64,000 bases of DNA. It comes from Streptomyces sp. NBC_00414 (GTDB taxonomy: Bacteria; Actinomycetota; Actinomycetes; Streptomycetales; Streptomycetaceae). This document shows, piece after piece, positions 1 to 64,000 of this stretch. How positions within the stretch are numbered: position 1 is the stretch's first letter; each line of letters begins with the position of its first letter. Made by a program: the position numbers and the translations under genes. Location: NCBI RefSeq assembly GCF_036038375.1, contig NZ_CP107935.1, positions 4,650,001 through 4,714,000 of the forward strand, in the 5' to 3' direction. The notes under the pieces were generated by a model that made no database searches, was not told the DNA's origin, and saw only the letters and a list, made by a program, of their open reading frames with translations.

Positions 1-517
1 CACTGCTGAACGGCGCCCCCTCGGGGGACACCGCCTGCACCCGGATCGACGCGGACGCGGCGCGCAGCGCGTTCACCGTGCCGGTGAAGCTCAGCCGCTG
101 CCCGGCTTCGACGTCGAGGGTCCGCTCGGCGGCGTTGACCGCTCCGTACGTCTCCGGCCTGGCGGAGTTCCTGCGCTCCCGCTCGAATCCGGCCGGCGCC
201 TCGCGCCATGTCAGGGTCGCGGGCAGTTCCACCTTCAGCGTCACGTCGTCCAGCGCGGCCGAGGACGTGAGGTCGACGGTGAGCGTGGCGTCGCCTCCCA
301 CGGCGGGCGCGCGGTCGAGTTCGGCGTCGACGTCGAGACAGCGGGTCCATTCGCCGCCGCCGAGGGTGCACCGGGTCTCGGGCGCCGGGGCCTCGGCGGC
401 CCGGACGGGTGCCGGGGCCGCCTGGACGCCCGGGGCCCAGGCGAGGGCGAGGGCCGCCGTGGTGGCGGCGACCGCGCCCAGTACCGTCCGTCTTCTTCCT
501 CTTTCTCTTCCTCTCAT
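1..517 (-). CDS. Secreted protein, N-terminal part only
   Basis: The reading frame starts with ATG at 517 on the minus strand and leaves the window at base 1, so only about 172 residues are visible. The N-terminus is strongly basic (MRGRERGRRRTVLG), followed by a hydrophobic Ala/Leu core and an AWAPGVQAAPA region, which is a typical Sec signal peptide with cleavage near residue 33. The mature part starts with an ETRCTLGGGEWTRCLDV segment holding two cysteines that could form a disulfide, then alternating hydrophobic residues suggesting a beta-sandwich. I do not recognise the family and the C-terminus is missing. A GGGGAACAG stretch just before the ATG is a weak ribosome site. Confidence 0.65.
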   Translation of the reverse strand, partial: MRGRERGRRRTVLGAVAATTAALALAWAPGVQAAPAPVRAAEAPAPETRCTLGGGEWTRCLDVDAELDRAPAVGGDATLTVDLTSSAALDDVTLKVELPATLTWREAPAGFERERRNSARPETYGAVNAAERTLDVEAGQRLSFTGTVNALRAASASIRVQAVSPEGAPFSS

Positions 518-641
518 CTGTTCCCCCTGGAACCAGTAATGATTTGGTCATGACAAGGCTCGTCAGTAACCGGAGATCACCACAAGGCTTACATTCGGCC
601 CATCGGGGAACAGCCGCCTCCTCAGCGGTGACCGGGGCGCC

Positions 642-1871
642 TCACTCCTGCTTCGCCGACGCCCACAGGCCGTCCTCCGTCAGCCCCAGCAGCTCGATCG
701 CGTTGCGGCGGACGATCCGGTCGACGACGTCCGCGTCCAGGTGGCCCATCTGGGCCTCGCCGACCTGCCGCGACTCGGGCCAGGTGGAGTCGGAGTGGGG
801 ATAGTCGGTCTCGTACAGGACGTTCCCGACCCCGATGGCGTCCAGGTTCTTCAGCCCGAAGGCGTCGTCGAAGAAGCAGCCGAAGACGTGCTCGGTGAAG
901 AGTTCGGAGGGCGGACGGTGGACCTTGTCGGCGACGCCGCCCCAGGCGCGGTTCTCCTCCCACACCACGTCGGCGCGTTCGAGGATGTAGGGGATCCAGC
1001 CGATCTGGCCCTCCGCGTACATGACCTTCAGGTTCGGGAAGCGCTCGAACTTGCCGCTCATCAGCCAGTCGACCATCGAGAAGCAGCAGTTGGCGAAGGT
1101 GATGGTGGAGCCGACGGCGGGCGGCGCGTCCGCCGAGGTGGAGGGCATCCGGCTGCTCGACCCGATGTGCATGGCGATGACCGTGCCGGTCTCGTCGCAG
1201 GCGGCGAGGAACGGATCCCATTCGTCCGTATGAACGGAGGGCAGTCCGAGGTGCGGAGGTATCTCGGAGAAGGCGACGGCCCGCACTCCGCGGGAGGCGT
1301 TGCGCCGCACCTCCCGGGCAGCGAGCTCCGGGTCCCACAGAGGGATGAGCGTGAGCGGTATCAGCCGGCCCCGGGCCTCGGGCCCGCACCACTCGTCGAC
1401 CATCCAGTCGTTGTAGGCCCGCACCGAGAGGAGCCCCAGTTCACGGTCCGCGGCCTCGGTGAACGTCTGGCCGCAGAAGCGGGGGAAGGTCGGGAAGCAG
1501 AGGGCGGACTGGACGTGGTTGACGTCCATGTCGGCGAGGCGCTGCGGGACGTCGAACGAGCCCGGGCGCATCTGCTCGTACGTGATGATCTCCAGCTTGA
1601 TCTCGTCCCTGTCGTATCCGACGGCGGTGTCGAGGCGGGTGAGCGGGCGGTGAAGGTCCTCGTAGACCCACCAGTCGCCGATCGGCCCGTCGTCGCCGGG
1701 ACTGCCCATGACGGGAGCGAACTTCCCGCCCAGGAAGGTCATTTCCTTCAGGGGGGCGCGCACGACGCGCGGTCCCTGGTCCTGATACTTCGACGGGAGC
1801 CGGTCCCGCCAGACGTTGGGGGGCTCCACCGTGTGGTCGTCCACCGAGATGATCTTCGGGAAGGTCTCCAT
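642..1871 (-). CDS. Amidohydrolase-2 family metal-dependent hydrolase/decarboxylase
   Basis: A 409-residue protein of the amidohydrolase-2 (TIM-barrel) family, the group that includes ACMSD-type decarboxylases and ring-opening hydrolases. Visible family signs are the N-terminal ISVDDHTVEPP strand that normally carries the metal-binding motif (here DxHxxEP rather than HxH), an internal MHIGSS histidine motif, and a C-terminal YETDYPHSDSTWPES motif with the catalytic-type Asp. The length fits the family. The ATG at 1871 has no Shine-Dalgarno sequence, and a TACCGT -10 element at 1879-1884 would place the transcription start on or next to the ATG, so the transcript is probably leaderless. A CTGACG-N3-CGTCAG palindrome sits directly upstream, linking the gene to the acyl-CoA genes elsewhere in the window. 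The substrate is unknown. Confidence 0.85.
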   Translation of the reverse strand: METFPKIISVDDHTVEPPNVWRDRLPSKYQDQGPRVVRAPLKEMTFLGGKFAPVMGSPGDDGPIGDWWVYEDLHRPLTRLDTAVGYDRDEIKLEIITYEQMRPGSFDVPQRLADMDVNHVQSALCFPTFPRFCGQTFTEAADRELGLLSVRAYNDWMVDEWCGPEARGRLIPLTLIPLWDPELAAREVRRNASRGVRAVAFSEIPPHLGLPSVHTDEWDPFLAACDETGTVIAMHIGSSSRMPSTSADAPPAVGSTITFANCCFSMVDWLMSGKFERFPNLKVMYAEGQIGWIPYILERADVVWEENRAWGGVADKVHRPPSELFTEHVFGCFFDDAFGLKNLDAIGVGNVLYETDYPHSDSTWPESRQVGEAQMGHLDADVVDRIVRRNAIELLGLTEDGLWASAKQE

Positions 1872-1891
1872 GCGTTGTACGGTAGCGCTGA

Positions 1892-1907
1892 TCTGACGGT
1901 GCGTCAG
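1892..1907. promoter_or_regulatory. Palindromic operator, CTGACG-GTG-CGTCAG
   Basis: A perfect 6-bp inverted repeat with a 3-bp centre, preceded by T, located just upstream of the -10 (TACCGT on the minus strand) of the amidohydrolase gene. It belongs to a family of eleven sites in this window. Position over or next to the core promoter suggests repression, probably by a TetR-type protein (inference). Confidence 0.75.
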
Positions 1908-2095
1908 CTAGTGGAGAGCGATCTCCGGAATGCGCGGACCGAGCCGTGGGGTTGCGAGGAGGGGGTGTGGGCCCTGTGAGGGCTTGCGTGAATCTGGCAT
2001 GGCGGCCTGTGATCGGTGTCTCCCACGGCTGACGCATCCGCCATGAACAAGGCAAACTGGCCTGGTTGTCATGACGGTTCGGCAGGGGGACAGCG

Positions 2096-5053
2096 ATGGA
2101 CGGTGTACCGCGGGTACCGGAGCAGTGGAGTCCCGAGGAATCGGTGGCCCTGCGCTTCAGCGTGCTCGGCCCGGTGCGCGCCTGGCGCGGGGCACAGGCG
2201 CTGCCCACGGGCTCCCCTCAACAACGCGCCCTGCTGGCCGCCCTGTTGATCCGTGAGGGCCGGACGGCCACGGCAGGCGAGCTGATCGACGCCCTGTGGG
2301 GCGACGATCCACCCTCCCAGGCGCTGGCGGCCGTACGCACGTACGCCTCCCGGCTGCGCAAGATCCTCTCCCCCGGCGTCCTGGTCAGCGAGTCCGGCGG
2401 CTACGCGATCCGGCTCACCGACGCCTCCGGCGGGGGCGGCACCCTGGACCTCGCCCTGGCGCAGGAGCTGGCGGCCGACGCGGAGAAGGCGAAGAACGGC
2501 GGCGACCTCTGCCACGCGCGCGCCCTGCTGAACAAGGCGCTGAACCTGTGGGACGGGGAAGAGCTGGCGAGCGTTCCGGGCCCGTACGCGGAAGCCCAGC
2601 GCGCCCGGCTGCAGGAGTGGAAGCTCCAGCTCACCGAGACACGCCTGGACATGGACCTCGAACAGGGCTGCCACGCCGAGGCCGTCTCGGAACTCACCGC
2701 GCTCACCGCGGCGCACCCCCTGCGGGAGCGGCTGCGCGAACTGCTGATGCTGGCGCTGTACCGCTCGGGCCGGCAGGCGGAGGCCCTCGCCGCGTACGCG
2801 GACACCCGACGGCTGCTCGCGGACGAACTGGGCGTCGACCCCAGCCCGGACCTCCAGGAACTCCAGCAGCGCATCCTGCAGGCCGACCCCGGCCTCGCCG
2901 AACCCTCGGCGCCGCTGGTCACCGAGACCGCGGCCACCCCGGTACGCCCGGCCCAACTCCCCGCGACCGTCCCGGACTTCACCGGCCGCACATCCTTCGT
3001 GTCCGAACTGTGCGACGTCCTCGCGACCGCCGAGGGCCGCGTGATGGCGGTGTCCGCGCTGGCGGGCATCGGCGGCGTGGGCAAGACCACACTGGCCGTC
3101 CACGTCGCGCACCAGGCCCGCGGGGCCTTCCCCGACGGACAGCTGTACGTGGACCTGCAGGGCGCGGGCTCGCGGGCCGCCGCGCCTGAGGCGGTACTGG
3201 GCGCCTTCCTGCGCGCGCTCGGCACCGCGGACTCGGCCATTCCGGACTCCCTGGAGGAGCGGGCGGCCCTGTACCGCTCGGTGCTGGACGGCCGCCGGGT
3301 CCTGGTGCTCCTCGACAACGCCCGGGACGCGGCCCAGGTCCGGCCCCTGCTGCCCGGCACCGAGGGCTGCGCCGCGCTGGTGACCTCCCGGGTCCGGATG
3401 GTCGACCTGGCCGGCGCGCACCTGGTCGACCTCGACGTGATGTCGCCGGAGGAGGCGCTCCAGCTCTTCACGAAGATCGTCGGTACGGAACGGGTGGAGT
3501 CGGAGCGTCAGTCGGCGCTGGACGTCGTGGCGGCCTGCGGCTTCCTGCCGCTGGCCATCCGCATCGCCGCCTCCCGGCTGGCCGCCCGGCGCACCTGGAC
3601 CGTCTCGGTCCTGGCGGCGAAGCTCGCGGACGAGCGGCGCCGCCTGGACGAGCTCCAGGCCGGCGACCTGGCCGTGAAGGCCACCTTCGAGCTGGGCTAC
3701 GGGCAGCTGGAGTCGGCCCAGGCCCGCGCCTTCCGGCTGCTGGGTCTCGCGGACGGCCCGGACATGTCCCTGGCGGCGGCCGCCGCGGTCCTCGACCTGC
3801 CCGTCGAGGAGACCGAGGAACTGCTTGAGTCCCTCGTCGACACCTCGCTGCTGGAGTCGGCCGCGCCCGGCCGCTACCGCTACCACGACCTGGTCCGGCT
3901 CTACGCGCGTGCCTGCGCCGAGCGGGACGAGCAGCCACCGGGCGAGCGGGCCGCCGCGATGTCGCGCCTGCTCGACTTCTACCTGGCCACCGCCGCGGGC
4001 GTCTACGCGATCGAGCGGCCCGGCGACCGGCTGGTGGACCACCTGGAGACCACGGAGTACCCGGGGCTGACCTTCTCGGGAGGCAGCGCCGCCCTCGACT
4101 GGCTCTACACGGAGGCCGCGCCCCTGCTGGCCTGCGTACGGCAGTCGGCGGGTACGGATCTGCTGCGGCGGGCGGTGGACCTGCTGTGGGCCGCCAGGGA
4201 CCTCGCCGAGTCGGGAGCCAACTCCCATCAGTACGAGACGACCGCCAGGGCGATGTGCGACGCCACACGGGCCGCCGGGGACGCCCACGCGGAGGGCAGA
4301 GCGCGGACCACGCTGACCCACCCGCTGCTGGTGTCAGGGCGGATCCAGCAGGCGGCCGAGCAGGCCCAGCTCGCCCTGGAACTGGCCGCCTCCGCCCAGG
4401 ACGCCATGGCCATGAGCTGGGCGGCCAACGACCGCGGGCTCACGCTCATGCACCAGGACCAGTTCGCCAGCGGCAAGCCGTACTTCGAGCGGGCGATAGA
4501 GGGATACGCCGCGATCGGCAACAAGCCGCTCGAAGCGCTCAGCCTGTGCAACCTCTCGCGCGCGCACCTGGGAATGGGAAACATCCCCATGTCGGTGGAG
4601 ATCGCGCAGCGCGCCCTCTCGGCGTACCTGGAGATCGGCAAGACCCTGCGTCTCGCCAACGGCTACTTCACCCTGGGCATCGCCCTGGCCAGGGCGGGCC
4701 GGCACACCGAGTCGCTCAGCCAGCTCTCCGACGCCCTGTCCGTCTTCGGCAGCCACCGGCAGCGGCTCTGGGAGGGGACCACCAACTTCCGCATGGCCGA
4801 GGTGCATCTGGACGCCCGGCGGCCCGCCCAGGCCGCCCAGCACGCCGAGCAGGCACTCGCGCTCGGCTGTATCGGGGGCGACCGGATGCAGGGCGTCGTG
4901 CTGACGCTGCTCGGCCGGGCACTCACCATGCTGGGGCAGGTGGACCGGGCCAGGGCCTGCTGGCGCGAGGCGCTCAACCTGCTGGAGCAGAACGGCGGCT
5001 CCGCACAGGCCGAGGAGGTCCGGGCACTGCTCACACCTGCCACGGCCGCGTAG
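2096..5053 (+). CDS. afsR: AfsR-like SARP transcriptional regulator (BTAD, NB-ARC, TPR)
   Basis: A 985-residue regulator close in length to AfsR of S. coelicolor (about 993). Domains in order: OmpR-like winged helix (about 20-115), bacterial transcriptional activator domain (about 120-270), NB-ARC ATPase (about 295-600) with P-loop GIGGVGKTT at 324-332 and a LVLLDNARD Walker-B-type strand, then TPR-like helices to the C-terminus. In Streptomyces, AfsR is phosphorylated on Ser/Thr by AfsK, binds the afsS promoter with ATP dependence and stimulates antibiotic production. The ATG at 2096 follows GGGGGACAG. The assignment rests on the domain order, the immediately downstream afsS-like gene with AfsR-type direct repeats before it, and an afsK-like kinase at 21.8-24.2 kb. 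A paralogous large SARP remains possible but is less likely in this context. Confidence 0.9.
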   Translation: MDGVPRVPEQWSPEESVALRFSVLGPVRAWRGAQALPTGSPQQRALLAALLIREGRTATAGELIDALWGDDPPSQALAAVRTYASRLRKILSPGVLVSESGGYAIRLTDASGGGGTLDLALAQELAADAEKAKNGGDLCHARALLNKALNLWDGEELASVPGPYAEAQRARLQEWKLQLTETRLDMDLEQGCHAEAVSELTALTAAHPLRERLRELLMLALYRSGRQAEALAAYADTRRLLADELGVDPSPDLQELQQRILQADPGLAEPSAPLVTETAATPVRPAQLPATVPDFTGRTSFVSELCDVLATAEGRVMAVSALAGIGGVGKTTLAVHVAHQARGAFPDGQLYVDLQGAGSRAAAPEAVLGAFLRALGTADSAIPDSLEERAALYRSVLDGRRVLVLLDNARDAAQVRPLLPGTEGCAALVTSRVRMVDLAGAHLVDLDVMSPEEALQLFTKIVGTERVESERQSALDVVAACGFLPLAIRIAASRLAARRTWTVSVLAAKLADERRRLDELQAGDLAVKATFELGYGQLESAQARAFRLLGLADGPDMSLAAAAAVLDLPVEETEELLESLVDTSLLESAAPGRYRYHDLVRLYARACAERDEQPPGERAAAMSRLLDFYLATAAGVYAIERPGDRLVDHLETTEYPGLTFSGGSAALDWLYTEAAPLLACVRQSAGTDLLRRAVDLLWAARDLAESGANSHQYETTARAMCDATRAAGDAHAEGRARTTLTHPLLVSGRIQQAAEQAQLALELAASAQDAMAMSWAANDRGLTLMHQDQFASGKPYFERAIEGYAAIGNKPLEALSLCNLSRAHLGMGNIPMSVEIAQRALSAYLEIGKTLRLANGYFTLGIALARAGRHTESLSQLSDALSVFGSHRQRLWEGTTNFRMAEVHLDARRPAQAAQHAEQALALGCIGGDRMQGVVLTLLGRALTMLGQVDRARACWREALNLLEQNGGSAQAEEVRALLTPATAA

Positions 5054-5084
5054 CCGCCAGGCCCGTGACCATGCTGTTGCGGAC

Positions 5085-5106
5085 GTTCAGCATTCGTTTA
5101 TCTCCG
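5085..5106 (+). promoter_or_regulatory. Putative AfsR/PhoP binding direct repeats in the afsS promoter
   Basis: Two adjacent 11-bp direct repeats, GTTCAGCATTC and GTTTATCTCCG, each starting GTTYA. This matches the 11-bp periodicity and GTTCA core known for PhoP boxes and for AfsR sites upstream of afsS in S. coelicolor. A TCATAT-like -10 lies about 12-15 bp downstream (around 5118-5123), which is the close SARP-box/-10 arrangement used by SARP activators. Inference from pattern only. Confidence 0.55.
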
Positions 5107-5266
5107 CGCGGCACTCTCATATCTGTCACACCGTCGCGTCGGGGGGCAGACGGTCTGACCAGGAGCCAAACCGGCTGATGTGCGGCTCCGAACGCCCGTC
5201 CAGCGGCCCTCGGGGGAGTCTCTGGGCGGGCGTTCCTCACTCGTCAACACAACGGAGGACCAGCAC

Positions 5267-5512
5267 ATGAGCGACCGGACGAAGGACACGAACCCCACCG
5301 CGACGACGCAGGACAACGGGATGCCCACGCCGCCGGCGAAGGACCCGGTGGCCACTCCGCTCGACAACGGGATGCCCACGCCTCCCGCCGAGGACCCGGT
5401 CGTCACCCCGCTCGACAACGGGATGCCCACTCCTCCCGCCGAGAGCGACATCCGGACACTGGACAACGGCATGCCCGCCCCGCCCGCCCTGGGCCTCGAC
5501 GGCGGCAAGTAG
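5267..5512 (+). CDS. afsS: AfsS-like small repeat protein
   Basis: An 81-residue acidic, soluble protein made almost wholly of four repeats of DNGMPTPPA or DNGMPAPPA starting at residues 16, 33, 50 and 66, separated by 16-17 residues. AfsS (AfsR2) of S. coelicolor is a 63-residue protein with three repeats of a similar motif and lies directly downstream of afsR. It is the target of AfsR and a global stimulator of antibiotic synthesis with no known enzymatic activity. Here the gene starts 213 bp after afsR, behind AfsR-type direct repeats, with ACGGAGGACCAGCAC before the ATG. The extra repeat makes it longer than the classical protein. Function is inferred from position and repeat type. Confidence 0.82.
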   Translation: MSDRTKDTNPTATTQDNGMPTPPAKDPVATPLDNGMPTPPAEDPVVTPLDNGMPTPPAESDIRTLDNGMPAPPALGLDGGK

Positions 5513-5531
5513 ACCAATCTCCCGACGGGGA

Positions 5532-5570
5532 TCGGCCGCGGTGGCGCGGAGGGGGAGCCACCGCGGCCGA
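5532..5570 (+). terminator. Strong hairpin terminator after afsS
   Basis: A perfect 14-bp inverted repeat (TCGGCCGCGGTGGC at 5532-5545 and its complement at 5557-5570) with an 11-nt loop, 19 bp after the afsS stop codon. There is no T-run, as is common for GC-rich actinobacterial terminators. Confidence 0.8.
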
Positions 5571-5695
5571 AGTCTGTCCGGGGCAGGATCCGGCCGATCG
5601 GCGGCGCGAACCGTTTCGATGCGGCGGGACGTAACACCCGAACACCGGACCGGCGTTCTTCGGCGTCGGCGGTTCCCTCTCACCCAGGAGTCGGT

Positions 5696-5854
5696 ATGAC
5701 CCGCGCACAGAGGTTCCTCACCACGCTCACCCTGATACTCGGCGTCGGCGCCGTGGCCGCGAGCCCGGCACTGGCCGACAACTCCATGCCCGTGCCCGCG
5801 CCGGACGACACCGCGACCGTGACCGTGACCGTACCGGCCGTCCCGGCGCCCTGA
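5696..5854 (+). CDS. Small secreted peptide with an AfsS-type DNxMPxP motif
   Basis: A 52-residue open frame starting at ATG 5696 behind CCAGGAGTCGGT, a good ribosome site. Residues 1-27 form a signal peptide (basic MTRAQR, hydrophobic LTTLTLILGVGAVAA core, AxA-type cleavage at SPALA). The predicted mature peptide is about 25 residues, starts DNSMPVPAP and continues with Thr/Val and Pro-rich sequence. The first mature residues repeat the DNxMPxP motif that fills AfsS just upstream. I know of no function. Its place between the afsS terminator and its own hairpin suggests a separate transcript. A hypothetical gene also lies between afsS and afsK in S. coelicolor; whether it is the same gene needs comparison. 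Confidence 0.65.
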   Translation: MTRAQRFLTTLTLILGVGAVAASPALADNSMPVPAPDDTATVTVTVPAVPAP

Positions 5855-5871
5855 CGGACCGCCACCACGGC

Positions 5872-5907
5872 AGGGCCGAGTCCGCGGCATCCACCCGGCT
5901 CGGCCCT
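5872..5907 (+). terminator. Hairpin after the small secreted peptide gene
   Basis: Arms AGGGCCGAG (5872-5880) and CTCGGCCCT (5899-5907) pair perfectly over 9 bp around an 18-nt loop, 17 bp after the stop codon of the peptide gene. Confidence 0.5.
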
Positions 5908-6007
5908 TCGTCGTGCCCGGCGGGCGTCCGCGGTACGGCCGGAAGTCGCCGCCGGTGTGCTCAGCCCCTCGCGGGGACCGCCCGCACGCCGTACTCTGCG
6001 CAGCACG

Positions 6008-6367
6008 ATGACAGCACAGCCCATCGAGCCCGGCAGACCTCTCGTTCCGCGGCCGGAACGGACACCCGGCGCCCTTCGCGCGGCCGTCCTCCGTGTTGCC
6101 CCGCATCGGCTGGCCGAGCTGGAGCGGGAGACCGACGGGGCCATCGCGGTCGCCGCGCGCACCGGGAGTCTCGGGCCGATCATCCAGCTTCTCGACAACT
6201 GGGCCGTCACCGTGGAGATCGCGCGGTTTCCGTCCACGGCGGCGCGGCTTCGCAAGGCCGAGCACACGGTGGGGGCCGTGGGGCGGGGGGCTCCCGCTCG
6301 GCGGGGAGCTCGGGACGAGATCCACGCGCTTCGGGCGGCGGCGCGGGAGTCGCTCAGCCGGGGCTGA
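6008..6367 (+). CDS. DUF6247-like small protein
   Basis: A 119-residue protein starting with MTAQPIEPGRPLVP. The middle part (about residues 20-75) shows the pattern RTPGALRAAVLRVAPHRLAE, then an acidic helix, then LLDNWAVTVEIARFPSTAARL, which I associate with the DUF6247 family of small actinobacterial proteins. Members are often found near toxin-antitoxin-like genes, but no partner is visible here. The C-terminal third is Arg/Ala rich. A longer upstream in-frame start exists but the ATG at 6008 fits the conserved region best. Function unknown. Confidence 0.6.
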   Translation: MTAQPIEPGRPLVPRPERTPGALRAAVLRVAPHRLAELERETDGAIAVAARTGSLGPIIQLLDNWAVTVEIARFPSTAARLRKAEHTVGAVGRGAPARRGARDEIHALRAAARESLSRG

Positions 6368-6461
6368 GCGGTTGCGTGTCCACGGGGCGGGGTTGTCGCG
6401 GCCCGGGGCGCCGCCTCGCGGCCCTTCCAGGCTTGGCCGGGTGGGATGTGCGGGTCCGCTC

Positions 6462-6616
6462 GCGCAGTTCCCCGCGCCCCTCAAGAGCCGGGGCCGGATC
6501 GCATATGCGGGGCCGTTGTCGCTGGACTCGCGCAGTTCCCCGCGCCCCTCAAGAGCCGGGGCCAGATCGCATGTGCGGGCCGTTGTCGCTGGACTCGCGC
6601 AGTTCCCCGCGCCCCT
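6462..6616 (+). repeat. Repeat block A: three copies of the GCGCAGTTCCCCGCGCCCCT element
   Basis: Three same-orientation copies start at 6462, 6530 and 6597, so the block is a roughly 67-bp tandem repeat whose spacers (CAAGAGCCGGGGCC and following) are also conserved. It lies in the 260-bp gap between two convergent genes and contains no gene. Confidence 0.85.
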
Positions 6617-6627
6617 TGTGTGGCTTG

Positions 6628-7821
6628 TTATGCGCAGAGTTCGTTGTCGATCAGGGTGTTCTGGGACTGTTGGGTGGAGGAGTCCGAGGAGCCGTCGCCT
6701 GTCGCGTTCAGGACCACCGTTCGGCGGCCGTCGGCGGTGACGCCGTCTCGGGTGGTGTAGCCGGGGATGTCGCCGCCGTGGCTGTAGTAGGAGCCGCCGC
6801 AGGTCAGCGGGATCTCCATCAGGCCGAGGCCGTAGCGGGCGCCGGCCCACCCGGGGTCCAGCTCCGGGGCCCGTACGGTCGTCTTCATCGCCGTCAGTTC
6901 CGCCGGGCGCAGCAGCCGGCCGCCGAGGAGCGCCTGGTAGAAGCGGGTCAGATCGGCCGTCGTACTGATCATGGCGCCCGCCGCACCGGCCGCCGAGGGG
7001 TTGAACTCGGTGACGTCGATCGGGTCCCCCGCCTCCCCGAAGCCGGAGTAGCCGTGCAGGTGGCGCCCGGGCATCCGGGAGTCCGTCGTCGGGGCGAGGG
7101 TGTGGCGCAGGCCCAGCGGGCGGATGACGCGCGCGGTGACCTCCTGCTGCCAGGTGCGCCCGGTGACCTTCTCGATGATCATTCCGGCGAGGGTGTAGTT
7201 GGTGTTGGAGTAGCTCCACCCGTCGCCGGGCGCGAAGTTCGGGGCGTGCTTCATCGCGATGCCGACCAGCTGCTCGGGTGTCCAGGTGGTGTAGCGGCCG
7301 GCCTCGTAGGCGGCCTTGCCGGTGAGCACGGGGAAGTCCCCCGTGTAGTCGAACAGTCCGCTGGTGTGCTGGAGCAGCTGCCGTACGGTGATCGCGCCGC
7401 CGTCGTTGCCGTGGCCGGAGACGGTTCCGGGCAGCCAGTGCTCCACGGTGTCGTCCAGCGACAGGCGTCCCTCGCCGACGAGTTGCAGCACCACCGTGGC
7501 GACGAACGTCTTGCTGGCGCTGGCGATCCGGAATCCGTCACCGGCGCGCGCGGCCTCGCCCGTGACCGTGTCGGCGACCCCGCCGGTGGCGGTGCGGGAG
7601 CCCCGCGGTCCCGTCGACCGGGCGACCACTCCCACCGTCCCGGTCTTCATGATCGCGTCCACGTCCGCCTGCAGCCTGCTGTGCGATGTGCCGTGCGCGG
7701 GCTTGACCGCGGGTTCGAGCGCGGACCCGGTCGCGCCCGCGGCGGGCAGGGTGAGGCCGATACCGGCCAGCGCGGTCACCAGTGTCGTGGCCAGCACTCG
7801 GGAGGTGGTCTTGGTCTTCAT
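6628..7821 (-). CDS. Secreted serine hydrolase (beta-lactamase / D-Ala-D-Ala carboxypeptidase type)
   Basis: The ATG at 7821 is preceded by GAGGAGC, giving 397 residues; an in-frame start 54 bp upstream would put extra residues before the signal peptide. The signal peptide is about residues 1-30 (MKTKTTSRVL, then a hydrophobic core). Class C/PBP4-type motifs are clear: SASK at 101-104 (nucleophile Ser and Lys), YSNTNY in the middle and SHGGDIPGY near the end. These enzymes trim peptidoglycan or hydrolyse esters outside the cell. The neighbouring two-component system and ABC exporter suggest an envelope-stress setting, and a half-site of the exporter's operator lies upstream at 7955-7965. Confidence 0.88.
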   Translation of the reverse strand: MKTKTTSRVLATTLVTALAGIGLTLPAAGATGSALEPAVKPAHGTSHSRLQADVDAIMKTGTVGVVARSTGPRGSRTATGGVADTVTGEAARAGDGFRIASASKTFVATVVLQLVGEGRLSLDDTVEHWLPGTVSGHGNDGGAITVRQLLQHTSGLFDYTGDFPVLTGKAAYEAGRYTTWTPEQLVGIAMKHAPNFAPGDGWSYSNTNYTLAGMIIEKVTGRTWQQEVTARVIRPLGLRHTLAPTTDSRMPGRHLHGYSGFGEAGDPIDVTEFNPSAAGAAGAMISTTADLTRFYQALLGGRLLRPAELTAMKTTVRAPELDPGWAGARYGLGLMEIPLTCGGSYYSHGGDIPGYTTRDGVTADGRRTVVLNATGDGSSDSSTQQSQNTLIDNELCA

Positions 7822-7954
7822 GGGTCGCGGGCTCCTCGCCTGTCGGTCGGGCGGTCGTTGCGGTGTGACGACCACGCTAGGAACTCCGGCTGTGCGTCAC
7901 GATCAAGCAGGCAGGTCGATCGGAAGGGGGGCTTCCACCCCCACGCGGGTGGTG

Positions 7955-7965
7955 CCTGCTGTACC
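7955..7965. promoter_or_regulatory. Half operator upstream of the serine hydrolase
   Basis: CCTGCTGTACC is identical over 11 bp to the right half and centre of the perfect dyad at 10033-10050 before the ABC exporter genes. It lies in the 199-bp gap upstream of the serine hydrolase, about 135 bp from its ATG. Confidence 0.4.
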
Positions 7966-8020
7966 GGACCGGCCCCGACCTCGTACAACATGGCTGCGAT
8001 CAGGGCCTGGTGACGGTACG

Positions 8021-8680
8021 TCAGTTGCGGCGGCGGGCGTCGTCGAGGTAGCGCAGGACCGCCGCGACCCGCCGGTCCACCTGGTCGGCGGGTGACAGGT
8101 CGAGCTTGGCGAAGATGCTGCGGATGTGCTTGTGGACGGCGCCCTCGGTGACGACGAGGCGTTCGGCGATGGCGCCGTTGCCGAGCCCCTCGGCCATCAG
8201 CCCCAGCACATCGCGCTCGCGCGGACTGAGCCTCTCCAGGCGGGTGTCCTGGCGGCTGCGGGTGAACAGCTGCGCGACGACCTCAGGGTCGATGGCCGTG
8301 CCGCCGGCCGCCACCCGGTTGAGCGCGTCCAGGAACTCCTCGACGCGCCCGACCCGCTCCTTGAGCAGATAGCCGAGCCCGGTCACCCCGCCGACGAGCA
8401 ACTCCGTGGCGAAGGACTGCTCGACGTACGCGGAGAGCACGAGGACCGCCAGATCGGGCCTGCGCCGCCGGGCCTCGACGGCGGCGACGATCCCCTCGTC
8501 GGTGTGCGTCGGCGGCATCCGTACGTCGAGGATGGCGACGTCCGGCTTGTGGGTGTCGATGGCCTCCAGGATGCCGTCGCCGGTGCCGGCCGTTCCCACC
8601 ACGTCGAGGCCCTCGGCGCGCAGCAGGAGGGCGAGCCCCTCCCGCAGCAGCGCGTCGTCCTCGGCGATCACAATCCGCAT
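8021..8680 (-). CDS. NarL/FixJ-type response regulator
   Basis: A 219-residue two-domain regulator. The receiver domain (1-120) has the acidic pocket EDD at 7-9, phosphoacceptor Asp52 in VAILDVRMPP and the conserved Lys in YLLKER. The C-terminal LuxR-type helix-turn-helix (about 150-215) begins LSPRERDVLGLMAEG and includes VTEGAVHKHIRSIFAKL. Its ATG overlaps the end of the histidine kinase gene by 13 bp, so the two are translationally coupled and form one two-component system. The likely targets are the ABC exporter genes and possibly the serine hydrolase, which share a dyad element. Confidence 0.93.
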   Translation of the reverse strand: MRIVIAEDDALLREGLALLLRAEGLDVVGTAGTGDGILEAIDTHKPDVAILDVRMPPTHTDEGIVAAVEARRRRPDLAVLVLSAYVEQSFATELLVGGVTGLGYLLKERVGRVEEFLDALNRVAAGGTAIDPEVVAQLFTRSRQDTRLERLSPRERDVLGLMAEGLGNGAIAERLVVTEGAVHKHIRSIFAKLDLSPADQVDRRVAAVLRYLDDARRRN

Positions 8681-9954
8681 GGCAGTTCCACCTTGAGAGT
8701 CGTCGGGCCGCCGGGCGGGCTGGCCAGTTCGAGGGTGCCGTCGTGGGCGGCGATCCGGTTGCGGATGCCGGTGAGCCCGGAGCCGCCCGTCTCGTCGGCG
8801 CCGCCCCGGCCGTCGTCGGTGATGTCCAGCAGCAGCCGGCCGCCACGGCTGCGGACCGTGACTCCCGCCTGCCGCGCGCCGCTGTGCTTGGCGATGTTCG
8901 TGAGTGTCTCGGCGACCACGAAGTAGGCGGTCGCCTCCACGGACGCGGCGCACCGCCCGGGTGCCTCCACGTCGATCCGGCAGGGCACCGGGCAGCTCGC
9001 GGCGAGTCCGGTGAGCGCTCCGGCGAGTCCCCGGTCGGCCAGTACGGGCGGCAGGATGCCCCGGGCCACCGAGCGCAGCTCGGACAGGGCCTGCTCGGCG
9101 GCGCTCTGGGCCCGTTCGAGGAGTTCGTCGGCGCCCGCCGGGTCACGGGCCACCATGCGGCGCGCGGCGCCGAGGAGCACGGTGACGGTGACGAGCCGGT
9201 TCTGGGTGCCGTCGTGCAACGAGCGCTCGATACGGCGCAGTTCGGTGGCGTGGGCGTCCAGGGCGGCGGCCCGGGTGGCGGTGAGTTCCGCGACGCGCAG
9301 GGACAGGTCGGTGTCGGGCCCGGCCGCGAGGAGGGCGCGTCCCGGCCCGGCCTGGAGCCGCGCCATGCCGGGGCTGAGACCGAGGATGATGGCGGTCCAG
9401 CCGAGCCCCAGCAGGGCGGCGGCGGTCGCGTCCGCCCAGGTCTGCGCGACCCCTATCCCCAGGGACGTACTGGTCGCACCCTCCGGCAGCAGCCGCCAGT
9501 ACAGCGGGAAGAGCGCGTCGCGCAGGGCCAGCAGCGGCAGCAGCAGACCACCGAGGCCGAGCAGCAGTCCGAGCGAGGCGTGCCGGGCCAGCCAGCGCAG
9601 TTCGCGGCGCGTGGTCGGGTCGACGACGGCGGGCCGCAGCCGGGTCGGCGCGGGGTCCGGGCCGATGACCTCGGGTCCCCAACGGCCGAGCCGGTCGCGT
9701 TCGCGTCCGGCGAGCGAGTGCAGGGCACGCAGGACGAGCGGTGCCATCAGCAGTCCGACGCCCACCAGGGACGTCACGGCGGTCACGGCCGCCCAGAGCA
9801 GCACGAGCAGCGCCATCAGCGCGGTACCGAGTCCGCCGACGAGCTGTTCCAGAGCGGCGACGGCCGCACCGGCAGCCCGGACCACGGCGGCCCGGATCCC
9901 GGGCCTGCCCCCGCCACCCTCGTCCGGTACGTCGTGCCGGTTCGAGGTCGGCAT
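8668..9954 (-). CDS. Membrane sensor histidine kinase
   Basis: A 428-residue kinase, the first gene of the operon, with GAGGAGGGG before its ATG. Several membrane segments lie at about 42-78, 125-155 and 165-195, with little extracytoplasmic sequence. The HisKA_3 dimerisation helix follows with the phosphoacceptor His247 in LRRIERSLHDGTQNRL, then an HATPase domain (asparagine box near ETLTNIAKHSGA, glycine boxes DDGRGGADE and GSGLTGIRNR). This is the usual partner of NarL-type regulators. Intramembrane sensors of this kind often sit beside ABC exporters and respond to cell-envelope antibiotics or peptides; the actual signal is unknown. Confidence 0.92.
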   Translation of the reverse strand: MPTSNRHDVPDEGGGGRPGIRAAVVRAAGAAVAALEQLVGGLGTALMALLVLLWAAVTAVTSLVGVGLLMAPLVLRALHSLAGRERDRLGRWGPEVIGPDPAPTRLRPAVVDPTTRRELRWLARHASLGLLLGLGGLLLPLLALRDALFPLYWRLLPEGATSTSLGIGVAQTWADATAAALLGLGWTAIILGLSPGMARLQAGPGRALLAAGPDTDLSLRVAELTATRAAALDAHATELRRIERSLHDGTQNRLVTVTVLLGAARRMVARDPAGADELLERAQSAAEQALSELRSVARGILPPVLADRGLAGALTGLAASCPVPCRIDVEAPGRCAASVEATAYFVVAETLTNIAKHSGARQAGVTVRSRGGRLLLDITDDGRGGADETGGSGLTGIRNRIAAHDGTLELASPPGGPTTLKVELPCGL

Positions 9955-10032
9955 CCGCCCCTCCTCTCCCGTTACCCGCTCGCCAAGATCCCTGTGCGGG
10001 CGACCGGTTCACGGCCGTGGCAGGAGCGTAGA

Positions 10033-10050
10033 GGTACAGCCTGCTGTACC
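10033..10050. promoter_or_regulatory. Perfect dyad between the two-component system and the ABC exporter
   Basis: GGTACAGC-CT-GCTGTACC is an 18-bp perfect inverted repeat in the 224-bp divergent intergenic region. NarL-type regulators bind short dyads of this form, so it is the best candidate target of the adjacent response regulator. Confidence 0.6.
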
Positions 10051-10178
10051 CCCACTCGGGCTGCTGGCGGGCTCGGCCGGGCAGGGCCCTGATCCGTAAC
10101 TTCGAAGCACGACAGCGAGACCCGCGGCGAGGACCGCGCAGGGTCCGAAGAGCTCGAAGACTCCGAAGAGGGACAGCG

Positions 10179-10436
10179 ATGACGACGACGGACCCCTACC
10201 GCCTCGAAGACCTCACCGAGAGCACGGACCCGGCGGGGCAGGACGCCGGCCGGGAGGCCATCACCTGGGACCGCTTCGTGCGTGGCGTGCTGTGGCTGGT
10301 GCTGGTCGTCAGCACCGTCGGCAACATGGCGGCCTCGTACAGCGCCGCGTCCACCCAGGTCCACCTGGTCTGCGGCGCGGTCACCGGGCTCAGCGCGTCG
10401 GTGCTCGTCGTGCGTCACCTGCGGGGCCGGCGATGA
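10179..10436 (+). CDS. Small membrane protein of the ABC exporter operon
   Basis: An 85-residue protein with a hydrophilic N-terminus (about 1-30), one transmembrane helix at about 35-50 (GVLWLVLVVSTVG), a second hydrophobic stretch at about 58-77 and a basic C-terminus. GAGGGACAGCG precedes the ATG. Its stop overlaps the ATG of the ABC ATPase (ATGA), so it is the first gene of the exporter operon. I do not recognise a family; an accessory or sensor subunit of the exporter is a reasonable guess. Confidence 0.7.
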   Translation: MTTTDPYRLEDLTESTDPAGQDAGREAITWDRFVRGVLWLVLVVSTVGNMAASYSAASTQVHLVCGAVTGLSASVLVVRHLRGRR

Positions 10437-11197
10437 GCGGGGTCCTCGCGGGAGCCGGCCACCCGATGGCGGCGCCGACCGCTCCGGCCATCACGCTGGC
10501 GAACGTCAGCAAGACGTACGCGGGAGGCGTCCGCGCCCTCGACGACGTGTCGCTGACCGTGGAGCACGGCACGTTCCTCGCCGTGATGGGGCCCTCCGGG
10601 TCCGGCAAGAGCACGCTGATGCACTGCGCCGCCGGCCTCGACTCCCCCACCTCGGGAAGCATCCGCATCGGCGAGCGCGAGATCGGCGGGCTCAACGAGA
10701 CCCGCCGCACCGAACTGCGCCGCGAGCACATCGGTTTCGTGTTCCAGTCCTACAACCTGGTCCCCGCCCTCAGCATCGCCGACAACATCACGCTGCCCCT
10801 GCGCCTCGCGGGACGGGCCCCGGACCGCGAGTGGCTGCGGACGCTGGTGGACCGGGTCGGCCTCGGCGACCGGCTGTCGCACCGGCCCGCCGAGCTGTCC
10901 GGCGGCCAGCAGCAACGGGCCGCGATCGTACGGGCGCTGGTGGCCAAGCCCGCCGTCGTGTTCGCCGACGAACCGACCGGCGCGCTGGATCTGCGCAGCG
11001 CCCACGAGGTGCTCGGCCTGCTGCGTGAACTCGTCGACGAACTGCGCCAGACGGTGGTGATGGTCACCCACGACCCGGCCGCCGCCGCCCAGGCGCACCA
11101 CGCGCTGGTGATGGCCGACGGCCGGGTGGTCGAACGCCTGTACCGGCCCACCGCCCCCGAACTGGCCGACCGTCTCGTCAAGCTGGGAGAGGTCTAG
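10433..11197 (+). CDS. ABC transporter ATP-binding protein (MacB/LolD type)
   Basis: A 254-residue ATPase. Walker A GPSGSGKST lies at 53-61, the Q-loop in GFVFQSYNLVPALS, the signature LSGGQQQR, Walker B VVFADEPTGALD and the switch His in VMVTHDP. These features define the MacB/LolD/FtsE family that powers FtsX-type permeases. The start overlaps the preceding small membrane gene by 4 bp and the permease follows 4 bp after its stop, so the three are one transcription unit. The predicted role is export of, or defence against, an envelope-active compound under control of the divergent two-component system. Confidence 0.94.
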   Translation: MSGVLAGAGHPMAAPTAPAITLANVSKTYAGGVRALDDVSLTVEHGTFLAVMGPSGSGKSTLMHCAAGLDSPTSGSIRIGEREIGGLNETRRTELRREHIGFVFQSYNLVPALSIADNITLPLRLAGRAPDREWLRTLVDRVGLGDRLSHRPAELSGGQQQRAAIVRALVAKPAVVFADEPTGALDLRSAHEVLGLLRELVDELRQTVVMVTHDPAAAAQAHHALVMADGRVVERLYRPTAPELADRLVKLGEV

Positions 11198-11201
11198 AAC
11201 C

Positions 11202-13775
11202 ATGCTGCATCTCGCGGTCCGTATGGCAGGACACCGGATCACCGCCCTGCTGGCGGTGGCGTGCGCGGTACTCGGCGGCGCTGCACTGATCACCGGCACG
11301 GGCATCCTGGCCGAGTCGGGTCTGCGCTCCCAGCTGCCCGCCGGCCGGCTCGCCGGAGCCGACGTCGTGGTCTCCACCGACCAGAGCTTCCATCCGCCGG
11401 GCGACCTGCCGATCGCGCTCCCGGAGCGCGGCACGGTCCCGGCCGGGCTGGTCGACCGGCTCGCGGAACTGCCCGGCGTGAGCGCCGCGGTCGGCGACGT
11501 CGGTTTCCCCGCCGCGGTGATCGACGCCGACGGCCGGGTCGTACCGGTCGAGGAACCGCAGGCGGCCGGTCACGGCTGGTCCTCGACGAAGCTGCTCGCG
11601 GACCCGAAGGTCGACGGCGACAAGCCGTCCGGGACCGGCGAGGTGGCGCTGGACAGGGCGACCGCCGAGGCCGCGGGTGTCCGGGTCGGCGACCGGGTCG
11701 AGGTCGTCGCGGCCGGCCGGTCCGCCACCGCGTACCGCGTCACGGCCGTGGTCGACGCCCCGGGCGCCGGTCTCCTGTTCGCCGATCCGACGGCCCTGCG
11801 GCTGTCCGGGCGCGACACGGGAGAGCGTGCCGGGACCGTGGACCTGGTCGGCCTGCGCACCGAGCCCGGCGCCGAGAAGTCGGTGGCCGACGCGGCCCGC
11901 GAGACCATCAGGAAGGCAGGCACGACCACCTCCGGCAAGGCGGGCGCCGACCTGATCGCCTCCACCGGCTCCGAACGCGGGGACATCGCCTCCCCCGGCG
12001 CGGGCGCGGCCCGTTCGCTGCTGATCCTGCTCGCCGGTTCGCTCTCCGGGATCATCATGATGATCATCGGGTTCGTGCTGGCGAGCGCCCTGGCCGTGTC
12101 GATCGGCGGCCAGCGCCGCGACCTGGCCCTGATGCGGGCCGTCGGCGCCACCCCGAAGCAGATCAGGCGACTCGCGGCCACCCAGGCCTCGGTCATCGCC
12201 GCCGTGGCGGTCGTACCCGGCGTGGGCCTCGGCTATCTGCTGGCCGGGCAGTTCCGGCGGCTGCTCGTCGACCGCGAGGTCATCCCGGACGCCCTGCCGC
12301 TCACCTACAGCCCGCTGCCCGCGCTCGCCGCCGTCCTCCTCCTGGGCCTCGCCGTCCAGGTGTCGGCCCGGAGCGCCGCGTGGCGCACCTCGCGCATGCC
12401 GGCCACCGAGGCGGTCGCGGAGTCGCGCAGCGAACCCCGTACCCCGTCGAAGATCCGGGCGCGCGCCGGGCTGCTGCTGATCGTCGCCGCCATGAGCCTC
12501 TCGGCGGTGCCGCTGCTGAGCCGTACGGTCCTCGGCGCGGCGGCCACCTCCATGGCCGGCATCATCGGCGCGATCGGGCTGGCCCTGGCGGGCCCTGCCC
12601 TGGTCAAGGGCGTCGGTGACACGGCGGCCCGGCGGCTGCGGCCCGGGGTCTCGGCCCCGACCTGGCTCGCGGTGGCGAACGTCCGCGGGTACGCCCTGCG
12701 GCTCTCGGGGGTCGTCAGCGCCCTCGCCATGGCGGTGGTGTTCGTCCTGACCTACACCCTGGCCCAGACGACCGTCATGAGCGCCACCGCGCAGGACACC
12801 CGCACCGGCACCCTCGCCCAGCAGCGGCTGACCGCGCCGGGACTCGGCGGCGTGCCCGCCGGCACCCTGGCCGCCGTCGAGAAGACCGACGGCGTACGGG
12901 CGGCGGCCCCGGCCGGCAGCACGACGGTCGTGTGGGAGTACGAGATGTTCGGCGAACCGGAGGTCGAGTCGAGCTCGGCGATGATCCTCACTCCGGCCGC
13001 GCCGGACGTCCTGGACCTCGGGGTACGGGACGGCAGCCTGGCCCGGCTCACCGGTGACACGGTCGCCGTGGACAGCGAGGTGGCCCGCTCCCGCGACGCC
13101 GGTGTCGGCAAGCGGATCGACCTGGTCCTCGGGGACGGCAGCACGGTCAGGCCCGAGGTCGTCGCCGTCTACGACCGCGGCCTCGGCTTCGGCCCGGTCG
13201 CCGTCTCCCACGACCTCGCAGAAGGCCACACCACGGCCGGCCTCGACCAGAGCATTCTCGTACGCACCGACGGCACCGCCGCCGCCGAGCGCGGCCTCAC
13301 CGCGCTCGCCGCGTCCCGCCCCGGGCTGGCCGTGGAGTCCACCGACACCGGAGGCGGCGACAGCCTGAGCGACGCGCCGGCGACGGTCTGGATCAACCTG
13401 GCCACCATCATCGTGCTCCTCGGCTACCTCCTCCTCAGCATCGCCAACAAGCTGGTCGCCACGACCGCCCAGCGGCGCCACGAGATCGCCACGCTCCGCC
13501 TCAACGGCACGACCCCGCGCCAGATCCTCGCGATGATGCGCCGCGAGGCCGCGGTGATCGGGATCGGCGCCCTCGTCACCGGACTGCTGCTGTCCGCGAT
13601 CCCCCTCGCACTGCTCGGCATCGGCTTCCTGGACCGGCCCTGGCCCGCCGGCCCGCTGTGGCTGCTCCCGGCCGTCGCGCTGACCGTGATCTGCACGGCC
13701 TTCGTCACGGTCGAACTCCCCACCCGGCAGGCGCTGCGCACGGCACCGGCCCACGCGCTGTCGGCCCGCGAATAG
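11202..13775 (+). CDS. FtsX-family ABC transporter permease, large duplicated form
   Basis: An 857-residue permease with two FtsX domains, the size usual for actinobacterial antibiotic-peptide exporters. It starts with an N-terminal membrane segment, then an extracellular domain of about 230 residues, then clustered membrane helices (LLILLAGSLSGIIMMIIGF at about 268-286, and others around 330-400). A second extracellular domain and a C-terminal FtsX helix bundle (about 720-845) follow. GGGAGAGG precedes the ATG. It would form the membrane dimer driven by the upstream ATPase. Substrate unknown. Confidence 0.92.
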   Translation: MLHLAVRMAGHRITALLAVACAVLGGAALITGTGILAESGLRSQLPAGRLAGADVVVSTDQSFHPPGDLPIALPERGTVPAGLVDRLAELPGVSAAVGDVGFPAAVIDADGRVVPVEEPQAAGHGWSSTKLLADPKVDGDKPSGTGEVALDRATAEAAGVRVGDRVEVVAAGRSATAYRVTAVVDAPGAGLLFADPTALRLSGRDTGERAGTVDLVGLRTEPGAEKSVADAARETIRKAGTTTSGKAGADLIASTGSERGDIASPGAGAARSLLILLAGSLSGIIMMIIGFVLASALAVSIGGQRRDLALMRAVGATPKQIRRLAATQASVIAAVAVVPGVGLGYLLAGQFRRLLVDREVIPDALPLTYSPLPALAAVLLLGLAVQVSARSAAWRTSRMPATEAVAESRSEPRTPSKIRARAGLLLIVAAMSLSAVPLLSRTVLGAAATSMAGIIGAIGLALAGPALVKGVGDTAARRLRPGVSAPTWLAVANVRGYALRLSGVVSALAMAVVFVLTYTLAQTTVMSATAQDTRTGTLAQQRLTAPGLGGVPAGTLAAVEKTDGVRAAAPAGSTTVVWEYEMFGEPEVESSSAMILTPAAPDVLDLGVRDGSLARLTGDTVAVDSEVARSRDAGVGKRIDLVLGDGSTVRPEVVAVYDRGLGFGPVAVSHDLAEGHTTAGLDQSILVRTDGTAAAERGLTALAASRPGLAVESTDTGGGDSLSDAPATVWINLATIIVLLGYLLLSIANKLVATTAQRRHEIATLRLNGTTPRQILAMMRREAAVIGIGALVTGLLLSAIPLALLGIGFLDRPWPAGPLWLLPAVALTVICTAFVTVELPTRQALRTAPAHALSARE

Positions 13776-13800
13776 CGCGAATGACGGGGATGGCGGGCGG

Positions 13801-13941
13801 TCATGACCAGGGAACTCCGTCGACGCGCAGGGCGTCCGACAGGCACTCGGCGAGCCGAAGCCCGGCGAAGCGGACCTCGGTGTACGGCGAGGCCGGGTCG
13901 TCCAGCAGGCGACGGGCGAGGGCGAGCACGCCGGCACACAT
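13801..13941 (-). pseudogene. Possible gene remnant
   Basis: A 46-codon frame (ATG at 13941) whose translation looks protein-like (LARRLLDDPASPYTEVRFAG, then LRLAECLSDALRVDGVPWS). The same frame stays open upstream for about 20 more codons with plausible residues but no start, until it meets the end of the oxidoreductase gene. It resembles the C-terminal tail of a larger protein that has lost its front part. I cannot name the family. It could also be a chance frame in high-GC DNA. Confidence 0.25.
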
Positions 13942-14000
13942 GGCAGGGGCCGATGTGGCGAAGTGATGTCGGACGGTGTCGCAATCGCCTGGCCGCGCGG

Positions 14001-15090
14001 CTAAGGATGGAGGGCTTTTCGTCGGCCCGTGGCGGCGGACCGTACGATCGCGTCAAGGAGCCGGTGGCGCTTGACTGCGTGGGTGAAGTCCGGGGCGACA
14101 GCCGTTCCGTGGATGAGGTCGTCCCGAATCGCGGCGTAGGCGTGCGCCAGAGTGTGGATCGCTGTTCCGGTCAGGCCGGGATGGTCGTCGTAGCCACTGG
14201 GCAGCGTGACCTTCCTAGGCCGACCGCCGCCGCGTGTGCCACGCACCGTGACCGGACCGATGTGCGGGAACTCTGCGCCGGTGATCTCAAGTCTCCCCTC
14301 CGTGCCGTCGATGGTCAGGGAGAACCCTGCGCCTGATGCCGCGCCTCCACGGTGGTGGACGGACAGGATCGCCCCGCCCGCCACGGTGCCCGAGATCGCG
14401 ATCTGGTCCTCGGCGGTCATCGGAACGACCTGCCCGGTGAGTCCGAGGGGAACCTGGCGGCGCCGGGTCGCGGTCGTGGCGACCACTTCCTGAAGCTCGC
14501 CGACGACCATCGACACCAGGTCGATCGCGTGTCCGAACGCGATGGTCAGCATCGTGGCCCCGAGCTTGCGGTCGAGCGTGTGGACCATGTCCGGAGACAC
14601 CGGAGTGCCCCATTCGGTCGAAGACGCCACGACGGTGGCGGAGAGCACTTCCCCCACGAATCCTTCGGACACGAGGTCGGCCAGCCAGCGGAAGGTGGGC
14701 GAGGAGCGTCCCTGAAGACCGACGAAGGTGCGCGTCGTCCCGGCGGCACGCTCCATCTCCTCGGCCTCGCGCAGGTCGGCGGCGAGCGGCCACTCGGAGA
14801 GCACCGGCACTCCCGCCTTCAGCACGGACAACACGAGTTCGCGATGCTGGGGCACTTTGACGGCGACAACGACGAGGTCGACGTTCTCGTCGCCGGCGAG
14901 CTGCTCGACCGACGTGTACGCGGGTACGCCGTACGCCGCTCCCGCGGCCTGGGCCGAGGCTTCGGAGCTCGCCGCCAGCGCGCGAAGCTCGATCCCGTCG
15001 ACGGCGCTCAGCGCGGGCAGATGGGCCCCGGCCGCCCAGCCTCCCGCGGCGCTCAGGCCGACGATGCCGACGCCGATCGGCTTACGGGCC

Positions 15091-15098
<8 letters not shown>
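14001..15098 (-). CDS. Gfo/Idh/MocA-family NAD(P)-dependent oxidoreductase
   Basis: A 365-residue oxidoreductase. The N-terminal Rossmann domain begins [20 protein letters not shown], with [13 protein letters not shown] and VLSEWPLA marking the nucleotide-binding and EKP-like positions (here EWP instead of the usual EKP). The C-terminal alpha/beta domain holds [12 protein letters not shown] and the conserved HH in LSVHHRGG. Such enzymes oxidise or reduce sugars and related alcohols. The start overlaps the end of the SnoaL-like gene by 8 bp, so the two are co-transcribed. The pair is probably repressed by the adjacent TetR, which has a matched operator upstream. Confidence 0.9.
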
Positions 15099-15507
<409 letters not shown>

Positions 15508-15616
15508 GATCTCCTTCTTCGGCCCCCGGAGCGGAGGTCATGCGCGGTGTTTCGCGACGGCCCTCGACGGCGTCGTCGCGGTGATCGTCGGCAGGGGAGG
15601 AACCACTGTCCGATAC

Positions 15617-15644
15617 TTCTGTCCCGAACGGTACCGAAGTTTTG
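15617..15644. promoter_or_regulatory. Operator 1 of the 15.7 kb TetR
   Basis: A 28-bp element starting TTCTGTCCCGAACGGTACC and ending GAAGTTTTG matches the element at 16417-16444 at about 19 of 28 positions, with the shared core CCGA-N-CGGTAC. It includes the palindrome CGGTACCG and lies upstream of the SnoaL/Gfo operon. Confidence 0.5.
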
Positions 15645-15708
15645 CCGCACCGTCACGGCCCCCATGCGCGGAGAACGCCTCACCAGGGCGAGCCAAGGGG
15701 TGCAGCCG

Positions 15709-16314
15709 CTATGCAGGCCAGCCGAGCAGCGCCGTGTCGACGATCTCATCGAGCTCGGCGGGACCGAGGCCGTTGGCGGCCTGCACCGCGATGCCGAAAC
15801 CGATCGTCATGACGAACCGGGCAAGACGCCGAGGCTCGGCACCGCGCGGAAGATCACCCTCGTCGACGGCGCGCCGGAAGCGCTCCTCAAGGTGGGCCCC
15901 GGCGTCGTTGCGCCAGTCGACGAGCAGGTCGTGGACAACCCGGCTCTCGTCGCTCGACGCCAGCGCACCCTGCACGGCCAGGCACCCGGAGGGGCCGCCG
16001 GGAGGGGTCGTGGTGCGGACCGCTCCGCGGAGGAACGCCAGGGCCACAGCCCGTGCGGTGGGCTCCTCCAGGGCGCGCGCGACATAGGCGGCCGGCCCCG
16101 CGCCGTAGCGCTGGAGGGCCTTGCGGAACAACTGCTCCTTGTTGCCGAAGGCCGCATACACGCTCGTCTTGGTGATCCCCATGGCGCCGGTCAGTTCAGC
16201 GAGGCTTGCGCCCTCGTACCCTCGCGCCCAGAACACCCGCATCGCCCGTTCCAGCGCCTGGTCGATGTCGAATCCCCGAGGCCGACCCATGACGGCCCCA
16301 CGTGAGTCACCCAT
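15709..16314 (-). CDS. TetR-family repressor
   Basis: A 201-residue TetR regulator; an alternative start at 16290 (MGRPRGF) would remove 8 residues. The N-terminal helix-turn-helix is GASLAELTGAMGITKTSVYA followed by AFGNKEQLFRKAL. The C-terminal ligand domain resembles the AcrR/YcnC-like group (PPGGPSGCLAVQGAL). The gene lies between the SnoaL/Gfo operon and the divergent aldo/keto reductase, and near-identical 28-bp elements occur before both, so it probably represses both until a reactive carbonyl or xenobiotic ligand binds (inference). Confidence 0.9.
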   Translation of the reverse strand: MGDSRGAVMGRPRGFDIDQALERAMRVFWARGYEGASLAELTGAMGITKTSVYAAFGNKEQLFRKALQRYGAGPAAYVARALEEPTARAVALAFLRGAVRTTTPPGGPSGCLAVQGALASSDESRVVHDLLVDWRNDAGAHLEERFRRAVDEGDLPRGAEPRRLARFVMTIGFGIAVQAANGLGPAELDEIVDTALLGWPA

Positions 16315-16416
16315 GCCACAAGCGTACCCCTCGGTACAGATCTGCGCTGACCAGCAGTTTCATCCTCCCCAGGCGGCGAAAGGAGTTCAGTACCGGACGG
16401 TCTTGATGTGTTATTG

Positions 16417-16444
16417 TTCCGCACCGACCGGTACTTAAGTAATG
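16417..16444. promoter_or_regulatory. Operator 2 of the 15.7 kb TetR
   Basis: The element starting TTCCGCACCGACCGGTACT and ending TAAGTAATG shares the CCGA-N-CGGTAC core and flanks with the site at 15617-15644. It lies directly upstream of the aldo/keto reductase ribosome site. Confidence 0.5.
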
Positions 16445-16462
16445 GGAAGGGAAGTCCGCGCC

Positions 16463-17434
<972 letters not shown>

Positions 17435-17502
17435 TCGAAGACGTACCACCACACACTCGCCTCGCCGGACCCGCCAACAGCGTCAAGAGCAGGCAGGGCC
17501 CC

Positions 17503-19176
17503 TCAACGGCGCCTCCGCAGCTCCCCCTTCACGACCTTCCCGCTCGCGTTCCGCGGCAGTTCACCCACGAACTCCACCGTCCTGGGCACCTTGTAGTTCG
17601 CCATCTCGCGGCGCGCCCAGGCGGTCAGGTCGTCGCCGGTGAGCGCCACGCCCGGCCGCCGGACGACATACGCCTTGCCGACCTCGCCGAGCCGGGCGTC
17701 CGGGACGCCGATCACCGCCACGTCCGCGACGTCCGGGTGCAGGCCCAGGAGCTGCTCTATCTCCGCCGGGTACGCGTTGAAGCCGCCGACGATGAACATG
17801 TCCTTGATGCGGTCGGTGATCCGGAGGTTGCCGGCCCCGTCCAGGACACCGATGTCGCCCGTGCGGAGCCAGCCGTCCGGGGTCATCGCCTCCGAGGTGG
17901 CGCGGGCGTCCTCGTAGTACCCGCGCATGATGTTGAAGCCGCGGACCAGGACCTCGCCCGGGGTGCCCGCGGGGACCGTCCCGCCCTCCGTGTCCACCAC
18001 CCTCACCTCCGTGCCGGGGATCGCGCGGCCGGACGTGGACGCGATCACGCCAGGCTCGTCGCCGCGGCGGCACATCGAGACGATCCCGCTCGCCTCGGAG
18101 AGGCCGTAGGCGGTGAGGACCGTGCCCACACCCAGCTCCGCCCGCAGCCGCTCCACCAGGAGCAGCGGCACGACCGCCGCGCCCGTCACCACCAGGCGCA
18201 GGGCCGAGAGGTCGTACGCGTCACGGTTCGGGTGGTCCAGGAGGGACTGGTGGAGGGTGGGCGGGCCGGGGAGCACCGAGATGCGTTCCGAGGCGATGTT
18301 GGCCAGGACCGTGTCCACGTTGAAGACCGGCTGCGGGATCATCGTCGCGCCCCGCATCAGGCAGGCGATCACGCCCGCCTTGTAGCCGAAGGTGTGGAAG
18401 AAGGGGTTCACGATCAGATAGCGGTCGCCCTCGCGCAGACCGGCCAGTTCGCACCACACGTCGTACGCCCGCAGGGTCTGCGCGTGGCTGATCACGGCGC
18501 CCTTGGGGCGGCCCGTGGTGCCCGAGGTGAAGATGATGTCCGAGGGGGCCGACGGGTCGAGGGCCGAGGCCCGGGCCCGTACCTCGTCCTGCCCCACCCC
18601 GTCCCCGCTCGCCAGGAAGTCCTTCCAGGTGCGGAAGTCGGCGGGGGCGTCGTCGGACAGGACCACCACCTGTTCCAGATGCGGAAGACCCGGGAGGGGG
18701 CCCGAACCCGGGCCCGAACCCGGGCTCGAACCGGGGCCCGCATCGGCCGGCTCCTCGGCGCAGGCCCGCCGCAGCGACGCCACGTACGAGGTCCCCAGGA
18801 ACGTGCCCGTCACGAACAGCAGCTTCGTCCGGCTCCGGGACAGGACGTACGCCGCCTCCGCCCCCTTGAAGCGGGTGTTCAGCGGGACGAGGACCGCGCC
18901 CGCCGAGACCGCGCCCAGAGCGGACACGATCCATTCCAGGGTGTTGGGCGCCCAGATGGCCACCCGGTCACCGGGTGCCACGCCGTTCGCGACGCAGGCC
19001 GCCGCCGCGCGTTCCACCCGGGCACCCAGCTCCGCGTACGTGACCCGGGTACGGCCCTCCACGACCGCCTCCACGTCCGCGTACCGCTCGGCCGCCGCTC
19101 GCACGAGCCCCGGGATCGTCTCCCACTCCAAGTCACCGCGCACAGCAGGCCTCCCCTCCACCGACCGATCGGCCAT
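17503..19176 (-). CDS. Acyl-CoA synthetase (AMP-forming, FadD3-like)
   Basis: A 557-residue adenylate-forming ligase that activates a carboxylic acid to its CoA thioester with ATP. Core motifs: IIFTSGTTGRPKGAVISH (ATP binding), AYGLSEASG, GWLRTGDIG and the C-terminal NASGKVVKGELRRR with the catalytic Lys. The overall pattern recalls FadD3 of steroid-degrading actinobacteria, but the substrate cannot be read from sequence. A Gly-Ser-Pro repeat linker (GPGSSPGSGPGSGPLPG, about residues 146-162) interrupts the N-terminal domain and is coded by repeated CCCGAACCCGGG-type DNA. The gene is divergent from a thiolase-fold/DUF35/hydratase operon, with two shared operators between them. Confidence 0.92.
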   Translation of the reverse strand: MADRSVEGRPAVRGDLEWETIPGLVRAAAERYADVEAVVEGRTRVTYAELGARVERAAAACVANGVAPGDRVAIWAPNTLEWIVSALGAVSAGAVLVPLNTRFKGAEAAYVLSRSRTKLLFVTGTFLGTSYVASLRRACAEEPADAGPGSSPGSGPGSGPLPGLPHLEQVVVLSDDAPADFRTWKDFLASGDGVGQDEVRARASALDPSAPSDIIFTSGTTGRPKGAVISHAQTLRAYDVWCELAGLREGDRYLIVNPFFHTFGYKAGVIACLMRGATMIPQPVFNVDTVLANIASERISVLPGPPTLHQSLLDHPNRDAYDLSALRLVVTGAAVVPLLLVERLRAELGVGTVLTAYGLSEASGIVSMCRRGDEPGVIASTSGRAIPGTEVRVVDTEGGTVPAGTPGEVLVRGFNIMRGYYEDARATSEAMTPDGWLRTGDIGVLDGAGNLRITDRIKDMFIVGGFNAYPAEIEQLLGLHPDVADVAVIGVPDARLGEVGKAYVVRRPGVALTGDDLTAWARREMANYKVPRTVEFVGELPRNASGKVVKGELRRRR

Positions 19177-19187
19177 CGGCCGACTAC

Positions 19188-19202
19188 CTGACTACCCGTC
19201 AG
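19188..19202. promoter_or_regulatory. Regulon operator, CTGACT-ACC-CGTCAG
   Basis: One mismatch to the CTGACG-N3-CGTCAG consensus. It lies 12 bp upstream of the acyl-CoA synthetase ATG on the minus strand, in the divergent promoter region. Confidence 0.65.
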
Positions 19203-19214
19203 ATTAGCTGTAGC

Positions 19215-19229
19215 CTGACGCCCTGTCAG
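19215..19229. promoter_or_regulatory. Regulon operator, CTGACG-CCC-TGTCAG
   Basis: One mismatch to consensus, 27 bp from the neighbouring site and 30 bp before the ATG of the thiolase-fold gene. The same 27-bp spacing recurs between the two sites at 60.8 kb. Confidence 0.65.
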
Positions 19230-19258
19230 CATTCGTGGACCGTCGTGGAGGTGTGCCC

Positions 19259-20422
19259 ATGGCAGGCACCGGTGCAGCGGGACTCAAGGACGCCACCGCC
19301 GTCGTCGGGATCGGACAGACCCCCTTCGCCAAGCAACTCCCCGAGAGCGAGAAGGCGTTGGCCTGCCGGGCGATCCTCGCCGCCCTCGACGACGCGGGGA
19401 TCTCCCCGGCCGAGGTCGACGCGCTCGCCTCTTACACCATGGAGGAGACCGACGAGGTCGAGGTCGCCAAGGCCGTCGGGTTCGGCGACCTCAGCTTCTT
19501 CAGCAAGGTCGGCTTCGGGGGCGGCGGTTCGTGCGCCACCGTCGCGCATCTGGCCGCCGCCGTGGCCACCGGACAGGCCACGGTCGGGGTCGCCTGGCGC
19601 TCACGCAAGCGGGGCAGCGGACCCCGTCCGTGGAAGAACACGGCCGTCCAGCTCCCCACCCCCGCGCAGTGGACCCGCCCCTTCGGCCTGCTGCGCCCCG
19701 CCGACGAGATAGCCATGCTCACCCGCCGCTATCTGCACGAGTTCGGGGCGAGCCGCGACCACCTCTTCAACGTCGCCCTCGCCTGCCGCAACCGGGCCAA
19801 CCAGAACCCCTCCGCGATGATGTACGAGCGACCGCTGACCCGGGACATGTATATGACCTCCCGCTGGATCAGCGAGCCGCTCTGCCTCTTCGACAACTGC
19901 CTGGAGACGGACGGGGCGCTGGCCTGCGTGGTCGTCTCCGCCGAGCGGGCCCGCGACTGCCGGCGGCGGCCCGTGTACGTGCACTCGGCCGCCCAGGGCC
20001 TGCCCGCCCAGCACCACGGGATGGTCAACTACTGGAACGACGACCCGCTGACAGGACCCGCCTGGACGGCCGCGCGGCACCTGTGGAAACACGCCGACTT
20101 CACCCCGGAGGACGTCGACGTCGCCCAGATCTACGACGCGTTCACGCCCCTCATACCGCTCTCCCTGGAGGGCTACGGCTTCTGCGGCCGGGGCGAGGGC
20201 GGGGCGTTCACCGAGGGCGGCGCCCTGGAGATCGGCGGACGGCTTCCGCTGAACACGAGCGGCGGCGGCCTCTCGGAGGCGTACGTGCACGGCTTCAACC
20301 TCATCAACGAGGGCGTGAAGCAGCTCAGGGGAACCAGTACCGCGCAGGTTCCGGACGCCGCGACCTGCCTGGTCACGGCGGGCGAGGGGGTCCCGACCTC
20401 GGCGCTGCTCCTGAGGAACTGA
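19259..20422 (+). CDS. Thiolase-fold lipid-transfer-type protein (Ltp/SCP-x-like)
   Basis: A 387-residue protein of the thiolase-fold lipid-transfer group that works on acyl-CoAs. GGAGGT sits 6-7 bp before ATG 19259, which is preferred over an in-frame start 24 bp upstream. Landmarks are VVGIGQTPFAK at the start, GGGGSCATVAHLAAA (a Cys near the classical nucleophile position) and the C-terminal family block QIYDAFTPLIPLSLEGYGF followed by CGRGEGGAF. In this family, many members pair with a DUF35 OB-fold/Zn-ribbon protein to form a thiolase or retro-aldolase. Such a DUF35 gene follows directly. Confidence 0.88.
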   Translation: MAGTGAAGLKDATAVVGIGQTPFAKQLPESEKALACRAILAALDDAGISPAEVDALASYTMEETDEVEVAKAVGFGDLSFFSKVGFGGGGSCATVAHLAAAVATGQATVGVAWRSRKRGSGPRPWKNTAVQLPTPAQWTRPFGLLRPADEIAMLTRRYLHEFGASRDHLFNVALACRNRANQNPSAMMYERPLTRDMYMTSRWISEPLCLFDNCLETDGALACVVVSAERARDCRRRPVYVHSAAQGLPAQHHGMVNYWNDDPLTGPAWTAARHLWKHADFTPEDVDVAQIYDAFTPLIPLSLEGYGFCGRGEGGAFTEGGALEIGGRLPLNTSGGGLSEAYVHGFNLINEGVKQLRGTSTAQVPDAATCLVTAGEGVPTSALLLRN

Positions 20423-20474
20423 CCGGACCCCGAGCCCCGAACGACGAAGCCTCACAGGCATCCGAGGAGCCCAC

Positions 20475-20909
20475 ATGCTCACACCTGTCGTGGACGACGA
20501 CGGCGCCCCGTTCTGGGAGTACACGGCCCGGGGCGAGCTGCGCGTCCAGGCCTGCGCCGAACCCGGCTGCGGGGAGCTGCGTTTCCCGCCCCGGCCCTGC
20601 TGCCCGCACTGCCACTCCTTCGACAGCGAGTGGCGCAGGATGAGCGGCAGGGGACGTATCTGGTCGTACGTCGTGCCGCATCCGCCTCTCCTGCCGGACT
20701 ACGCGGCGCTGGCCCCGTACAACGTGGTCGTCGTCGAGCTGGCGGAGGCGCCCGGCATCCGGCTGGTGGGGAATCTCGTCACCGGGCCGGACGCGCCGAT
20801 CGACTCCGTCGCCCGGGAGCGGATCCGGATCGGCGCGAGGGTGCAAGTGGTCTTCACGGACGGCGGGGACGGCACGCGGCTTCCCCGGTGGGTACTGGAG
20901 CGGCCGTGA
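20475..20909 (+). CDS. DUF35 OB-fold / Zn-ribbon acyl-CoA partner protein
   Basis: A 144-residue DUF35 protein. The rubredoxin-like zinc ribbon is visible as QACAEPGCGE and RPCCPHCHSF, followed by an OB-fold (GRGRIWSYVVPHPPLL, YNVVVVELAE). In characterised steroid side-chain enzymes, the DUF35 protein binds CoA and forms a complex with the thiolase-fold subunit. Its place directly after the thiolase-fold gene predicts such a complex. It ends with a 4-bp GTGA overlap with the hydratase gene. Confidence 0.88.
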   Translation: MLTPVVDDDGAPFWEYTARGELRVQACAEPGCGELRFPPRPCCPHCHSFDSEWRRMSGRGRIWSYVVPHPPLLPDYAALAPYNVVVVELAEAPGIRLVGNLVTGPDAPIDSVARERIRIGARVQVVFTDGGDGTRLPRWVLERP

Positions 20910-21676
20910 CCCTGCGCATCACCGCCGACAAGGACACCGGTGTCGCCGTCGTCACCCTCGACCGCCCGGCCCGCCTCAACGCCATCGACCTCGCCACGGC
21001 CGCCGAACTGACCTCCACCTGGGCCGAGTTCAGGTTCGACGACTCCGTACGGGCGATCGTCCTCACCGGGGCGGGCGAGCGGGCCTTCTCGACGGGGCTC
21101 GACCGGGACGCCGAGGTGCCGCAGCCCGGGTCGCCGTTCATGGTGGACGATCCGCTCGTCGCGATCGGCCCGAAGGCGGCCGGCCTGTGGAAGCCGGTGA
21201 TCGCCGCCGTCAACGGGATGGCGTGCGGCGGGGCGTTCTATCTGATCGGCGAGTCCGACTTCGTGATCGCGGACGAGACGGCCACGTTCTTCGACCCGCA
21301 CACGACGTACGGCATGGTCAACGCGTACGAGTCCGTCTACCTGGCCCAGCGGATGCCGTTCGGGGAGGTGGCCCGCATGGCCCTGATGGGGACGGCCGAA
21401 CGCGTCTCCGCGCGGCGGGCGTACGAGGTGGGGCTGGTCTCGGAGGTGACGGCGCCGGGCGAGGCGGTGACGGCGGCGGTCCGCTGCGCGGCCGTCATCG
21501 CCTCCTACCCGCCCGCCGCGGTGCAGGGGACGGTCCGGGCCGTCTGGTCGGCCCAGGAAGCGACCCGAACGGCGGCCCTTTCCCAGGCGCCGCACCTGGT
21601 CTCGCTCGGGAACCTGCCACCGGAGGCACAGGCGGAGCTGTTCGGCACCCGCCGCACGGAGTTCCGGACCCGCTGA
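20906..21676 (+). CDS. Enoyl-CoA hydratase/isomerase family protein
   Basis: A 256-residue crotonase-fold protein starting with GTG at 20906, overlapping the DUF35 stop. Signs are VAVVTLDRPARLNAIDL, the first oxyanion-hole region VLTGAGERAFSTGLDRDAE and the second GMACGGAFYLIGESDFV. The usual catalytic Glu positions are not clearly both present (the second loop reads FDPHTTYGMV), so hydratase, isomerase or hydrolase activity is open. It is the last gene of the thiolase-fold/DUF35 operon and would act in beta-oxidation of the acyl-CoA made by the divergent ligase. Confidence 0.9.
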   Translation: MTLRITADKDTGVAVVTLDRPARLNAIDLATAAELTSTWAEFRFDDSVRAIVLTGAGERAFSTGLDRDAEVPQPGSPFMVDDPLVAIGPKAAGLWKPVIAAVNGMACGGAFYLIGESDFVIADETATFFDPHTTYGMVNAYESVYLAQRMPFGEVARMALMGTAERVSARRAYEVGLVSEVTAPGEAVTAAVRCAAVIASYPPAAVQGTVRAVWSAQEATRTAALSQAPHLVSLGNLPPEAQAELFGTRRTEFRTR

Positions 21677-21841
21677 GCCGACCGGGACGGTTCGCGTAGG
21701 GGGCCCGCTTCCCGGGACCCGCTCCCGGGGGCTCACTCGTGCAGGGCGCCGATGTCCTCCGGACTGCGCGACCAGCCACGACGGGCCCGCACGCACCCAC
21801 GGCCCCAAGCCCCCGCCCTCCGCCCGGGGGACCAGGCCCGT

Positions 21842-24223
21842 TCAGGAACGGGCCGTCCCCGTCCCCTTCTCCGCGTCCAACGCGTACACGCACCGATCCT
21901 TGCTGCACGCGTACACCACCCCGTCCTTCACGACCGGGGACCCGGTGATCTCACCGCCGGTGGCGAGCTTCCACCGCAGCCGGCCGTCGTCGGCCTTCAG
22001 GGTGTAGAGCAGGTGGTCCGTCGAGCCGAAGTGGATGCGCCCGTCGGCGACGGCCGGCGCCCCCACCAGGTCGCCGCCCGCCTGGAAGCGCCACTTCGGC
22101 GTACCGGTGACCGCGTCCAGCGTGTAGAGCCCCTTGCCGCTGCCCACGTGGACATGGCCGGCGGAGACGAGCACCGGGTCGATGGACGAGCGGGCCTCCG
22201 TGGCGATGCGCCAGCGGTCACGGCCGTCGGTGGCGTCGAGCGCGTACACCGTGCCGAGGTAGTCGGCGAGGTACACCCCGCCTCCCGTGACGGCCGGTCC
22301 CGGCGCGAAGGTGGGCGGGCTCAGGAACACCGCGGGCGCCTCGAAGTGCCAGCGCACATGCCCGCCGGCGATGTCGATGGCGAGGACGCGCGTCCCGGCC
22401 GACACGTACACGTATCCGTCGTCGGCCTGGGTGATCCGGACGGGCACCCCGCCGCAGGAGGCCGCGTCGCCGATCGGGTACGACCAGCGCTCCTCCCCCG
22501 TACGGGCCTCCAGGGCGCGCAGCCGGGCGTCCTTCCAGATATAGACCGTGCCGTCGTGGACGGCCGGACCGGCCTCGGGCGACTCGAAGTCGGTCTGGGC
22601 GCCGGTGATCTCCCAGAGTTTCTGCCCGTTGGCGGCCTCCCAGGCCTGTACGCCGCCGCCGCGGGTGCCGGTGACGACGGTGCCCCGGTCGGCCTTGAGG
22701 GAGTACACCCAGGCGTCGGTCGGCAGCCGCCACAGGTCGGTGCCCTCGCGGGCGTCCAGGGCGAAGAGGGTGGGGCCGTCGGAGGCGTGGACACGGCCTC
22801 CGGCGACCGCCATCGACCAGGCGACGTCCCGGGTCTTGAAGCGGCGCCGGCCGGTGGCCACGTCCAGGGCGTGCACCTCGAAGGAGGTGACGTAGACCAG
22901 GTCCCCGGCGACGGCGGGCGTCCCCCACACGTCGTTGGACATGCGGAAACGCCAGGCCCGCCAGGAGGAGCCGCCGTCGGGTCCGGCCGCGGGCGCGGGT
23001 ACGGGGACGGGTCCGGCCGCCACGGGTTCGGCGCCGTTCACGCCGGGGCGCGAGCGGGACCAGGAGGCCGCGAGTCCGGCCTCCGGGGGCGGCGCCTTCA
23101 CGGCGGCCGCGCGGGCGTCGGCGACGCGCGGGCCGGGCCCGATCGGCACCTGGGCACCGGCGAGGCGCACCGGCCCGACGTCGGGTGCGCCGCCGGGCCG
23201 GCCGACGCCCGCGCCGACCGGTACGGCCGGCAGGGGCGGTGGCATCGGCGGGTCGTGCGGCGGCGGGGGCGGCACCACGGCCACCCCGCGCCCGCCGCTG
23301 CGGCCGGACGGGGGCTTCGGGGCCGGCCGGCCGCCGCGTCGCGTCTCTATCAGGCTGACGGCCCGCTCGGGCAGCCACGCGGACGCGGTACCGCTGTCGT
23401 CGGAGCCGGAGCCGAAGAGGTGGGGTGCCAGCTGGGCCTGGAGGTCGGCCGGGTTGGGGCGGGCCGTCGCGTCCATCTGCATGCAGGACTCGATCAGCGG
23501 GCGCAGCTCGGCCGGGAGACCTTCGAGGTCCGGGCCCTCCCGGAGCAGCATGAAGACGGTCTCGACGGGGTTCGCGCCGTGGAAGGGCGCGTGTCCGGTG
23601 GCGGCGAAGACGAGCATCGAGCCGAGCGAGAAGACATCGCTCGCGCCGGTCACGCTGCGGGAGTCCTTGGCCTGCTCGGGTGACATGTACGCGGGGGTGC
23701 CGACGGCGACGTTCGTCATGGTCAGCCGCGTGTTCGAGACACCGGAGGCGATACCGAAGTCGATGACGCGCGGCCCGTCCTCGACGACGAGGACGTTCGA
23801 GGGCTTCAGGTCGCGGTGGACGAGACCGGCGCCGTGGATGGACTGCAGCGCCTCGGCGACGCCCGCGGCGAGCCAGCGGACCGCCTGGGCCGGCATCGGC
23901 CCGCACTCGGTCACTATTTCTTCGAGGGAGGGCGCGGGCACGTAGGCGGTGGCCAGCCAGGGCACGGCCGCGCGCGCGTCGGCGTCGACGACGGCCGCCG
24001 TGTAGAAGCCGGAGACGGCGCGGGCCGCCTCCACCTCGCGCGAGAAGCGGACGCGGAACAGCTGGTCCTCGGCGAGCTCGGTCCTGACCGTCTTGATCGC
24101 CACCCGCCGGCCCGAGGCCGAGCGTGCGAGATAGACCAGCCCCATGCCGCCGGCGCCCAGCCGTCCCAGCACCTCGAACGGCCCGATCCGCCGCGGATCG
24201 TGCTGTGTCAGCTGATCCACCAC
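21842..24223 (-). CDS. afsK: AfsK-like Ser/Thr protein kinase with PQQ beta-propeller
   Basis: The GTG at 24223 ([18 protein letters not shown]) follows GGGGAGGTGG and gives 793 residues, about the size of S. coelicolor AfsK (799). The Hanks-type kinase domain (about 13-275) has the glycine loop [20 protein letters not shown] Lys, VHRDLKPSN catalytic loop, VIDFGIASG Mg loop and [11 protein letters not shown] Pro/Ala/Gly-rich linker follows, then PQQ-type beta-propeller repeats (about 430-790; [43 protein letters not shown]). AfsK autophosphorylates, phosphorylates AfsR and also affects polar growth. Here it lies 16 kb from afsR-afsS. No transmembrane helix is evident, consistent with a peripheral membrane kinase. 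Confidence 0.93.
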
Positions 24224-24555
24224 TTGCCTGCCACCTCCCCGTACGCGGCCGCGCTTCCAGCCACCGCTCCAGCCACTGCGCAGCGTCTCACCACCGAGCC
24301 GCTCCGGCGGCACGCACCCCCGATTCTTCCTGTCCGGGGCTCGGGTTGCGAACCCGGGACCGATTCGGGATGTCTCCGACCATTCCCGGGCAAACACCCT
24401 TGGTCTGCCTTGTTTTTCAACGTCGGCCGGGGCTTTTCGGTGCCTTTCAGAGCTTCCCGTACGGGTTTCGACCTCGGAGCATCGCCCATTTCAGCGGCGG
24501 AGAAACCTGAAATTCCGCGCCGGAGCGCGACTCGTCACCCATCTCGTACGACTCG
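24224..24555. other. Intergenic region upstream of afsK
   Basis: A 332-bp stretch without a convincing gene. It must hold the afsK promoter. Visible features are a GGGTT-GCG-AACCC dyad near 24345 and a direct repeat of ACTCGTCACCC (about 24529 and 24551, the second running into the end of the VOC gene). The base composition is lower in GC than the genes on either side. Confidence 0.5.
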
Positions 24556-25311
24556 TCACCCGTCTCGGCGCTGCAGCAACGCGAAGGAAGCCCCCTGATT
24601 GTCACCGACGACGGCCACCCGCCCGTACGAGGTCTCGAACGGCGGCGCCTGGACCCGGCCGCCGAGCCTCACCACCGCGCCGAGCGTGGCCTCGCAGTCC
24701 TGGACGTCGAAGTGCACGAGGAAGTGGGGCGGCATCTCGGCGGGGAAGACGTCGGAGATGTGGGCACGGCCGAATTCCCGGGTGGCGCCGGGCCCGAAGA
24801 GGGCGTCGCGGAACAGGCCGGGGTAGAAGGCGTCGGCGGTGGCGGTGTCCCGCGAGTACAGCTCGACCCAGCTGAAGGCGCCCGTACCGCGGTACCTGCC
24901 GAAGCCGGGGTGCGTACCGGCCTCCCAGAGCCCGAAGACCGCGCCCTCGGGGTCGGCGGCGAGGGCCCCGACGCCGTACGGTCCCACGGGCACGGGTGTC
25001 GTGATGATCTGGCCGCCCCCCTTGCGGATGCGGTCGGCCATGTCCTGGGCGTCCGGGGTGGCGAAGTAGACCGCCCACACGGTGGGCATCCGGCCGTCCC
25101 GCTTCGGCACGAGGGCCGCGACGGGCTCCCCGTCCAGACGCGCCCGTACGGCACCCGCGTACGGCCCGTCGGCGGCCGGGGTGAAGGGCTCGAAGGTCCA
25201 GCCGAAGAGTCCGCCGTAGAAACGCTTGCCCGCCTCGACGTCCGGGAGCTGGGCGTCGATCCAGCAGGGGACGCCCTCGGCGAACGCGGCAGAGCCTTCA
25301 GATCCAGCCAT
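24556..25311 (-). CDS. VOC-family (glyoxalase/bleomycin-resistance-like) protein, two domains
   Basis: A 251-residue protein with two vicinal-oxygen-chelate domains. The first runs VPCWIDAQLPDVEAGKRFYG to DPEGAVFGLWEAG, the second GAFSWVELYSRDTATADAFY to DNQGASFALLQ. Two-domain VOC proteins of this length are common in actinobacteria as hydroxylase-like or antibiotic-binding proteins, mostly without known substrates. It is convergent in order with afsK on the same strand and divergent from the TetR gene. No zinc-binding set typical of glyoxalase I is obvious. Confidence 0.88.
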   Translation of the reverse strand: MAGSEGSAAFAEGVPCWIDAQLPDVEAGKRFYGGLFGWTFEPFTPAADGPYAGAVRARLDGEPVAALVPKRDGRMPTVWAVYFATPDAQDMADRIRKGGGQIITTPVPVGPYGVGALAADPEGAVFGLWEAGTHPGFGRYRGTGAFSWVELYSRDTATADAFYPGLFRDALFGPGATREFGRAHISDVFPAEMPPHFLVHFDVQDCEATLGAVVRLGGRVQAPPFETSYGRVAVVGDNQGASFALLQRRDG

Positions 25312-25427
25312 GCGGCCAAGCTAACGGCCTTTCGCGCATCCCGCAGAGCGGGCGCCGCCCCTGCCCCGCGGGCCTGCGCACCCCATTTGCAGTCGGCCGA
25401 ATCGCGCTCCGATCACCCCTCGGTAAG

Positions 25428-25442
25428 CTGACGGCATGACAG
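25428..25442. promoter_or_regulatory. Degenerate regulon operator over a TetR start codon
   Basis: CTGACG-GCA-TGACAG has a perfect left arm and 4 of 6 matches in the right arm to the CTGACG-N3-CGTCAG family. It overlaps the ATG of the TetR gene at 25436, which has no ribosome site. It may be an autoregulatory site; this is weak evidence. Confidence 0.3.
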
Positions 25443-26083
25443 GACAAGTGCGTACCGTCGACGGCCGTGTGGCCGGTCGGCGCGGGCAGGCGACGCGGCA
25501 GAAGCTGCTCGACTGCCTCAGCGAGATGCTCAGCTCCTCGCCCTACCGCGACGTCAAAGTCATCGACGTCGCGCGGAAGGCGGGCACTTCACCGGCGACC
25601 TTCTACCAGTATTTCCCGGACGTCGAGGGCGCCGTCCTGGAGCTCGCCGAGCAAATGGCGGCGGAGGGCGCCGGGTTGACCGAGCTCCTCGAAGGACGCT
25701 CCTGGGTCGGCAAGGCGGGCTGGCAGACCGCGCAGGAACTCGTGGACGGATTCCTTGAGTTCTGGCGCAAAAACGATGCCATCCTCCGGGTCGTCGATCT
25801 GGGCGCCGCCGAGGGCGACAAACGCTTCTACAAGATCCGAATGAAGATCCTCAACTCCGTGAACAACTCCCTCACGGACACGGTCAAGGAGCTCCAGGCC
25901 AAGGGCAAGGTCGACAAGGACGTCAGCCCCGCCGCGATGGCGGGCTCCCTCGTGGCGATGCTCGCGGCGGTGGCCTCGCACCAGAAGGGCTTCCAGACGT
26001 GGGGCGTGAAGCAGGCTGAACTGAAGCCGAACCTGGCGCTGTTGGTTCACCTGGGCGTGACGGGCAAGAAGCCGACCAAGTAG
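25436..26083 (+). CDS. TetR-family regulator
   Basis: A 215-residue TetR protein. The helix-turn-helix region reads RDVKVIDVARKAGTSPATFY followed by QYFPDVEGAVLELAEQMA. The ligand domain has a strongly basic C-terminus (GVTGKKPTK). A divergent VOC gene lies 124 bp upstream and a strong bidirectional hairpin follows. The ATG has no Shine-Dalgarno sequence and overlaps a degenerate copy of the palindrome found at seven catabolic promoters, which makes this protein the best in-window candidate for the regulon repressor. That link is inference; its closest conserved neighbour may simply be afsK. Confidence 0.9.
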   Translation: MTGQVRTVDGRVAGRRGQATRQKLLDCLSEMLSSSPYRDVKVIDVARKAGTSPATFYQYFPDVEGAVLELAEQMAAEGAGLTELLEGRSWVGKAGWQTAQELVDGFLEFWRKNDAILRVVDLGAAEGDKRFYKIRMKILNSVNNSLTDTVKELQAKGKVDKDVSPAAMAGSLVAMLAAVASHQKGFQTWGVKQAELKPNLALLVHLGVTGKKPTK

Positions 26084-26140
26084 TCCGCGCGGTCCGCACG
26101 TTACCGACTCGCCGTTTCCAGGCACCCGTCCTGTCACACA

Positions 26141-26170
26141 GGCGGCAGTTCACCTCGGTGAACTGCCGCC
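26141..26170. terminator. Bidirectional hairpin terminator
   Basis: GGCGGCAGTTCACC (26141-26154) and its exact complement (26157-26170) form a 14-bp stem with a 2-nt loop between the convergent TetR and F420-type oxidoreductase genes. Confidence 0.85.
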
Positions 26171-26225
26171 TGTCGCGCTCCCGGGTCCGCACCGGGCCCT
26201 TTCCCTCGTGCCCGCCGCGCGTCCG

Positions 26226-26777
26226 TCATCTCCGTACGATCCGGAACAGCCGGATCTCCCGCTCCACCCGTGACTGGTACGTCGCGTACGGCGGCCAGAA
26301 CTCCAGCAACGCCCGCCACGCCGCCTCCCGTTCCGCGCCGCTCAGCAGGCGGGCGGTCACCGGGATGTCCCGGCCCTTCCAGTTGATCTCCACGTCCGGG
26401 TGGGCGAGCAGATTGGCGGTCCAGGCCGGATGGTCCGTACGCCCGAAGTTGGACCCGATGAGGACCCAGCTCCCGACCGCCCCCTCACCCGAGCGGCCCT
26501 CCGCCCGAGCCTCCGTTCGCTCCTCCTCCGGCATGCAGGCGAGTGGCGTACGCCTGGGCAGCCCGCTCCTCGCACCCCGCGCCGTAAGGATGACACCGGG
26601 CAGCATCTGCGCGCTGAGCAGCACTTTTCCACGGGTGAGCCGGTGCACCGCACGGTCGAGTGCCGGAACGACATGGGGCGCGACCTTCGCGAAACCCCGG
26701 GTCGAGGACACCTTCTGCACCAGCCGGACGCCGGGGCGCCGCGGAGGCTGCCCGGAGCCCGAAGGAGGCGTGGGCAT
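26226..26777 (-). CDS. Deazaflavin (F420)-dependent nitroreductase-family protein
   Basis: A 183-residue split-barrel protein of the DDN/FDOR-A type. The pattern VILTARGARSGLPRRTPLAC near the middle, then WVLIGSNFGRTDHPAWTANL and HPDVEINWKGRDIPVTARLL, is typical of this F420H2-dependent group. The start overlaps the acyl-CoA dehydrogenase stop by 1 bp (TGATG), so it is the second gene of that operon. In the context of an acyl-CoA pathway it may reduce an enone or quinone intermediate (inference). A short charged insertion EEERTEARAEGRSGE sits in the loop after residue 80. Confidence 0.88.
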   Translation of the reverse strand: MPTPPSGSGQPPRRPGVRLVQKVSSTRGFAKVAPHVVPALDRAVHRLTRGKVLLSAQMLPGVILTARGARSGLPRRTPLACMPEEERTEARAEGRSGEGAVGSWVLIGSNFGRTDHPAWTANLLAHPDVEINWKGRDIPVTARLLSGAEREAAWRALLEFWPPYATYQSRVEREIRLFRIVRR

Positions 26778-27958
26778 CAGACCGCCACCTCCCCGCCGCC
26801 GAAGAGCCGCGCTTCCTCGGCCGCGTACGCGCGCAGCCGGTGCACCGGTCCGAAGAGCAGTTCGTCACCGGCCGCCCGCTTGAAGTACAGGTGCGCCTCG
26901 TGCTCCCAGGTGAACCCGATCCCGCCGTGCAGCTGGACGGATTCGGAGGCGCAGACGCGCAGCGCCTCCAGAGCCTGCGCGAGCGCGAGCCCACCGACCC
27001 TCTCCTTGCCCTCGGCGGTGGCCCAGGCCGCGTAGTAGGCGGCGGAGCGCGCGCCCTGGACCTGCACGTACAGGTCGGCGAGCCGGTGCTTCACCGCCTG
27101 GAACGACCCGATCGCCCGCCCGAACTGCTCACGCTGCTTGACGTACTCCACGGTCCGCTCCAGTACGCGGTCGGCGGCCCCGACGGCCTCCGCGGCGAGG
27201 ACGGCCGCGGCGGAGTCCCCCACGCGGGCGAGCACGGCGCCGACATCAGCGCGTTTCCCGTCCCCCAGTAACTCGGCTCTCACATCCCGCAGTTGGACAC
27301 GGCTCCGCGACCGGGTCTCGTCGAGGGAGGTCTGCCGTACGCGGGTCGCCCCCTCCCGCACGAGGAAGAAGAGGGTGCGCGAGCGGGCGAAGCCCCCGGT
27401 GTGCGCGGCGACGACCAGCAGGTCCGCGCTGTGCCCGTCGAGCACCTGGTCGGCCTGCCCGTACAGCCGCCACCCGCCGTCGGCCTGCCGCGCCTGTACG
27501 CCGCCGGCCCGCCCGCCGCCCGCCCAGTCGCCGCGGTTGTCGCCGGTGAGGCCGAGGGCGGTGGTCAGCCCGGCCCCCGGTACGGCGAGGGCGGCGGTGA
27601 GTTCGCCGGAGGCGAGACGGGGCAGCAGGGCGGCACGCTGGCTCCCGCTGCCGAGGGCGAGTACGAGAGGCGCGCTCAGGACGGCGGTCGCGAGCAGCGG
27701 GGAGGGGGCCAGGGCCCGCCCCAACTCCTCCGCGGCGAGTGCGAGTTCGGTGACCGTCGCTCCGACTCCCCCGTAGGCGTCGGGGAGTGCGAGGCCGGGC
27801 AGGCCGAGTCGCTGCGCGAGGGTTTCCCACAGGCCGGGGTCGTAGCCGTCCGCGGTCCGCACGGCGGCCCTGACCTCCTCCGGGCCACAGCGCTTGAGGA
27901 GCAGCTCACGCAGGGTGCGGCGGATCTGGTCCTGTTCCGCGGTGAAGGTTGCGTCCAT
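26777..27958 (-). CDS. Acyl-CoA dehydrogenase
   Basis: A 393-residue FAD-dependent dehydrogenase that introduces a double bond into an acyl-CoA. The N-terminal helical domain ends near LPDAYGGVGATVTELALAAE, and the C-terminal part has KQREQFGRAIGSFQAVKHRL and the family end block QLHGGIGFTWEHEAHLYFKR. GGAGGAG precedes the ATG. The catalytic base is not obvious at the usual Glu position, and such divergent FadE chains often work as heterotetramers with another subunit. It heads an operon with the F420-type reductase, under an operator at 28006-28020. Confidence 0.92.
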   Translation of the reverse strand: MDATFTAEQDQIRRTLRELLLKRCGPEEVRAAVRTADGYDPGLWETLAQRLGLPGLALPDAYGGVGATVTELALAAEELGRALAPSPLLATAVLSAPLVLALGSGSQRAALLPRLASGELTAALAVPGAGLTTALGLTGDNRGDWAGGGRAGGVQARQADGGWRLYGQADQVLDGHSADLLVVAAHTGGFARSRTLFFLVREGATRVRQTSLDETRSRSRVQLRDVRAELLGDGKRADVGAVLARVGDSAAAVLAAEAVGAADRVLERTVEYVKQREQFGRAIGSFQAVKHRLADLYVQVQGARSAAYYAAWATAEGKERVGGLALAQALEALRVCASESVQLHGGIGFTWEHEAHLYFKRAAGDELLFGPVHRLRAYAAEEARLFGGGEVAV

Positions 27959-28005
27959 CGGCGGGCTCCTCCCCGGGCCGGGTGTCCGGCGTCCGCTTCC
28001 CTGAT

Positions 28006-28020
28006 CTGACGGCCCGTCAT
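28006..28020. promoter_or_regulatory. Regulon operator, CTGACG-GCC-CGTCAT
   Basis: One mismatch to consensus. It lies 47 bp before the acyl-CoA dehydrogenase start on the minus strand, in the divergent promoter shared with the thiolase-fold gene. Confidence 0.7.
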
Positions 28021-28078
28021 ATTAGAGCGATGTCCACCAGATGCACAGGCCCACGACACCTCCCGCGCAGCCCTGTAT

Positions 28079-28093
28079 CTGATGTACCGTCAG
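28079..28093. promoter_or_regulatory. Regulon operator, CTGATG-TAC-CGTCAG, containing a TACCGT -10
   Basis: One mismatch to consensus. The TACCGT inside the site (28085-28090) would place a transcription start at about 28098, on the ATG at 28099, so the operator and -10 coincide and the mRNA is leaderless. Confidence 0.7.
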
Positions 28094-28098
28094 ATTCC

Positions 28099-29286
28099 AT
28101 GACCCCGAGACTCCGGCCCGGCCCGTCGCGGCGCGAGGTGGCCGTCGTCGGCGTGGCCCTCTCCGACTGCGGCCGCGTGGACGAGGCGACGCCGTACGCG
28201 CTGCACGCCCAGGCCGCCCGCAGGGCGCTGGCCGACTCGGGTCTCGACCGGTCGGTGATCGACGGCTTCGCCTCGGCGGGCCTCGGCACACTGGCGCCGA
28301 CCGAGGTGGCGGAGTACCTGGGCCTGCGTCCCACCTGGGTCGACTCGACGTCCGTCGGCGGATCGACGTGGGAGGTCATGGCGGCGCACGCGGCCGACGC
28401 GATCGCGGCGGGCCACGCCAACGCGGTCCTGCTGGTGTACGGGTCCACGGCCCGCGCGGACATCAGGGCGGGCCGCCGCACCGGCAACCTCTCCTTCGGC
28501 GCCCGGGGTCCGCTCCAGTTCGAGGTCCCGTACGGGCACACGCTCATCGCCAAGTACGCGATGGCCGCGCGGCGCCACATGCACCAATACGGCACCACGC
28601 TGGAGCAGTTGGCGTCGGTGGCCGTGCAGGCGCGGGAGAACGCGGCGCTCAACCCCGACGCGATGTTCCGCGACCCGATCACGGTCGACGACGTCCTGTC
28701 GGGCCCGATGATCGCGGACCCCTTCACCAAGCTGCACTGCTGTCTGCGGTCGGACGGCGGGGCGGCGGTGCTACTGGTGGCGGAGGAGTACGTACGGGAC
28801 TGCCGTACGGCCCCCGTCTGGGTCCTCGGCACCGGCGAGCACGTCTCGCACACGACGATGTCCGAGTGGCCGGACTTCACGGTGTCGCCGGCGGCGGTGA
28901 GCGGGCGGATCGCCTTCGAACGGGCGGGAGTCCGGCCCGGGGAGATCGACCTGGCGCAGATCTACGACGCCTTCACGTACATGACGCTCGTGACGCTGGA
29001 GGATCTCGGCTTCTGCGGGAAGGGGGAGGGCGGGGCGTTCGTGGAGAAGGGGCGGTTGCGGGTGGCGGGCGGGGAGCTGCCGGTCAACACGGACGGGGGC
29101 GGGCTGTCGGCGCAGCATCCCGGGATGCGGGGGCTGTTCCTGCTGGTCGAGGCGGTACGGCAGCTGCGCGGCGAGGCGGGTGACCGGCAGGTCCACCGCG
29201 GTGGCGGACGCCTGCCCGAACTGGCGGTGGCGTCGGGGACGGGCGGATGGTTCTGCTCGTCGGCGACGGTGGTGCTGGGGCGGTAA
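28099..29286 (+). CDS. Thiolase-fold lipid-transfer-type protein lacking the usual Cys
   Basis: A 395-residue thiolase-fold protein related to the one at 19.3 kb. The start is ATG 28099, 5 bp after the operator and with no ribosome site. Family landmarks: VAVVGVALSDCGRVDE, SVGGSTWEVMAAHAADAI and QIYDAFTYMTLVTLEDLGFC followed by GKGEGGAF. The region that holds the nucleophilic Cys in true thiolases reads GGSTWE here, so Claisen chemistry is unlikely and a retro-aldolase role, as in Ltp2-type proteins, is more plausible. No DUF35 gene is adjacent; an orphan DUF35 at 39.4 kb is under the same operator family. Confidence 0.88.
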   Translation: MTPRLRPGPSRREVAVVGVALSDCGRVDEATPYALHAQAARRALADSGLDRSVIDGFASAGLGTLAPTEVAEYLGLRPTWVDSTSVGGSTWEVMAAHAADAIAAGHANAVLLVYGSTARADIRAGRRTGNLSFGARGPLQFEVPYGHTLIAKYAMAARRHMHQYGTTLEQLASVAVQARENAALNPDAMFRDPITVDDVLSGPMIADPFTKLHCCLRSDGGAAVLLVAEEYVRDCRTAPVWVLGTGEHVSHTTMSEWPDFTVSPAAVSGRIAFERAGVRPGEIDLAQIYDAFTYMTLVTLEDLGFCGKGEGGAFVEKGRLRVAGGELPVNTDGGGLSAQHPGMRGLFLLVEAVRQLRGEAGDRQVHRGGGRLPELAVASGTGGWFCSSATVVLGR

Positions 29287-29364
29287 CGGGGTGGCCTCCG
29301 GCCGGGGTGGGGGGTGGGGATGGCTCCGGCCGGGGTGTCGACTGCGGGCCGACGGGGGCTGGGT

Positions 29365-29804
29365 GCGCAGTTCCCCGCGCCCCTAGGGGGGTGGGGGTGT
29401 CTGGTGGTGTGTTGGGTGCGGGCCGTGCGTGGCTGAGTGCGCCGTTCCCCGCGCCCCTAGGGGGTGGGGGGTCCGGCAGGTTGTCGGCTGCGGGCCGTGC
29501 GTGGCTGAGTGCGCCGTTCCCCGCGCCCCTGGGTGGGTCGGGGTGTCGGTGGGTTGTTGGCTGCGGGGCCTCTTGGGCCCGGGAGCAGGCAGGCGGGCCC
29601 GCTTTTAGGGGCGCGGGGAACTGCGCACCCAGCCCCGGCCGGGCCGCACCCGACGAACTCGCCGACCGGAGTGGGCGCACAGACCCGCCTTCAAGGGGCG
29701 CGGGGAACTGCGCGACCAGCCCCCACCGGCCCGCACCCGACAAATCCCCGCGCCGACCGAAGCAGGCGCACAGACCCGCCTTCAAGGGGCGCGGGGAACT
29801 GCGC
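29365..29804. repeat. Repeat block B: six copies of the GC-rich intergenic element
   Basis: The 567-bp gap 29287-29853 has no gene. It holds three forward copies (GCGCAGTTCCCCGCGCCCCT or the GCGCCGTTCC variant, near 29365, 29436 and 29508) and then three inverted copies (near 29606, 29692 and 29785), so the block is an imperfect palindrome. Positions 29542-29658 are an inverted, nearly identical copy of blocks at 32773-32893 and 35543-35663. Confidence 0.85.
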
Positions 29805-29853
29805 GATCAAGCCCCACCGGCCCGCAGCCGACGGACCACGCACCGCCCCTGCG

Positions 29854-30465
29854 CTAAGGGGCCGGGTGGGTCAGGGAGGCCAGGACTATTGTCTGGGCCG
29901 CGCGGACCGTGGCCGCAAAAGCGTCAGGGTCCCTGCCGACCCGCTCGGCCCCCGCACGCATCGCCCCCGACAACAGCTCCACCACAAGCCGCACATCACC
30001 CACGTCCCGAAACTCCCCGCCCGCGACACCGTCCCGGACGACGTCCTCCACCGTGAGGACGATCGCGTGGAACGGATTGTCGGGCCCGTCCGGCAACTCC
30101 GCGACCAGCGCCCCGTTCCCCGGCCGGAACATCGGCTGCATGGCCCGGTCCATGGACGCCTCCAGGACCGCCTCGACGATCTCCCGCATCCGCACCGCCG
30201 CCGGCTCCGCGGACCGCCCGGCGATCGCCGCCACCCGCTCGACCGCGGGCCGACTCGCCCTCTCGGTCAGCGCCAGGACCAGGGCGCTCTTGTCACGCGC
30301 GTAGTTGTACAGGGTGTTGCGCGCGAGCCCGGCCCGGGCCGCGATATGGCCCATGTTGATCGAGTCGTAGTCGCGCTCCAGCAGCAGCTGCCGCGTCGCC
30401 TCGGCGAGGTCGGCCCACACCATCTCGTGGTGTTCCTCGATGCTGGCTCCCCGAATACGCGGCAT
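29854..30465 (-). CDS. TetR-family regulator
   Basis: A 203-residue TetR protein with the helix-turn-helix SINMGHIAARAGLARNTLYN followed by YARDKSALVLAL. The start at 30465 has AAGGAG 10 bp upstream. It is second in a two-gene unit with the SnoaL-like gene upstream (66-bp gap), whose promoter carries a 37-bp perfect palindrome. It probably represses its own operon (inference). The C-terminal domain is unremarkable for the family. Confidence 0.9.
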   Translation of the reverse strand: MPRIRGASIEEHHEMVWADLAEATRQLLLERDYDSINMGHIAARAGLARNTLYNYARDKSALVLALTERASRPAVERVAAIAGRSAEPAAVRMREIVEAVLEASMDRAMQPMFRPGNGALVAELPDGPDNPFHAIVLTVEDVVRDGVAGGEFRDVGDVRLVVELLSGAMRAGAERVGRDPDAFAATVRAAQTIVLASLTHPAP

Positions 30466-30530
30466 CCGGTCATTCTCCTTCCACCGCGGCTCCCCCGTCG
30501 CCCGGGGTCGAGCCCTCGCCGCCAGAGCTC

Positions 30531-30992
30531 CTACTCGGCGGGCAGGGCCGCGCTCACCAGGTGCGCGTTCTCCTGATAGGTCGCGGTGAGTTTCACACGG
30601 CTGAAGCGCCAGCCGTCCGCCGTACGGACCGCCTCGTTGTCGTAGAAGCCGACCACCAGCCAGCGGTTGGGCCCGCCGGCGGGGAGCTCCGCCGGGAGCC
30701 AGTGCTCGGCACGGACGTGCGCGTGGATCGTCGCGCGGTCGCCGTCGATCTCGACGACATGGCCCGTGATGGCGTGGTGAGTCGCCACGAAGCGCGCGAA
30801 GGCACCGCGGAGGACCTCGACGTAGTCACCGAGCGGCGTTTCCATCGGCGGCATGCCGGTGACCGACTCGAAATCGATCGTGAACGGGTCTGCGTGCACG
30901 AGCCCGGGCAGCTCGTCGAACTCCTTCTTGTCCGCGATGTCTGCGTAGCGGCCGAAGAGCTGGATGATTTCGGCGTGATCGGTGGCGTTCAC
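30531..30992 (-). CDS. SnoaL-like (NTF2-fold) protein
   Basis: A 153-residue SnoaL-like domain protein. I choose the GTG at 30992 (VNATDHAEIIQLFGRYADIA) because GAGAGAGG lies just upstream and the family homology begins there; upstream in-frame codons run into the palindrome. Core features are FTIDFESVTGMPP, ATHHAITGHVVEIDGDRATI and FYDNEAVRTADGWRFSRVKL, typical of the SnoaL_4 group used as dehydratases, isomerases or cyclases on aromatic or steroid-like ligands. It is co-transcribed with the TetR gene that follows. Confidence 0.88.
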   Translation of the reverse strand: MNATDHAEIIQLFGRYADIADKKEFDELPGLVHADPFTIDFESVTGMPPMETPLGDYVEVLRGAFARFVATHHAITGHVVEIDGDRATIHAHVRAEHWLPAELPAGGPNRWLVVGFYDNEAVRTADGWRFSRVKLTATYQENAHLVSAALPAE

Positions 30993-31025
30993 GAGCGGTA
31001 CCTCTCTCCATGTCCATACTTTTAT

Positions 31026-31062
31026 GCGACAACCTGTCGTAAACATTACGACAGGTTGTCGC
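31026..31062. promoter_or_regulatory. 37-bp perfect palindromic operator
   Basis: The arms 31026-31042 (GCGACAACCTGTCGTAA) and 31046-31062 are exact complements around an ACA centre. Each arm contains its own smaller dyad, CGACA-N3-TGTCG, so two dimers could bind side by side. It lies 34 bp upstream of the SnoaL/TetR unit start. Confidence 0.8.
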
Positions 31063-31086
31063 GAAAGCAAGTCATGAAGAGCGCCG

Positions 31087-31737
31087 CTACGCCCCGTCGC
31101 CGACGTTCGCGACCATGCGTACGAGGGTGTCGACGAGCTCGTCCGCGGTGGTGCGCAGCCCGTCCGTGTCGAGGTGGCCGCTCAGCTCCATGTCCGCGAT
31201 GCCGTGGGCACCGGCCAGCAGCAGGGCGCCGTAGTGCGGCGTGTTCCGCTCCCCGACGAGGTCGGTGACGATGGCCAGGAACTCGCCCTGGAAACGTCCG
31301 GCCGCGCGCATACGGTCCAGAGCCGGGTCGTTCGCCGGCCCGCACAGCTGACGCCGGACGTGATCGAGCCCTTCGCCGAGCTCCTCGGGGCGGTGTCCGC
31401 GGCGCCTGAACAGCATCAGGTAGAGGTGCGGCTGCTCCCGGCCGAAGCCGATGAGGGCGCGCAGGGCGCCGCGCAGCTTCTCGGAGGTCGACGGGGCCGG
31501 ATCGGTCCGCAGGGTGTGCACCTGGTCGGCGATCCGCTCCCACCCCTCGGTCACGACGGCGGTCAGCAGGCTGTCCTTGCCCGTGAAATGCCGGTACGGC
31601 GCCCCTCGGCTCACACCGGCCCGCGCGCCCACCTCCCGCAGGGTGACGGCCTCGGGCCCGCCGAGGTCGAGGAGCTCGGCGGCGGCGTCGAGCAGAGCAC
31701 GGCGGGTGGCGGCGGCGGATTCCGCTCGGGTGACCAT
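31087..31737 (-). CDS. TetR-family regulator
   Basis: A 216-residue TetR protein; two more in-frame ATGs (31746, 31749) lie upstream but fall within a TATGAT -10 element, so 31737 is preferred. The helix-turn-helix is VTLREVGARAGVSRGAPYRH followed by FTGKDSLLTAVV, typical of the TetR group with the WHG-type C-terminal domain. It is divergent from the frameshifted SDR gene. Two TGACANCGTCA dyads in the shared promoter region are its probable operators. Confidence 0.9.
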   Translation of the reverse strand: MVTRAESAAATRRALLDAAAELLDLGGPEAVTLREVGARAGVSRGAPYRHFTGKDSLLTAVVTEGWERIADQVHTLRTDPAPSTSEKLRGALRALIGFGREQPHLYLMLFRRRGHRPEELGEGLDHVRRQLCGPANDPALDRMRAAGRFQGEFLAIVTDLVGERNTPHYGALLLAGAHGIADMELSGHLDTDGLRTTADELVDTLVRMVANVGDGA

Positions 31738-31754
31738 GGCTCCCATCATACAGT

Positions 31755-31800
31755 TGACAGCGTCACCTGAACCGGTACCGTAACCAAGGTGACAACGTCA
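31755..31800. promoter_or_regulatory. Two TGACANCGTCA operators and SDR promoter
   Basis: TGACAGCGTCA (31755-31765) and TGACAACGTCA (31790-31800) lie 35 bp apart. Between them are TTGACA (31754-31759) and TACCGT (31776-31781) with a 16-bp spacer, which predicts a transcript start on the GTG at 31789. The first operator also falls in the spacer of the divergent TetR promoter. Confidence 0.6.
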
Positions 31801-32677
31801 TCCGAAAATCATGAGCCCCAGAAGCTGATCGTCGTGACCGGCGCCTCCACGGGCATGGGCGCTTCCGCGGCCCGCGAACTGGCTCGTCAGGGCTTCCACG
31901 TCCTGGCCGGCGTGCGCCGACGCCATCCGGGCGCCCGGCATCGAGCCGGTCATCCTCGACATCACCGAGCCCGAGCAGGTGGCAGCGCTCGCCGCGCGGG
32001 TCGCCGAGGACCCGCGCGCCCTGCACGCACTCGTCAACAACGCCGGTATCCAGGTGAACGCCCCGGTCGAAGCCCTGCCGATGGCGGAGTGGCGGCGGGT
32101 GTTCGAAGTCAACCTGTTCGGCCACATCGCCCTCACCCAGGCACTCCTGCCTGCCCTGCTGCGCAGCAAGGGCCGCGTGATCAACATCAGTTCGGTCGGC
32201 GGCAAGGTCGCCATGGCCACGTACGGGGCGTACGCGGGCGCGAAGTTCGCGATGGAGGCGGTCAGTGATTCGCTCCGCCGGGAGATGGCGCCGATGGGTG
32301 TGCGGGTGGTCGTGATCCAGCCCGGCGGCGTTCGTACGGAGATGGCCGCCCGCGGGATCGAGACGGCGAACCGGTTGGCCGCCCGGATGACGCCGGAGCA
32401 TGACGCGCGCTACGGCGGTCTGGTCCGGGCGAACAACAGGTTCATGGCCTCGGGTACGGCGTCGGGTCTGACCGCCGATGCCGCCGCCCGGGTCATCGCG
32501 AAGGCCGTGACGGTGCGGAGGCCGCGCACGCGCTACACGGCGGGTCTGGACGCCGCGGTGATCACTCGGCTGGTCCGGATGCTGTCCGATCGGACGCTGG
32601 ACCGGATCCTCGCGACGAACCTCCGCCGCCACCACCCGAAGCGCTCCGCGACCCAGGAGGCAGTCCTGGCCCCCTGA
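31789..32677 (+). pseudogene. Short-chain dehydrogenase with one frameshift
   Basis: The first part (GTG 31789; KLIVVTGASTGMGASAARE) is a standard SDR cofactor motif in frame 1. After HVLAGVRR, at about 31915-31930, sense continues only in the next frame: DAIRAPGIEPVILDITEPEQ, then VNNAGIQVNAPVE, ISSVGGKVA, and the catalytic YGAYAGAKFAMEAV, to the stop at 32677. Both halves are well conserved and nothing else is damaged, so either the gene is freshly inactivated or the assembly has a one-base error. Intact, it would be an SDR of about 295 residues controlled by the divergent TetR. Confidence 0.85.
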
Positions 32678-32718
32678 CCGGGCGAGGTCTGTCGAGTGCG
32701 GGCCGGTGGGGCTTGATC

Positions 32719-33065
32719 GCGCAGTTCCCCGCGCCCCTTAGAGGCGAGCCTGCGCACCCACTCCGGTCTGCGCGTGGTTCGTCGGGTGCGGCCCGGCCGG
32801 GGCTGGGTGCGCAGTTCCCCGCGCCCCTAAAAGCGGGCCCGCCTGCCTGCTCCCGGGCCCAAGACGCCCCGCAGCCAACAACCCACCGACACCCCACCCA
32901 GGGGCGCGGGGAACGGCGCACCCAGCCACACACGACCCGCAGCCGACAACCTGCCGGACCCCCCACCCCCTAGGGGCGCGGGGAACGGCGCACCCAGCCC
33001 CCGTCGGCCCGCACCCGACACCCCGGCCGGAGTCCACCACCCCCCAGGGGCGCGGGGAACGGCGC
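32719..33065. repeat. Repeat block C: five copies of the GC-rich intergenic element
   Basis: Two forward copies (about 32719 and 32810) face three inverted ones (about 32901, 32972 and 33047). The 32773-32893 part matches 35543-35663 at 120 of 121 bases and the inverse of 29542-29658 with about one mismatch. The rest of the 32678-33298 gap has no gene. It includes an 8-bp hairpin (GAGGGTCG-AA-CGACCCTC near 33200) and a TAGTGT -10-like element near 33193, probably the endopeptidase promoter. Confidence 0.85.
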
Positions 33066-33298
33066 GGCCAGCCCTCACCCGCCCGCCGCCGAACAGCCGG
33101 GCCCCGCCCCAAAGGCGTACGGCAAAAGAAAAGTTGCCTGCGGGCAGGTTGACACGCGTGGGGACGCAGGGGCCGGGGAGAAGAGGGAAGGTAGTGTGTT
33201 CGAGGGTCGAACGACCCTCCGCACAAACCGCGGTGGCGACAGCGACACGCAAGAAGTCCGCCCGAGCAACCCGCACGTGACCTCTGAAAGTGGAGCTG

Positions 33299-34441
33299 AT
33301 GAACGTGTCGACCGGCGGCAGACGGTTGCGGAGTCGCGCCACCATAACCACCCTCGCCTTCACCATCGCCCTGATATCCGGCCCGAGTTACGCGGCCCCC
33401 GGCGACCCCGACCCCCAGAGCGACAAGTCGATCGAGGACATCCGCACCGAACTGGACGGCCTCTACCGCACGGCGGAGATCGCCACCGAGGCGTACAACA
33501 CCGCGAACGAGAAGGCCACCAAGCAGGAGAAGCGGCTCAAGTCCCTCCGCAAGGGCCTGGCCCGCGCCGAGGACCGGGTGGACGATCTGCACGAACTCGG
33601 CGGCGCCGCAGCCCGGTCGCAGTACCGCGGAGGTGATCTCGCCGCCACCGGTATCCAGTTGCTGCTCGGCGACCACCCCGACCAGGCCCTGAACGAGGCG
33701 TCCCAGGCCCGTCAGGTCATGCGCAGCCTGGTCAACGTCTCCGAGTCCCAGAAGACCGCCCGCGCGGAACTGAGCCGGCAGACCGACGACGCCGCGAAGG
33801 AACTGCGGAAGCTGAAGAGCAGCCGCGAGGACAAGGCCGAGGCGAAGCAGAAGATCGAGGGGAAGATCGCCGAGGCCGAGCAGATCGAGGCGGGCCTTGA
33901 GAAGGAAGAGACCCGCAAGCTCGCCCAGTTGGAAAAGCGGAAGGCCGAGGAAGCCGAGTCCCGGTGGACGGCGTCGGGCGGCGGGACGGGCGGCGGCACC
34001 TCGACCGGAAGCGGAAACGGAAACGGCTCCGGGAACGGGGGCGGAACCGGGAACGGCCCGGTCGGCGGCGGTGGCGGGACGACGGCGACCGGCGCGGCCG
34101 CGAAGGCCGTCAACTTCGCGATGGCCCAGATCGGGAAACCGTACGGGTGGGGCGCCGTGGGCCCCTCGGCGTACGACTGCTCGGGACTCACCTCCGTGGC
34201 CTGGGCACGGGCGGGGCACCCCATACCCCGTACGTCACAGGCGCAGTGGGCGGGACTGACCCGCGTCAGCCTGTCGTCCGCGCGGCCCGGAGACCTGATC
34301 ATCTACTTCAACGACGCCACCCACGTGGGCATGTACATCGGGGGCGGGAAGATCGTCCACGCCCCACGGCCCGGACGCTCGATCACCACCGCTCCGGCCG
34401 CCTCGATGTCCATTCTCGGCGTCGTCCGACCTGGAGTATGA
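33299..34441 (+). CDS. Secreted NlpC/P60 peptidoglycan endopeptidase
   Basis: A 380-residue secreted cell-wall hydrolase. ATG 33299 is chosen, but GTG 33305 has better spacing (9 bp) from GGAG, and an in-frame GTG at 33290 is also possible. The signal peptide runs from the basic GGRRLRSRA through LAFTIALISG to SYAAP. Then come coiled-coil helices (about 35-225, rich in Glu, Lys, Ala), a Gly/Ser/Asn linker, and the C-terminal NlpC/P60 domain with the catalytic Cys in YDCSGLTSVAWA and His in ATHVGMYIGGG. It cleaves stem peptides outside the membrane, like RipA-type enzymes. The next gene starts 4 bp after its stop. Confidence 0.92.
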   Translation: MNVSTGGRRLRSRATITTLAFTIALISGPSYAAPGDPDPQSDKSIEDIRTELDGLYRTAEIATEAYNTANEKATKQEKRLKSLRKGLARAEDRVDDLHELGGAAARSQYRGGDLAATGIQLLLGDHPDQALNEASQARQVMRSLVNVSESQKTARAELSRQTDDAAKELRKLKSSREDKAEAKQKIEGKIAEAEQIEAGLEKEETRKLAQLEKRKAEEAESRWTASGGGTGGGTSTGSGNGNGSGNGGGTGNGPVGGGGGTTATGAAAKAVNFAMAQIGKPYGWGAVGPSAYDCSGLTSVAWARAGHPIPRTSQAQWAGLTRVSLSSARPGDLIIYFNDATHVGMYIGGGKIVHAPRPGRSITTAPAASMSILGVVRPGV

Positions 34442-34445
34442 GCGG

Positions 34446-35360
34446 ATGTCCCACTCGCTGACACCCCGTGACACGGGAAACCTGCCCGCGCTCGCCGCAC
34501 GGCCGCTGATCCGCCTCGACGCCTACGTGGCCGAGGACGGGTCGACCGTAGTCAACGGCCATCTGCTGGAGATGGGCGGCAGCGGCAGACGAAAGCCGAA
34601 CGAAACGATCCTCGACGCCATCGCCATGTTCGCCCGCACCCTGGGGGCCCCGGTGGCGGCCACCGTCATCGACCGCACCGTGATGCAGGTGGCGCGCCTG
34701 CGGGTGTACCCCGACGGGTCGAGCCGGACCATCGCCGACGAGGACGATCTGCCGCCCGGGCTCGAACGCACCGCGGCGGAGGAGGAGGCGTTCCCTCCGC
34801 TCGCCCGTGTGGAGCGCATCATCCAGCACGCGCAGCACGAGGAACTGCATGCCGCGTTCGTCCTCGCCAGTGCGCTGCGGGAGCACCTCACGCTGCGCCG
34901 GGGCGCGGAGGACGATCTCTCGCTGGAGGCGCGGGCGATAGAGGCGTACCTCGCGTATCTGCGCGCCGACTACACGCTCTCCATCACTCTCGCGCTGACG
35001 GTCGCGCGCATCCGCTGCCGTACGGATCTGAACCGGGCGGCGCCCGATGTGGCGCGGGCCACCGCGGCGTGGCAGCGGCTGATGGACGAGGGGCAGGTGG
35101 CCACGCGGGGGCAGGAGTTGCTGCACATGTGGGAGCGGTTGTCCGCGGAGGGGTTGTTGCTGGAACCGGCGCACCAGGCGATGGCGCACACCGTCCGGAG
35201 CCGGCTCGACCAGCGGGGGCGGCCTGTGCCGGCTCCCGCACCGGTTCCGGCGCTGCCCGTGGGCCACAGCCCGATGGCACCCGAGGACAAGCCCCTCAAG
35301 CCCACGCGCCGGGGCCTGCGCCGCTTCACCCGCAAACCAGGCAGAACCCCGGCCCCCTAG
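34446..35360 (+). CDS. Hypothetical protein after the endopeptidase
   Basis: A 304-residue protein I do not recognise. No signal peptide or membrane segment is visible. Residues 15-90 look like a beta/alpha domain (LIRLDAYVAEDGSTVVNGHL, APVAATVIDRTVMQVARLRV), residues 110-250 are helical and rich in Ala, Leu, Arg and Glu, and the last 50 are a Pro-rich basic tail (PAPAPVPALPVG, RGLRRFTRKPGR). It starts 4 bp after the endopeptidase stop, so the two are co-transcribed. An N-terminal domain that binds ligand or nucleic acid is possible but unproven. Confidence 0.7.
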   Translation: MSHSLTPRDTGNLPALAARPLIRLDAYVAEDGSTVVNGHLLEMGGSGRRKPNETILDAIAMFARTLGAPVAATVIDRTVMQVARLRVYPDGSSRTIADEDDLPPGLERTAAEEEAFPPLARVERIIQHAQHEELHAAFVLASALREHLTLRRGAEDDLSLEARAIEAYLAYLRADYTLSITLALTVARIRCRTDLNRAAPDVARATAAWQRLMDEGQVATRGQELLHMWERLSAEGLLLEPAHQAMAHTVRSRLDQRGRPVPAPAPVPALPVGHSPMAPEDKPLKPTRRGLRRFTRKPGRTPAP

Positions 35361-35410
35361 GGGGTACCGGGTACGCAGTCCATCGACCGGCGACCCGGCG
35401 GGGGCTTCTC

Positions 35411-35767
35411 GCACAGTTCCCCGCGCCCCCAGCAGCAGACAGCACGCAGGGGGGTGCGTGGTTCGTCGGGTGCGGGTCGGCGGGGGCTGGCCGCGCCGTT
35501 CCCCGCGCCCCTAAAAGCAGGCCAGCACGCGGGGGGCGGGAGCGTGGTTCGTCGGGTGCGGGCCGGCCGGGGCTGGGTGCGCAGTTCCCCGCGCCCCTAA
35601 AAGCGGGCCCGCCTGCCTGCTCCCGGGCCCAAGACGCCCCGCAGCCAACAACCCACCGACACCTCACCCACCCAGGGGCGCGGGGAACTGCGCACCCAGC
35701 CCCCGTCGGCCCGCACCCAACACACCACCCGAGACCCCCACCCACCCAGGGGCGCGGGGAACTGCGC
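35411..35767. repeat. Repeat block D: five copies of the GC-rich intergenic element
   Basis: Three forward copies (about 35411, 35492 and 35581) face two inverted ones (about 35673 and 35748) in the 457-bp gap between convergent genes. The 35543-35663 core is one base different from the block C core. No gene is visible in 35361-35817. Confidence 0.85.
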
Positions 35768-35817
35768 ACCCAGCCACGCACGACCCGCAGCCGACAACCT
35801 GCCGGGCCCCCAACCCC

Positions 35818-36438
35818 CTACCGCCCCTCCTCGGGCAAGTGCCCCCGAGCCTCCTCGTACGTGGCACTCCCAGCCGCATCCCCCGCCCCCGGCCCGTACA
35901 CCAGGTTCAGAACCCCCGTACTGAACGTCTCCGCAGAGATCAGCGTCAGCGGAACCGCCGAGTCCCCCTCCTCGAACAACCGCATCCCCTTGCGCACAGC
36001 GATCGGATGCACCAGCAGATGCAGCTCGTCCAACAGCCCCGCCGCCAGCAACTGCCGTACGACAGACACCGACCCGCTCAGCGCGATGTCCCCGCCCGCC
36101 TGCTCCTTGAGCGCGGTCACGACCTCGATCAGGTCACCCTCCAACTGCTCGGAGTTGCGCCAGCCGAACTCCAGCCGCCGCGTCGACACGACGATCTTGC
36201 GCATGTCACCGAGCTGCTTGGCGAACCCCGCGTCCTCGCCCCCGGCGGCCTCCCGCTCCGGCCACGCCCCGGCGAAGCTGTCATAGGTCTTGCGGCCGAA
36301 CAGCATGGTGTCCGCCGTACCGAAGGTCGCCCCCACGGCCGCGCCCATCTCGTCGTTGAAGTACGGAAAGTGCCACTGGTCGGGCGCCTCGACGACCCCG
36401 TCGAGCGAGATGAACAGTCCGGCGCTGATCTTCCTCAT
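35818..36438 (-). CDS. RibD C-terminal / dihydrofolate reductase-like protein
   Basis: A 206-residue protein of the RibD-C/DHFR-like family. The ATG at 36438 has GGAGG six bases upstream. Signs: RKISAGLFISLDGVVEAPD at the start, TMLFGRKTYDSFAGAWP, MRKIVVSTRRLEF, DIALSGSVSVVRQLL and LHLLVHPIAVRKGMRLFEEG. Stand-alone members are common in actinobacteria and reduce unknown substrates with NADPH. The C-terminal 25 residues are an extra Gly/Glu tail. A five-unit 12-bp tandem repeat lies 25 bp upstream of the start. Confidence 0.9.
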   Translation of the reverse strand: MRKISAGLFISLDGVVEAPDQWHFPYFNDEMGAAVGATFGTADTMLFGRKTYDSFAGAWPEREAAGGEDAGFAKQLGDMRKIVVSTRRLEFGWRNSEQLEGDLIEVVTALKEQAGGDIALSGSVSVVRQLLAAGLLDELHLLVHPIAVRKGMRLFEEGDSAVPLTLISAETFSTGVLNLVYGPGAGDAAGSATYEEARGHLPEEGR

Positions 36439-36462
36439 GATGTTCCTCCAGAGGCCGCCGAG

Positions 36463-36522
36463 GCCGGGAGAGCCAGCCGGCGAACCAGTCGATGACCCAG
36501 TCGGTGAACCGGCCGATGAACC
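36463..36522 (-). repeat. 12-bp tandem repeat upstream of the RibD-C gene
   Basis: Five adjacent 12-bp units (GCCGGGAGAGCC, AGCCGGCGAACC, AGTCGATGACCC, AGTCGGTGAACC, GGCCGATGAACC). The minus strand would read Gly-Ser-rich if translated, but the array lies upstream of the RibD-C ribosome site. Confidence 0.75.
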
Positions 36523-36632
36523 GGTCGCTACTTGGACGGCGAGAACCGGAGAAACTAATCGCTGCCGCCAGGACTGTCGACCGTGGCCGCAGCCACCCGG
36601 ACCTCGGAGAGCCAAGGCGCCCTCTCAGCCGA

Positions 36633-37214
36633 TCACGCCCCGGCCGCGAGCACCAGCGGAGAGCGGGACACGGAACCGAGCGACACCGGGACGAGCGACA
36701 CCGGCGCAGACGACACCGGCGCAGGCGACACCGGCGCGACAGCCGTGACCTCGCCCGCCACCCGACCGCTCCGGTCCTCCGCGAAGACGAACAGCCGCAG
36801 GACCAGGAACCGGCCGGTCCCCGCGAGTCCGGAGGCGCCGAGGTAGACGATCTGCTCGGTGAGCACCCCGGGCGACGTCTGCGCCAGGTGCAGGACGAGC
36901 ACGGCGAGGGAGGTCATCGCGTAGGCGGCCGTGGCGGACCCGGCGGACTGCCAGTGCCGGCGCCATCCGGCCCGCTTCCCGGTCCCGAAGGTGAACAGCG
37001 CGTGCAGCTCGGTGCACAGGACGGTCGACGCGACGGTGATCACCGCGTTCGCCACGGCCCAGGGCAGCGCCCCCGCCAGCAGCGCCACCGCACCACTCGA
37101 AAGAACCCCGACACCGCCGCCGCACACCACGAACCGTACGAAGGAGGCGAACGCCCCGGGCCCGGAAGCGGCCTCGCCCACCGTCTCCGGCTCTGCCGCG
37201 AGCTGCGACTTCAT
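36633..37214 (-). CDS. GtrA-like membrane protein
   Basis: A 193-residue protein with four predicted membrane helices. The first helix starts FASFVRFVVCGGGVGVLSSG, the usual GtrA signature. The others are around 47-70 (LPWAVANAVITVASTVL), 88-110 and 120-140. GtrA-family proteins move lipid-linked sugars or teichoic-acid precursors across the membrane. GGAAGGAAA precedes the ATG. The last 40 residues are an unusual PVS repeat (PVSPAPVSSAPVSLVPVS) coded by a 15-bp tandem array. No glycosyltransferase partner is nearby. Confidence 0.82.
   Translation of the reverse strand: MKSQLAAEPETVGEAASGPGAFASFVRFVVCGGGVGVLSSGAVALLAGALPWAVANAVITVASTVLCTELHALFTFGTGKRAGWRRHWQSAGSATAAYAMTSLAVLVLHLAQTSPGVLTEQIVYLGASGLAGTGRFLVLRLFVFAEDRSGRVAGEVTAVAPVSPAPVSSAPVSLVPVSLGSVSRSPLVLAAGA
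36680..36739 (-). repeat. 15-bp tandem repeat coding the GtrA C-terminal tail
   Basis: Four adjacent 15-bp units based on GCGACACCGGCGCAG code for the PVS-rich C-terminus of the GtrA-like protein, so copy number changes keep the frame. Confidence 0.8.
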
Positions 37215-37575
37215 GGGGGTTTCCTTCCGGGGGTGGGCGAGGGGCTGTCGCGCCCTTCGCGATCAGCCGGCTTCAGTTGAATCCAGCTGAATCCAGTTGC
37301 CCGGGCCGCCTTCAACCGGGTTCAACAATGCCGTCGCCCGGCCGCCCCATCGAGACAGTGCGCACCCGGATCCATGGTGGTGCCAGCACCACCACCGGCC
37401 TGCGCTGCACCCCCGCCCCGCCGCGACAGGCCGTGGCCGTCCCGGAATACGAGGAGGGACGAATCACGCTGAAAGAACTGAAAGAGCCGAAGGAACCAGC
37501 CGAAGAACCAGCCGAGGAACCGAGGAAAGACACCACTGCCCGCACCACTCGCACCCCGCACTCCGGAGGAACCCC
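37215..37575. other. Intergenic region with simple repeats
   Basis: 361 bp between divergent genes. There is no convincing gene. It contains short tandem repeats: TGAATCCAG repeated near 37276-37298 and GAACCAGCCGAA/GAACCAGCCGAG near 37491-37515. The promoters of both flanking genes must lie here. The CCGGAGGA ribosome site of the next gene ends it. Confidence 0.5.
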
Positions 37576-38001
37576 ATGGCCCTGCCCCGTGAAGAGCGCG
37601 AGAAGTTCCTTGCCGAGCCGTACGTCGCCGCGCTGGCCGTCGACGCCGGGGCGGGCCGCGCCCCGCTCATCGTGCCGATCTGGTACCAGTACGAACCCGG
37701 CGGCCTCGTCTGGATCCTGACCGGGCTGAACTCCCGCAAGCACGAACTGATCAGCGCGGCGGGCAGGTTCTCCCTGATGGTGGACCGCCTCGAACCCACC
37801 ATCCGGTACGTGTCCCTCGAAGGGCCGGTCGTCGGGACGGCCCCCGCCACCCGCGAGCAGCTCCACGAGATCTCGGCCCGCTACCTCCCGGCCGACAAGG
37901 TCGACGCGTACGTCGACTTCTCCTGGAAGGAGCACGGCGAGATGGTCGTCATCCGGATGCGCCCCGAACGGTGGCTGTCGTCCGACCTCGGTTCGGTCTG
38001 A
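37576..38001 (+). CDS. Pyridoxamine 5'-phosphate oxidase-fold protein
   Basis: A 141-residue split-beta-barrel protein. The ATG at 37576 follows CCGGAGGA; upstream in-frame sequence is low complexity and not coding. Family signs are MALPREEREKFLAEPYVAAL, VPIWYQYEPGGLVWILTG, HELISAAGRFSLMVDR and VSLEGPVVG. Members of this group bind FMN or F420. No substrate can be named. The next gene, another PNPOx-fold protein, starts 27 bp later on the same strand. Confidence 0.85.
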   Translation: MALPREEREKFLAEPYVAALAVDAGAGRAPLIVPIWYQYEPGGLVWILTGLNSRKHELISAAGRFSLMVDRLEPTIRYVSLEGPVVGTAPATREQLHEISARYLPADKVDAYVDFSWKEHGEMVVIRMRPERWLSSDLGSV

Positions 38002-38028
38002 GGCCGGCCACCGCGTGACAATCGGGGC

Positions 38029-38778
38029 ATGAACGCCGACGCCCCCACCCCGCCCGCGACCCCCTCCGGCCACTCCGGCCCCGCGGAACCCACCGAGCCG
38101 GCCGAACCCGCCGAACCCGCCGAGCCTTCCGAGTTCGTACGGCTGCTGAGGTCTCAGCGGGTCTGGGACACCGAACTGCCGGACTTCGCCCCGGCCTCGG
38201 CCCCCGCCCATCCGCTGCCGCTCTTCGAGCAGTGGTTCGCCGGGGCCGTGGCCGCCGGGCAGTGCGAGCCGCACACGATGTCGCTGGCCACGGCGGACGC
38301 CGAGGGCCTGCCCGACGTGCGGACCGTGATGCTGCACGGCGCCGACGAGGAGGGCTGGCACTTCGCCTCGCACGCGGGCAGCCGGAAGGGCCGGCACCTG
38401 GCCTCCCGCCCGTACGCGGCGCTCGGCTTCTACTGGCCCGCGCAGGGCCGGCAGATCCGGGTGCGCGGGCCGGTGACCGTCGCCCCGTCCGAGGTCGCGC
38501 GGGCCGATCTGCGGGCCCGCTCGACGGGCGCGCTCGCCTCCGCCCTGGTCGGCAGGCAGAGCGAAGTGCTGGGCTCCTACGAGGAGTTGGAGCACGCCTC
38601 GGACGCGGCATGGGACCGCGCCCGCCGCGAACCGGACGCCTCGGCGCCGTCGTGGACGGTGTACGTCCTGGCCCCGGACGAGGTGGAGTTCTTCCAGGGC
38701 GACGCGCGCCGACGGCACGTACGCCTGACCTACCGCCGCGCGGACGGCGAGTGGCGCAAGGAGCTGCTGTGGCCGTAG
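38029..38778 (+). CDS. PdxH-like pyridoxine/pyridoxamine phosphate oxidase
   Basis: A 249-residue PNPOx-family flavoprotein. After a PT/EPA repeat tail (TEPAEPAEPAEPSE, residues 22-35) the domain runs from PLPLFEQWFAGAVAAGQ through PDVRTVMLHGADEEGWHFAS (FMN-binding strand), SRKGRHLASRPYAALGFYW and RQIRVRGPV to the C-terminal dimerisation end RRADGEWRKELLWP, which is characteristic of PdxH-type enzymes. The role is oxidation of pyridoxine or pyridoxamine phosphate to PLP, or a related FMN reaction. The low-complexity N-terminus is unusual. Confidence 0.85.
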   Translation: MNADAPTPPATPSGHSGPAEPTEPAEPAEPAEPSEFVRLLRSQRVWDTELPDFAPASAPAHPLPLFEQWFAGAVAAGQCEPHTMSLATADAEGLPDVRTVMLHGADEEGWHFASHAGSRKGRHLASRPYAALGFYWPAQGRQIRVRGPVTVAPSEVARADLRARSTGALASALVGRQSEVLGSYEELEHASDAAWDRARREPDASAPSWTVYVLAPDEVEFFQGDARRRHVRLTYRRADGEWRKELLWP

Positions 38779-38803
38779 CGGCCACCAGGGGCGTCGCGGG
38801 GCG

Positions 38804-39418
38804 CTACGGCAGTACGGGCTCGATGTCCGTGCCGGGATCCGTGGCCAGTCGGGCGTGCAGATGGACGTCCCGGAAGGTGTCCAGGCGCCCCGACTCGAAC
38901 ATCGCTCCGCGCAGGGTGCCCTCGTACGGGTAGCCGCACCGCTCGGCGATCCGGCAGGAAGCCTCATGTCCGACGGCGTGCCCCAACTCCAGCCGGTGCA
39001 GGCCGAGTTCCTCGAAGGCCCACCGCGAGGCCAGGGCGAGGGCGCGCGTGGCCACCTGACGGCCGCGCGCATCGGGGAGCACCCAGTAGCCGACCCGGGC
39101 GACCCGTACGACATGGTCGATGTCGTTGATCCCGATGTGCCCCAGCGGTACGCCGCCGGTCGCGTCGGTGACACAGAACGAGACGCCCACCCCCTCCTGG
39201 GCGGCCTTGATCCGCGAGGCCAGCGACTCCTGCGCGTCGGCCCGGTCCTCTATCGGTCTGAGCGGTGTGTTCCACCGCTGGAACTCGGGGTCGAGGTAGC
39301 CCCGCAGCCACGCCTGGACGTCCTCCTCGGCGTCCGCGTCCCAGGGGCGGAGCCAGAGCCCGTAACCGTGGATCTCGGGACGCGGGAGGGAGCCGGAGGA
39401 CTCGTACAAGTCGGTCAT
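38804..39418 (-). CDS. GNAT-family N-acetyltransferase (RimJ/RimL type)
   Basis: A 204-residue acetyltransferase; ATG 39418 (MTDLYESSG) is preferred over a non-ATG codon 15 bp upstream. The domain reads LWLRPWDADAEEDVQAWLRG at the start, GHIGINDIDHVVRVARVGYW, then the acetyl-CoA loop DARGRQVATRALALASRWAF and the RimL-like HRLELGHAVGHEASCRIAER ending in CGYPYEGTLRGAM. Such enzymes acetylate amino groups of proteins, antibiotics or small amines. It is convergent with the PdxH-like gene. Confidence 0.9.
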   Translation of the reverse strand: MTDLYESSGSLPRPEIHGYGLWLRPWDADAEEDVQAWLRGYLDPEFQRWNTPLRPIEDRADAQESLASRIKAAQEGVGVSFCVTDATGGVPLGHIGINDIDHVVRVARVGYWVLPDARGRQVATRALALASRWAFEELGLHRLELGHAVGHEASCRIAERCGYPYEGTLRGAMFESGRLDTFRDVHLHARLATDPGTDIEPVLP

Positions 39419-39447
39419 CGAGCCATTCAACAACGGCCCGCGACGGA

Positions 39448-39921
39448 TCAGGACGAGGGGTCGGGCCGGAACACCGGAACCACGACCCCACCCTCCGCGC
39501 CCTCAGCGCCCTCAGCGCTCTCCCCAATCGCCTCCCCCGCCGTGCGGAAGATCGCCTCCAGCGCCATCCCCACCCGAAGATCCCCCTCCGCGCAGTCCAC
39601 GACCTCGGTCATCATCCGCGGCCCCTCTTCGAGGTCGACGACGGCGGCGACGTACGGGGTGCGGGACGCGAAGGGCCGCAGGTCGTTGCGGTGGACGACG
39701 GACCAGGTGTAGAGCGTGGCACGGCCGCTCGCCCGCTCCCAGGTCACGGTCTCGCTCCAGCAGTGCGGGCAGAACTCCCGCGGGTAGTGGTGGGCGCGCC
39801 CGCACGCGCCGCACCGGCGCAGCAGCAGGTGCCCGTCGGCGGCGGCGTCCCAGTAGGGCCGGGTGAAGGTGTCGATCTCCGGTACGTCGAAGCGGGCCGC
39901 CGCGCCGAAGGGGGCCGCCAT
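39448..39921 (-). CDS. DUF35 OB-fold / Zn-ribbon protein
   Basis: A 157-residue DUF35 protein. The zinc ribbon is LLRRCGACGRAHHYPREFCP followed by HCWSE, then the OB-fold (RATLYTWSVVHRN, TPYVAAVVDLEEGPRMMTEV). The C-terminus has an AEGAEGAEGG repeat. The ATG overlaps the DoxX stop by 1 bp (TGATG), so it is the second gene of that operon. Because DUF35 proteins usually partner thiolase-fold proteins, and the same operator family precedes this operon and the thiolase-fold gene at 28.1 kb, those two may form one enzyme (inference). Confidence 0.9.
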   Translation of the reverse strand: MAAPFGAAARFDVPEIDTFTRPYWDAAADGHLLLRRCGACGRAHHYPREFCPHCWSETVTWERASGRATLYTWSVVHRNDLRPFASRTPYVAAVVDLEEGPRMMTEVVDCAEGDLRVGMALEAIFRTAGEAIGESAEGAEGAEGGVVVPVFRPDPSS

Positions 39922-40370
39922 CAGAAGAGTCCCAGCGCGCTGTCCAGGGACCAGGTCTGCCAGGACATGCCGAACAGGGCCACCAGGGAGATCAGGGCCA
40001 TCATCGCGTTCTGCCCCTGCTCGGCCCAGTCGTGGATCATCAGCACGAGGTAGAGAAGGTTGAGCAGCAGTCCGCCGACCAGGGCGATCGGGGTCAGCAG
40101 GCCCACGACGAGGCCGAGGCCGAGGGCGAGTTCGGCGTACACGACGACGTACGCCATCGTGCGCGGCCGGGGCGCGACCACCACCTCGAAGCCGCTGCGC
40201 ACCGTGTTCCACCGGTGCTTCGCGGCGACGTCCGCCGCCCACGCGATCCCGGTCCCCCGCTCGAACCAGCCCTTCTTGTCCTTGTGCCGCCAGCTCTCCA
40301 GCCACCACAGCCCGAGCCCGACACGGAGCACGGCCATCCACTCCGCGCCGGTGAGCCAGATCGCGTCCAT
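39921..40370 (-). CDS. DoxX-family membrane protein
   Basis: A 149-residue membrane protein, start ATG 40370 (MDAIWLTGAEWMAVLRVGLG). There are four predicted helices: 8-25, about 70-90 (MAYVVVYAELALGLGLVVGL), 95-112 and 120-138. DoxX-like proteins are linked to quinone/thiosulfate or redox chemistry and are often beside flavin oxidoreductases. It is the first gene of a two-gene operon with DUF35, under a perfect regulon operator. An electron-transfer role for a dehydrogenase of the pathway is possible. Confidence 0.85.
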   Translation of the reverse strand: MDAIWLTGAEWMAVLRVGLGLWWLESWRHKDKKGWFERGTGIAWAADVAAKHRWNTVRSGFEVVVAPRPRTMAYVVVYAELALGLGLVVGLLTPIALVGGLLLNLLYLVLMIHDWAEQGQNAMMALISLVALFGMSWQTWSLDSALGLF

Positions 40371-40410
40371 GACACCGCACCCCTCCCGCGACCGCAGATC
40401 CACTCTTGAA

Positions 40411-40426
40411 TCTGACGGTACGTCAG
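40411..40426. promoter_or_regulatory. Regulon operator, CTGACG-GTA-CGTCAG
   Basis: A perfect 6-bp dyad with preceding T, 41 bp upstream of the DoxX ATG. On the minus strand it contains TACCGT, usable as a -10. Confidence 0.8.
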
Positions 40427-40618
40427 TCCAGCGCACCGGGCCCAGGTGCGCAAGAGGCCTACGACCGCCCGCGCCGCCTCGGGCGCGCGCCGTACCGCAC
40501 GCACGCATGTGGCCTACGACACAAGCCCCACACACCCCTCCTACAGCCGTGATCAATTCGCAACCGATTCCGGGCTTGACCGAGACCCATCAAGTGACCA
40601 TGTGAATACGCTCGGCAC

Positions 40619-41869
40619 ATGGCCGACTCTCCCGACCCGACATCCCAGGCATCCCCGGCACCCGCACCGACGCCGACGCCGACGCAGCAGGCGGCGTCCG
40701 CGCCGCAGCAGGACCGACCCGTGTACGTCATCGGGGGCGGGCCGGGCGGCCTCGCGGCCGCGCACGCGCTGCGCGCCCAGGGCGTACGGGCCGTCGTGCT
40801 GGAGAAGTCCGACCGGGTCGGCGCCTCCTGGCGGCGGCACTACGACCGGCTGCGGCTGCACACCACGCGGCGGCTCTCCGGACTGCCGGGCCTGCCGATG
40901 CCGCGCTCGTTCGGGCGGTGGGTGTCACGTGACAACGTGGTGCGCTATCTGGAGAAGTACGCCGAGCACCACGAGCTGGAGATCGTCACGGGCGTCGAGG
41001 TCTCGCGCGTGGAGCCCTCCGCCGACGGCACCGGCTGGCTGCTGCACGCCACCGGCGGGCGTGAGCTGACCGGCAGCGCGGTGGTCGTGGCCACCGGCTA
41101 CAACCACACGCCGTACGTGCCCGAGTGGCCGGGCCGTGACGGGTACACGGGCGAGTTCCTGCACGCCGGCGAGTACCGCAACCCCGCCCCCTACGCCGGA
41201 CAGGACGTCCTCGTGGTCGGCGTGGGCAACACCGGCGCCGAGATCGCCGTGGACCTCGTCGAGGGCGGCGCGGCGCGCGTACGCCTCGCCGTGCGGACCG
41301 CGCCGCACATCGTGCGCCGGTCGACGGCCGGCTGGGCGGCCCAGTACACCGGGATCCTCTGCAGACGGCTGCCGGTCGCGCTGGTGGACCGGCTGGCCGG
41401 GCCGATGGCCAGGCTCAGCGTCCCGGACCTCTCCTCGAAGGGGCTGCCGCGGCCCGACACCGGGCTGTACTCGCGGGTCAACCAGGGGTCCATCCCCGTG
41501 CAGGACGTCGGCCTGATCGACGCCGTCCGCAAGGGCCGGGTCGAGGTCGTGGCCGCGGTCGAGGGCTTCGAGGACGGCAAGGTCGTCCTCGCGAACGGCG
41601 ACCGCGTCGGCCCGGACGCCGTGATCGCCGCGACCGGCTACCGGCGCGCCCTGGAGAACGTCGTGGGCCACCTCGACGTTCTCGACGGACGCGGTCGCCC
41701 GGTCGTCCACGGCGCCCGCACACCGAAGAACGCGCCCGGTCTCTATTTCACCGGCTTCACCAACCCCATCAGCGGGATGTTCCGCGAACTGGCCATCGAC
41801 GCCGAGAAGATAGCGAAGGCGATCGCGCGCGACGCCGGCCGAAGGAATGCGTCCCGCATCGCGAACTGA
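40619..41869 (+). CDS. FAD-dependent monooxygenase (flavin-containing/BVMO-like)
   Basis: A 416-residue flavoprotein. After a disordered Pro/Thr/Ala N-terminus (about 1-35) comes the FAD-binding VYVIGGGPGGLAAAHALRAQ with the terminal Glu in AVVLEKSDRVGASWRRHYDR, then VVVATGYNHTPYVPEWPGRD. The NADPH-binding site VLVVGVGNTGAEIAVDLVEG follows, and AVIAATGYRRAL comes near the end. This layout is typical of class B flavin monooxygenases; the strict Baeyer-Villiger fingerprint (FxGxxxHxxxW) appears only in part (GYTGEFLHAGEY). It is monocistronic and has no regulon operator. Substrate unknown. Confidence 0.9.
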   Translation: MADSPDPTSQASPAPAPTPTPTQQAASAPQQDRPVYVIGGGPGGLAAAHALRAQGVRAVVLEKSDRVGASWRRHYDRLRLHTTRRLSGLPGLPMPRSFGRWVSRDNVVRYLEKYAEHHELEIVTGVEVSRVEPSADGTGWLLHATGGRELTGSAVVVATGYNHTPYVPEWPGRDGYTGEFLHAGEYRNPAPYAGQDVLVVGVGNTGAEIAVDLVEGGAARVRLAVRTAPHIVRRSTAGWAAQYTGILCRRLPVALVDRLAGPMARLSVPDLSSKGLPRPDTGLYSRVNQGSIPVQDVGLIDAVRKGRVEVVAAVEGFEDGKVVLANGDRVGPDAVIAATGYRRALENVVGHLDVLDGRGRPVVHGARTPKNAPGLYFTGFTNPISGMFRELAIDAEKIAKAIARDAGRRNASRIAN

Positions 41870-41943
41870 CAGCCGCACCGACGGTTGCACTCGCAGTCGC
41901 ACTCGGAGTCGCGCCGGCAGTCGCCGGGCGCCGCTCGCCGCGA

Positions 41944-42603
41944 CTACTCGCCCTGGCCGCCCTCGTCGCCGTGGAAGTGCGCGAGCGTGGTGATGACCCG
42001 TTCCTCGATGTCCGGCGGCCAGGGGAACGAGGGGGCGACCGCCCGCTGGTGGGCGAGTCCGTGCAGGCCGAGCCAGAGCGCGACCGTGTCCGCGGGCACG
42101 TCCGTACTGGTGGCACAGCCGGCGGTGACGCAGTCCTGGAGGGCTTCGGCCAGCCGCCGCATGCTCGCCTCGCCGAGCGAGCCGAGGTCCTCCGCCGTAA
42201 CGGAACTCGCGCCCGGATCCGGCATCCAGAACCCGCCGAACATCGTGCGGTAGCGCCCCGGATGGGCCTCGGCGAACCCCAGATACCCCTGGCACAGGGC
42301 CGTGAGCCGCGCGCGGGGCGAGTCGTCGGCCGCGTCCACGGCCGCGCCCAGCCGCTCGTCCAGCTCGGCGAAGGCGTTGCGCACCACGGCCAGCATGATG
42401 GCGGGCTGATCGGGGAAGTGGCGGTAGATCGAGGGGGCGGCGATGCCCACCTTGCGGGCGACGGAGCGCAGGGTGATGGCGCTCTCGTCACCGGTCTCGT
42501 CGAGCAGTTCGACCGCCGCCGCCACGATCTCGTGGCGCAGCCGGTCCCCCTCTCCTCTGCGGTTGCGGACGCGGACGGGTGTCGCTGCTGTGTCGTCTCC
42601 CAT
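41944..42603 (-). CDS. TetR-family regulator, paralog of the divergent TetR
   Basis: A 219-residue TetR protein of the WHG-domain type. The N-terminus RVRNRRGEGDRLRHEIVAAA and the HTH ITLRSVARKVGIAAPSIYRH closely match the divergent TetR at 42.7 kb, as does the C-terminal VALWLGLHGLAHQRAVAP. The two thus arose by duplication and lie head to head. The shared promoter region has CTTAC-type dyads that recur before the MDR gene at 47.2 kb, so one or both regulators probably control that cluster (inference). Confidence 0.92.
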   Translation of the reverse strand: MGDDTAATPVRVRNRRGEGDRLRHEIVAAAVELLDETGDESAITLRSVARKVGIAAPSIYRHFPDQPAIMLAVVRNAFAELDERLGAAVDAADDSPRARLTALCQGYLGFAEAHPGRYRTMFGGFWMPDPGASSVTAEDLGSLGEASMRRLAEALQDCVTAGCATSTDVPADTVALWLGLHGLAHQRAVAPSFPWPPDIEERVITTLAHFHGDEGGQGE

Positions 42604-42611
42604 ACCGTTAC

Positions 42612-42683
42612 CTTACACCTCGAAGCTTAAGACCGTTCGCCTTGCGGTGGACTGGGAGACGACTCTAGGCTTACATTCGTTAG
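42612..42683 (+). promoter_or_regulatory. Promoter with two CTTAC-type dyads between the TetR pair
   Basis: CTTACACCTCGAAG (42612-42625) and CTTACATTCGTTAG (42670-42683) flank a -35 TTGCGG (42642-42647) and -10 TCTAGG (42664-42669) with a 16-bp spacer. The layout is the same as at 47064-47136: one dyad about 16-17 bp before the -35, the other touching the -10. Confidence 0.6.
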
Positions 42684-42714
42684 CTTACCGGCGACCCAGT
42701 GGATCGGAAGCAGC

Positions 42715-43476
42715 ATGAGCGGCATCACCATCGCGGGCGGCGCCACCGGACCGCCCCCGGCCCGCCCGAGGAACCGTCGCGGCGAGGGGGCCGGGCTCCG
42801 CGCCGAGATCCTGGCCGCCGCGGCCGAACTGCTCGACGCCGACGGGGACGAGCGCGCCGTGACCCTGCGCGCCGTCGCCCGCAGGGCCGGGATCGCCGCG
42901 CCCTCGATCTACCCGCACTTCCATGACCGGCCCGCCCTCGTGCTCCAGGTGATGCGGCAGGCCTTCGCCGGGCTCTCCGTACGGATCCGGTCCGCCCTCG
43001 ACCAAGCGGGCGACGACCCCCAGGAGCGCCTGAACACCGCCTGCCGGGCCTATCTGGACTTCGCCCGTGACCACCCCGAGCGGTACCGCGTCATGTTCGG
43101 CGGCACGTGGAACCCTCGCGCCGCCGCCTCCGACGGTCCGGGTCCCCGGGACAGGAAGGCGACGCGGGCCCGCACCGACAGCGGCACCGACTGCCGCACC
43201 ACCGGCTTCAACGACTGCCGCGCCGACGGCTTCACCGGTTGCCGCACCGACGGCTGCGGTGGTTGCCGCGCCGGAGACTTCACCGGTTGCTTCCTCGGTT
43301 GCCTCGCCGACTGTCTCGCCGCGGGGCGCGGCATCGGCATCGATCCGGCCGCCGACGCGGTCGCGCTGTGGCTGGGCCTGCACGGGCTCGCCCACCAGCG
43401 AGCCATCGCCCCCGCGTTCCCCTGGCCTGCCGACATCGTCCAGCGGCTCGCCTTGCCCCTGTCCCATCTGGTGTGA
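42715..43476 (+). CDS. TetR-family regulator with a Cys-rich repeat insertion
   Basis: A 253-residue TetR protein, paralog of the one divergent from it. HTH: VTLRAVARRAGIAAPSIYPH. The C-terminal end AVALWLGLHGLAHQRAIAPA matches the paralog, but between about residues 150 and 205 the normal helix is replaced by seven Cys-containing units (DCRTTGFN, DCRADGFT, GCRTDGCG, GCRAGDFT, then GCFL, GCLA, DCLA). They are coded by a decaying 24-bp/12-bp tandem repeat. Ten or so cysteines in this segment could bind metal or sense oxidation, or the array may simply be a tolerated expansion. Confidence 0.9.
   Translation: MSGITIAGGATGPPPARPRNRRGEGAGLRAEILAAAAELLDADGDERAVTLRAVARRAGIAAPSIYPHFHDRPALVLQVMRQAFAGLSVRIRSALDQAGDDPQERLNTACRAYLDFARDHPERYRVMFGGTWNPRAAASDGPGPRDRKATRARTDSGTDCRTTGFNDCRADGFTGCRTDGCGGCRAGDFTGCFLGCLADCLAAGRGIGIDPAADAVALWLGLHGLAHQRAIAPAFPWPADIVQRLALPLSHLV
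43186..43317 (+). repeat. 24-bp tandem repeat coding a Cys-rich segment
   Basis: Four 24-bp units based on GACTGCCGCACCGACGGCTT are followed by three 12-bp units based on GGTTGCCTCGCC, all in frame within the TetR gene. The paralogous TetR has no such array. Confidence 0.75.
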
Positions 43477-43549
43477 ACCCGCAGCACCTGCCAGGGACTC
43501 GCACCCCCTCGGACACCGGGGTTCGAACACCGCGCCCCGGATGCCGGGC

Positions 43550-46264
43550 TCAGAGACCCAGGCCCGGATGATCCCGGAGCTGTCGGCGGGAAGTGACGCC
43601 GAGCTTGCGGAAGATGCTGCGCAGATGGGCGTCGATCGTGCGCGGGCTGAGGAACAGCCGGGAGGCGACCTCCTTGGACGTCGCACCGGTGGCGACCAGC
43701 CGCGCGATGTACAACTCCTGTGCGGTCAGCCGGTCGTAGGCGGACCCGGACCGGCCGGGGGCCTTCTCCCCGCTGGCACGCAGTTCGTCCGCGGCCCGCC
43801 GGGCGAACGCCTCGACGCCGGCCTCGGACAACAGCTCGTGGGCGGTACGCAGATGGCGTCGGCAGTCACGCCTGCGGCCCTCGCGCCGCAGCCACTGCCC
43901 GTACAGGAGATGGGCCCTGGCCCGGTAAGGGACCATGGGGCTCTTCTCCAGGTGCTCGACGGCCTCCCGGTAGTGGTCCTCGACCCCGGTCACCAGCCCG
44001 CGCGCGTATGCCGCGATACCCAGGCCCGAGCTGGTCCCACTGGCGTCGGTGCGCTCGGTCAGGGCGTCCAGGGCGCTGACGGCGGCGTCGTGCTCACCGC
44101 ACCCGACGGCCGCCTCCACCAGCTCGGGCAGGGAGAAGCCCGCGAGGAAGAGGTCGCCGTTCGCGACGGCCTGCCGGGCCGCCGTGAGCGCGGCCGGGTA
44201 CTCGCCCAGGCCGTTGTGCAGCACGGCCGCCGCCCAGTGGGTGTTGGCGATCAGCTGCCCGGCGCCGCTCACCGCCGCCGCCTCGGTGGCCGACTCGAAC
44301 AGCCGCAGCGCCTCCTGACGACGGCCGCGCAACGCGGCCAGTTGCAGCCGGTGGTACGTCACCGGGGGCCCGCCCACCGCGTCCGCGATCGCCTCCTCCT
44401 CGGCGATCGCGGCCATCGCCTGCCCGAGGTCGCCGGACAGCACCGCCCAGGACGTCAGCTGGGCGAGGCCCAGACGCAGCACGAGCGGCGAACCCGACTC
44501 ACGGCCGGTCCTCATCAGCCACTCGGTGATCGCCGCATGGGTGTGCGGATCCCACAGTTCGCCCGCCAGCACGACGGCGAGTGCGGGCCGCCGGGTCCAC
44601 ATCGGAGCGCCGTCGCCGTCGAGGGCACCGCGGATCAGGGGTACCGCGGCCCGGTGTCCGTCCGTGCCCAGCCTGATCAACGCGTCCAGGACGTCCGGCG
44701 AACGGGAGGGCGGCGCCGTGGACCGTGCCGCCGCCAGGACCCTGTCCATCACACCGGTGGCCCGGCCGACGACCAGGCTCATTTCGAGCGCGTCCAGGAA
44801 ACAGTCGCGGGACCACTGCGGGTCCGGTCCAGAAAGCCGTTGCGCGGCGCGCAGCATGAACATCGGGCCGTCGCCGTCGTTGTGCCGCACGAAGGCGATC
44901 CGTCCTCGCAGCAGATCGACCCTGGCGTGCTGGAGTTCGTCCAGAGGCGCGTTCTCGACAGTCGACAGAAGGTCGACCGCGGTGTCGGTGATGCCCGCGT
45001 CGAGCTTGGCCCGTACGGCCGTGAGCGTGCGTTCGGTGCGTTTGGCGGTGTCCACCGAGAGGGCCGCAGCGCGTTCGAGGAAGGCCGCCGCGGCTGCCAC
45101 GCCGCCGCGTGACCGGGCGCGGGCCGCGGAGCGTTCCAGCTCGGCGGCGACGTCCTCGTCCGGTCCCGCCCCGGCCTGGGCGCGGTGCCAGGCGCGCCGG
45201 TCGGGGTCCACGGCCGGGTCGGTCACCTCGGCCAGCACCCGGTGGGCCGTGCGGCGCTGTTCCGCCTCCGCGGCCCGGTAGACAGCGGACCGGGCCAGCG
45301 GGTGGCAGAAGCGGACGCGGGTGGAGAACTCGACGAGACCGGTGGCGGCGGCGGCCTCGCCGACCGTCCTCGGGTCGAGGTCCAGAAGCCGCGCGGCGGG
45401 CCACAGCAGGCCGGGGTCACCGGTCGGATCGGCGCTCGCGACGGTCAGCAACAGCCGTGCTCCGTCCGGCAGACCGGCCAGCCTGGCCCGGAAACCGCGC
45501 TCGATCCGGGTCGGCACCGACGACGTGTCAGGCGGCGCGAACCCACCGGACCTGGGGAGTTCCAGCAGCGCCAGGGGGTTTCCCCGCGCCTCGGCCGTGA
45601 TCCGGCGGCGCACCTGGTCGTCGAGCGGCGCATGGCTCTGCGCCGCCAGCAACGTCCGCGCGTCGGTGTCGCTCAGCCCGCCGACGAGCAGCCCGGGCAG
45701 TTCGTCCAGCCCACCCCCTGCACCCCGTCGGCCCTCCGTCTCCGCGCGGTGCGGCCGGAGCGCGAACATCATGGCGACAGGCTCACAGGAGATCCGCCGG
45801 GCGAGAAAGGTCAGCACCTTCGACGAGGCGGTGTCCAGCCACTGGGCGTCGTCGATCAGGCACAGCAGGGGGCGTTCACGGGCCGCGCGGGACAGCAGTT
45901 CCAGGGTCGCCACACCGATGCGGAACACGTCCGGGGCGCTCGTGGCCAGCCCGAACGCGTTCCGCAGGACCTCGCGGTGCGGGGCGGGCAGTTCGGCGAG
46001 GTGCCTCAGCATCGGCACGCAGAGCTGGTGGAGGGCGGCGAACGGCAACTCCCTCTCGTACTCCGCCCCGGACGCCCGGACGGCGAGGAACCCGGAAGCG
46101 GTTCGCCGGGCGTGGTCCAGCAGCGCGCTCTTGCCGATGCCCGCCTCACCGCGCAGGACCAGGGCCACGCCCAGTCCCTCGCGCGCGGCGCCGGTCAGCT
46201 CGTCGATGCGCGTCATCTCGGCCTGCCTGCCGATGAGTTGACCGTGGGGGTGAGCCGACTTCAT
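43550..46264 (-). CDS. Large LuxR-family ATPase regulator (LAL/MalT-like)
   Basis: A 904-residue regulator. ATG 46264 (MKSAHPHGQLIGRQAEM) is chosen because the AAA domain begins directly after it; an in-frame start 174 bp upstream only adds basic low-complexity sequence. Walker A is GEAGIGKSA at 39-47 and Walker B is LLCLIDDAQWLDTASS. Long TPR-like helical repeats fill the middle, and a LuxR HTH is at the end (LTAQELYIARLVATGATSKE, then LFLSPRTIDAHLRSIFRKLG). LAL regulators activate metabolic or antibiotic clusters. It is divergent from the Dabb-like gene, and dyads GGTGATCACC and GGTGAACTTCACC lie between them. Confidence 0.92.
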   Translation of the reverse strand: MKSAHPHGQLIGRQAEMTRIDELTGAAREGLGVALVLRGEAGIGKSALLDHARRTASGFLAVRASGAEYERELPFAALHQLCVPMLRHLAELPAPHREVLRNAFGLATSAPDVFRIGVATLELLSRAARERPLLCLIDDAQWLDTASSKVLTFLARRISCEPVAMMFALRPHRAETEGRRGAGGGLDELPGLLVGGLSDTDARTLLAAQSHAPLDDQVRRRITAEARGNPLALLELPRSGGFAPPDTSSVPTRIERGFRARLAGLPDGARLLLTVASADPTGDPGLLWPAARLLDLDPRTVGEAAAATGLVEFSTRVRFCHPLARSAVYRAAEAEQRRTAHRVLAEVTDPAVDPDRRAWHRAQAGAGPDEDVAAELERSAARARSRGGVAAAAAFLERAAALSVDTAKRTERTLTAVRAKLDAGITDTAVDLLSTVENAPLDELQHARVDLLRGRIAFVRHNDGDGPMFMLRAAQRLSGPDPQWSRDCFLDALEMSLVVGRATGVMDRVLAAARSTAPPSRSPDVLDALIRLGTDGHRAAVPLIRGALDGDGAPMWTRRPALAVVLAGELWDPHTHAAITEWLMRTGRESGSPLVLRLGLAQLTSWAVLSGDLGQAMAAIAEEEAIADAVGGPPVTYHRLQLAALRGRRQEALRLFESATEAAAVSGAGQLIANTHWAAAVLHNGLGEYPAALTAARQAVANGDLFLAGFSLPELVEAAVGCGEHDAAVSALDALTERTDASGTSSGLGIAAYARGLVTGVEDHYREAVEHLEKSPMVPYRARAHLLYGQWLRREGRRRDCRRHLRTAHELLSEAGVEAFARRAADELRASGEKAPGRSGSAYDRLTAQELYIARLVATGATSKEVASRLFLSPRTIDAHLRSIFRKLGVTSRRQLRDHPGLGL

Positions 46265-46390
46265 GGCGCACAGGTTAGGCGAGCCGCCGCCACCCGGGCA
46301 TGCGGCCCCTCGGCGGGCACGGACCGCCGCCCCGGCGCGCGTCAGCGGTGACCGCCCCTGCCGCGAGCACCCGCGCGGTGACCGCCGTGC

Positions 46391-46439
46391 GGTGATCACC
46401 CATGCGACGACGGCCGTCGGCCGGTAGGTGAACTTCACC
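46391..46439. promoter_or_regulatory. Two dyads in the LAL regulator / Dabb divergent promoter
   Basis: GGTGATCACC (46391-46400) and GGTGAACTTCACC (46427-46439) share GGTGA half-sites and lie about 37 bp apart in the 236-bp intergenic region. They could be sites of the LuxR-type regulator. Confidence 0.45.
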
Positions 46440-46500
46440 GACGCGAGGGGGTGCGCGTCGGTACAAGTCTGGTCGCCCGACCAACCGAAGGAAGAGCTCG

Positions 46501-46917
46501 ATGATCTACCACGGCAACCGGATCAAGCTGAAGGAAGGCATCACCCCGGAGCAGTTCGAGGAGGCGCTGGCGATCCTGCACGAGCAGGGCCGGACCATCC
46601 CCGCGGTGAAGTCGTACTTCGTGGGCCGTGAGTACGGCGGCGCGTTCGACTGGAACGCGTTCTTCGTCCTGGACGACCTGGCCGGCTACTGGGAGTACCT
46701 GATCCACCCGGCCCACACCAGGTCCGAACGGTTCGCGCTCCCCCTGATGGAGAAGTTCGAGTCGTACGACATCACGGACGACCCCGACCCGGAGTTCGGC
46801 GCCCGGATCGCGGAACTGCAGAGGCGCCACTACGAGACCGACCCGGAACTCGTACGGCTGGTCGCGGCGCTCCCCTCCCATACGGGCAGCAGCGCCCTCA
46901 CCGACCTCGGCCGGTAG
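46501..46917 (+). CDS. Dabb-like (ferredoxin-fold) small protein
   Basis: A 138-residue protein starting MIYHGNRIKLKEGITPEQFE. The pattern of an N-terminal beta strand, EALAILHEQGRTIPAVKSYF, then AFFVLDDLAGYWEYLIHPAH fits the dimeric alpha-beta barrel (Dabb/EthD-like) fold found in small polyketide or stress proteins. After residue 95 it has an extra charged tail (ELQRRHYETDPELVRLVAAL). GGAAGAG precedes the ATG. It is divergent from the LAL regulator and probably its target. Enzyme activity, if any, is unknown. Confidence 0.75.
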   Translation: MIYHGNRIKLKEGITPEQFEEALAILHEQGRTIPAVKSYFVGREYGGAFDWNAFFVLDDLAGYWEYLIHPAHTRSERFALPLMEKFESYDITDDPDPEFGARIAELQRRHYETDPELVRLVAALPSHTGSSALTDLGR

Positions 46918-47063
46918 TCGCCGACAGCCACAGCCGGGCCCGGCACGGCACCGCTCGGCTCGGCTCGGCACCAAGGACACCGGTCCAGCCCCCCCCCGGC
47001 CCCCCGGCCCCTCAGGCGGAGGTCGTCGGCCGCAGGACCGCACAGCGACCTCCACCCCGTTGC

Positions 47064-47136
47064 CTTACACCGCGAAGTTTATGGCCGCACCCCCTTGCCG
47101 CCCGTGAACTAACACGTATAGCCTTACGACCGTAAG
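47064..47136 (+). promoter_or_regulatory. Promoter with two CTTAC-type dyads before the MDR gene
   Basis: CTTACACCGCGAAG (47064-47077) and the perfect dyad CTTACG-AC-CGTAAG (47123-47136) flank a -35 TTGCCG (47095-47100) and -10 TATAGC (47117-47122) with a 16-bp spacer. This copies the arrangement at 42612-42683, including the 58-59 bp distance between sites. Confidence 0.65.
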
Positions 47137-47191
47137 CACACAGCAGGAACCTGCGGCCGAGATCCGTAGCAGAAGCCTTTAGGGGTACGCC

Positions 47192-48232
47192 ATGAACAGC
47201 ACCGTCACAGCCACCGAGATCGTCCTGCCCGGCCTGGTCGAGCCGGACGGCCTGGAGCTCCGGACCCGCGACCTTCCGGCCCCGGCCAAGGGCCAGGTCG
47301 TCCTGCGGATGGACGCGACCGGCGTCTCCTTCGCCGAGCAGCAGATGCGCCGCGGCACGTACTACGACCAGCCGCCGTTCCCCTTCGTGCCCGGCTACGA
47401 CGTGGTCGGCACCGTGACCGCGGCCGGCCCGGAGGTGGACGCCGCGCTCGTCGGGCGCCGGTTCGCCGCGGTCACCAAGACCGGCGCGTGGGCCAGCCAT
47501 CTCCTCGTCGACGCCGTGGACCTGATGCCCGTACCGGACGAGGTGGACGCGGCCGACGCGGAGACCGTGGTCGTCAACGGCATCACCGCCTGGCAGATGC
47601 TGCACCGCATCGCCAAGGTCCGTACCGGCGGCACGATCGTGGTGCTGGGCGCCAACGGCGGCGTCGGCTCCACCCTCGTACAGCTGGCCCGCCACGCCGG
47701 GATCACCGTGATCGGCACGGCGTCGGCCCGCCACCACGCGACCGTGTGCGAACTGGGCGCGACCCCGGTCGACTACCGCGACCCGCAGATGTACGAGCGG
47801 ATCCGGGAGCTCGCGCCGGACGGCGTCGACGCGGTGTTCGACCATGTCGGCGGCGCCGGCGTGGAGCAGTCCTGGCAGCTGCTGCGCCGGGGCGGAGCCC
47901 TGGTCTCCTACGGCAGCGCGGCCACCAAGGACAACGAGGGCAACTCCCAGCTGCCGGTGCTGAAGCTGTTCGCGCGGCTCGCCGCGTGGAACTCCCTGCC
48001 CAACGGCAAGAGCGCGCAGTTCTACAACTTCTGGGCCGGCAAGCGGCGTTGCCGGACGTCCTGGCAGCAGCGGATGAACGAGGACCTCGCCCAGGTGCTG
48101 CGCCTGGTCGCCGACGGCGCCCTCACCCCGCAGATCGCCGCGAGGATCCCGCTCTCGGACACCGCCGCGGCGCTGGCCCTCGCCGAGACCCGCACCGTCG
48201 CCGGAAAGATCGTCATCGTTCCCGAGGTGTGA
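47192..48232 (+). CDS. MDR-superfamily quinone/enoyl reductase-like oxidoreductase
   Basis: A 346-residue zinc-independent medium-chain reductase. The GroES-like part includes GQVVLRMDATGVSFAEQQMR and FPFVPGYDVVGTVTAAGPEV. The NADPH site is TIVVLGANGGVGSTLVQLAR, followed by ELGATPVDYRDP. No structural or catalytic zinc cysteines are seen, as in quinone oxidoreductases. The C-terminal part has a YNFWAGKRRCRTSWQQ insertion. AGGGG precedes the ATG. It heads an apparent transcription unit with a membrane protein and two exported SRPBCC proteins, under a twin-dyad promoter. Confidence 0.9.
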   Translation: MNSTVTATEIVLPGLVEPDGLELRTRDLPAPAKGQVVLRMDATGVSFAEQQMRRGTYYDQPPFPFVPGYDVVGTVTAAGPEVDAALVGRRFAAVTKTGAWASHLLVDAVDLMPVPDEVDAADAETVVVNGITAWQMLHRIAKVRTGGTIVVLGANGGVGSTLVQLARHAGITVIGTASARHHATVCELGATPVDYRDPQMYERIRELAPDGVDAVFDHVGGAGVEQSWQLLRRGGALVSYGSAATKDNEGNSQLPVLKLFARLAAWNSLPNGKSAQFYNFWAGKRRCRTSWQQRMNEDLAQVLRLVADGALTPQIAARIPLSDTAAALALAETRTVAGKIVIVPEV

Positions 48233-48404
48233 CGCCTTGAGCACCGCGGCCGGTTCGCCACCGCCCTGAGCCCGACCGCCCCGAGCCCAACCGCTTTGCG
48301 CGCCAACCGCCTTGCGCGCCCCTCGCATCCAGCCCCGCGGCCATCGCCCCCGCCCGCGCGCCGCCGCCCCGCGCCCCTCATCCCGCCCCCCGGAGGTATC
48401 CGCC

Positions 48405-49070
48405 ATGTCCGTCACCACTGCCAGCGCCGCCACGACTGCCGCAATCGCCGTCGCGCCCGCCACCACCGTCACCGGCCCCTCGGCCGCGGTACGCCGCCAG
48501 GGCGACGTCGACAACCGTGCGACCTACATCAGCTTCGGGCTCGCCTATCTGCTCGGCCACGGGTCCGCCGCACTCTCGAAGGGCGACAGCCCCCTGCTCG
48601 ACCTGCCCGGATGGCTGCCCATGGCGCTCCTCGGCGCAGGGCTCGCCGTCGGCACCGTCCAGGCCACCGTGGCCGCCCTCCGCGCCCAGCGGGCCGCCAC
48701 CGAACCCGACGACGTACTCTCCGGCCAACTCCTCGGCGCCGCCTGGGTCACCGCCTTCGCCGCCCTGTTCCTCGCCATCACGGGCCTGGCGGCCACGCTC
48801 GACCTGCCCGATGTGCAGTCCTTGCTCTGGCCCACCGGTTCCGGCTTCGTGGTCGGTCTGCTCTACATCGCCGAAGGCGCCCAGCGCCGCAACCTGCTCC
48901 ACTACGCCCTCGGCACCTGGCTCGCGCTGACCTCCACCGCGGCCCTGCTCCTCGGGACCCCCGGCTTCTACTGGGTCCTCACCATCGCCGGCGGCGGCGC
49001 CTACGCCATCGCCGCGGTCCTCGAACGCCGCCGCCTCAACTCCCACCCGGGACAGCCGCGGCGCGCCTGA
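48405..49070 (+). CDS. Multi-pass membrane protein
   Basis: A 221-residue protein; CGGAGGT lies 7 bp before ATG 48405. The N-terminal 35 residues are a low-complexity Ala/Thr stretch, followed by about six membrane helices: around 42-58, 70-92 (LPMALLGAGLAVGTVQATVA), 108-130, 140-158, 165-185 and 186-205. I do not recognise a named family. It follows the MDR gene by 172 bp and precedes two exported SRPBCC proteins by 70 bp, so it may be the membrane anchor or channel of that set. Confidence 0.75.
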   Translation: MSVTTASAATTAAIAVAPATTVTGPSAAVRRQGDVDNRATYISFGLAYLLGHGSAALSKGDSPLLDLPGWLPMALLGAGLAVGTVQATVAALRAQRAATEPDDVLSGQLLGAAWVTAFAALFLAITGLAATLDLPDVQSLLWPTGSGFVVGLLYIAEGAQRRNLLHYALGTWLALTSTAALLLGTPGFYWVLTIAGGGAYAIAAVLERRRLNSHPGQPRRA

Positions 49071-49140
49071 CACCACCCGCATCACCCACACCACCGACGT
49101 CACACACGTCACCCACGTCACCCACAAAGACAGGAACGCC

Positions 49141-49836
49141 ATGCCCATCGACAGCCCCGCCCTCTCGTCAGCCCGGCCCCGGCCCCGGCCCCGGACGCGC
49201 GCACGTGCCACCGCGGTGACGGTCACGGCCGCACTCGCCGCCGTCGGCGTCCTCGTGAGCACCGGCCCCGCCCAGGCCACCCCCGCCCGGACGGGGACCG
49301 CGCACCACACCGGCGGGCTCAAGTGCCAGGGCAAGGGCGTGGACCCCGACGCCCTCATCCGCTACCGGACCGACGTCGTGATCAAGGCTCCGCTGAGCAC
49401 CGTCTTCAAGCTGCAGACCGACGTCGAAGGCTGGCCGTCGTGGCAGGCGCCGGTCCTCTCCTCGAAGCGCCTCGACCACGGTCCGCTCCGCGCGGGCTCG
49501 CAGTTCCGGTGGACGACCCCGGCGCCCGCCACCCCCAGCACACCCGAGACCACGCTGAACATCACCTCCACCGTCCGCCAGCTCGAACGCAACTCCTGCA
49601 TCCGCTGGAGCGGTCCTGCGGTCGGCGAGGGGCTGCGGATCGACGAGGGCGTCCACGTCTGGAACTTCACCAAGGTCAAGGGCGGCGTACGCATACAGAC
49701 CGAGGAGACCTGGACCGGCGCCCAGGTCGAGGCGGACGTCCCCCTGGCGACAGCGATGCTCGGCGCGGGACTCGAAGAGTGGCTCCGCGAGCTGAAGACC
49801 ACCGCGGAAGCCCGAAACGACGGGCCGTGCGCCTGA
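49141..49836 (+). CDS. Exported SRPBCC (START-fold) protein 1
   Basis: A 231-residue secreted protein. The N-terminus RPRPRPRTRARATAVTVTAA then LAAVGVLVSTGPAQATPA is a long twin-Arg-free signal peptide with cleavage near residue 46. The mature part is an SRPBCC lipid- or ligand-binding fold: VVIKAPLSTVFKLQTDVEGW, PSWQAPVLSSKRLDHGPLRA and VHVWNFTKVKGGVRIQTEET. Two or three cysteines (GGLKCQGKG, NSCIRWSG, GPCA end) could form a disulfide outside the cell. SRPBCC proteins are rarely exported. It is a tandem paralog of the next gene. Confidence 0.82.
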   Translation: MPIDSPALSSARPRPRPRTRARATAVTVTAALAAVGVLVSTGPAQATPARTGTAHHTGGLKCQGKGVDPDALIRYRTDVVIKAPLSTVFKLQTDVEGWPSWQAPVLSSKRLDHGPLRAGSQFRWTTPAPATPSTPETTLNITSTVRQLERNSCIRWSGPAVGEGLRIDEGVHVWNFTKVKGGVRIQTEETWTGAQVEADVPLATAMLGAGLEEWLRELKTTAEARNDGPCA

Positions 49837-49893
49837 CCGTGCGCCCGGCAGGACCCCCGCAGAACCACCGAGAAAGAGATCGAGACCGACCCG

Positions 49894-50526
49894 ATGAAAT
49901 CGATGAAGTCACTCACCAGGCTCATGCAGGGCATGGCCGTCGCCGCGGTGGCCACCGCCACGACGCTGTCCGTACCGGCCGTGGCAGCGGCGCACGAGGC
50001 GCGGCCCGGCTCCGGGACGGCCTTCCAGGAATGCCGCGGCGTGACCGTCGCCAAGAACGCACCGGTCGTCAGCCGCGCGAGCGTCGTCATCGAGGCGCCC
50101 CTGAAAACGGTCTGGAAGCTGCACACCGACATCGACGCGTGGGAGACCTGGATACCGGAGATCACCCCGGCGCGGAAGAAGACGCCGGGACCGCTGCGAC
50201 CGGGTGCGGTCTTCGAGTGGTCCCCCCAGAACATGAAGGTCACGTCGACCGTCACGGCGGTCGAGCAGGGCCGCTGCACCGCGTGGGCCGCGCCCGTCAA
50301 CGGCATCGACGGCGTGCACCTGTTCACCTTCAAGCAGGTCAAGGGCGGTGTGCTCGCCACCACGGAGGAATCCTGGGCGGGCGCTCCCGTCGAGGCCGAC
50401 ATCCCCGGTAACCAGGCCGCCCTCGACGCCGGCCTGAACGACTGGGTGAACCGGCTCAAGAGCACGGCCGAGACGAAGTCCGGCTGCGCCGACCACAGGA
50501 GCGGCACGGACCGCAGGACCAAGTAG
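49894..50526 (+). CDS. Exported SRPBCC (START-fold) protein 2
   Basis: A 210-residue secreted paralog of the preceding protein. The signal peptide runs MKSMKSLTRLMQGMAVAAVA to VAAAHEA. The mature fold shows ASVVIEAPLKTVWKLHTDID, AWETWIPEITPARKKTPGPL and LFTFKQVKGGVLATTEESWA, aligning closely with protein 1 (shared KVKGG/QVKGG and TEExWxGAxVEAD). Cysteines in FQECRGV and QGRCTAW match the positions in protein 1. Two in-frame ATGs 9 bp apart are possible starts. It is last in the cluster, followed by a strong terminator. Confidence 0.82.
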   Translation: MKSMKSLTRLMQGMAVAAVATATTLSVPAVAAAHEARPGSGTAFQECRGVTVAKNAPVVSRASVVIEAPLKTVWKLHTDIDAWETWIPEITPARKKTPGPLRPGAVFEWSPQNMKVTSTVTAVEQGRCTAWAAPVNGIDGVHLFTFKQVKGGVLATTEESWAGAPVEADIPGNQAALDAGLNDWVNRLKSTAETKSGCADHRSGTDRRTK

Positions 50527-50556
50527 CGGGTCCCAAGACCAAGCGCCAAGCACTAA

Positions 50557-50584
50557 GCACCGAGCACCGAGCACCGAGCACCGA
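50557..50584 (+). repeat. 7-bp tandem repeat
   Basis: Four perfect GCACCGA units lie directly before the terminator hairpin of the SRPBCC cluster. Confidence 0.8.
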
Positions 50585-50591
50585 GCAGGAC

Positions 50592-50623
50592 GTTGTGGCG
50601 GCCATACCTGTGGCCGCCACAAC
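50592..50623 (+). terminator. Strong hairpin terminator after the SRPBCC cluster
   Basis: GTTGTGGCGGCCA (50592-50604) pairs perfectly with 50611-50623 around a 6-nt loop and is followed by TTCTTTG. Confidence 0.85.
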
Positions 50624-50645
50624 TTCTTTGCTTGCAGACCCGTTC

Positions 50646-50660
50646 CTGACGCGACGTCAG
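50646..50660. promoter_or_regulatory. Regulon operator, CTGACG-CGA-CGTCAG
   Basis: A perfect 6-bp dyad, the upstream one of two sites before the acyl-CoA synthetase gene at 50727. Confidence 0.75.
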
Positions 50661-50678
50661 TTCAGTAATCTGGCCTGA

Positions 50679-50694
50679 TCTGACGCTGCGTCAG
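50679..50694. promoter_or_regulatory. Regulon operator, CTGACG-CTG-CGTCAG
   Basis: A perfect 6-bp dyad with preceding T, 33 bp before the ATG at 50727 and 34 bp downstream of the other perfect site. Confidence 0.8.
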
Positions 50695-50726
50695 TTATTG
50701 GCAGCCACACAGGAGCGGGCGGACCG

Positions 50727-52964
50727 ATGCTTGGATCAACCCACGGCACCCTCACCACCGACTCCCGCCGGGCCAGGGTCATCGCCTGCGGCGAGCAACC
50801 GGCCCCTGCCGTGCACGGCAGGCCGGCCGCCACCGACGACCTCGACGTCAGCGGCCGGCCGCTGTACGCCGGTGTACCCGATCTGGACCGCTTCTTCCAC
50901 CCCGAATCGGTGGCAGTCGTCGGCGCCTCGGACGCCGAAGGACGCCCGAACACCGGCATCACCCGCCAGTTGCTCGCCTGGGCGGAGCGGGTCGGTGCCC
51001 GGCTGCACCCGGTGCACCCGACCCGCGAGTCCGTCTTCGGCCTGCGCTGCGTCCCCTCGGTCGCGGACCTGCCCGAACAGGTCGACCTGGCCGTGCTGCT
51101 GGTATCCGATCCACTGCCCGTGATCGAGCAACTCGCCGAGACGAAGGTGCGGTTCGCGGTCGCCTTCGCCTCCGGGTTCGCAGAGACCGGGGCGGAGGGC
51201 GCCGCCGCACAGGCCAGGCTCGCCGACGCCGTACGGCGCTCGGGACTCCGCTCCGGCCTGCGGCTGCTCGGCCCGAACACCAACCTCAACGCCTTCGAGA
51301 AGTTCCGCGACGACCTGGACGGACCGGCGATCGCCCTGATCACCCAGTCGGGACACCAGGGCCGCCCCGTCTTCACCCTCCAGGAACTCGGCATCCGCCT
51401 CTCCCACTGGGCGCCCACCGGCAACGAGGCCGACCTGGAGAGCGCCGACTTCATCTCCTACTTCTCCGAACAGCCCGAGGTGGGCGCCATCGCCTGTTAT
51501 GTCGAGGGCCTCAAGGACGGCCGTTCCTTCCTCCTCTCCGCCGACCGGGCCGCCCGGCGCGGGGTCCCCGTGGTCGCGGTCAAGGTCGGCCGCACCGAGA
51601 CGGGCGCGCGTACGGCCGCCTCCCACACCGGCAAGCTGACGGGCGCCGACGCGGTGGTGGACGCCGCGATGCGCCAGTACGGGGTCGTCCGTGTCGACGG
51701 TCTCGACGAACTCCAGGACACCGCGGCCCTGTTGGCCCGCGCCCGGCCCCCGTCGGCCGAGGGCGTCGCGGTCTACTCGATCTCCGGCGGCACGGGCGCG
51801 CACTTCTCCGACCTTGCGACGGCGGCGGGTCTGCACCTCCCCGCCCTCTCCTCCGCCAAGCAGGCCGAACTGCACCAGTGGATACCCGAGTACCTGGACG
51901 TCACCAACCCGATCGACAACGGCGGCCATCCCGTCGGCGACTGGCGGGGCCGCAAGATCATCGACGCGATCCTCGCCGACCCGGCCGTCGGGGTGCTGAT
52001 CTGTCCGATCACGGGCCCCTTCCCGCCCATGAGCGACCGGCTCGCGCAGGACCTGGTGGACGCGGCGGAACAGACGGACAAACTGGTGTGCGTGGTGTGG
52101 GGATCACCGGTCGGCACGGAGCCCGCGTACCGCGAGACCCTCCTCGGCTCGTCCCGCGTGGCGACCTTCCGCACCTTCGCGAACTGCATCACGGCGGTAC
52201 GGGCCCACCTGGAGCACGCCCGCTTCACCGCCTCCTACCGCTCCCCCTTCGACGAGGCGCCCCGCACCCAGTCGCCGTCCTGCCGCAAGGCCCAGGCGCT
52301 GATGCGGCCGGGCAGCAGGCTGAGCGAGCACGCGGCGAAACAACTGCTGCGCGCGTACGGGATCCGGGTGCCGCGCGAGCAGTTGGTGACCAGCGCGGCG
52401 GCCTCCGTCCGGGCGGCCGGGCTCGTCGGCTACCCCGTCGTCATGAAGGCGTCCGGGGCGCGGCTCGCCCACAAGACGGAACTCGGACTGGTGAAGATCG
52501 GCCTCACATCGGCCAGCCAGGTACGGGACGCGTACCGGGAGTTGACCGACATCGCCCGTTACGAGGACGTGTCGCTCGACGGGGTCCTGGTGTGCCAGAT
52601 GGTGGAGCCGGGTGTCGAGATGGTCGTGGGCGTGACGCACGACGAGCTCTTCGGTCCGACGGTGACGGTCGGGCTCGGCGGGGTTCTGGTGGAAGTCCTC
52701 CAGGACACGGCGGTTCGGGTGCCGCCGTTCGGCGAGGACCAGGCGAGGTCGATGCTGGACGAGCTGCGTGGGCGGGCGCTGCTGGACGGTGTCCGCGGGC
52801 GCCCTCCGGCCGACCTCGACGCGCTGGTCGAGGTCGTCCTGCGCGTCCAGCGGATGGCCCTCGAACTGGACGGCGAACTATCCGAGCTGGACATCAACCC
52901 ACTGATGGTCCTGCCCCGCGGCCAGGGTGCCGTTGCCCTGGACGCCCTGGCGATCTGCCGCTAG
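50727..52964 (+). CDS. Acyl-CoA synthetase, ADP-forming (acetate-CoA ligase) type
   Basis: A 745-residue fused NDP-forming acyl-CoA synthetase. Domains in order: CoA-binding (about 50-170; DRFFHPESVAVVGASDAEGR), succinyl-CoA-ligase-like (about 180-340, 350-500; RTAASHTGKLTGADAVVDAA with the phosphohistidine-type His), then ATP-grasp (about 525-740; VGYPVVMKASGARLAHKTEL, HDELFGPTVTVGLGGVLVEV). AGGAG lies 11 bp before ATG. It makes an acyl-CoA reversibly with ATP to ADP and phosphate. Two perfect regulon operators upstream link it to the acyl-CoA pathway. The substrate is not known. Confidence 0.92.
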   Translation: MLGSTHGTLTTDSRRARVIACGEQPAPAVHGRPAATDDLDVSGRPLYAGVPDLDRFFHPESVAVVGASDAEGRPNTGITRQLLAWAERVGARLHPVHPTRESVFGLRCVPSVADLPEQVDLAVLLVSDPLPVIEQLAETKVRFAVAFASGFAETGAEGAAAQARLADAVRRSGLRSGLRLLGPNTNLNAFEKFRDDLDGPAIALITQSGHQGRPVFTLQELGIRLSHWAPTGNEADLESADFISYFSEQPEVGAIACYVEGLKDGRSFLLSADRAARRGVPVVAVKVGRTETGARTAASHTGKLTGADAVVDAAMRQYGVVRVDGLDELQDTAALLARARPPSAEGVAVYSISGGTGAHFSDLATAAGLHLPALSSAKQAELHQWIPEYLDVTNPIDNGGHPVGDWRGRKIIDAILADPAVGVLICPITGPFPPMSDRLAQDLVDAAEQTDKLVCVVWGSPVGTEPAYRETLLGSSRVATFRTFANCITAVRAHLEHARFTASYRSPFDEAPRTQSPSCRKAQALMRPGSRLSEHAAKQLLRAYGIRVPREQLVTSAAASVRAAGLVGYPVVMKASGARLAHKTELGLVKIGLTSASQVRDAYRELTDIARYEDVSLDGVLVCQMVEPGVEMVVGVTHDELFGPTVTVGLGGVLVEVLQDTAVRVPPFGEDQARSMLDELRGRALLDGVRGRPPADLDALVEVVLRVQRMALELDGELSELDINPLMVLPRGQGAVALDALAICR

Positions 52965-53078
52965 CCACTGCGTGGGGCTCGGCCCTGGGGGTTGGTCTGT
53001 GCGGTGCACTCACGTGGGCGAGGCTCCGCCGGGGTGGCCGCGGATACGTTCTCGCTTGCGGCCGAGTGGCGGCTGGCC

Positions 53079-53288
53079 GCGCAGTTCCCCGCGCCCCCCA
53101 GGGCGCCCGAGGCGCCCTTTGGGGGCGCGGGGAACGGCGCGCTCAACCCCCACCGACCAGCACCCAACACCCCACCCGAAACCCCACCCCCAAGGGGCGC
53201 GGGGAACTGCGCGACAAGCCCCCACCCACCCGCACCCAACACCCCGGCCAAGACCACCCACCCCCTCAGGGGCGCGGGGAACGGCGCA
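53079..53288. repeat. Repeat block E: four copies of the GC-rich intergenic element
   Basis: One forward copy (53079) and three inverted copies (about 53123, 53191 and 53269) fill most of the 386-bp gap 52965-53350 between two same-strand genes. No other gene is visible there. Confidence 0.85.
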
Positions 53289-53350
53289 CCCAGCCCCCAC
53301 CGGCCCGCGGCCGAGAAGACACCCACCCCACCCCGAGCGGAGCGCACCCG

Positions 53351-54130
53351 TTGATACGCGACAGCCTCGACAACAACGTCTCCTGGATCACCCTCGACCG
53401 CCCAGAAGCCATGAACGCCCTCACCCCCGACCAACGAGACCACCTCATCCACCTCCTGGAGACCGCGTCCGCGGACGCGAACACCCGCGCGGTCGTCCTC
53501 ACAGCCACCGGCCGAGGTTTCTGCGCAGGCGCAGACCTCCGAGGCACCCAAGGCAACCGGGGCCGACTCCCGGGCGACGTCGCCCGAGTCATCCGAAACG
53601 GCGCCCAACGGCTCATCACCGCGGTCCTCGACTGCGAAAAACCGGTGATCGCGGCGGTGAACGGCACCGCGGCCGGCCTGGGCGCCCACCTCGCGTACGC
53701 CTGCGACCTGATCCTCGCCGCGGAATCGGCGAGGTTCATCGAGGTGTTCGTACGCCGCGGCCTGGTCCCCGACGGCGGCGGCGCCTACCTCCTCCCCCGT
53801 CTGATCGGCCCGCAACGGGCGAAGGAGCTGATGTTCTTCGGCGACGCCCTCACCGCCGCGGACGCCCACCGCCTGGGCCTGGTCAACCGGGTCGTCCCGG
53901 ACGACGAGCTGGAGAAGACGGCCCGCGCCTGGGCCGAACGCCTCGCCATCGGCCCCACCCGCTCCCTGGCCCTCACCAAACAACTGGTGAACGCCTCCCT
54001 GGACTCCGGCCGCGCCACCGCGTTCACCGCCGAGGCCAACGCCCAGGAGATCAACATGACGACATCGGACGCCACAGAAGGCGTAACGGCGTTCGTGGAG
54101 CGACGCGACCCGCGCTTCGAGGGCCGCTGA
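53351..54130 (+). CDS. Enoyl-CoA hydratase
   Basis: A 259-residue crotonase. No ATG is available near the N-terminal conserved region, so the TTG at 53351 (LIRDSLDNNVSWITLDRPEA) is proposed; the frame stays open upstream through the repeat block, which is not coding. Motifs: TGRGFCAGADLRGTQ (first oxyanion loop), AAVNGTAAGLGAHLAYACDL and VRRGLVPDGGGAYLLPRLIG, the last with the Gly-Gly-Gly loop typical of active hydratase/isomerase members. It may be read from the 50.7 kb promoter. No ribosome site is strong. Confidence 0.85.
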   Translation: MIRDSLDNNVSWITLDRPEAMNALTPDQRDHLIHLLETASADANTRAVVLTATGRGFCAGADLRGTQGNRGRLPGDVARVIRNGAQRLITAVLDCEKPVIAAVNGTAAGLGAHLAYACDLILAAESARFIEVFVRRGLVPDGGGAYLLPRLIGPQRAKELMFFGDALTAADAHRLGLVNRVVPDDELEKTARAWAERLAIGPTRSLALTKQLVNASLDSGRATAFTAEANAQEINMTTSDATEGVTAFVERRDPRFEGR

Positions 54131-54169
54131 ACCACCCACCCGCCACCGCCCCGGCGAACCCCTTCCAAT

Positions 54170-54184
54170 CTGACGCCCCGTCAT
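54170..54184. promoter_or_regulatory. Regulon operator, CTGACG-CCC-CGTCAT
   Basis: One mismatch to consensus. The ATG of the flavin reductase gene starts 5 bp after the site, the same spacing as between the site at 28079 and the ATG at 28099. Confidence 0.7.
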
Positions 54185-54189
54185 CTTCA

Positions 54190-54861
54190 ATGGGCGGTGT
54201 GATGGGACACGCAGGAATGGCCGCGGCAGCCGTCCGCTACCTGAGGTCGGCCGACGGCCCGAAGGCCGCGGGACCGGTCGAACCGCTCCCGCGTCCGGAC
54301 CTGCGCGCGGTCGGCGACGACGAACGGGCACCGATCGACCCGGCCGAATTCCGCCGCGTACTCGGGAACTTCGCAACGGGCGTCACCGTCATCACAGCCC
54401 CGGCGCCGCCGCCGACCGTCGAACCGCAGGCCGAAGCGGAGGCCGCCCCGACCGGCCCCGCCGGCTTCGCCTGTCAGTCCTTCGCCGCGCTCTCCCTCGA
54501 CCCGCCCCTGATCGCATTCATGGTGGCGCGTACGTCCACGACCTGGCCGCGTATCGCCCGCGCGGGCGTCTTCTGCGTGAACGTCCTGGGCGCGCACCAG
54601 GGCGACCTGTGCCGCGGCTTCGCGGTGAGCGGCTCGGACAAGTTCGCCGGTGTCGCCCACGAACCGTCGCCGGTCTCGGGTTCGCCCCGCCTGACCGGCG
54701 CCACGGCGTGGATCGACTGCACGATCCACGCGGTCCACACGGGCGGCGACCACCTGATCGTGGTGGGCAGGGTGGACGCACTGGGCACCCCCGACGGCAC
54801 CGGTGACGGCGACGCGCCCCTGCTCTTCCACCGCGGCCGCTTCGGCGGCTTCACGAACTGA
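54190..54861 (+). CDS. Flavin reductase-family protein
   Basis: A 223-residue protein of the flavin-reductase (split-barrel, HpaC-like) family. After a 50-residue leader the domain reads EFRRVLGNFATGVTVITAPA, then FACQSFAALSLDPPLIAFMV, RIARAGVFCVNVLGAHQGDL and the end block PLLFHRGRFGGF. Such enzymes supply reduced FMN to a monooxygenase or act as one-component reductases. It begins 5 bp after the operator without a ribosome site, so a leaderless transcript is likely. The N-terminal leader is longer than usual and contains a Pro-rich insertion, PAPPPTVEPQAEAEAAP. Confidence 0.88.
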   Translation: MGGVMGHAGMAAAAVRYLRSADGPKAAGPVEPLPRPDLRAVGDDERAPIDPAEFRRVLGNFATGVTVITAPAPPPTVEPQAEAEAAPTGPAGFACQSFAALSLDPPLIAFMVARTSTTWPRIARAGVFCVNVLGAHQGDLCRGFAVSGSDKFAGVAHEPSPVSGSPRLTGATAWIDCTIHAVHTGGDHLIVVGRVDALGTPDGTGDGDAPLLFHRGRFGGFTN

Positions 54862-54894
54862 CCCCGGCCGGCCCGACCGCCTCCGCCACCCCGC

Positions 54895-56238
54895 TCAGGC
54901 AGCCCCTCCGGCGAGTACCGCCTTCCCCGGCACCGCCCCGCGCCGGATCACCAGCGCCATCAGCGCGGCCACGGCGCACAGCGCCCCGGAGGCGTACCAC
55001 ATCACGTCGTACTCGCCGAAGGTGTCGCGGACGACTCCCCCGACGAAGGCTACGAGGGCGGCGCCGACCTGGTGGGAGGCGAGGACCCAGCCGAAGACGA
55101 TCGCGCTGTCGTCCCCGAACCGGTCACGGCACAGGGCGATGGTGGGCGGCACGGTGGCGACCCAGTCGAGGCCGTAGAAGACGATGAAGAAGACCATCGG
55201 CGGATGGACCGAGGGGCCGAGGAGCAGCGGGAGGAAGAGGAGGGAGACGCCGCGCAGGGCGTAGTAGACGGCCAGCAGGCGGCGCGGGTCGAAGCGGTCC
55301 GTGAACCAGCCGGAGGCGATCGTGCCGACGACGTCGAAGACGCCGATGACCGCGAGGAGCGAGGCGGCTGCCGTGATGGGCATGCGGTGGTCGTGGGCGG
55401 CGGGCACGAAGTGGGTCTGGATCAGGCCGTTGGTCGAGGCGCCGCAGATCGCGAACGTCCCCGCGAGCAGCCAGAAGGGTCCCGTGCGCGCGGCGGAGAA
55501 GAGAACCTTCACGGCTCGGCGCGCGGCCCCCGGCACGGGCGGCGGCTTCTCGACGAACTCCGTCGCCCCGTACGGCTTGAGGCCCACGTCGGCCGGGTGG
55601 TCGCGCAGCAGCAGCCAGACGAACGGCACGACCGCGAGCGCCGCCAGAGCCACGGTCACCGCGGCCGGACGCCAGTCGTGCTCGGAAACGATCCAGGACA
55701 GGATCGGCAGGAAGATCAGCTGGCCGGAGGCCGAGGCGGCGGTGAGGATGCCGGTGACCAGGCCGCGCTTCTCGGTGAACCAGCGGTTCGTGACGGTCGC
55801 GGCGAAGGCGAGGGCCATCGAGCCGGAGCCCAGCCCGACGAGCAGCCCCCAGCACAGCAGCAGCTGCCACGCGGCGGTCATCCACACCGTGGCGCCGGAG
55901 CCGACCGCGATCACGATCAGGGCGAGCGCGACGACCCGCCGGATGCCGAACCGGTCCATCAGCGCGGCGGCGAACGGCGCCGTCAGCCCGTACAGCGCGA
56001 GGTTGACGGAGACCGCGAGGCCGATGGTGCCGCGCGACCAGTGGAACTCGTCGTGCAGCGGGTCGATCAGCAGGCCGGGCAGGGAGCGGAAGGCCGCCGC
56101 GCCGATGATCGTCACGAAGGTGACCGCGGCCACGAACCACGCCCGGTGCACCCGCGTGCGCCGCCGACGTCCGCTCACGTCGGTTCCGGGGTCCTGCGCG
56201 GGTACCGCGTCCGTCGCGGCGTCGGTTGTCTGTGTCAC
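54895..56238 (-). CDS. MFS transporter (oxalate/formate- or monocarboxylate-type)
   Basis: A 447-residue major facilitator with 12 predicted helices, start GTG 56238. The N-terminal 28 residues are hydrophilic, then AWFVAAVTFVTIIGAAAFRS. Between helices 2 and 3 lies the DRFGIRRVVAL motif, and ALMDRFGIRR/GWFTDRFDPRR are the two loop-2/3-type signatures. WHHSxG-like features (EFHWSRGTIGLAVSVN) match the oxalate:formate antiporter / MCT group that carries carboxylates. It may bring an acid substrate into the cell for the ligases; no regulon operator was found before it. It is divergent from the GlxA-type regulator 71 bp away. Confidence 0.9.
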   Translation of the reverse strand: MTQTTDAATDAVPAQDPGTDVSGRRRRTRVHRAWFVAAVTFVTIIGAAAFRSLPGLLIDPLHDEFHWSRGTIGLAVSVNLALYGLTAPFAAALMDRFGIRRVVALALIVIAVGSGATVWMTAAWQLLLCWGLLVGLGSGSMALAFAATVTNRWFTEKRGLVTGILTAASASGQLIFLPILSWIVSEHDWRPAAVTVALAALAVVPFVWLLLRDHPADVGLKPYGATEFVEKPPPVPGAARRAVKVLFSAARTGPFWLLAGTFAICGASTNGLIQTHFVPAAHDHRMPITAAASLLAVIGVFDVVGTIASGWFTDRFDPRRLLAVYYALRGVSLLFLPLLLGPSVHPPMVFFIVFYGLDWVATVPPTIALCRDRFGDDSAIVFGWVLASHQVGAALVAFVGGVVRDTFGEYDVMWYASGALCAVAALMALVIRRGAVPGKAVLAGGAA

Positions 56239-56309
56239 GTCATCGAGCTTCCGTCCTCCGCCCTCCCCGAACGAGTGGCCCGAAGGACAGCATTCGCTAG
56301 GATCGGGCC

Positions 56310-57317
56310 ATGGGTACGAACACGTCGCACACCCCCCGCACGCCGGACACCCCGTTCCGCCCGCACCGTGTCGTCGTCCTGGCCCTGGACGGCCTGCTCC
56401 CCTTCGAGCTGGGCATCCCGCAGCGCATCTTCGGCCGCGCCGTGGACACGCGGGGCCGGAAGCTGTACGAGATCGTCACCTGCTCGGTCCGGCCGCCGGG
56501 CCCGGTCGAGACGGACGCCGACTTCTCCGTGCTGGTCCGGAACGGCCCTGAGGCCCTGGCCACCGCGGACACCGTCGTGATCCCGGCCTCGTACGAGCTC
56601 GGCCCGGTGCACGAGGAGGGTGTGCTCACGGAGGAGCTGGCCGCGGCCCTCGCCCTGATCCGGCCGGGCACCCGGCTCGTCTCGATCTGCACCGGCGGGT
56701 ACGTCCTGGCCGCCGCCGGCCTTCTCGACGGGCGTCCGGCGACCACGCACTGGGCGTCCGCGGAGCACTTCCAACGGCTCTTCCCGAAGGTGCTGGTCGA
56801 CGCCGACGTGCTGTTCATCGACGACGGGGACATCCTGACCTCCGCCGGTGTCGCGGCGGGCATCGACCTGTGCGTCCACATCGTGCGCCGCGACCACGGC
56901 ACCGCCGTCGCCAACGAGGTGGCCCGCCGCACGGTCGTGCCTCCGCACCGGGACGGCGGTCAGGCGCAGTACATCCAACGGCCCGTGCCCGAAGCGCAGT
57001 TGTCGTCCACGATCGCGGCCCGTGCCTGGGCGCTGAGCCGGTTGCACGAGCCGATCCAGTTGCGGGACATGGCCGAGCAGGAGGCGATGTCGGTGCGGAC
57101 GTTCACGCGGCGGTTCCGGGAGGAGGCCGGGATCAGCCCCGGGCAGTGGCTCACCCAGCAGCGCGTCGAACGCGCGCGGCACCTCCTGGAGTCCACGGCT
57201 CTCTCGATCGACCAGGTCGCGCAGGACTCCGGCTTCGGCACGGCCCAGTCGATGCGCCAACACCTCCAATCAACCTTGGGCGTCACCCCCACCGCATACC
57301 GCCGCACCTTCCGCTGA
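56310..57317 (+). CDS. GlxA-family AraC-type regulator (DJ-1/PfpI plus HTH)
   Basis: A 335-residue regulator. The N-terminal DJ-1/PfpI-like domain (about 15-190) has VVVLALDGLLPFELGIPQRI and the elbow Cys in TRLVSICTGGYVLAAAGLLD. The C-terminal AraC domain (about 225-330) has PIQLRDMAEQEAMSVRTFTR and the second helix-turn-helix SIDQVAQDSGFGTAQSMRQH. GlxA/FtrA regulators of this form activate genes on small-molecule signals. It is divergent from the MFS transporter and is its likely controller (inference). Confidence 0.92.
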   Translation: MGTNTSHTPRTPDTPFRPHRVVVLALDGLLPFELGIPQRIFGRAVDTRGRKLYEIVTCSVRPPGPVETDADFSVLVRNGPEALATADTVVIPASYELGPVHEEGVLTEELAAALALIRPGTRLVSICTGGYVLAAAGLLDGRPATTHWASAEHFQRLFPKVLVDADVLFIDDGDILTSAGVAAGIDLCVHIVRRDHGTAVANEVARRTVVPPHRDGGQAQYIQRPVPEAQLSSTIAARAWALSRLHEPIQLRDMAEQEAMSVRTFTRRFREEAGISPGQWLTQQRVERARHLLESTALSIDQVAQDSGFGTAQSMRQHLQSTLGVTPTAYRRTFR

Positions 57318-57360
57318 CACCGGTCACCACCTGAGGCCCCCCGCTGCGCCGCTACTACCC

Positions 57361-57478
57361 AGGGGCGCGGGGAACGGCGCAGTCTTGCGTCTTTAGGGGC
57401 GCGGGGAACGGCGCAGTCTTTTAGGGGCGCGGGGAACGGCGCAATCTTGTGTCGTTTAGGGGCGCGGGGAACGGCGCA
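57361..57478. repeat. Repeat block F: four copies of the GC-rich element in one orientation
   Basis: Four inverted-orientation copies (GGGGCGCGGGGAACGGCGCA) follow each other at about 27-36 bp intervals, separated by short T-rich spacers such as TCTTTTA. The 239-bp gap 57318-57556 between convergent genes has no gene. Confidence 0.85.
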
Positions 57479-57556
57479 ATCCTTTGGCCCCGCCCCACCG
57501 GCCCGCAGCCAAATCCGAACCCGATCCCGATCCCGACGGGGTACTAGGGCGCAGCC

Positions 57557-58606
57557 CTAGAAGGTAAGTACAGCCCGGGCAACCCGCCCACCCCCCGCAT
57601 CGGCCGCAGCCTTCTCGAACTCCTCCACCGGATACGTGTCCGTCACCAACTCGTCCAGCAACAACCGCCCCTCCACATACATCCGCGCGTACAGCGCAAC
57701 ATCCCGCTGCGGCCGAGAAGACCCGTACCGGCACCCCAGGATCGACTTGTCCAGATACATCGACGAGACGAGGAAGGACGCCTCGGCGCCGGCGGGCGGC
57801 ACCCCCAGCAGCACGGCCTGCCCGTGCCGGTCGAGCAGATCGACGGCCTGCCGTACGAGCTCGACCCGGCCCACGCACTCGAAGACATGGTCCGCACCGG
57901 TCGGCAGGATGTCCCGCACCCCCTCCGTGGAGGTGAGGAAGTGCCCGGCCCCGAACCGCCGCGCGACGGCCTCCTTCGCTGGGTTCGAGTCCACCGCCAC
58001 CACCGTGCCCGCTCCGGCGATCCGCGCGCCCTGGATCACGTTGAGCCCGATCCCGCCCGTGCCGATGACGACGACGCTGTCCCCGTGGTCCACCCGCGCC
58101 CGGTTCAGCACGGCCCCGACCCCCGTCAGCACCCCGCACCCGATCAGGGCGGCCGACGCCATCGGGATGTCCTTCGGGATCCGTACCGCCTGCACGGCCT
58201 TCACCAACGTCCGTTCGGCGAAGGCGGAGTTCGACGCGAACTGGTACAGCGGCTGTCCGGCGCGTACGAACGGCCGCTGCGGCATCCCGATGGCCTTGCG
58301 GCACATGGTGGGCCGCCCCCGGTCGCACTCGGCGCACGCACCGCAGTTCGCGAGCGTGGACAGGGAGACATGGTCACCGGGCTGCACATGCGTGACCCCG
58401 GCGCCCACCTCCGCCACGACGCCCGCGCCCTCATGGCCGAGCACCACGGGTACGGGGAAGGGAATGGTCCCGTCCACCACGGACAGGTCGCTGTGGCACA
58501 GCCCGGCCGCCGAGACCGAGACCAGCACCTCGCCCGGCCCCGGATCCCGTATCTCCAGGTCGTCCACCACCTGGGCCTGCTTGCCGTCGAAGACCACGCC
58601 CCTCAT
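57557..58606 (-). CDS. Zinc-dependent alcohol dehydrogenase (MDR)
   Basis: A 349-residue zinc alcohol dehydrogenase. Catalytic zinc ligands are in AAGLCHSDLS and VLGHEGAGVV; structural zinc cysteines in LANCGACAECDRGRPTMCRK. The cofactor site VVVIGTGGIGLNVIQGARIA is followed by an Asp in VVAVDSNPAK, indicating NAD preference. GAGGAG precedes the ATG. It is third in an operon after an SDR and an acyl-CoA dehydrogenase, and would oxidise a pathway alcohol. Confidence 0.93.
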   Translation of the reverse strand: MRGVVFDGKQAQVVDDLEIRDPGPGEVLVSVSAAGLCHSDLSVVDGTIPFPVPVVLGHEGAGVVAEVGAGVTHVQPGDHVSLSTLANCGACAECDRGRPTMCRKAIGMPQRPFVRAGQPLYQFASNSAFAERTLVKAVQAVRIPKDIPMASAALIGCGVLTGVGAVLNRARVDHGDSVVVIGTGGIGLNVIQGARIAGAGTVVAVDSNPAKEAVARRFGAGHFLTSTEGVRDILPTGADHVFECVGRVELVRQAVDLLDRHGQAVLLGVPPAGAEASFLVSSMYLDKSILGCRYGSSRPQRDVALYARMYVEGRLLLDELVTDTYPVEEFEKAAADAGGGRVARAVLTF

Positions 58607-58630
58607 GTCACACTCCTCGTCGCACCCATC

Positions 58631-59773
58631 TCAGCCCTTCGCTTCCCGGGGAAGGCCGAGCACGCGCTCGGCGATGATCGTGCGCTGGATCTCGTCCGAG
58701 CCGCCGTAGATGGTGTCGGCCCGGCTGAAGAGGAAGAGGTGCTGGAGCTCGTCCAGTCGGTACGGCGCCCCGGCCGTCCAGTCCGCCGGCCCGACCGCCG
58801 CGCCCGCGCCCCGTACCCGCATCGCCAGTTCGCCGAGCCGCTGATGCCACCGGCCCCACAGCAGCTTGGCCACACTGGGGGCACCCCGGTCGGCCGAACT
58901 CCCCAGTGTCCGCAGGGCGTTCCACCGCATGGTGCGCAGCTCGGCCCACTGCCGTACGAGCAGGTCGCGGACGACCGGGTCGTCGGCCGCGCCCGTGGCG
59001 ACGGCGACCTCCACCACCCGCGCCAGCTCCTGTGCGAAGCCGATCTGCTGGGCCAGCGTGGAGACACCCCGCTCGAAGCCGAGGAGGCTCATCGCGACCT
59101 GCCAGCCGTCGCCCTCGGCGCCGACGACGTGCTCCACGCTCGCGCGGGCCCCGTCGAAGAAGACCTCGTTGAACTCGCTGGTCCCGGTCATCTGCCGGAT
59201 CGGCCTGACCTCGATCCGGCCGGGCTGGTCCATGGGTACGAGGAGGAAACTCAGCCCGCGATGTCTGCGGGAGCCCGCCTCCGTTCGCGCCAGTACGAAG
59301 CACCAGTCCGCCTCGTGCGCCAGCGAGGTCCAGATCTTCTGCCCGCTGATCCGATAGGTGCCCGCCTCCCGCACGGCCTCGGTACGGATCCCGGCGAGGT
59401 CGGATCCGGCCCCGGGTTCGCTGTAGCCCTGGCACCAGAGTTCGTCACCGGAGGCGATGGGCGGCAGGAACCGGGCCTTCTGCTCGTCGCTCCCGTGCGC
59501 GATGAGAGTGGGAGCGAGGAGCTTCTCCCCGATGTGCCCACTGCGGGCGGGCGCCCGGGCCCGTGCGTACTCCTCGGCCCACACCACCTGCCGCCCGACC
59601 CCGACCGCCCGATTTCCGTATCCCTCCGCCCCCCACCCGATCCCGATCCACCCGTCCTTCCCGAGCGTCCGCTCCCACCCCCGCCGATCCCCGCCCCAGG
59701 GAACATGCCCGGCCAGCCACCCCCGCACTTCCCCCCGAAACGCCTCGTCCTCCGACGTGACCCCGAATTCCAC
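58631..59773 (-). CDS. Acyl-CoA dehydrogenase
   Basis: A 380-residue dehydrogenase. The GTG at 59773 (VEFGVTSEDEAFRGEVRGWL) is chosen because GGAGG lies 6 bp upstream; the frame also stays open 48 bp further, but those codons come from a copy of the GC-rich repeat. Landmarks: LWCQGYSEPGAGSDLAGIRT (FAD/acyl-CoA loop), RISGQKIWTSLAHEADWCFV and the C-terminal SRADTIYGGSDEIQRTIIAE, the last characteristic of FadE17/26-like chains. It lies between an SDR and an alcohol dehydrogenase in one operon. Confidence 0.92.
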   Translation of the reverse strand: MEFGVTSEDEAFRGEVRGWLAGHVPWGGDRRGWERTLGKDGWIGIGWGAEGYGNRAVGVGRQVVWAEEYARARAPARSGHIGEKLLAPTLIAHGSDEQKARFLPPIASGDELWCQGYSEPGAGSDLAGIRTEAVREAGTYRISGQKIWTSLAHEADWCFVLARTEAGSRRHRGLSFLLVPMDQPGRIEVRPIRQMTGTSEFNEVFFDGARASVEHVVGAEGDGWQVAMSLLGFERGVSTLAQQIGFAQELARVVEVAVATGAADDPVVRDLLVRQWAELRTMRWNALRTLGSSADRGAPSVAKLLWGRWHQRLGELAMRVRGAGAAVGPADWTAGAPYRLDELQHLFLFSRADTIYGGSDEIQRTIIAERVLGLPREAKG

Positions 59774-59796
59774 CGTGTCCTCCAACCGCCCTTTTT

Positions 59797-59816
59797 GGGG
59801 GCGCGGGGAACTGCGC
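59797..59816 (-). repeat. Single copy of the GC-rich element inside an operon (block G)
   Basis: GGGGCGCGGGGAACTGCGCG lies in the 85-bp gap between the SDR and acyl-CoA dehydrogenase genes, directly upstream of the ribosome site of the latter. It is the only copy found inside an operon. Confidence 0.75.
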
Positions 59817-59858
59817 GACAAGCCACAGCGGACCCGCGCCAGCCGATTGCCTCAGCCC

Positions 59859-60776
59859 CTACGGCGCCCTCTTCGCACCGCGGGCGACGCGAGCCGCCCG
59901 CTCCATCTCCGCCACCCGCGCAAGCAACGGCATGGGGTCCACCCCAACAGTCCCGGGCAGGAAGTCAGCGATCCGCTCAGGCGTCCACCCCCCCTCCGCG
60001 TACCCCGAACGGAGTTCCCTCGGCTGTGCCCACACGGCGATCTTCGGCCCCGCGACCGTGTACACCTGCCCGGTGATCCCCTCCTCCCGGGCCCGCTCGG
60101 ACAGCAGGTAGACCACGAGCGCGGCCACGTCCTCCGGCTCGCCGATCTCCGTCAGCTCCATCGGCACGTTCGCCGACATCCGCGTACGGGCGACCGGCGC
60201 GACCGCGTTCGCCGTGACCCCGTACTTGTGGAGCCCGAGCGCGGCGCTGCGGACGAGCGAGATGATCCCGCCTTTCGCGGCGCTGTAGTTGGCCTGCGAG
60301 ACGGACCCCTGGTGGTTGCCGCTGGTGAACCCGATCAGCGTGCCCGAACCCTGCTTGCGCATCACGGCCGAAGCCGCGCGGAACACGGTGAACGTGCCCT
60401 TCAGATGGGTGGCGATCACCGGGTCCCACTCGTCCTCGGACATGTTGAAGAGCATCCGTTCGCGCAGGATCCCGGCCACGCAGACGACCCCGTCGAGCCG
60501 CCCGTACGCCTCCAGGGCGGTGTCGACGATCCGCTGTCCGCCGGCCATGGTGGAGATGTCGTCGGCCACCGCCACCGCTTCCCCGCCGGCCTCCCCGATC
60601 TCCTTGACGACGGCGTCGGCGACCGAACTCGTCGGCTCCGAGCCCTCGATCGACACCCCGTAGTCGTTGACGACGACCCGTGCGCCCTCGGCCGCGGCCG
60701 CCAGTGCCACCGCGCGTCCGATGCCCCGGCCCGCCCCGGTCACGGCGACGACCCTGTCCGCCAAGAAGTTCCCCAC
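59859..60776 (-). CDS. Short-chain dehydrogenase (hydroxyacyl-CoA dehydrogenase-like)
   Basis: A 305-residue SDR, start GTG 60776 (VGNFLADRVVAVTGAGRGIG). The cofactor motif is TGAGRGIG, with VNDYGVSIEGSEPTSSVADA after it, a pattern common in multifunctional-enzyme-2-type 3-hydroxyacyl-CoA dehydrogenases. The active-site block is LIGFTSGNHQGSVSQANYSA followed by AKGGIISLVRSAALGL. A C-terminal extension of about 60 residues follows. It heads the SDR/acyl-CoA dehydrogenase/alcohol dehydrogenase operon with two regulon operators upstream. Confidence 0.92.
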   Translation of the reverse strand: MGNFLADRVVAVTGAGRGIGRAVALAAAAEGARVVVNDYGVSIEGSEPTSSVADAVVKEIGEAGGEAVAVADDISTMAGGQRIVDTALEAYGRLDGVVCVAGILRERMLFNMSEDEWDPVIATHLKGTFTVFRAASAVMRKQGSGTLIGFTSGNHQGSVSQANYSAAKGGIISLVRSAALGLHKYGVTANAVAPVARTRMSANVPMELTEIGEPEDVAALVVYLLSERAREEGITGQVYTVAGPKIAVWAQPRELRSGYAEGGWTPERIADFLPGTVGVDPMPLLARVAEMERAARVARGAKRAP

Positions 60777-60799
60777 GCCCCGGCCCCTTCCCGCAGTTT

Positions 60800-60814
60800 C
60801 TGACGGTCCGTTAG
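60800..60814. promoter_or_regulatory. Regulon operator, CTGACG-GTC-CGTTAG
   Basis: One mismatch to consensus, 23 bp before the SDR GTG on the minus strand. First of two sites in the divergent promoter. Confidence 0.7.
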
Positions 60815-60826
60815 ATTTGACTCGAT

Positions 60827-60841
60827 TCTACGACCCGTCAG
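60827..60841. promoter_or_regulatory. Regulon operator, degenerate left arm (TCTACG-ACC-CGTCAG)
   Basis: The right arm is perfect and the left arm matches 3 of 6 positions. It lies 27 bp from the neighbouring site, as in the 19.2 kb promoter, and 30 bp before the cyclase ATG. Confidence 0.5.
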
Positions 60842-60871
60842 ATACCTGGAGACAAGCCCCGGGGAGGACTC

Positions 60872-61798
60872 ATGTCACTGCCGGCCGAGTTCCACGAGAT
60901 CGCCAAGCGCGTGAACAACTGGGGGCGTTGGGGTGCCGACGACGAGATCGGCACCCTGAACCTGATCACCGACGAGGTCGTGCGCGAGGCCGCCGCGAGT
61001 GTCCGTTCCGGCCGCCGCGTACCGCTCGCGCTCCCCCTGCGCCAGGGCGGCGTACAGACGGGGATGATCCCGGGGCGGGTCGATCCGCTGCACACGATGG
61101 TGCAGATCAATCAGGAGCTGTTCGGTCCCGGCACGATCGCGTGCAGCGACGACGCCGTGACGATGGGCCTTCAGGCGGCCACCCACTGGGACGCGCTCAG
61201 TCATGTCTCGCACTCGGGCAAGCTCTACAACGGCCGCCCCGCCGACAGCATCACGGCACACGGTGGCGCCGAGTTCACCGGCATCGACAAGCCCCGGCAC
61301 ATCGTCTCGCGCGGTGTCCTGCTGGACGTGGCCCGCGCGCTCGGCGTGGAGCGCCTCGACAGCGGGCACGCGGTGACCCCGGAGAACCTGGAAGCGGCCG
61401 AGGAGATGAGCGGCACGAAGGTCGGCGTGGGCGACATCGTCCTCGTACGCACCGGTCAGGTCCAGCTCCTCCTCGCGGGCGACCGGGAGGCGTACGCTTT
61501 TCCCTCCCCCGGCCTGTCCGTGCGCACCCCGGAGTGGTTCCACGCCCGCGATGTCGCGGCGGTCGCGAACGACACTCTCACTTTTGAGATATTTCCTCCC
61601 GAGATAGAGGATCTGTGGCTGCCCGTCCACGGGCTCCACCTGGTCGAGATGGGCATGCTTCAGGGCCAGAACTGGAATCTCGAAAGGTTGTCCACAGCCT
61701 GTGGAGAAGTCGGGCGCCATACGTTCCTGCTGTCGGCGATGCCCGAACCGTTCGTCGGCGGCACGGGAACCCCCGTGGCACCGGTCGCGATCCTCTGA
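60872..61798 (+). CDS. Cyclase-family metal-dependent hydrolase (kynurenine formamidase-like)
   Basis: A 308-residue protein of the cyclase family (Pfam Cyclase), metal-dependent hydrolases that act on amides, esters or cyclic diketones. The key motif ATHWDALSHVSHSG fits the HxGTHxDAxxH metal site in relaxed form, with further conserved GVLLDVARALGV and GDIVLVRTGQ. The N-terminus WGRWGADDEIGTLNLIT is typical of longer members. GGGGAGGA precedes the ATG. It is divergent from the SDR operon and shares its operators. A role in ring opening or ester cleavage fits the pathway. Confidence 0.9.
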   Translation: MSLPAEFHEIAKRVNNWGRWGADDEIGTLNLITDEVVREAAASVRSGRRVPLALPLRQGGVQTGMIPGRVDPLHTMVQINQELFGPGTIACSDDAVTMGLQAATHWDALSHVSHSGKLYNGRPADSITAHGGAEFTGIDKPRHIVSRGVLLDVARALGVERLDSGHAVTPENLEAAEEMSGTKVGVGDIVLVRTGQVQLLLAGDREAYAFPSPGLSVRTPEWFHARDVAAVANDTLTFEIFPPEIEDLWLPVHGLHLVEMGMLQGQNWNLERLSTACGEVGRHTFLLSAMPEPFVGGTGTPVAPVAIL

Positions 61799-62270
61799 CG
61801 AGAACCGGACACCTGGAGCCGAAGGCCCGGGAACCGAGGGCCGGTTGGCGGCGCGTCTCCCCCACGTGCGACCACGCCCGGGCGGAAGGGACTCCCGCCC
61901 CGCCCCGAGCGCGGCGTCGCGCGCCGCCATCCGGCTCTCCGGCGCGCCCGCCCCTGGCCCCACAGGAGCCGACGCCGAATCACGATCCGCGCTCGCCGAG
62001 GGCTCCCGTCACCGGAGACCTCGACGTCCCCTCACGGCGAATCGCTGAACACAAGCGTGACGAAACGGACACGCCCCGTCAACACCTGTTCGGGGATTCA
62101 TACCTTAAGGGCGCTTTGTGACCCTCACGGAAGGAAGCACGGCCCGGCGCACTCGACAGCAGCGAACGCCCGGGCCCTGGACTCCGTGCCACCCGTGCGC
62201 CAGCGGGCGCACCCGTGCCCGAGCGCCCGCTCCCGCGTGACGGGCCCTGGACCCCGGGTACCCCACGGTT
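61799..62270. other. Intergenic region without a recognised gene
   Basis: 472 bp between convergent genes. Long open frames are present on both strands but show no family pattern and follow the GC bias of the opposite strand. No clear hairpin terminator or repeat element was found. A slightly AT-richer patch (GGGGATTCATACCTTAAGG near 62093-62111) might be a promoter or processing site. Confidence 0.4.
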
Positions 62271-62816
62271 CTAGACGGCCTCGTACGCCAGATCCCCGTA
62301 CACGACCGGAGACACGGTCGAGGACACCGCCGGAGAGACCAACGGAGCCGCGTCGCAGCCCGTGGCGACGGTGGCCGCCGACGAACATCGGTCCACCTCG
62401 CACCAGATGCGTTTGCCGGCACCCTCGGCGCTCCAGCCCCACCGGTCGGCGAGACCGTCGACGAGTGCGAGGCCACGGCCGTTGGTGTCGTCGCCGTCGG
62501 CGCAGCGCGGGCGCGGTGCCCGGGTGCTGGCATCGGCCACTTCCAGGCGGACGGTGGCGGCGACCTCGCCGACGGCCCGCTCACCGGCTGTCGGCGCGGT
62601 CGCCGCGTCCGGCACGAACAGACGCAGGACGGCCGGACGGCCGGTGTGCACCACGGCGTTGGTGACCAGCTCCGAGACGAGCAGGATCAGCGTCTCGGCC
62701 AGCGGCTCATCGGCCTCTATCCCGGAACCCGCGAGCCGCGAACGGGCCCACCTCCGGGCTCGCCCCACCTCCGCGGGGTCGGGCCTGATCTCCAGCTGCA
62801 CTTGAAGCACCTGCAC
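62271..62816 (-). CDS. Anti-sigma regulatory factor-type ATPase (HATPase_c_2)
   Basis: A 181-residue serine-kinase-type ATP-binding protein. The GTG at 62816 starts VQVLQVQLEIRPDPAEVGRA. The N box is LILLVSELVTNAVVHTG, then VRLEVADAS, and the G box is TNGRGLALVDGLADRWGWS. These small kinases, numerous in Streptomyces, phosphorylate anti-anti-sigma factors or bind sigma factors. The C-terminal 40 residues are Ser/Val/Ala rich and not part of the domain. No sigma or antagonist gene is adjacent, so its partner cannot be read from context. Confidence 0.88.
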   Translation of the reverse strand: MQVLQVQLEIRPDPAEVGRARRWARSRLAGSGIEADEPLAETLILLVSELVTNAVVHTGRPAVLRLFVPDAATAPTAGERAVGEVAATVRLEVADASTRAPRPRCADGDDTNGRGLALVDGLADRWGWSAEGAGKRIWCEVDRCSSAATVATGCDAAPLVSPAVSSTVSPVVYGDLAYEAV

Positions 62817-63317
62817 CGCTCACACCATCCGAACCGGCGGACACATCGCCTCGCGCCTCGCAAGGGCCACGATCGTGGTCAGAAAAGGGCTCACGGAATG
62901 TGATTCCCTCAGGAGACAGCATGGTTGACGTACAGTCACCCCGCCAAGCGCTTCGGGCATATTCCAGCGCGAAGGAGTACGCGTGCGGCATACTGTGCGA
63001 CGCTCGCCGCGGGGAGTCGAACAGGCAGGAACGGTCCTGCTTCCCGCCTTGCGAGCGGCGCGCATCGCCGGATCCGGGGCTGCCCCAGGGGCAACACCGT
63101 GATGGCCCGGCCTCAGAACCACTCGCATCCCACACAAGGTACCGGAGCAGGCCGCCGACTCCAGGCCGTGACGAGTCACGCGTAGGACACAACCCGATAT
63201 CAACGCTCGGTAATTCCGGTATGCCACGTTCCGCGACTTCCGCCCCCTCGCGACCCACCCCGGCCCGCCTCCGAGTGCCACGATCCGCGGCATTCGGCTC
63301 GGAGCGGCTCGGCGGGT
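62817..63317. other. Intergenic region upstream of the anti-sigma ATPase
   Basis: 501 bp between two minus-strand genes. Short open frames exist on both strands (for example a plus-strand ATG at 62921 behind AGGAGA) but none shows a protein family. A 6-bp hairpin GCAGGA-ACGG-TCCTGC lies at 63025-63040. The region presumably carries the ATPase promoter and the end of the acyl-CoA dehydrogenase transcript. Confidence 0.4.
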
Positions 63318-64000
63318 TCACGTCCCGGCCCGTGCCGCCGACGCCAGCAGGTCCTGCGCGAGCGCCTCCTCGGCCGCCGCGGCACCCTCCCCGCGCCGGG
63401 CCCGCGACCAGGCCCGTTTGAGGTGCAGGTGTACGTCCGACTCCCAGGTGAATCCCATACCGCCGTGCACCTGGAGGCAGTCGCGGGCCCCGCGCTCGGC
63501 GGCGTCGTCGGCCAGCAGCCGGGCCGCCGCGATGTCGAGCGGATCACCGGTGACGGCTGCCGCGTACACCGCCGCGCGGGCCACTTCCACCCGCACCAGC
63601 ATCTCCGAGCACAGGTGTTTCACCGCCTGGAAGGCTCCGATCGGCTGCCCGAACTGCTCGCGGGTCCGGGCGTGTTGCACGGCCAGCGCACAGGTCCGCG
63701 CGGCCGAGCCGAGCTGCTCGGCGGCGGTCAGCAGCGACGCGACCGGGTCGGGGGGAGCCGGACGGGGCACCCGGTGCAGCGGTGTCAGCGGGTCGACGGA
63801 GCGCAGGGCGACGGCGCCCGTCACATCGCCCCGAACGGCGTCCGCCTCGTCCAGCCATTCGACGAGCGTGCCGTCGACGGCGGCGACGACGCACTCGCCG
63901 GTGGCCGCCCCGGGCACTTCTCCGGCTGCGAGGTGAGTGGCCACGAGCGGTCCCGGCAGCAGCGCCCGGCCGGCCTCCTCGAAGGCCAGGACCGCCTCGG
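63318..64000 (-). CDS. Acyl-CoA dehydrogenase, C-terminal part
   Basis: The visible 226 or so residues are the C-terminal two thirds of an acyl-CoA dehydrogenase whose start lies beyond base 64000. The chain enters with EAVLAFEEAGRALLPGPLVA, continues with HARTREQFGQPIGAFQAVKH and ends with the family block QVHGGMGFTWESDVHLHLKR. It resembles the chain at 26.8-28.0 kb (QLHGGIGFTWEHEAHLYFKR) and lacks an obvious catalytic Glu, suggesting it works as one subunit of a heteromer. Its promoter and any regulon operator are outside the window. Confidence 0.9.
   Translation of the reverse strand, partial: EAVLAFEEAGRALLPGPLVATHLAAGEVPGAATGECVVAAVDGTLVEWLDEADAVRGDVTGAVALRSVDPLTPLHRVPRPAPPDPVASLLTAAEQLGSAARTCALAVQHARTREQFGQPIGAFQAVKHLCSEMLVRVEVARAAVYAAAVTGDPLDIAAARLLADDAAERGARDCLQVHGGMGFTWESDVHLHLKRAWSRARRGEGAAAAEEALAQDLLASAARAGT

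Follow-up and report, generated by a model that had tools for sequence, protein, structure and literature searches.

The window, i.e., the whole stretch of 64,000 nucleotides that was analyzed, carries afsR, afsS, a small peptide gene, and a DUF6247 gene in this order, all on the forward strand. The features referred to below are as follows.

2096..5053, + strand: afsR, encoding a regulator of 985 aa with the layout SARP - NOD (NB-ARC, STAND ATPase) - arm - TPR
3926..5050, + strand: segment of afsR for the arm and TPR domains (residues 611-985); this half, the sensor, is variable and co-varies with the word in AfsS
5084..5105, + strand: AfsR-type operator (afs box-like direct repeats) with a GTTCA-N6-GTTTA core at 5085-5100, upstream of afsS
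5267..5512, + strand: afsS, 81 aa, with four copies of the word
5312..5326, + strand: AfsS word copy 1, DNGMP
5363..5377, + strand: AfsS word copy 2, DNGMP
5414..5428, + strand: AfsS word copy 3, DNGMP
5462..5476, + strand: AfsS word copy 4, DNGMP
5533..5569, no strand: perfect 13-bp inverted repeat without a T-run, between afsS and the peptide gene, read from the sequence
5696..5854, + strand: peptide gene (52 aa, Sec-type signal sequence), recognized by its ORF, codon-position G+C, and relatives
5696..5776, + strand: predicted signal peptide of 27 aa ending in ALA (our own rules: charge, hydrophobic core, AxA site)
5777..5791, + strand: word DNSMP at the predicted mature N terminus
6011-6367, + strand: DUF6247 gene (Pfam, 28.4 bits; cut-off, 26.9)

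The afsR product scored 1708.9 bits against the NCBIfam family SARPRegAfsRStmc (NF053617; cut-off, 1430) and the afsS product 116.8 bits against RegAfsSStmc (NF053616; cut-off, 60), which places them in the AfsR and AfsS families, respectively. Pfam recognized BTAD, NB-ARC, and TPR domains in AfsR, and PDB entries 8k60 and 8jke were sequence matches of the same protein. The operator pattern, akin to the afs box described in PMC10936776, lies 182 nt upstream of the afsS start. A GTTYA-N6-GTTYA pattern was found upstream of afsS in 54 of 56 loci versus upstream of the peptide gene in 0 of 56, and an AfsR operator common to the two genes was rejected on this count. An earlier note on this DNA had read four DNGMPxPP repeats in AfsS; those starting at residues 16, 33, and 50 are DNGMPTPP, and the last one, at residue 66, is DNGMPAPP. 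In the intergenic part at 6460-6620, near-identical stretches (GCGCAGTTCCCCGCGCCCCTCAAGAGCCGGGGCC...) recur within about 100 bases.

The 52-residue gene that the earlier note had reported next to afsS, with a signal peptide followed by DNSMPVPAP, also held up at 5696-5854 under our rule-based signal prediction. Its product reads MTRAQRFLTTLTLILGVGAVAASPALA, then DNSMPVPAPDDTATVTVTVPAVPAP, the predicted mature part starting with DNSMPVPAP, and an AGGAG ribosome-binding site precedes the ATG. Its G+C content by codon position (0.69/0.60/0.92) is like that of afsS (0.67/0.57/0.94) and unlike that of the spacer at 5513-5695 (0.70/0.72/0.72). The peptide matched no NCBIfam family at an E value of ≤1, hence not AfsS (NF053616) either, and its only match in Pfam was a sub-threshold one to TrbC. 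The gene had been described as following directly after a terminator; the 13-bp inverted repeat does stand between the genes, but a scan of 5050-6020 for T-run terminators and sigma-70-like promoters found none. The shared motif proved as unusual as had been supposed: the 10.35-Mb genome contains five matches to the DNxMPxP pattern (GAYAAYNNNATGCCNNNNCC), four within afsS and one at the predicted mature start of the peptide, with no occurrence on the other strand or in a backwards control of the whole genome and a chance expectation of 0.63 for both strands by a simple base-composition estimate. As a family member the window peptide is poor, with a single word, and the two words of the window differ at position 3 (DNGMP in AfsS, DNSMP in the peptide). 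Presence of the frame in related genomes had been named as a test, and it was passed in part. The gene follows afsS in Streptomyces dioscori A217 (L292, DNSMP), S. albicerus (L241, DNPMP twice), genome G324 (L323, DNSMP), and genome G127 (L219, DNPMP three times), but no peptide gene was found by the scan after afsS in S. aurantiacus (L242).

To place this gene in the genus, where afsR is present in 198 of 199 genomes, the 2 kb downstream of afsR were surveyed at 149 places in other genomes and in the window; three of these 150 regions (L113, L182, and L199) were too short to judge, leaving 147 usable ones. A scan for a signal sequence plus word flagged 36 of the 150 regions and also 18 antisense control regions. 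The flagged regions were therefore read singly and 21 were kept; with L181, which a profile search contributed, about 22 of the 147 usable regions carry a peptide gene beside afsS; most sampled species have afsS with no detected peptide. Among 80 named afsR loci, the scan yielded six credible peptides, from S. albicerus, S. shenzhenensis, S. dioscori, and three strains (L241, L255, L292, L286, L287, and L308). A profile built from 17 peptides was searched in 392 genus genomes, 70 loci were fetched from further cases, and 60 AfsS/peptide pairs were curated, four of them from named loci. Iterating the profile recruited AfsS itself after one round, and later rounds were excluded from the peptide counts. 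Across the order, 25 of 147 genomes had matches, all of them in Streptomyces, i.e., one of five genera, the absence from the other genera being weak as their genome numbers were not listed. A simple search with the window peptide hit 151 of 199 genomes at an E value of ≤1, mostly noise.

The peptides have a median length of 59 residues (range, 41 to 110), carry one to seven words, and start a median of 196 nt (121 to 340) after the afsS stop codon; the L220 peptide, DTHIS-VTPQ-DTHIS-VTPQ-DTHIS, is typical. In 54 of 60 peptides, a word starts 0 to 2 residues past an AxA/AxS site; this figure is inflated by the choice of profile, as the pairs came mostly from one that already contained words. 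The C terminus falls exactly on a word in 22 of 60 peptides versus 0 of 60 AfsS proteins. Decayed remnants of a peptide gene, with the word DSHMP or DSHAP and a broken leader, follow afsS at L153 and L157, which suggests repeated loss of the gene.

Several observations were made alongside the survey. Genome G127 has two afsR-type genes (L168 and L170), both above the family cut-off, and in the pattern scan afsS and a peptide adjoin only the L168 copy. AfsS is enlarged to about eight or nine GDHHTP-type repeats at L129 and L143. At L233 (genome G097), an exported protein carries four DxH-type words and then a longer C-terminal part (KWGRVGTWGPYKNG...), apparently away from afsS. Five places in genome G371 (L330-L334), as well as L356, encode secreted small proteins whose mature parts start like DRNQTV, DRNNTI, or NNHGTM. 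At L331-L334 and L356, large proteins of the same type neighbor them on the opposite strand; in the two cases tested (L332 and L334), the protein was HTH_31 plus nSTAND1. This is a second example of a STAND protein paired with an exported peptide that bears words.

In each species, AfsS carries several copies of one five-residue word, DNGMP in the window and DNHAP, NTHVT, DSHMP, ENHAG, and others elsewhere, and these copies change between species as a unit. The peptides follow the AfsS of their own genome, position 3 being uninformative in the test of AfsS against peptide since the word pattern demands His there or certain M/P forms. For the 60 pairs, the best 7-mer score of own partners was 31.7 versus 22.55 under permutation (standard deviation, 0.68; maximum, 25.17; 20,000 permutations). 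For 39 peptides, the own AfsS was one of the five best-scoring of the 60. Compared with the peptide of the nearest relative, the own partner did better in 31, equally well in 14, and worse in 11 of 56 cases (P = 2e-4), 4 of the 60 pairs having been left out for too little afsR. Over the 56 loci, the peptide-word distance correlated with the AfsS-word distance (r = 0.65) and with the TPR distance (r = 0.42); as an internal control, the distance between signal peptides hardly correlated with the AfsS word (r = 0.086). Rare words have switched jointly in AfsS and peptide, as in DEQMPAPSP/DEHLPAPSP (L344), ERHQT/ERHQS (L328), NNHGT/NNHSS (L350), DSTRPI/DSTMPI (L338 and L340), and LEDSHIT/LEDGHIT (L349). 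The pattern LEDxHIT occurs seven times in genome G344, always at this locus, and in none of the other seven genomes searched.

Such likeness might also arise if the peptide were an evolutionary by-product with no role of its own, its afsS repeats having been copied behind a signal sequence and kept alike by gene conversion. The absence of peptides from most sampled species and the remnants at L153 and L157 fit this idea, as do dN/dS values that are not low in several close pairs (window versus L323: dN, 0.27; dS, 0.23). The window and S. dioscori peptides, at a dN of 0.085 and a dS of 0.177, do not, and neither do the codons. Identity at 4-fold sites is 0.57 within AfsS and 0.51 between AfsS and its own peptide, barely above the 0.46 against other genomes, whereas conversion would copy codons. 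Because the repeat codons are not homogenized, the word likeness appears to be kept by selection at the protein level and not by DNA conversion; pure gene conversion was dropped as the main cause, and we rate the by-product explanation as a whole as quite unlikely.

Since afsS and the peptide gene adjoin afsR, the AfsS word was next compared with AfsR domain by domain. From the window and the 80 named loci, a biased sample in that they were the top AfsR matches to the window, 75 gave a word and 72 also a clean AfsR; 6 of the 80 named loci were excluded for lack of a script-found word and 3 for gapped AfsR rows. The word distance correlated with the distance of the TPR (Mantel r = 0.779) and arm (r = 0.592) but not with that of the SARP or NOD domains (r = -0.010 for each), and the partial r of the TPR given the rest of AfsR was 0.752 (P = 0.001). 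In sliding windows along AfsR, the correlation breaks near residue 630; the NOD/arm border of S. coelicolor AfsR is given as residue 618 in PMC10936776. The loci form nine TPR clusters with one word kind in each, and word-class changes number 5 on the TPR tree versus 25 on the SARP+NOD tree. In a replicate set of 71 other loci, obtained after 16 of 87 had been removed because they duplicated named loci or one another, the correlation with the sensor half was again present (r = 0.559; permutation maximum, 0.122), despite noise from at least three loci (L218, L348, and L349) at which the script read the peptide word for the AfsS word.

This covariation bears on a further idea, namely, that the words bind metal, with mature D-x-His ends acting like the Cu/Ni-binding ATCUN motif and the AfsS repeats binding the same ion inside the cell. 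Many mature ends do read D-x-H after the predicted cut (DNH, DSH, DTH, and DQH). The ATCUN motif consists of a free N-terminal X-X-His, though, and the window peptide, which starts DNSMP, lacks the His, as do its relatives; AfsS words like DSTRP have neither His nor Met, and metal binding would leave the AfsR covariation unexplained. ATCUN-type binding was dropped for these missing ligands, and we consider a metal role highly improbable.

A stronger challenge is that the afsR sensor half, afsS, and the peptide gene recombine between species as one cassette, in which case the covariation would reflect linkage and contact would not be needed. TPR and NOD distances are indeed uncorrelated (r = 0.03), pairs at a NOD distance of 0.03 reaching a TPR distance of 0.5. 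The word shows weak correlations with synonymous 4-fold TPR sites (0.22) and with the afsR-afsS intergenic region (0.25), from which some cassette transfer is taken to occur. The amino acid signal nevertheless survived both controls, with a TPR partial r of 0.775 given the synonymous TPR distance and 0.772 given the intergenic distance, and the intergenic region sits between the two co-varying parts. The signal peptides at the far end of the putative cassette hardly track the word (the 0.086 above), and linkage alone leaves the joint change of three to six word copies unexplained.

Residue couplings speak to the same question. They were chosen from the 72 loci before being looked up in the other 71. 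In the 72 loci, Thr at word position 5 went with Gly853 in 23 of 23 cases and Pro with Leu853 in 42 of 43; His at position 3 went with Ser, Ala, or Asn at residue 815 in 48 of 48 and any other residue with Leu, Thr, or Val in 24 of 24; and Asn at position 2 went with Gln712 in 40 of 42. The 71 other loci gave 16 of 21 for Thr with Gly853, 45 of 46 for Pro with Leu, Ile, or Val, 55 of 57 for His with Ser, Ala, or Asn815, 12 of 14 for other residues with Thr or Leu, and 21 of 28 loci having a letter for Asn with Gln712, so that several couplings hold in an independent set. On the SARP+NOD tree, the independent pairs agreeing were on average 10.6 of 11 for residue 815, 10.3 of 12 for residue 712, and 5.5 of 6 for residue 924, with none opposite, a count that cannot tell binding from cassette transfer. 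The TPR tree offered only three independent pairs, for position 2 and residue 712, too few for a test, which leaves the cassette explanation that much room. Within TPR clusters at a distance of 0.35, P ≤ 0.01 for position 2 was reached by 24 of 138 arm, 27 of 194 TPR, 1 of 150 SARP, and 2 of 135 NOD columns; at 0.25 (34 loci), the column signal was nearly gone, and word position 5 is invariant within TPR clusters. Helix A of the TPRs was not significantly enriched in covarying columns (17 of 80 versus 10 of 83; P = 0.14). On balance, we find it unlikely that cassette transfer alone produced the pattern.

Structure models were then consulted. The AlphaFold chain consisted of sensor, spacer, and AfsS joined by read-through, as afsR and afsS share a frame. 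The sensor half was modeled at high confidence as helical repeats; the AfsS repeats came out disordered in this chain (pLDDT of about 36), giving no support for docking. An AfsS-only control reached a pLDDT of about 67 with a separate alignment, hence no fair comparison with the read-through chain. In a Foldseek search with the modeled sensor, the nearest folds to the prediction were peptide-binding TPR domains (LGN complexes first; KLC), and a phage Rap with its pheromone appeared at rank 46 (E value, 4.6e-5).

From these comparisons, we hold it as nearly certain that one word is repeated in AfsS and varies as a unit, that the neighboring peptides match it, and that it tracks the arm-TPR half of AfsR and not the SARP or NOD domains. 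The earlier note had suggested a common binding partner for AfsS and the peptide. The covariation backs a shared partner, the best-supported candidate being AfsR itself through its arm-TPR half; the binding as such is what we infer. Direct binding of the word to the TPR sensor is probable in our view. AfsS would then be a multivalent ligand inside the cell: AfsR activates afsS, and AfsS would feed back on AfsR through its several words, in a manner that may be activating or inhibiting. Where the gene exists, the exported peptide could be cleaved into pieces containing the word, which would return to the cell or be sensed in another way and act as a pheromone-like signal at the same sensor, a step to which we give slightly less than even odds. 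In this way the peptide would add the word from outside or during export, and the extracellular signal linked to the AfsK/AfsR/AfsS cascade that the earlier note had proposed is compatible with the data. The main reading, to which we assign a probability of roughly 55%, is that the word is a ligand of the AfsR sensor with AfsS as its carrier, plus some role of the exported peptide at the shared receptor. Species-specific words might in that case be "pherotypes." Going further, the AfsR locus might be a case of pherotype quorum sensing in Actinomycetota, a genus-wide, species-coded peptide language on top of antibiotic control in which the Sec-exported peptide would broadcast the word in roughly one species in seven; this is tentative, and we lean against it.

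The same matching words could also mean that the peptide precursor competes with AfsS for AfsR inside the cell and that export removes words, so that the cell would read its secretion rate or growth phase with no outside signal involved. The word is shared with AfsS, 54 of 60 peptides (the inflated figure given above) have it adjacent to the predicted cut, and no uptake system is linked to the locus. Sec precursors do not usually persist in the cytosol, though, and many peptides hold two to seven words across the mature part, with 22 of 60 ending on a word, like a substrate for trimming. We judge this precursor role improbable.

Against the sensor-ligand reading stand the lack of docking, the weak residue-level signal within close TPR clusters, the lack of significant enrichment in helix A, the rarity of the peptide and its lack of an operator, the mismatch at position 3 in the window, and an output of AfsS of its own. 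Such an output besides feedback on AfsR follows from PMC8290100, in which constitutive afsS alone led to actinorhodin overproduction and AfsS is called the final activator, and from one review (PMC6988585), according to which AfsS binds upstream of pathway regulators. According to PMC10972967, it is unknown how AfsS acts; PMC10936776 reports that the SARP domain is inhibited by NOD and TPR and says of inducer binding to the AfsR sensor that it "remains elusive." AfsR and AfsS act high up in the control of antibiotic production in Streptomyces, and if the word is the sensor ligand, the action of AfsS and the inducer of AfsR become one question. Species-specific words, if true, may explain why activation tricks with AfsR/AfsS could succeed in some species but not in others, and matched peptides could serve to wake silent antibiotic clusters. 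The exported copy of the word would be a first candidate for peptide signaling in the AfsR/AfsS cascade.

Neither an exported peptide next to afsS nor a role of AfsS as an AfsR ligand turned up in the literature searched, which mostly excludes subscription journals. The locus agrees with the AfsK-AfsR-AfsS cascade of S. coelicolor in that afsR and afsS are family members by NCBIfam and an afs box precedes afsS. Because a primer in PMC2267785 reads TTMDNHM in our own translation, the AfsS word of S. coelicolor is probably DNHM(P). Among STAND proteins, MalT and GutR likewise have a C-terminal sensor beyond the nucleotide switch that is opened by an inducer (PMC10936776); the proposed inducer of AfsR differs from that of MalT in being a protein or peptide word encoded next door and not a sugar. 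FxSxx-COOH and HaaA cyclophane RiPP systems, going by NCBIfam names, also tie TPR proteins to small peptides, but AfsR scored below the cut-offs of their TPR proteins (FxSxx_TPR, 88.6 of 300 bits; HaaT, 284.4 of 1125), and the AfsR-locus peptides have Sec-type signals.

In agr and comQXP pherotype loci, a variable sensor half co-varies with a variable ligand while the effector half is conserved. The AfsR locus has the same split, the word co-varying with the sensor half and not with the effector half (SARP and NOD), but its sensor is a cytoplasmic TPR, its ligand would be linear, and no processing enzyme is linked. In RRNPP systems of Bacillota (Rap-Phr, PlcR-PapR, NprR, and PrgX), a TPR receptor adjoins a Sec-exported propeptide of 10 to 100 aa (PMC10075063), and tandem pheromone copies in one propeptide are known (PMC11343458). 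The window peptide, with 52 aa and a rule-based signal sequence, falls within this description, with afsS lying between the receptor and propeptide genes; short words and the fold match of the AfsR sensor model to phage Rap are further points of likeness. RRNPP receptors have 250 to 500 aa with peptide-binding TPRs, but AfsR, a STAND ATPase, has 985 aa and includes SARP and NB-ARC domains, and a cytoplasmic multicopy carrier, AfsS, stands between receptor and propeptide here. Signals of Actinomycetota are described in PMC10075063 as typically small molecules. By analogy, RRNPP would be the nearest working model for the AfsR locus, though AfsR falls outside the RRNPP receptor definition.
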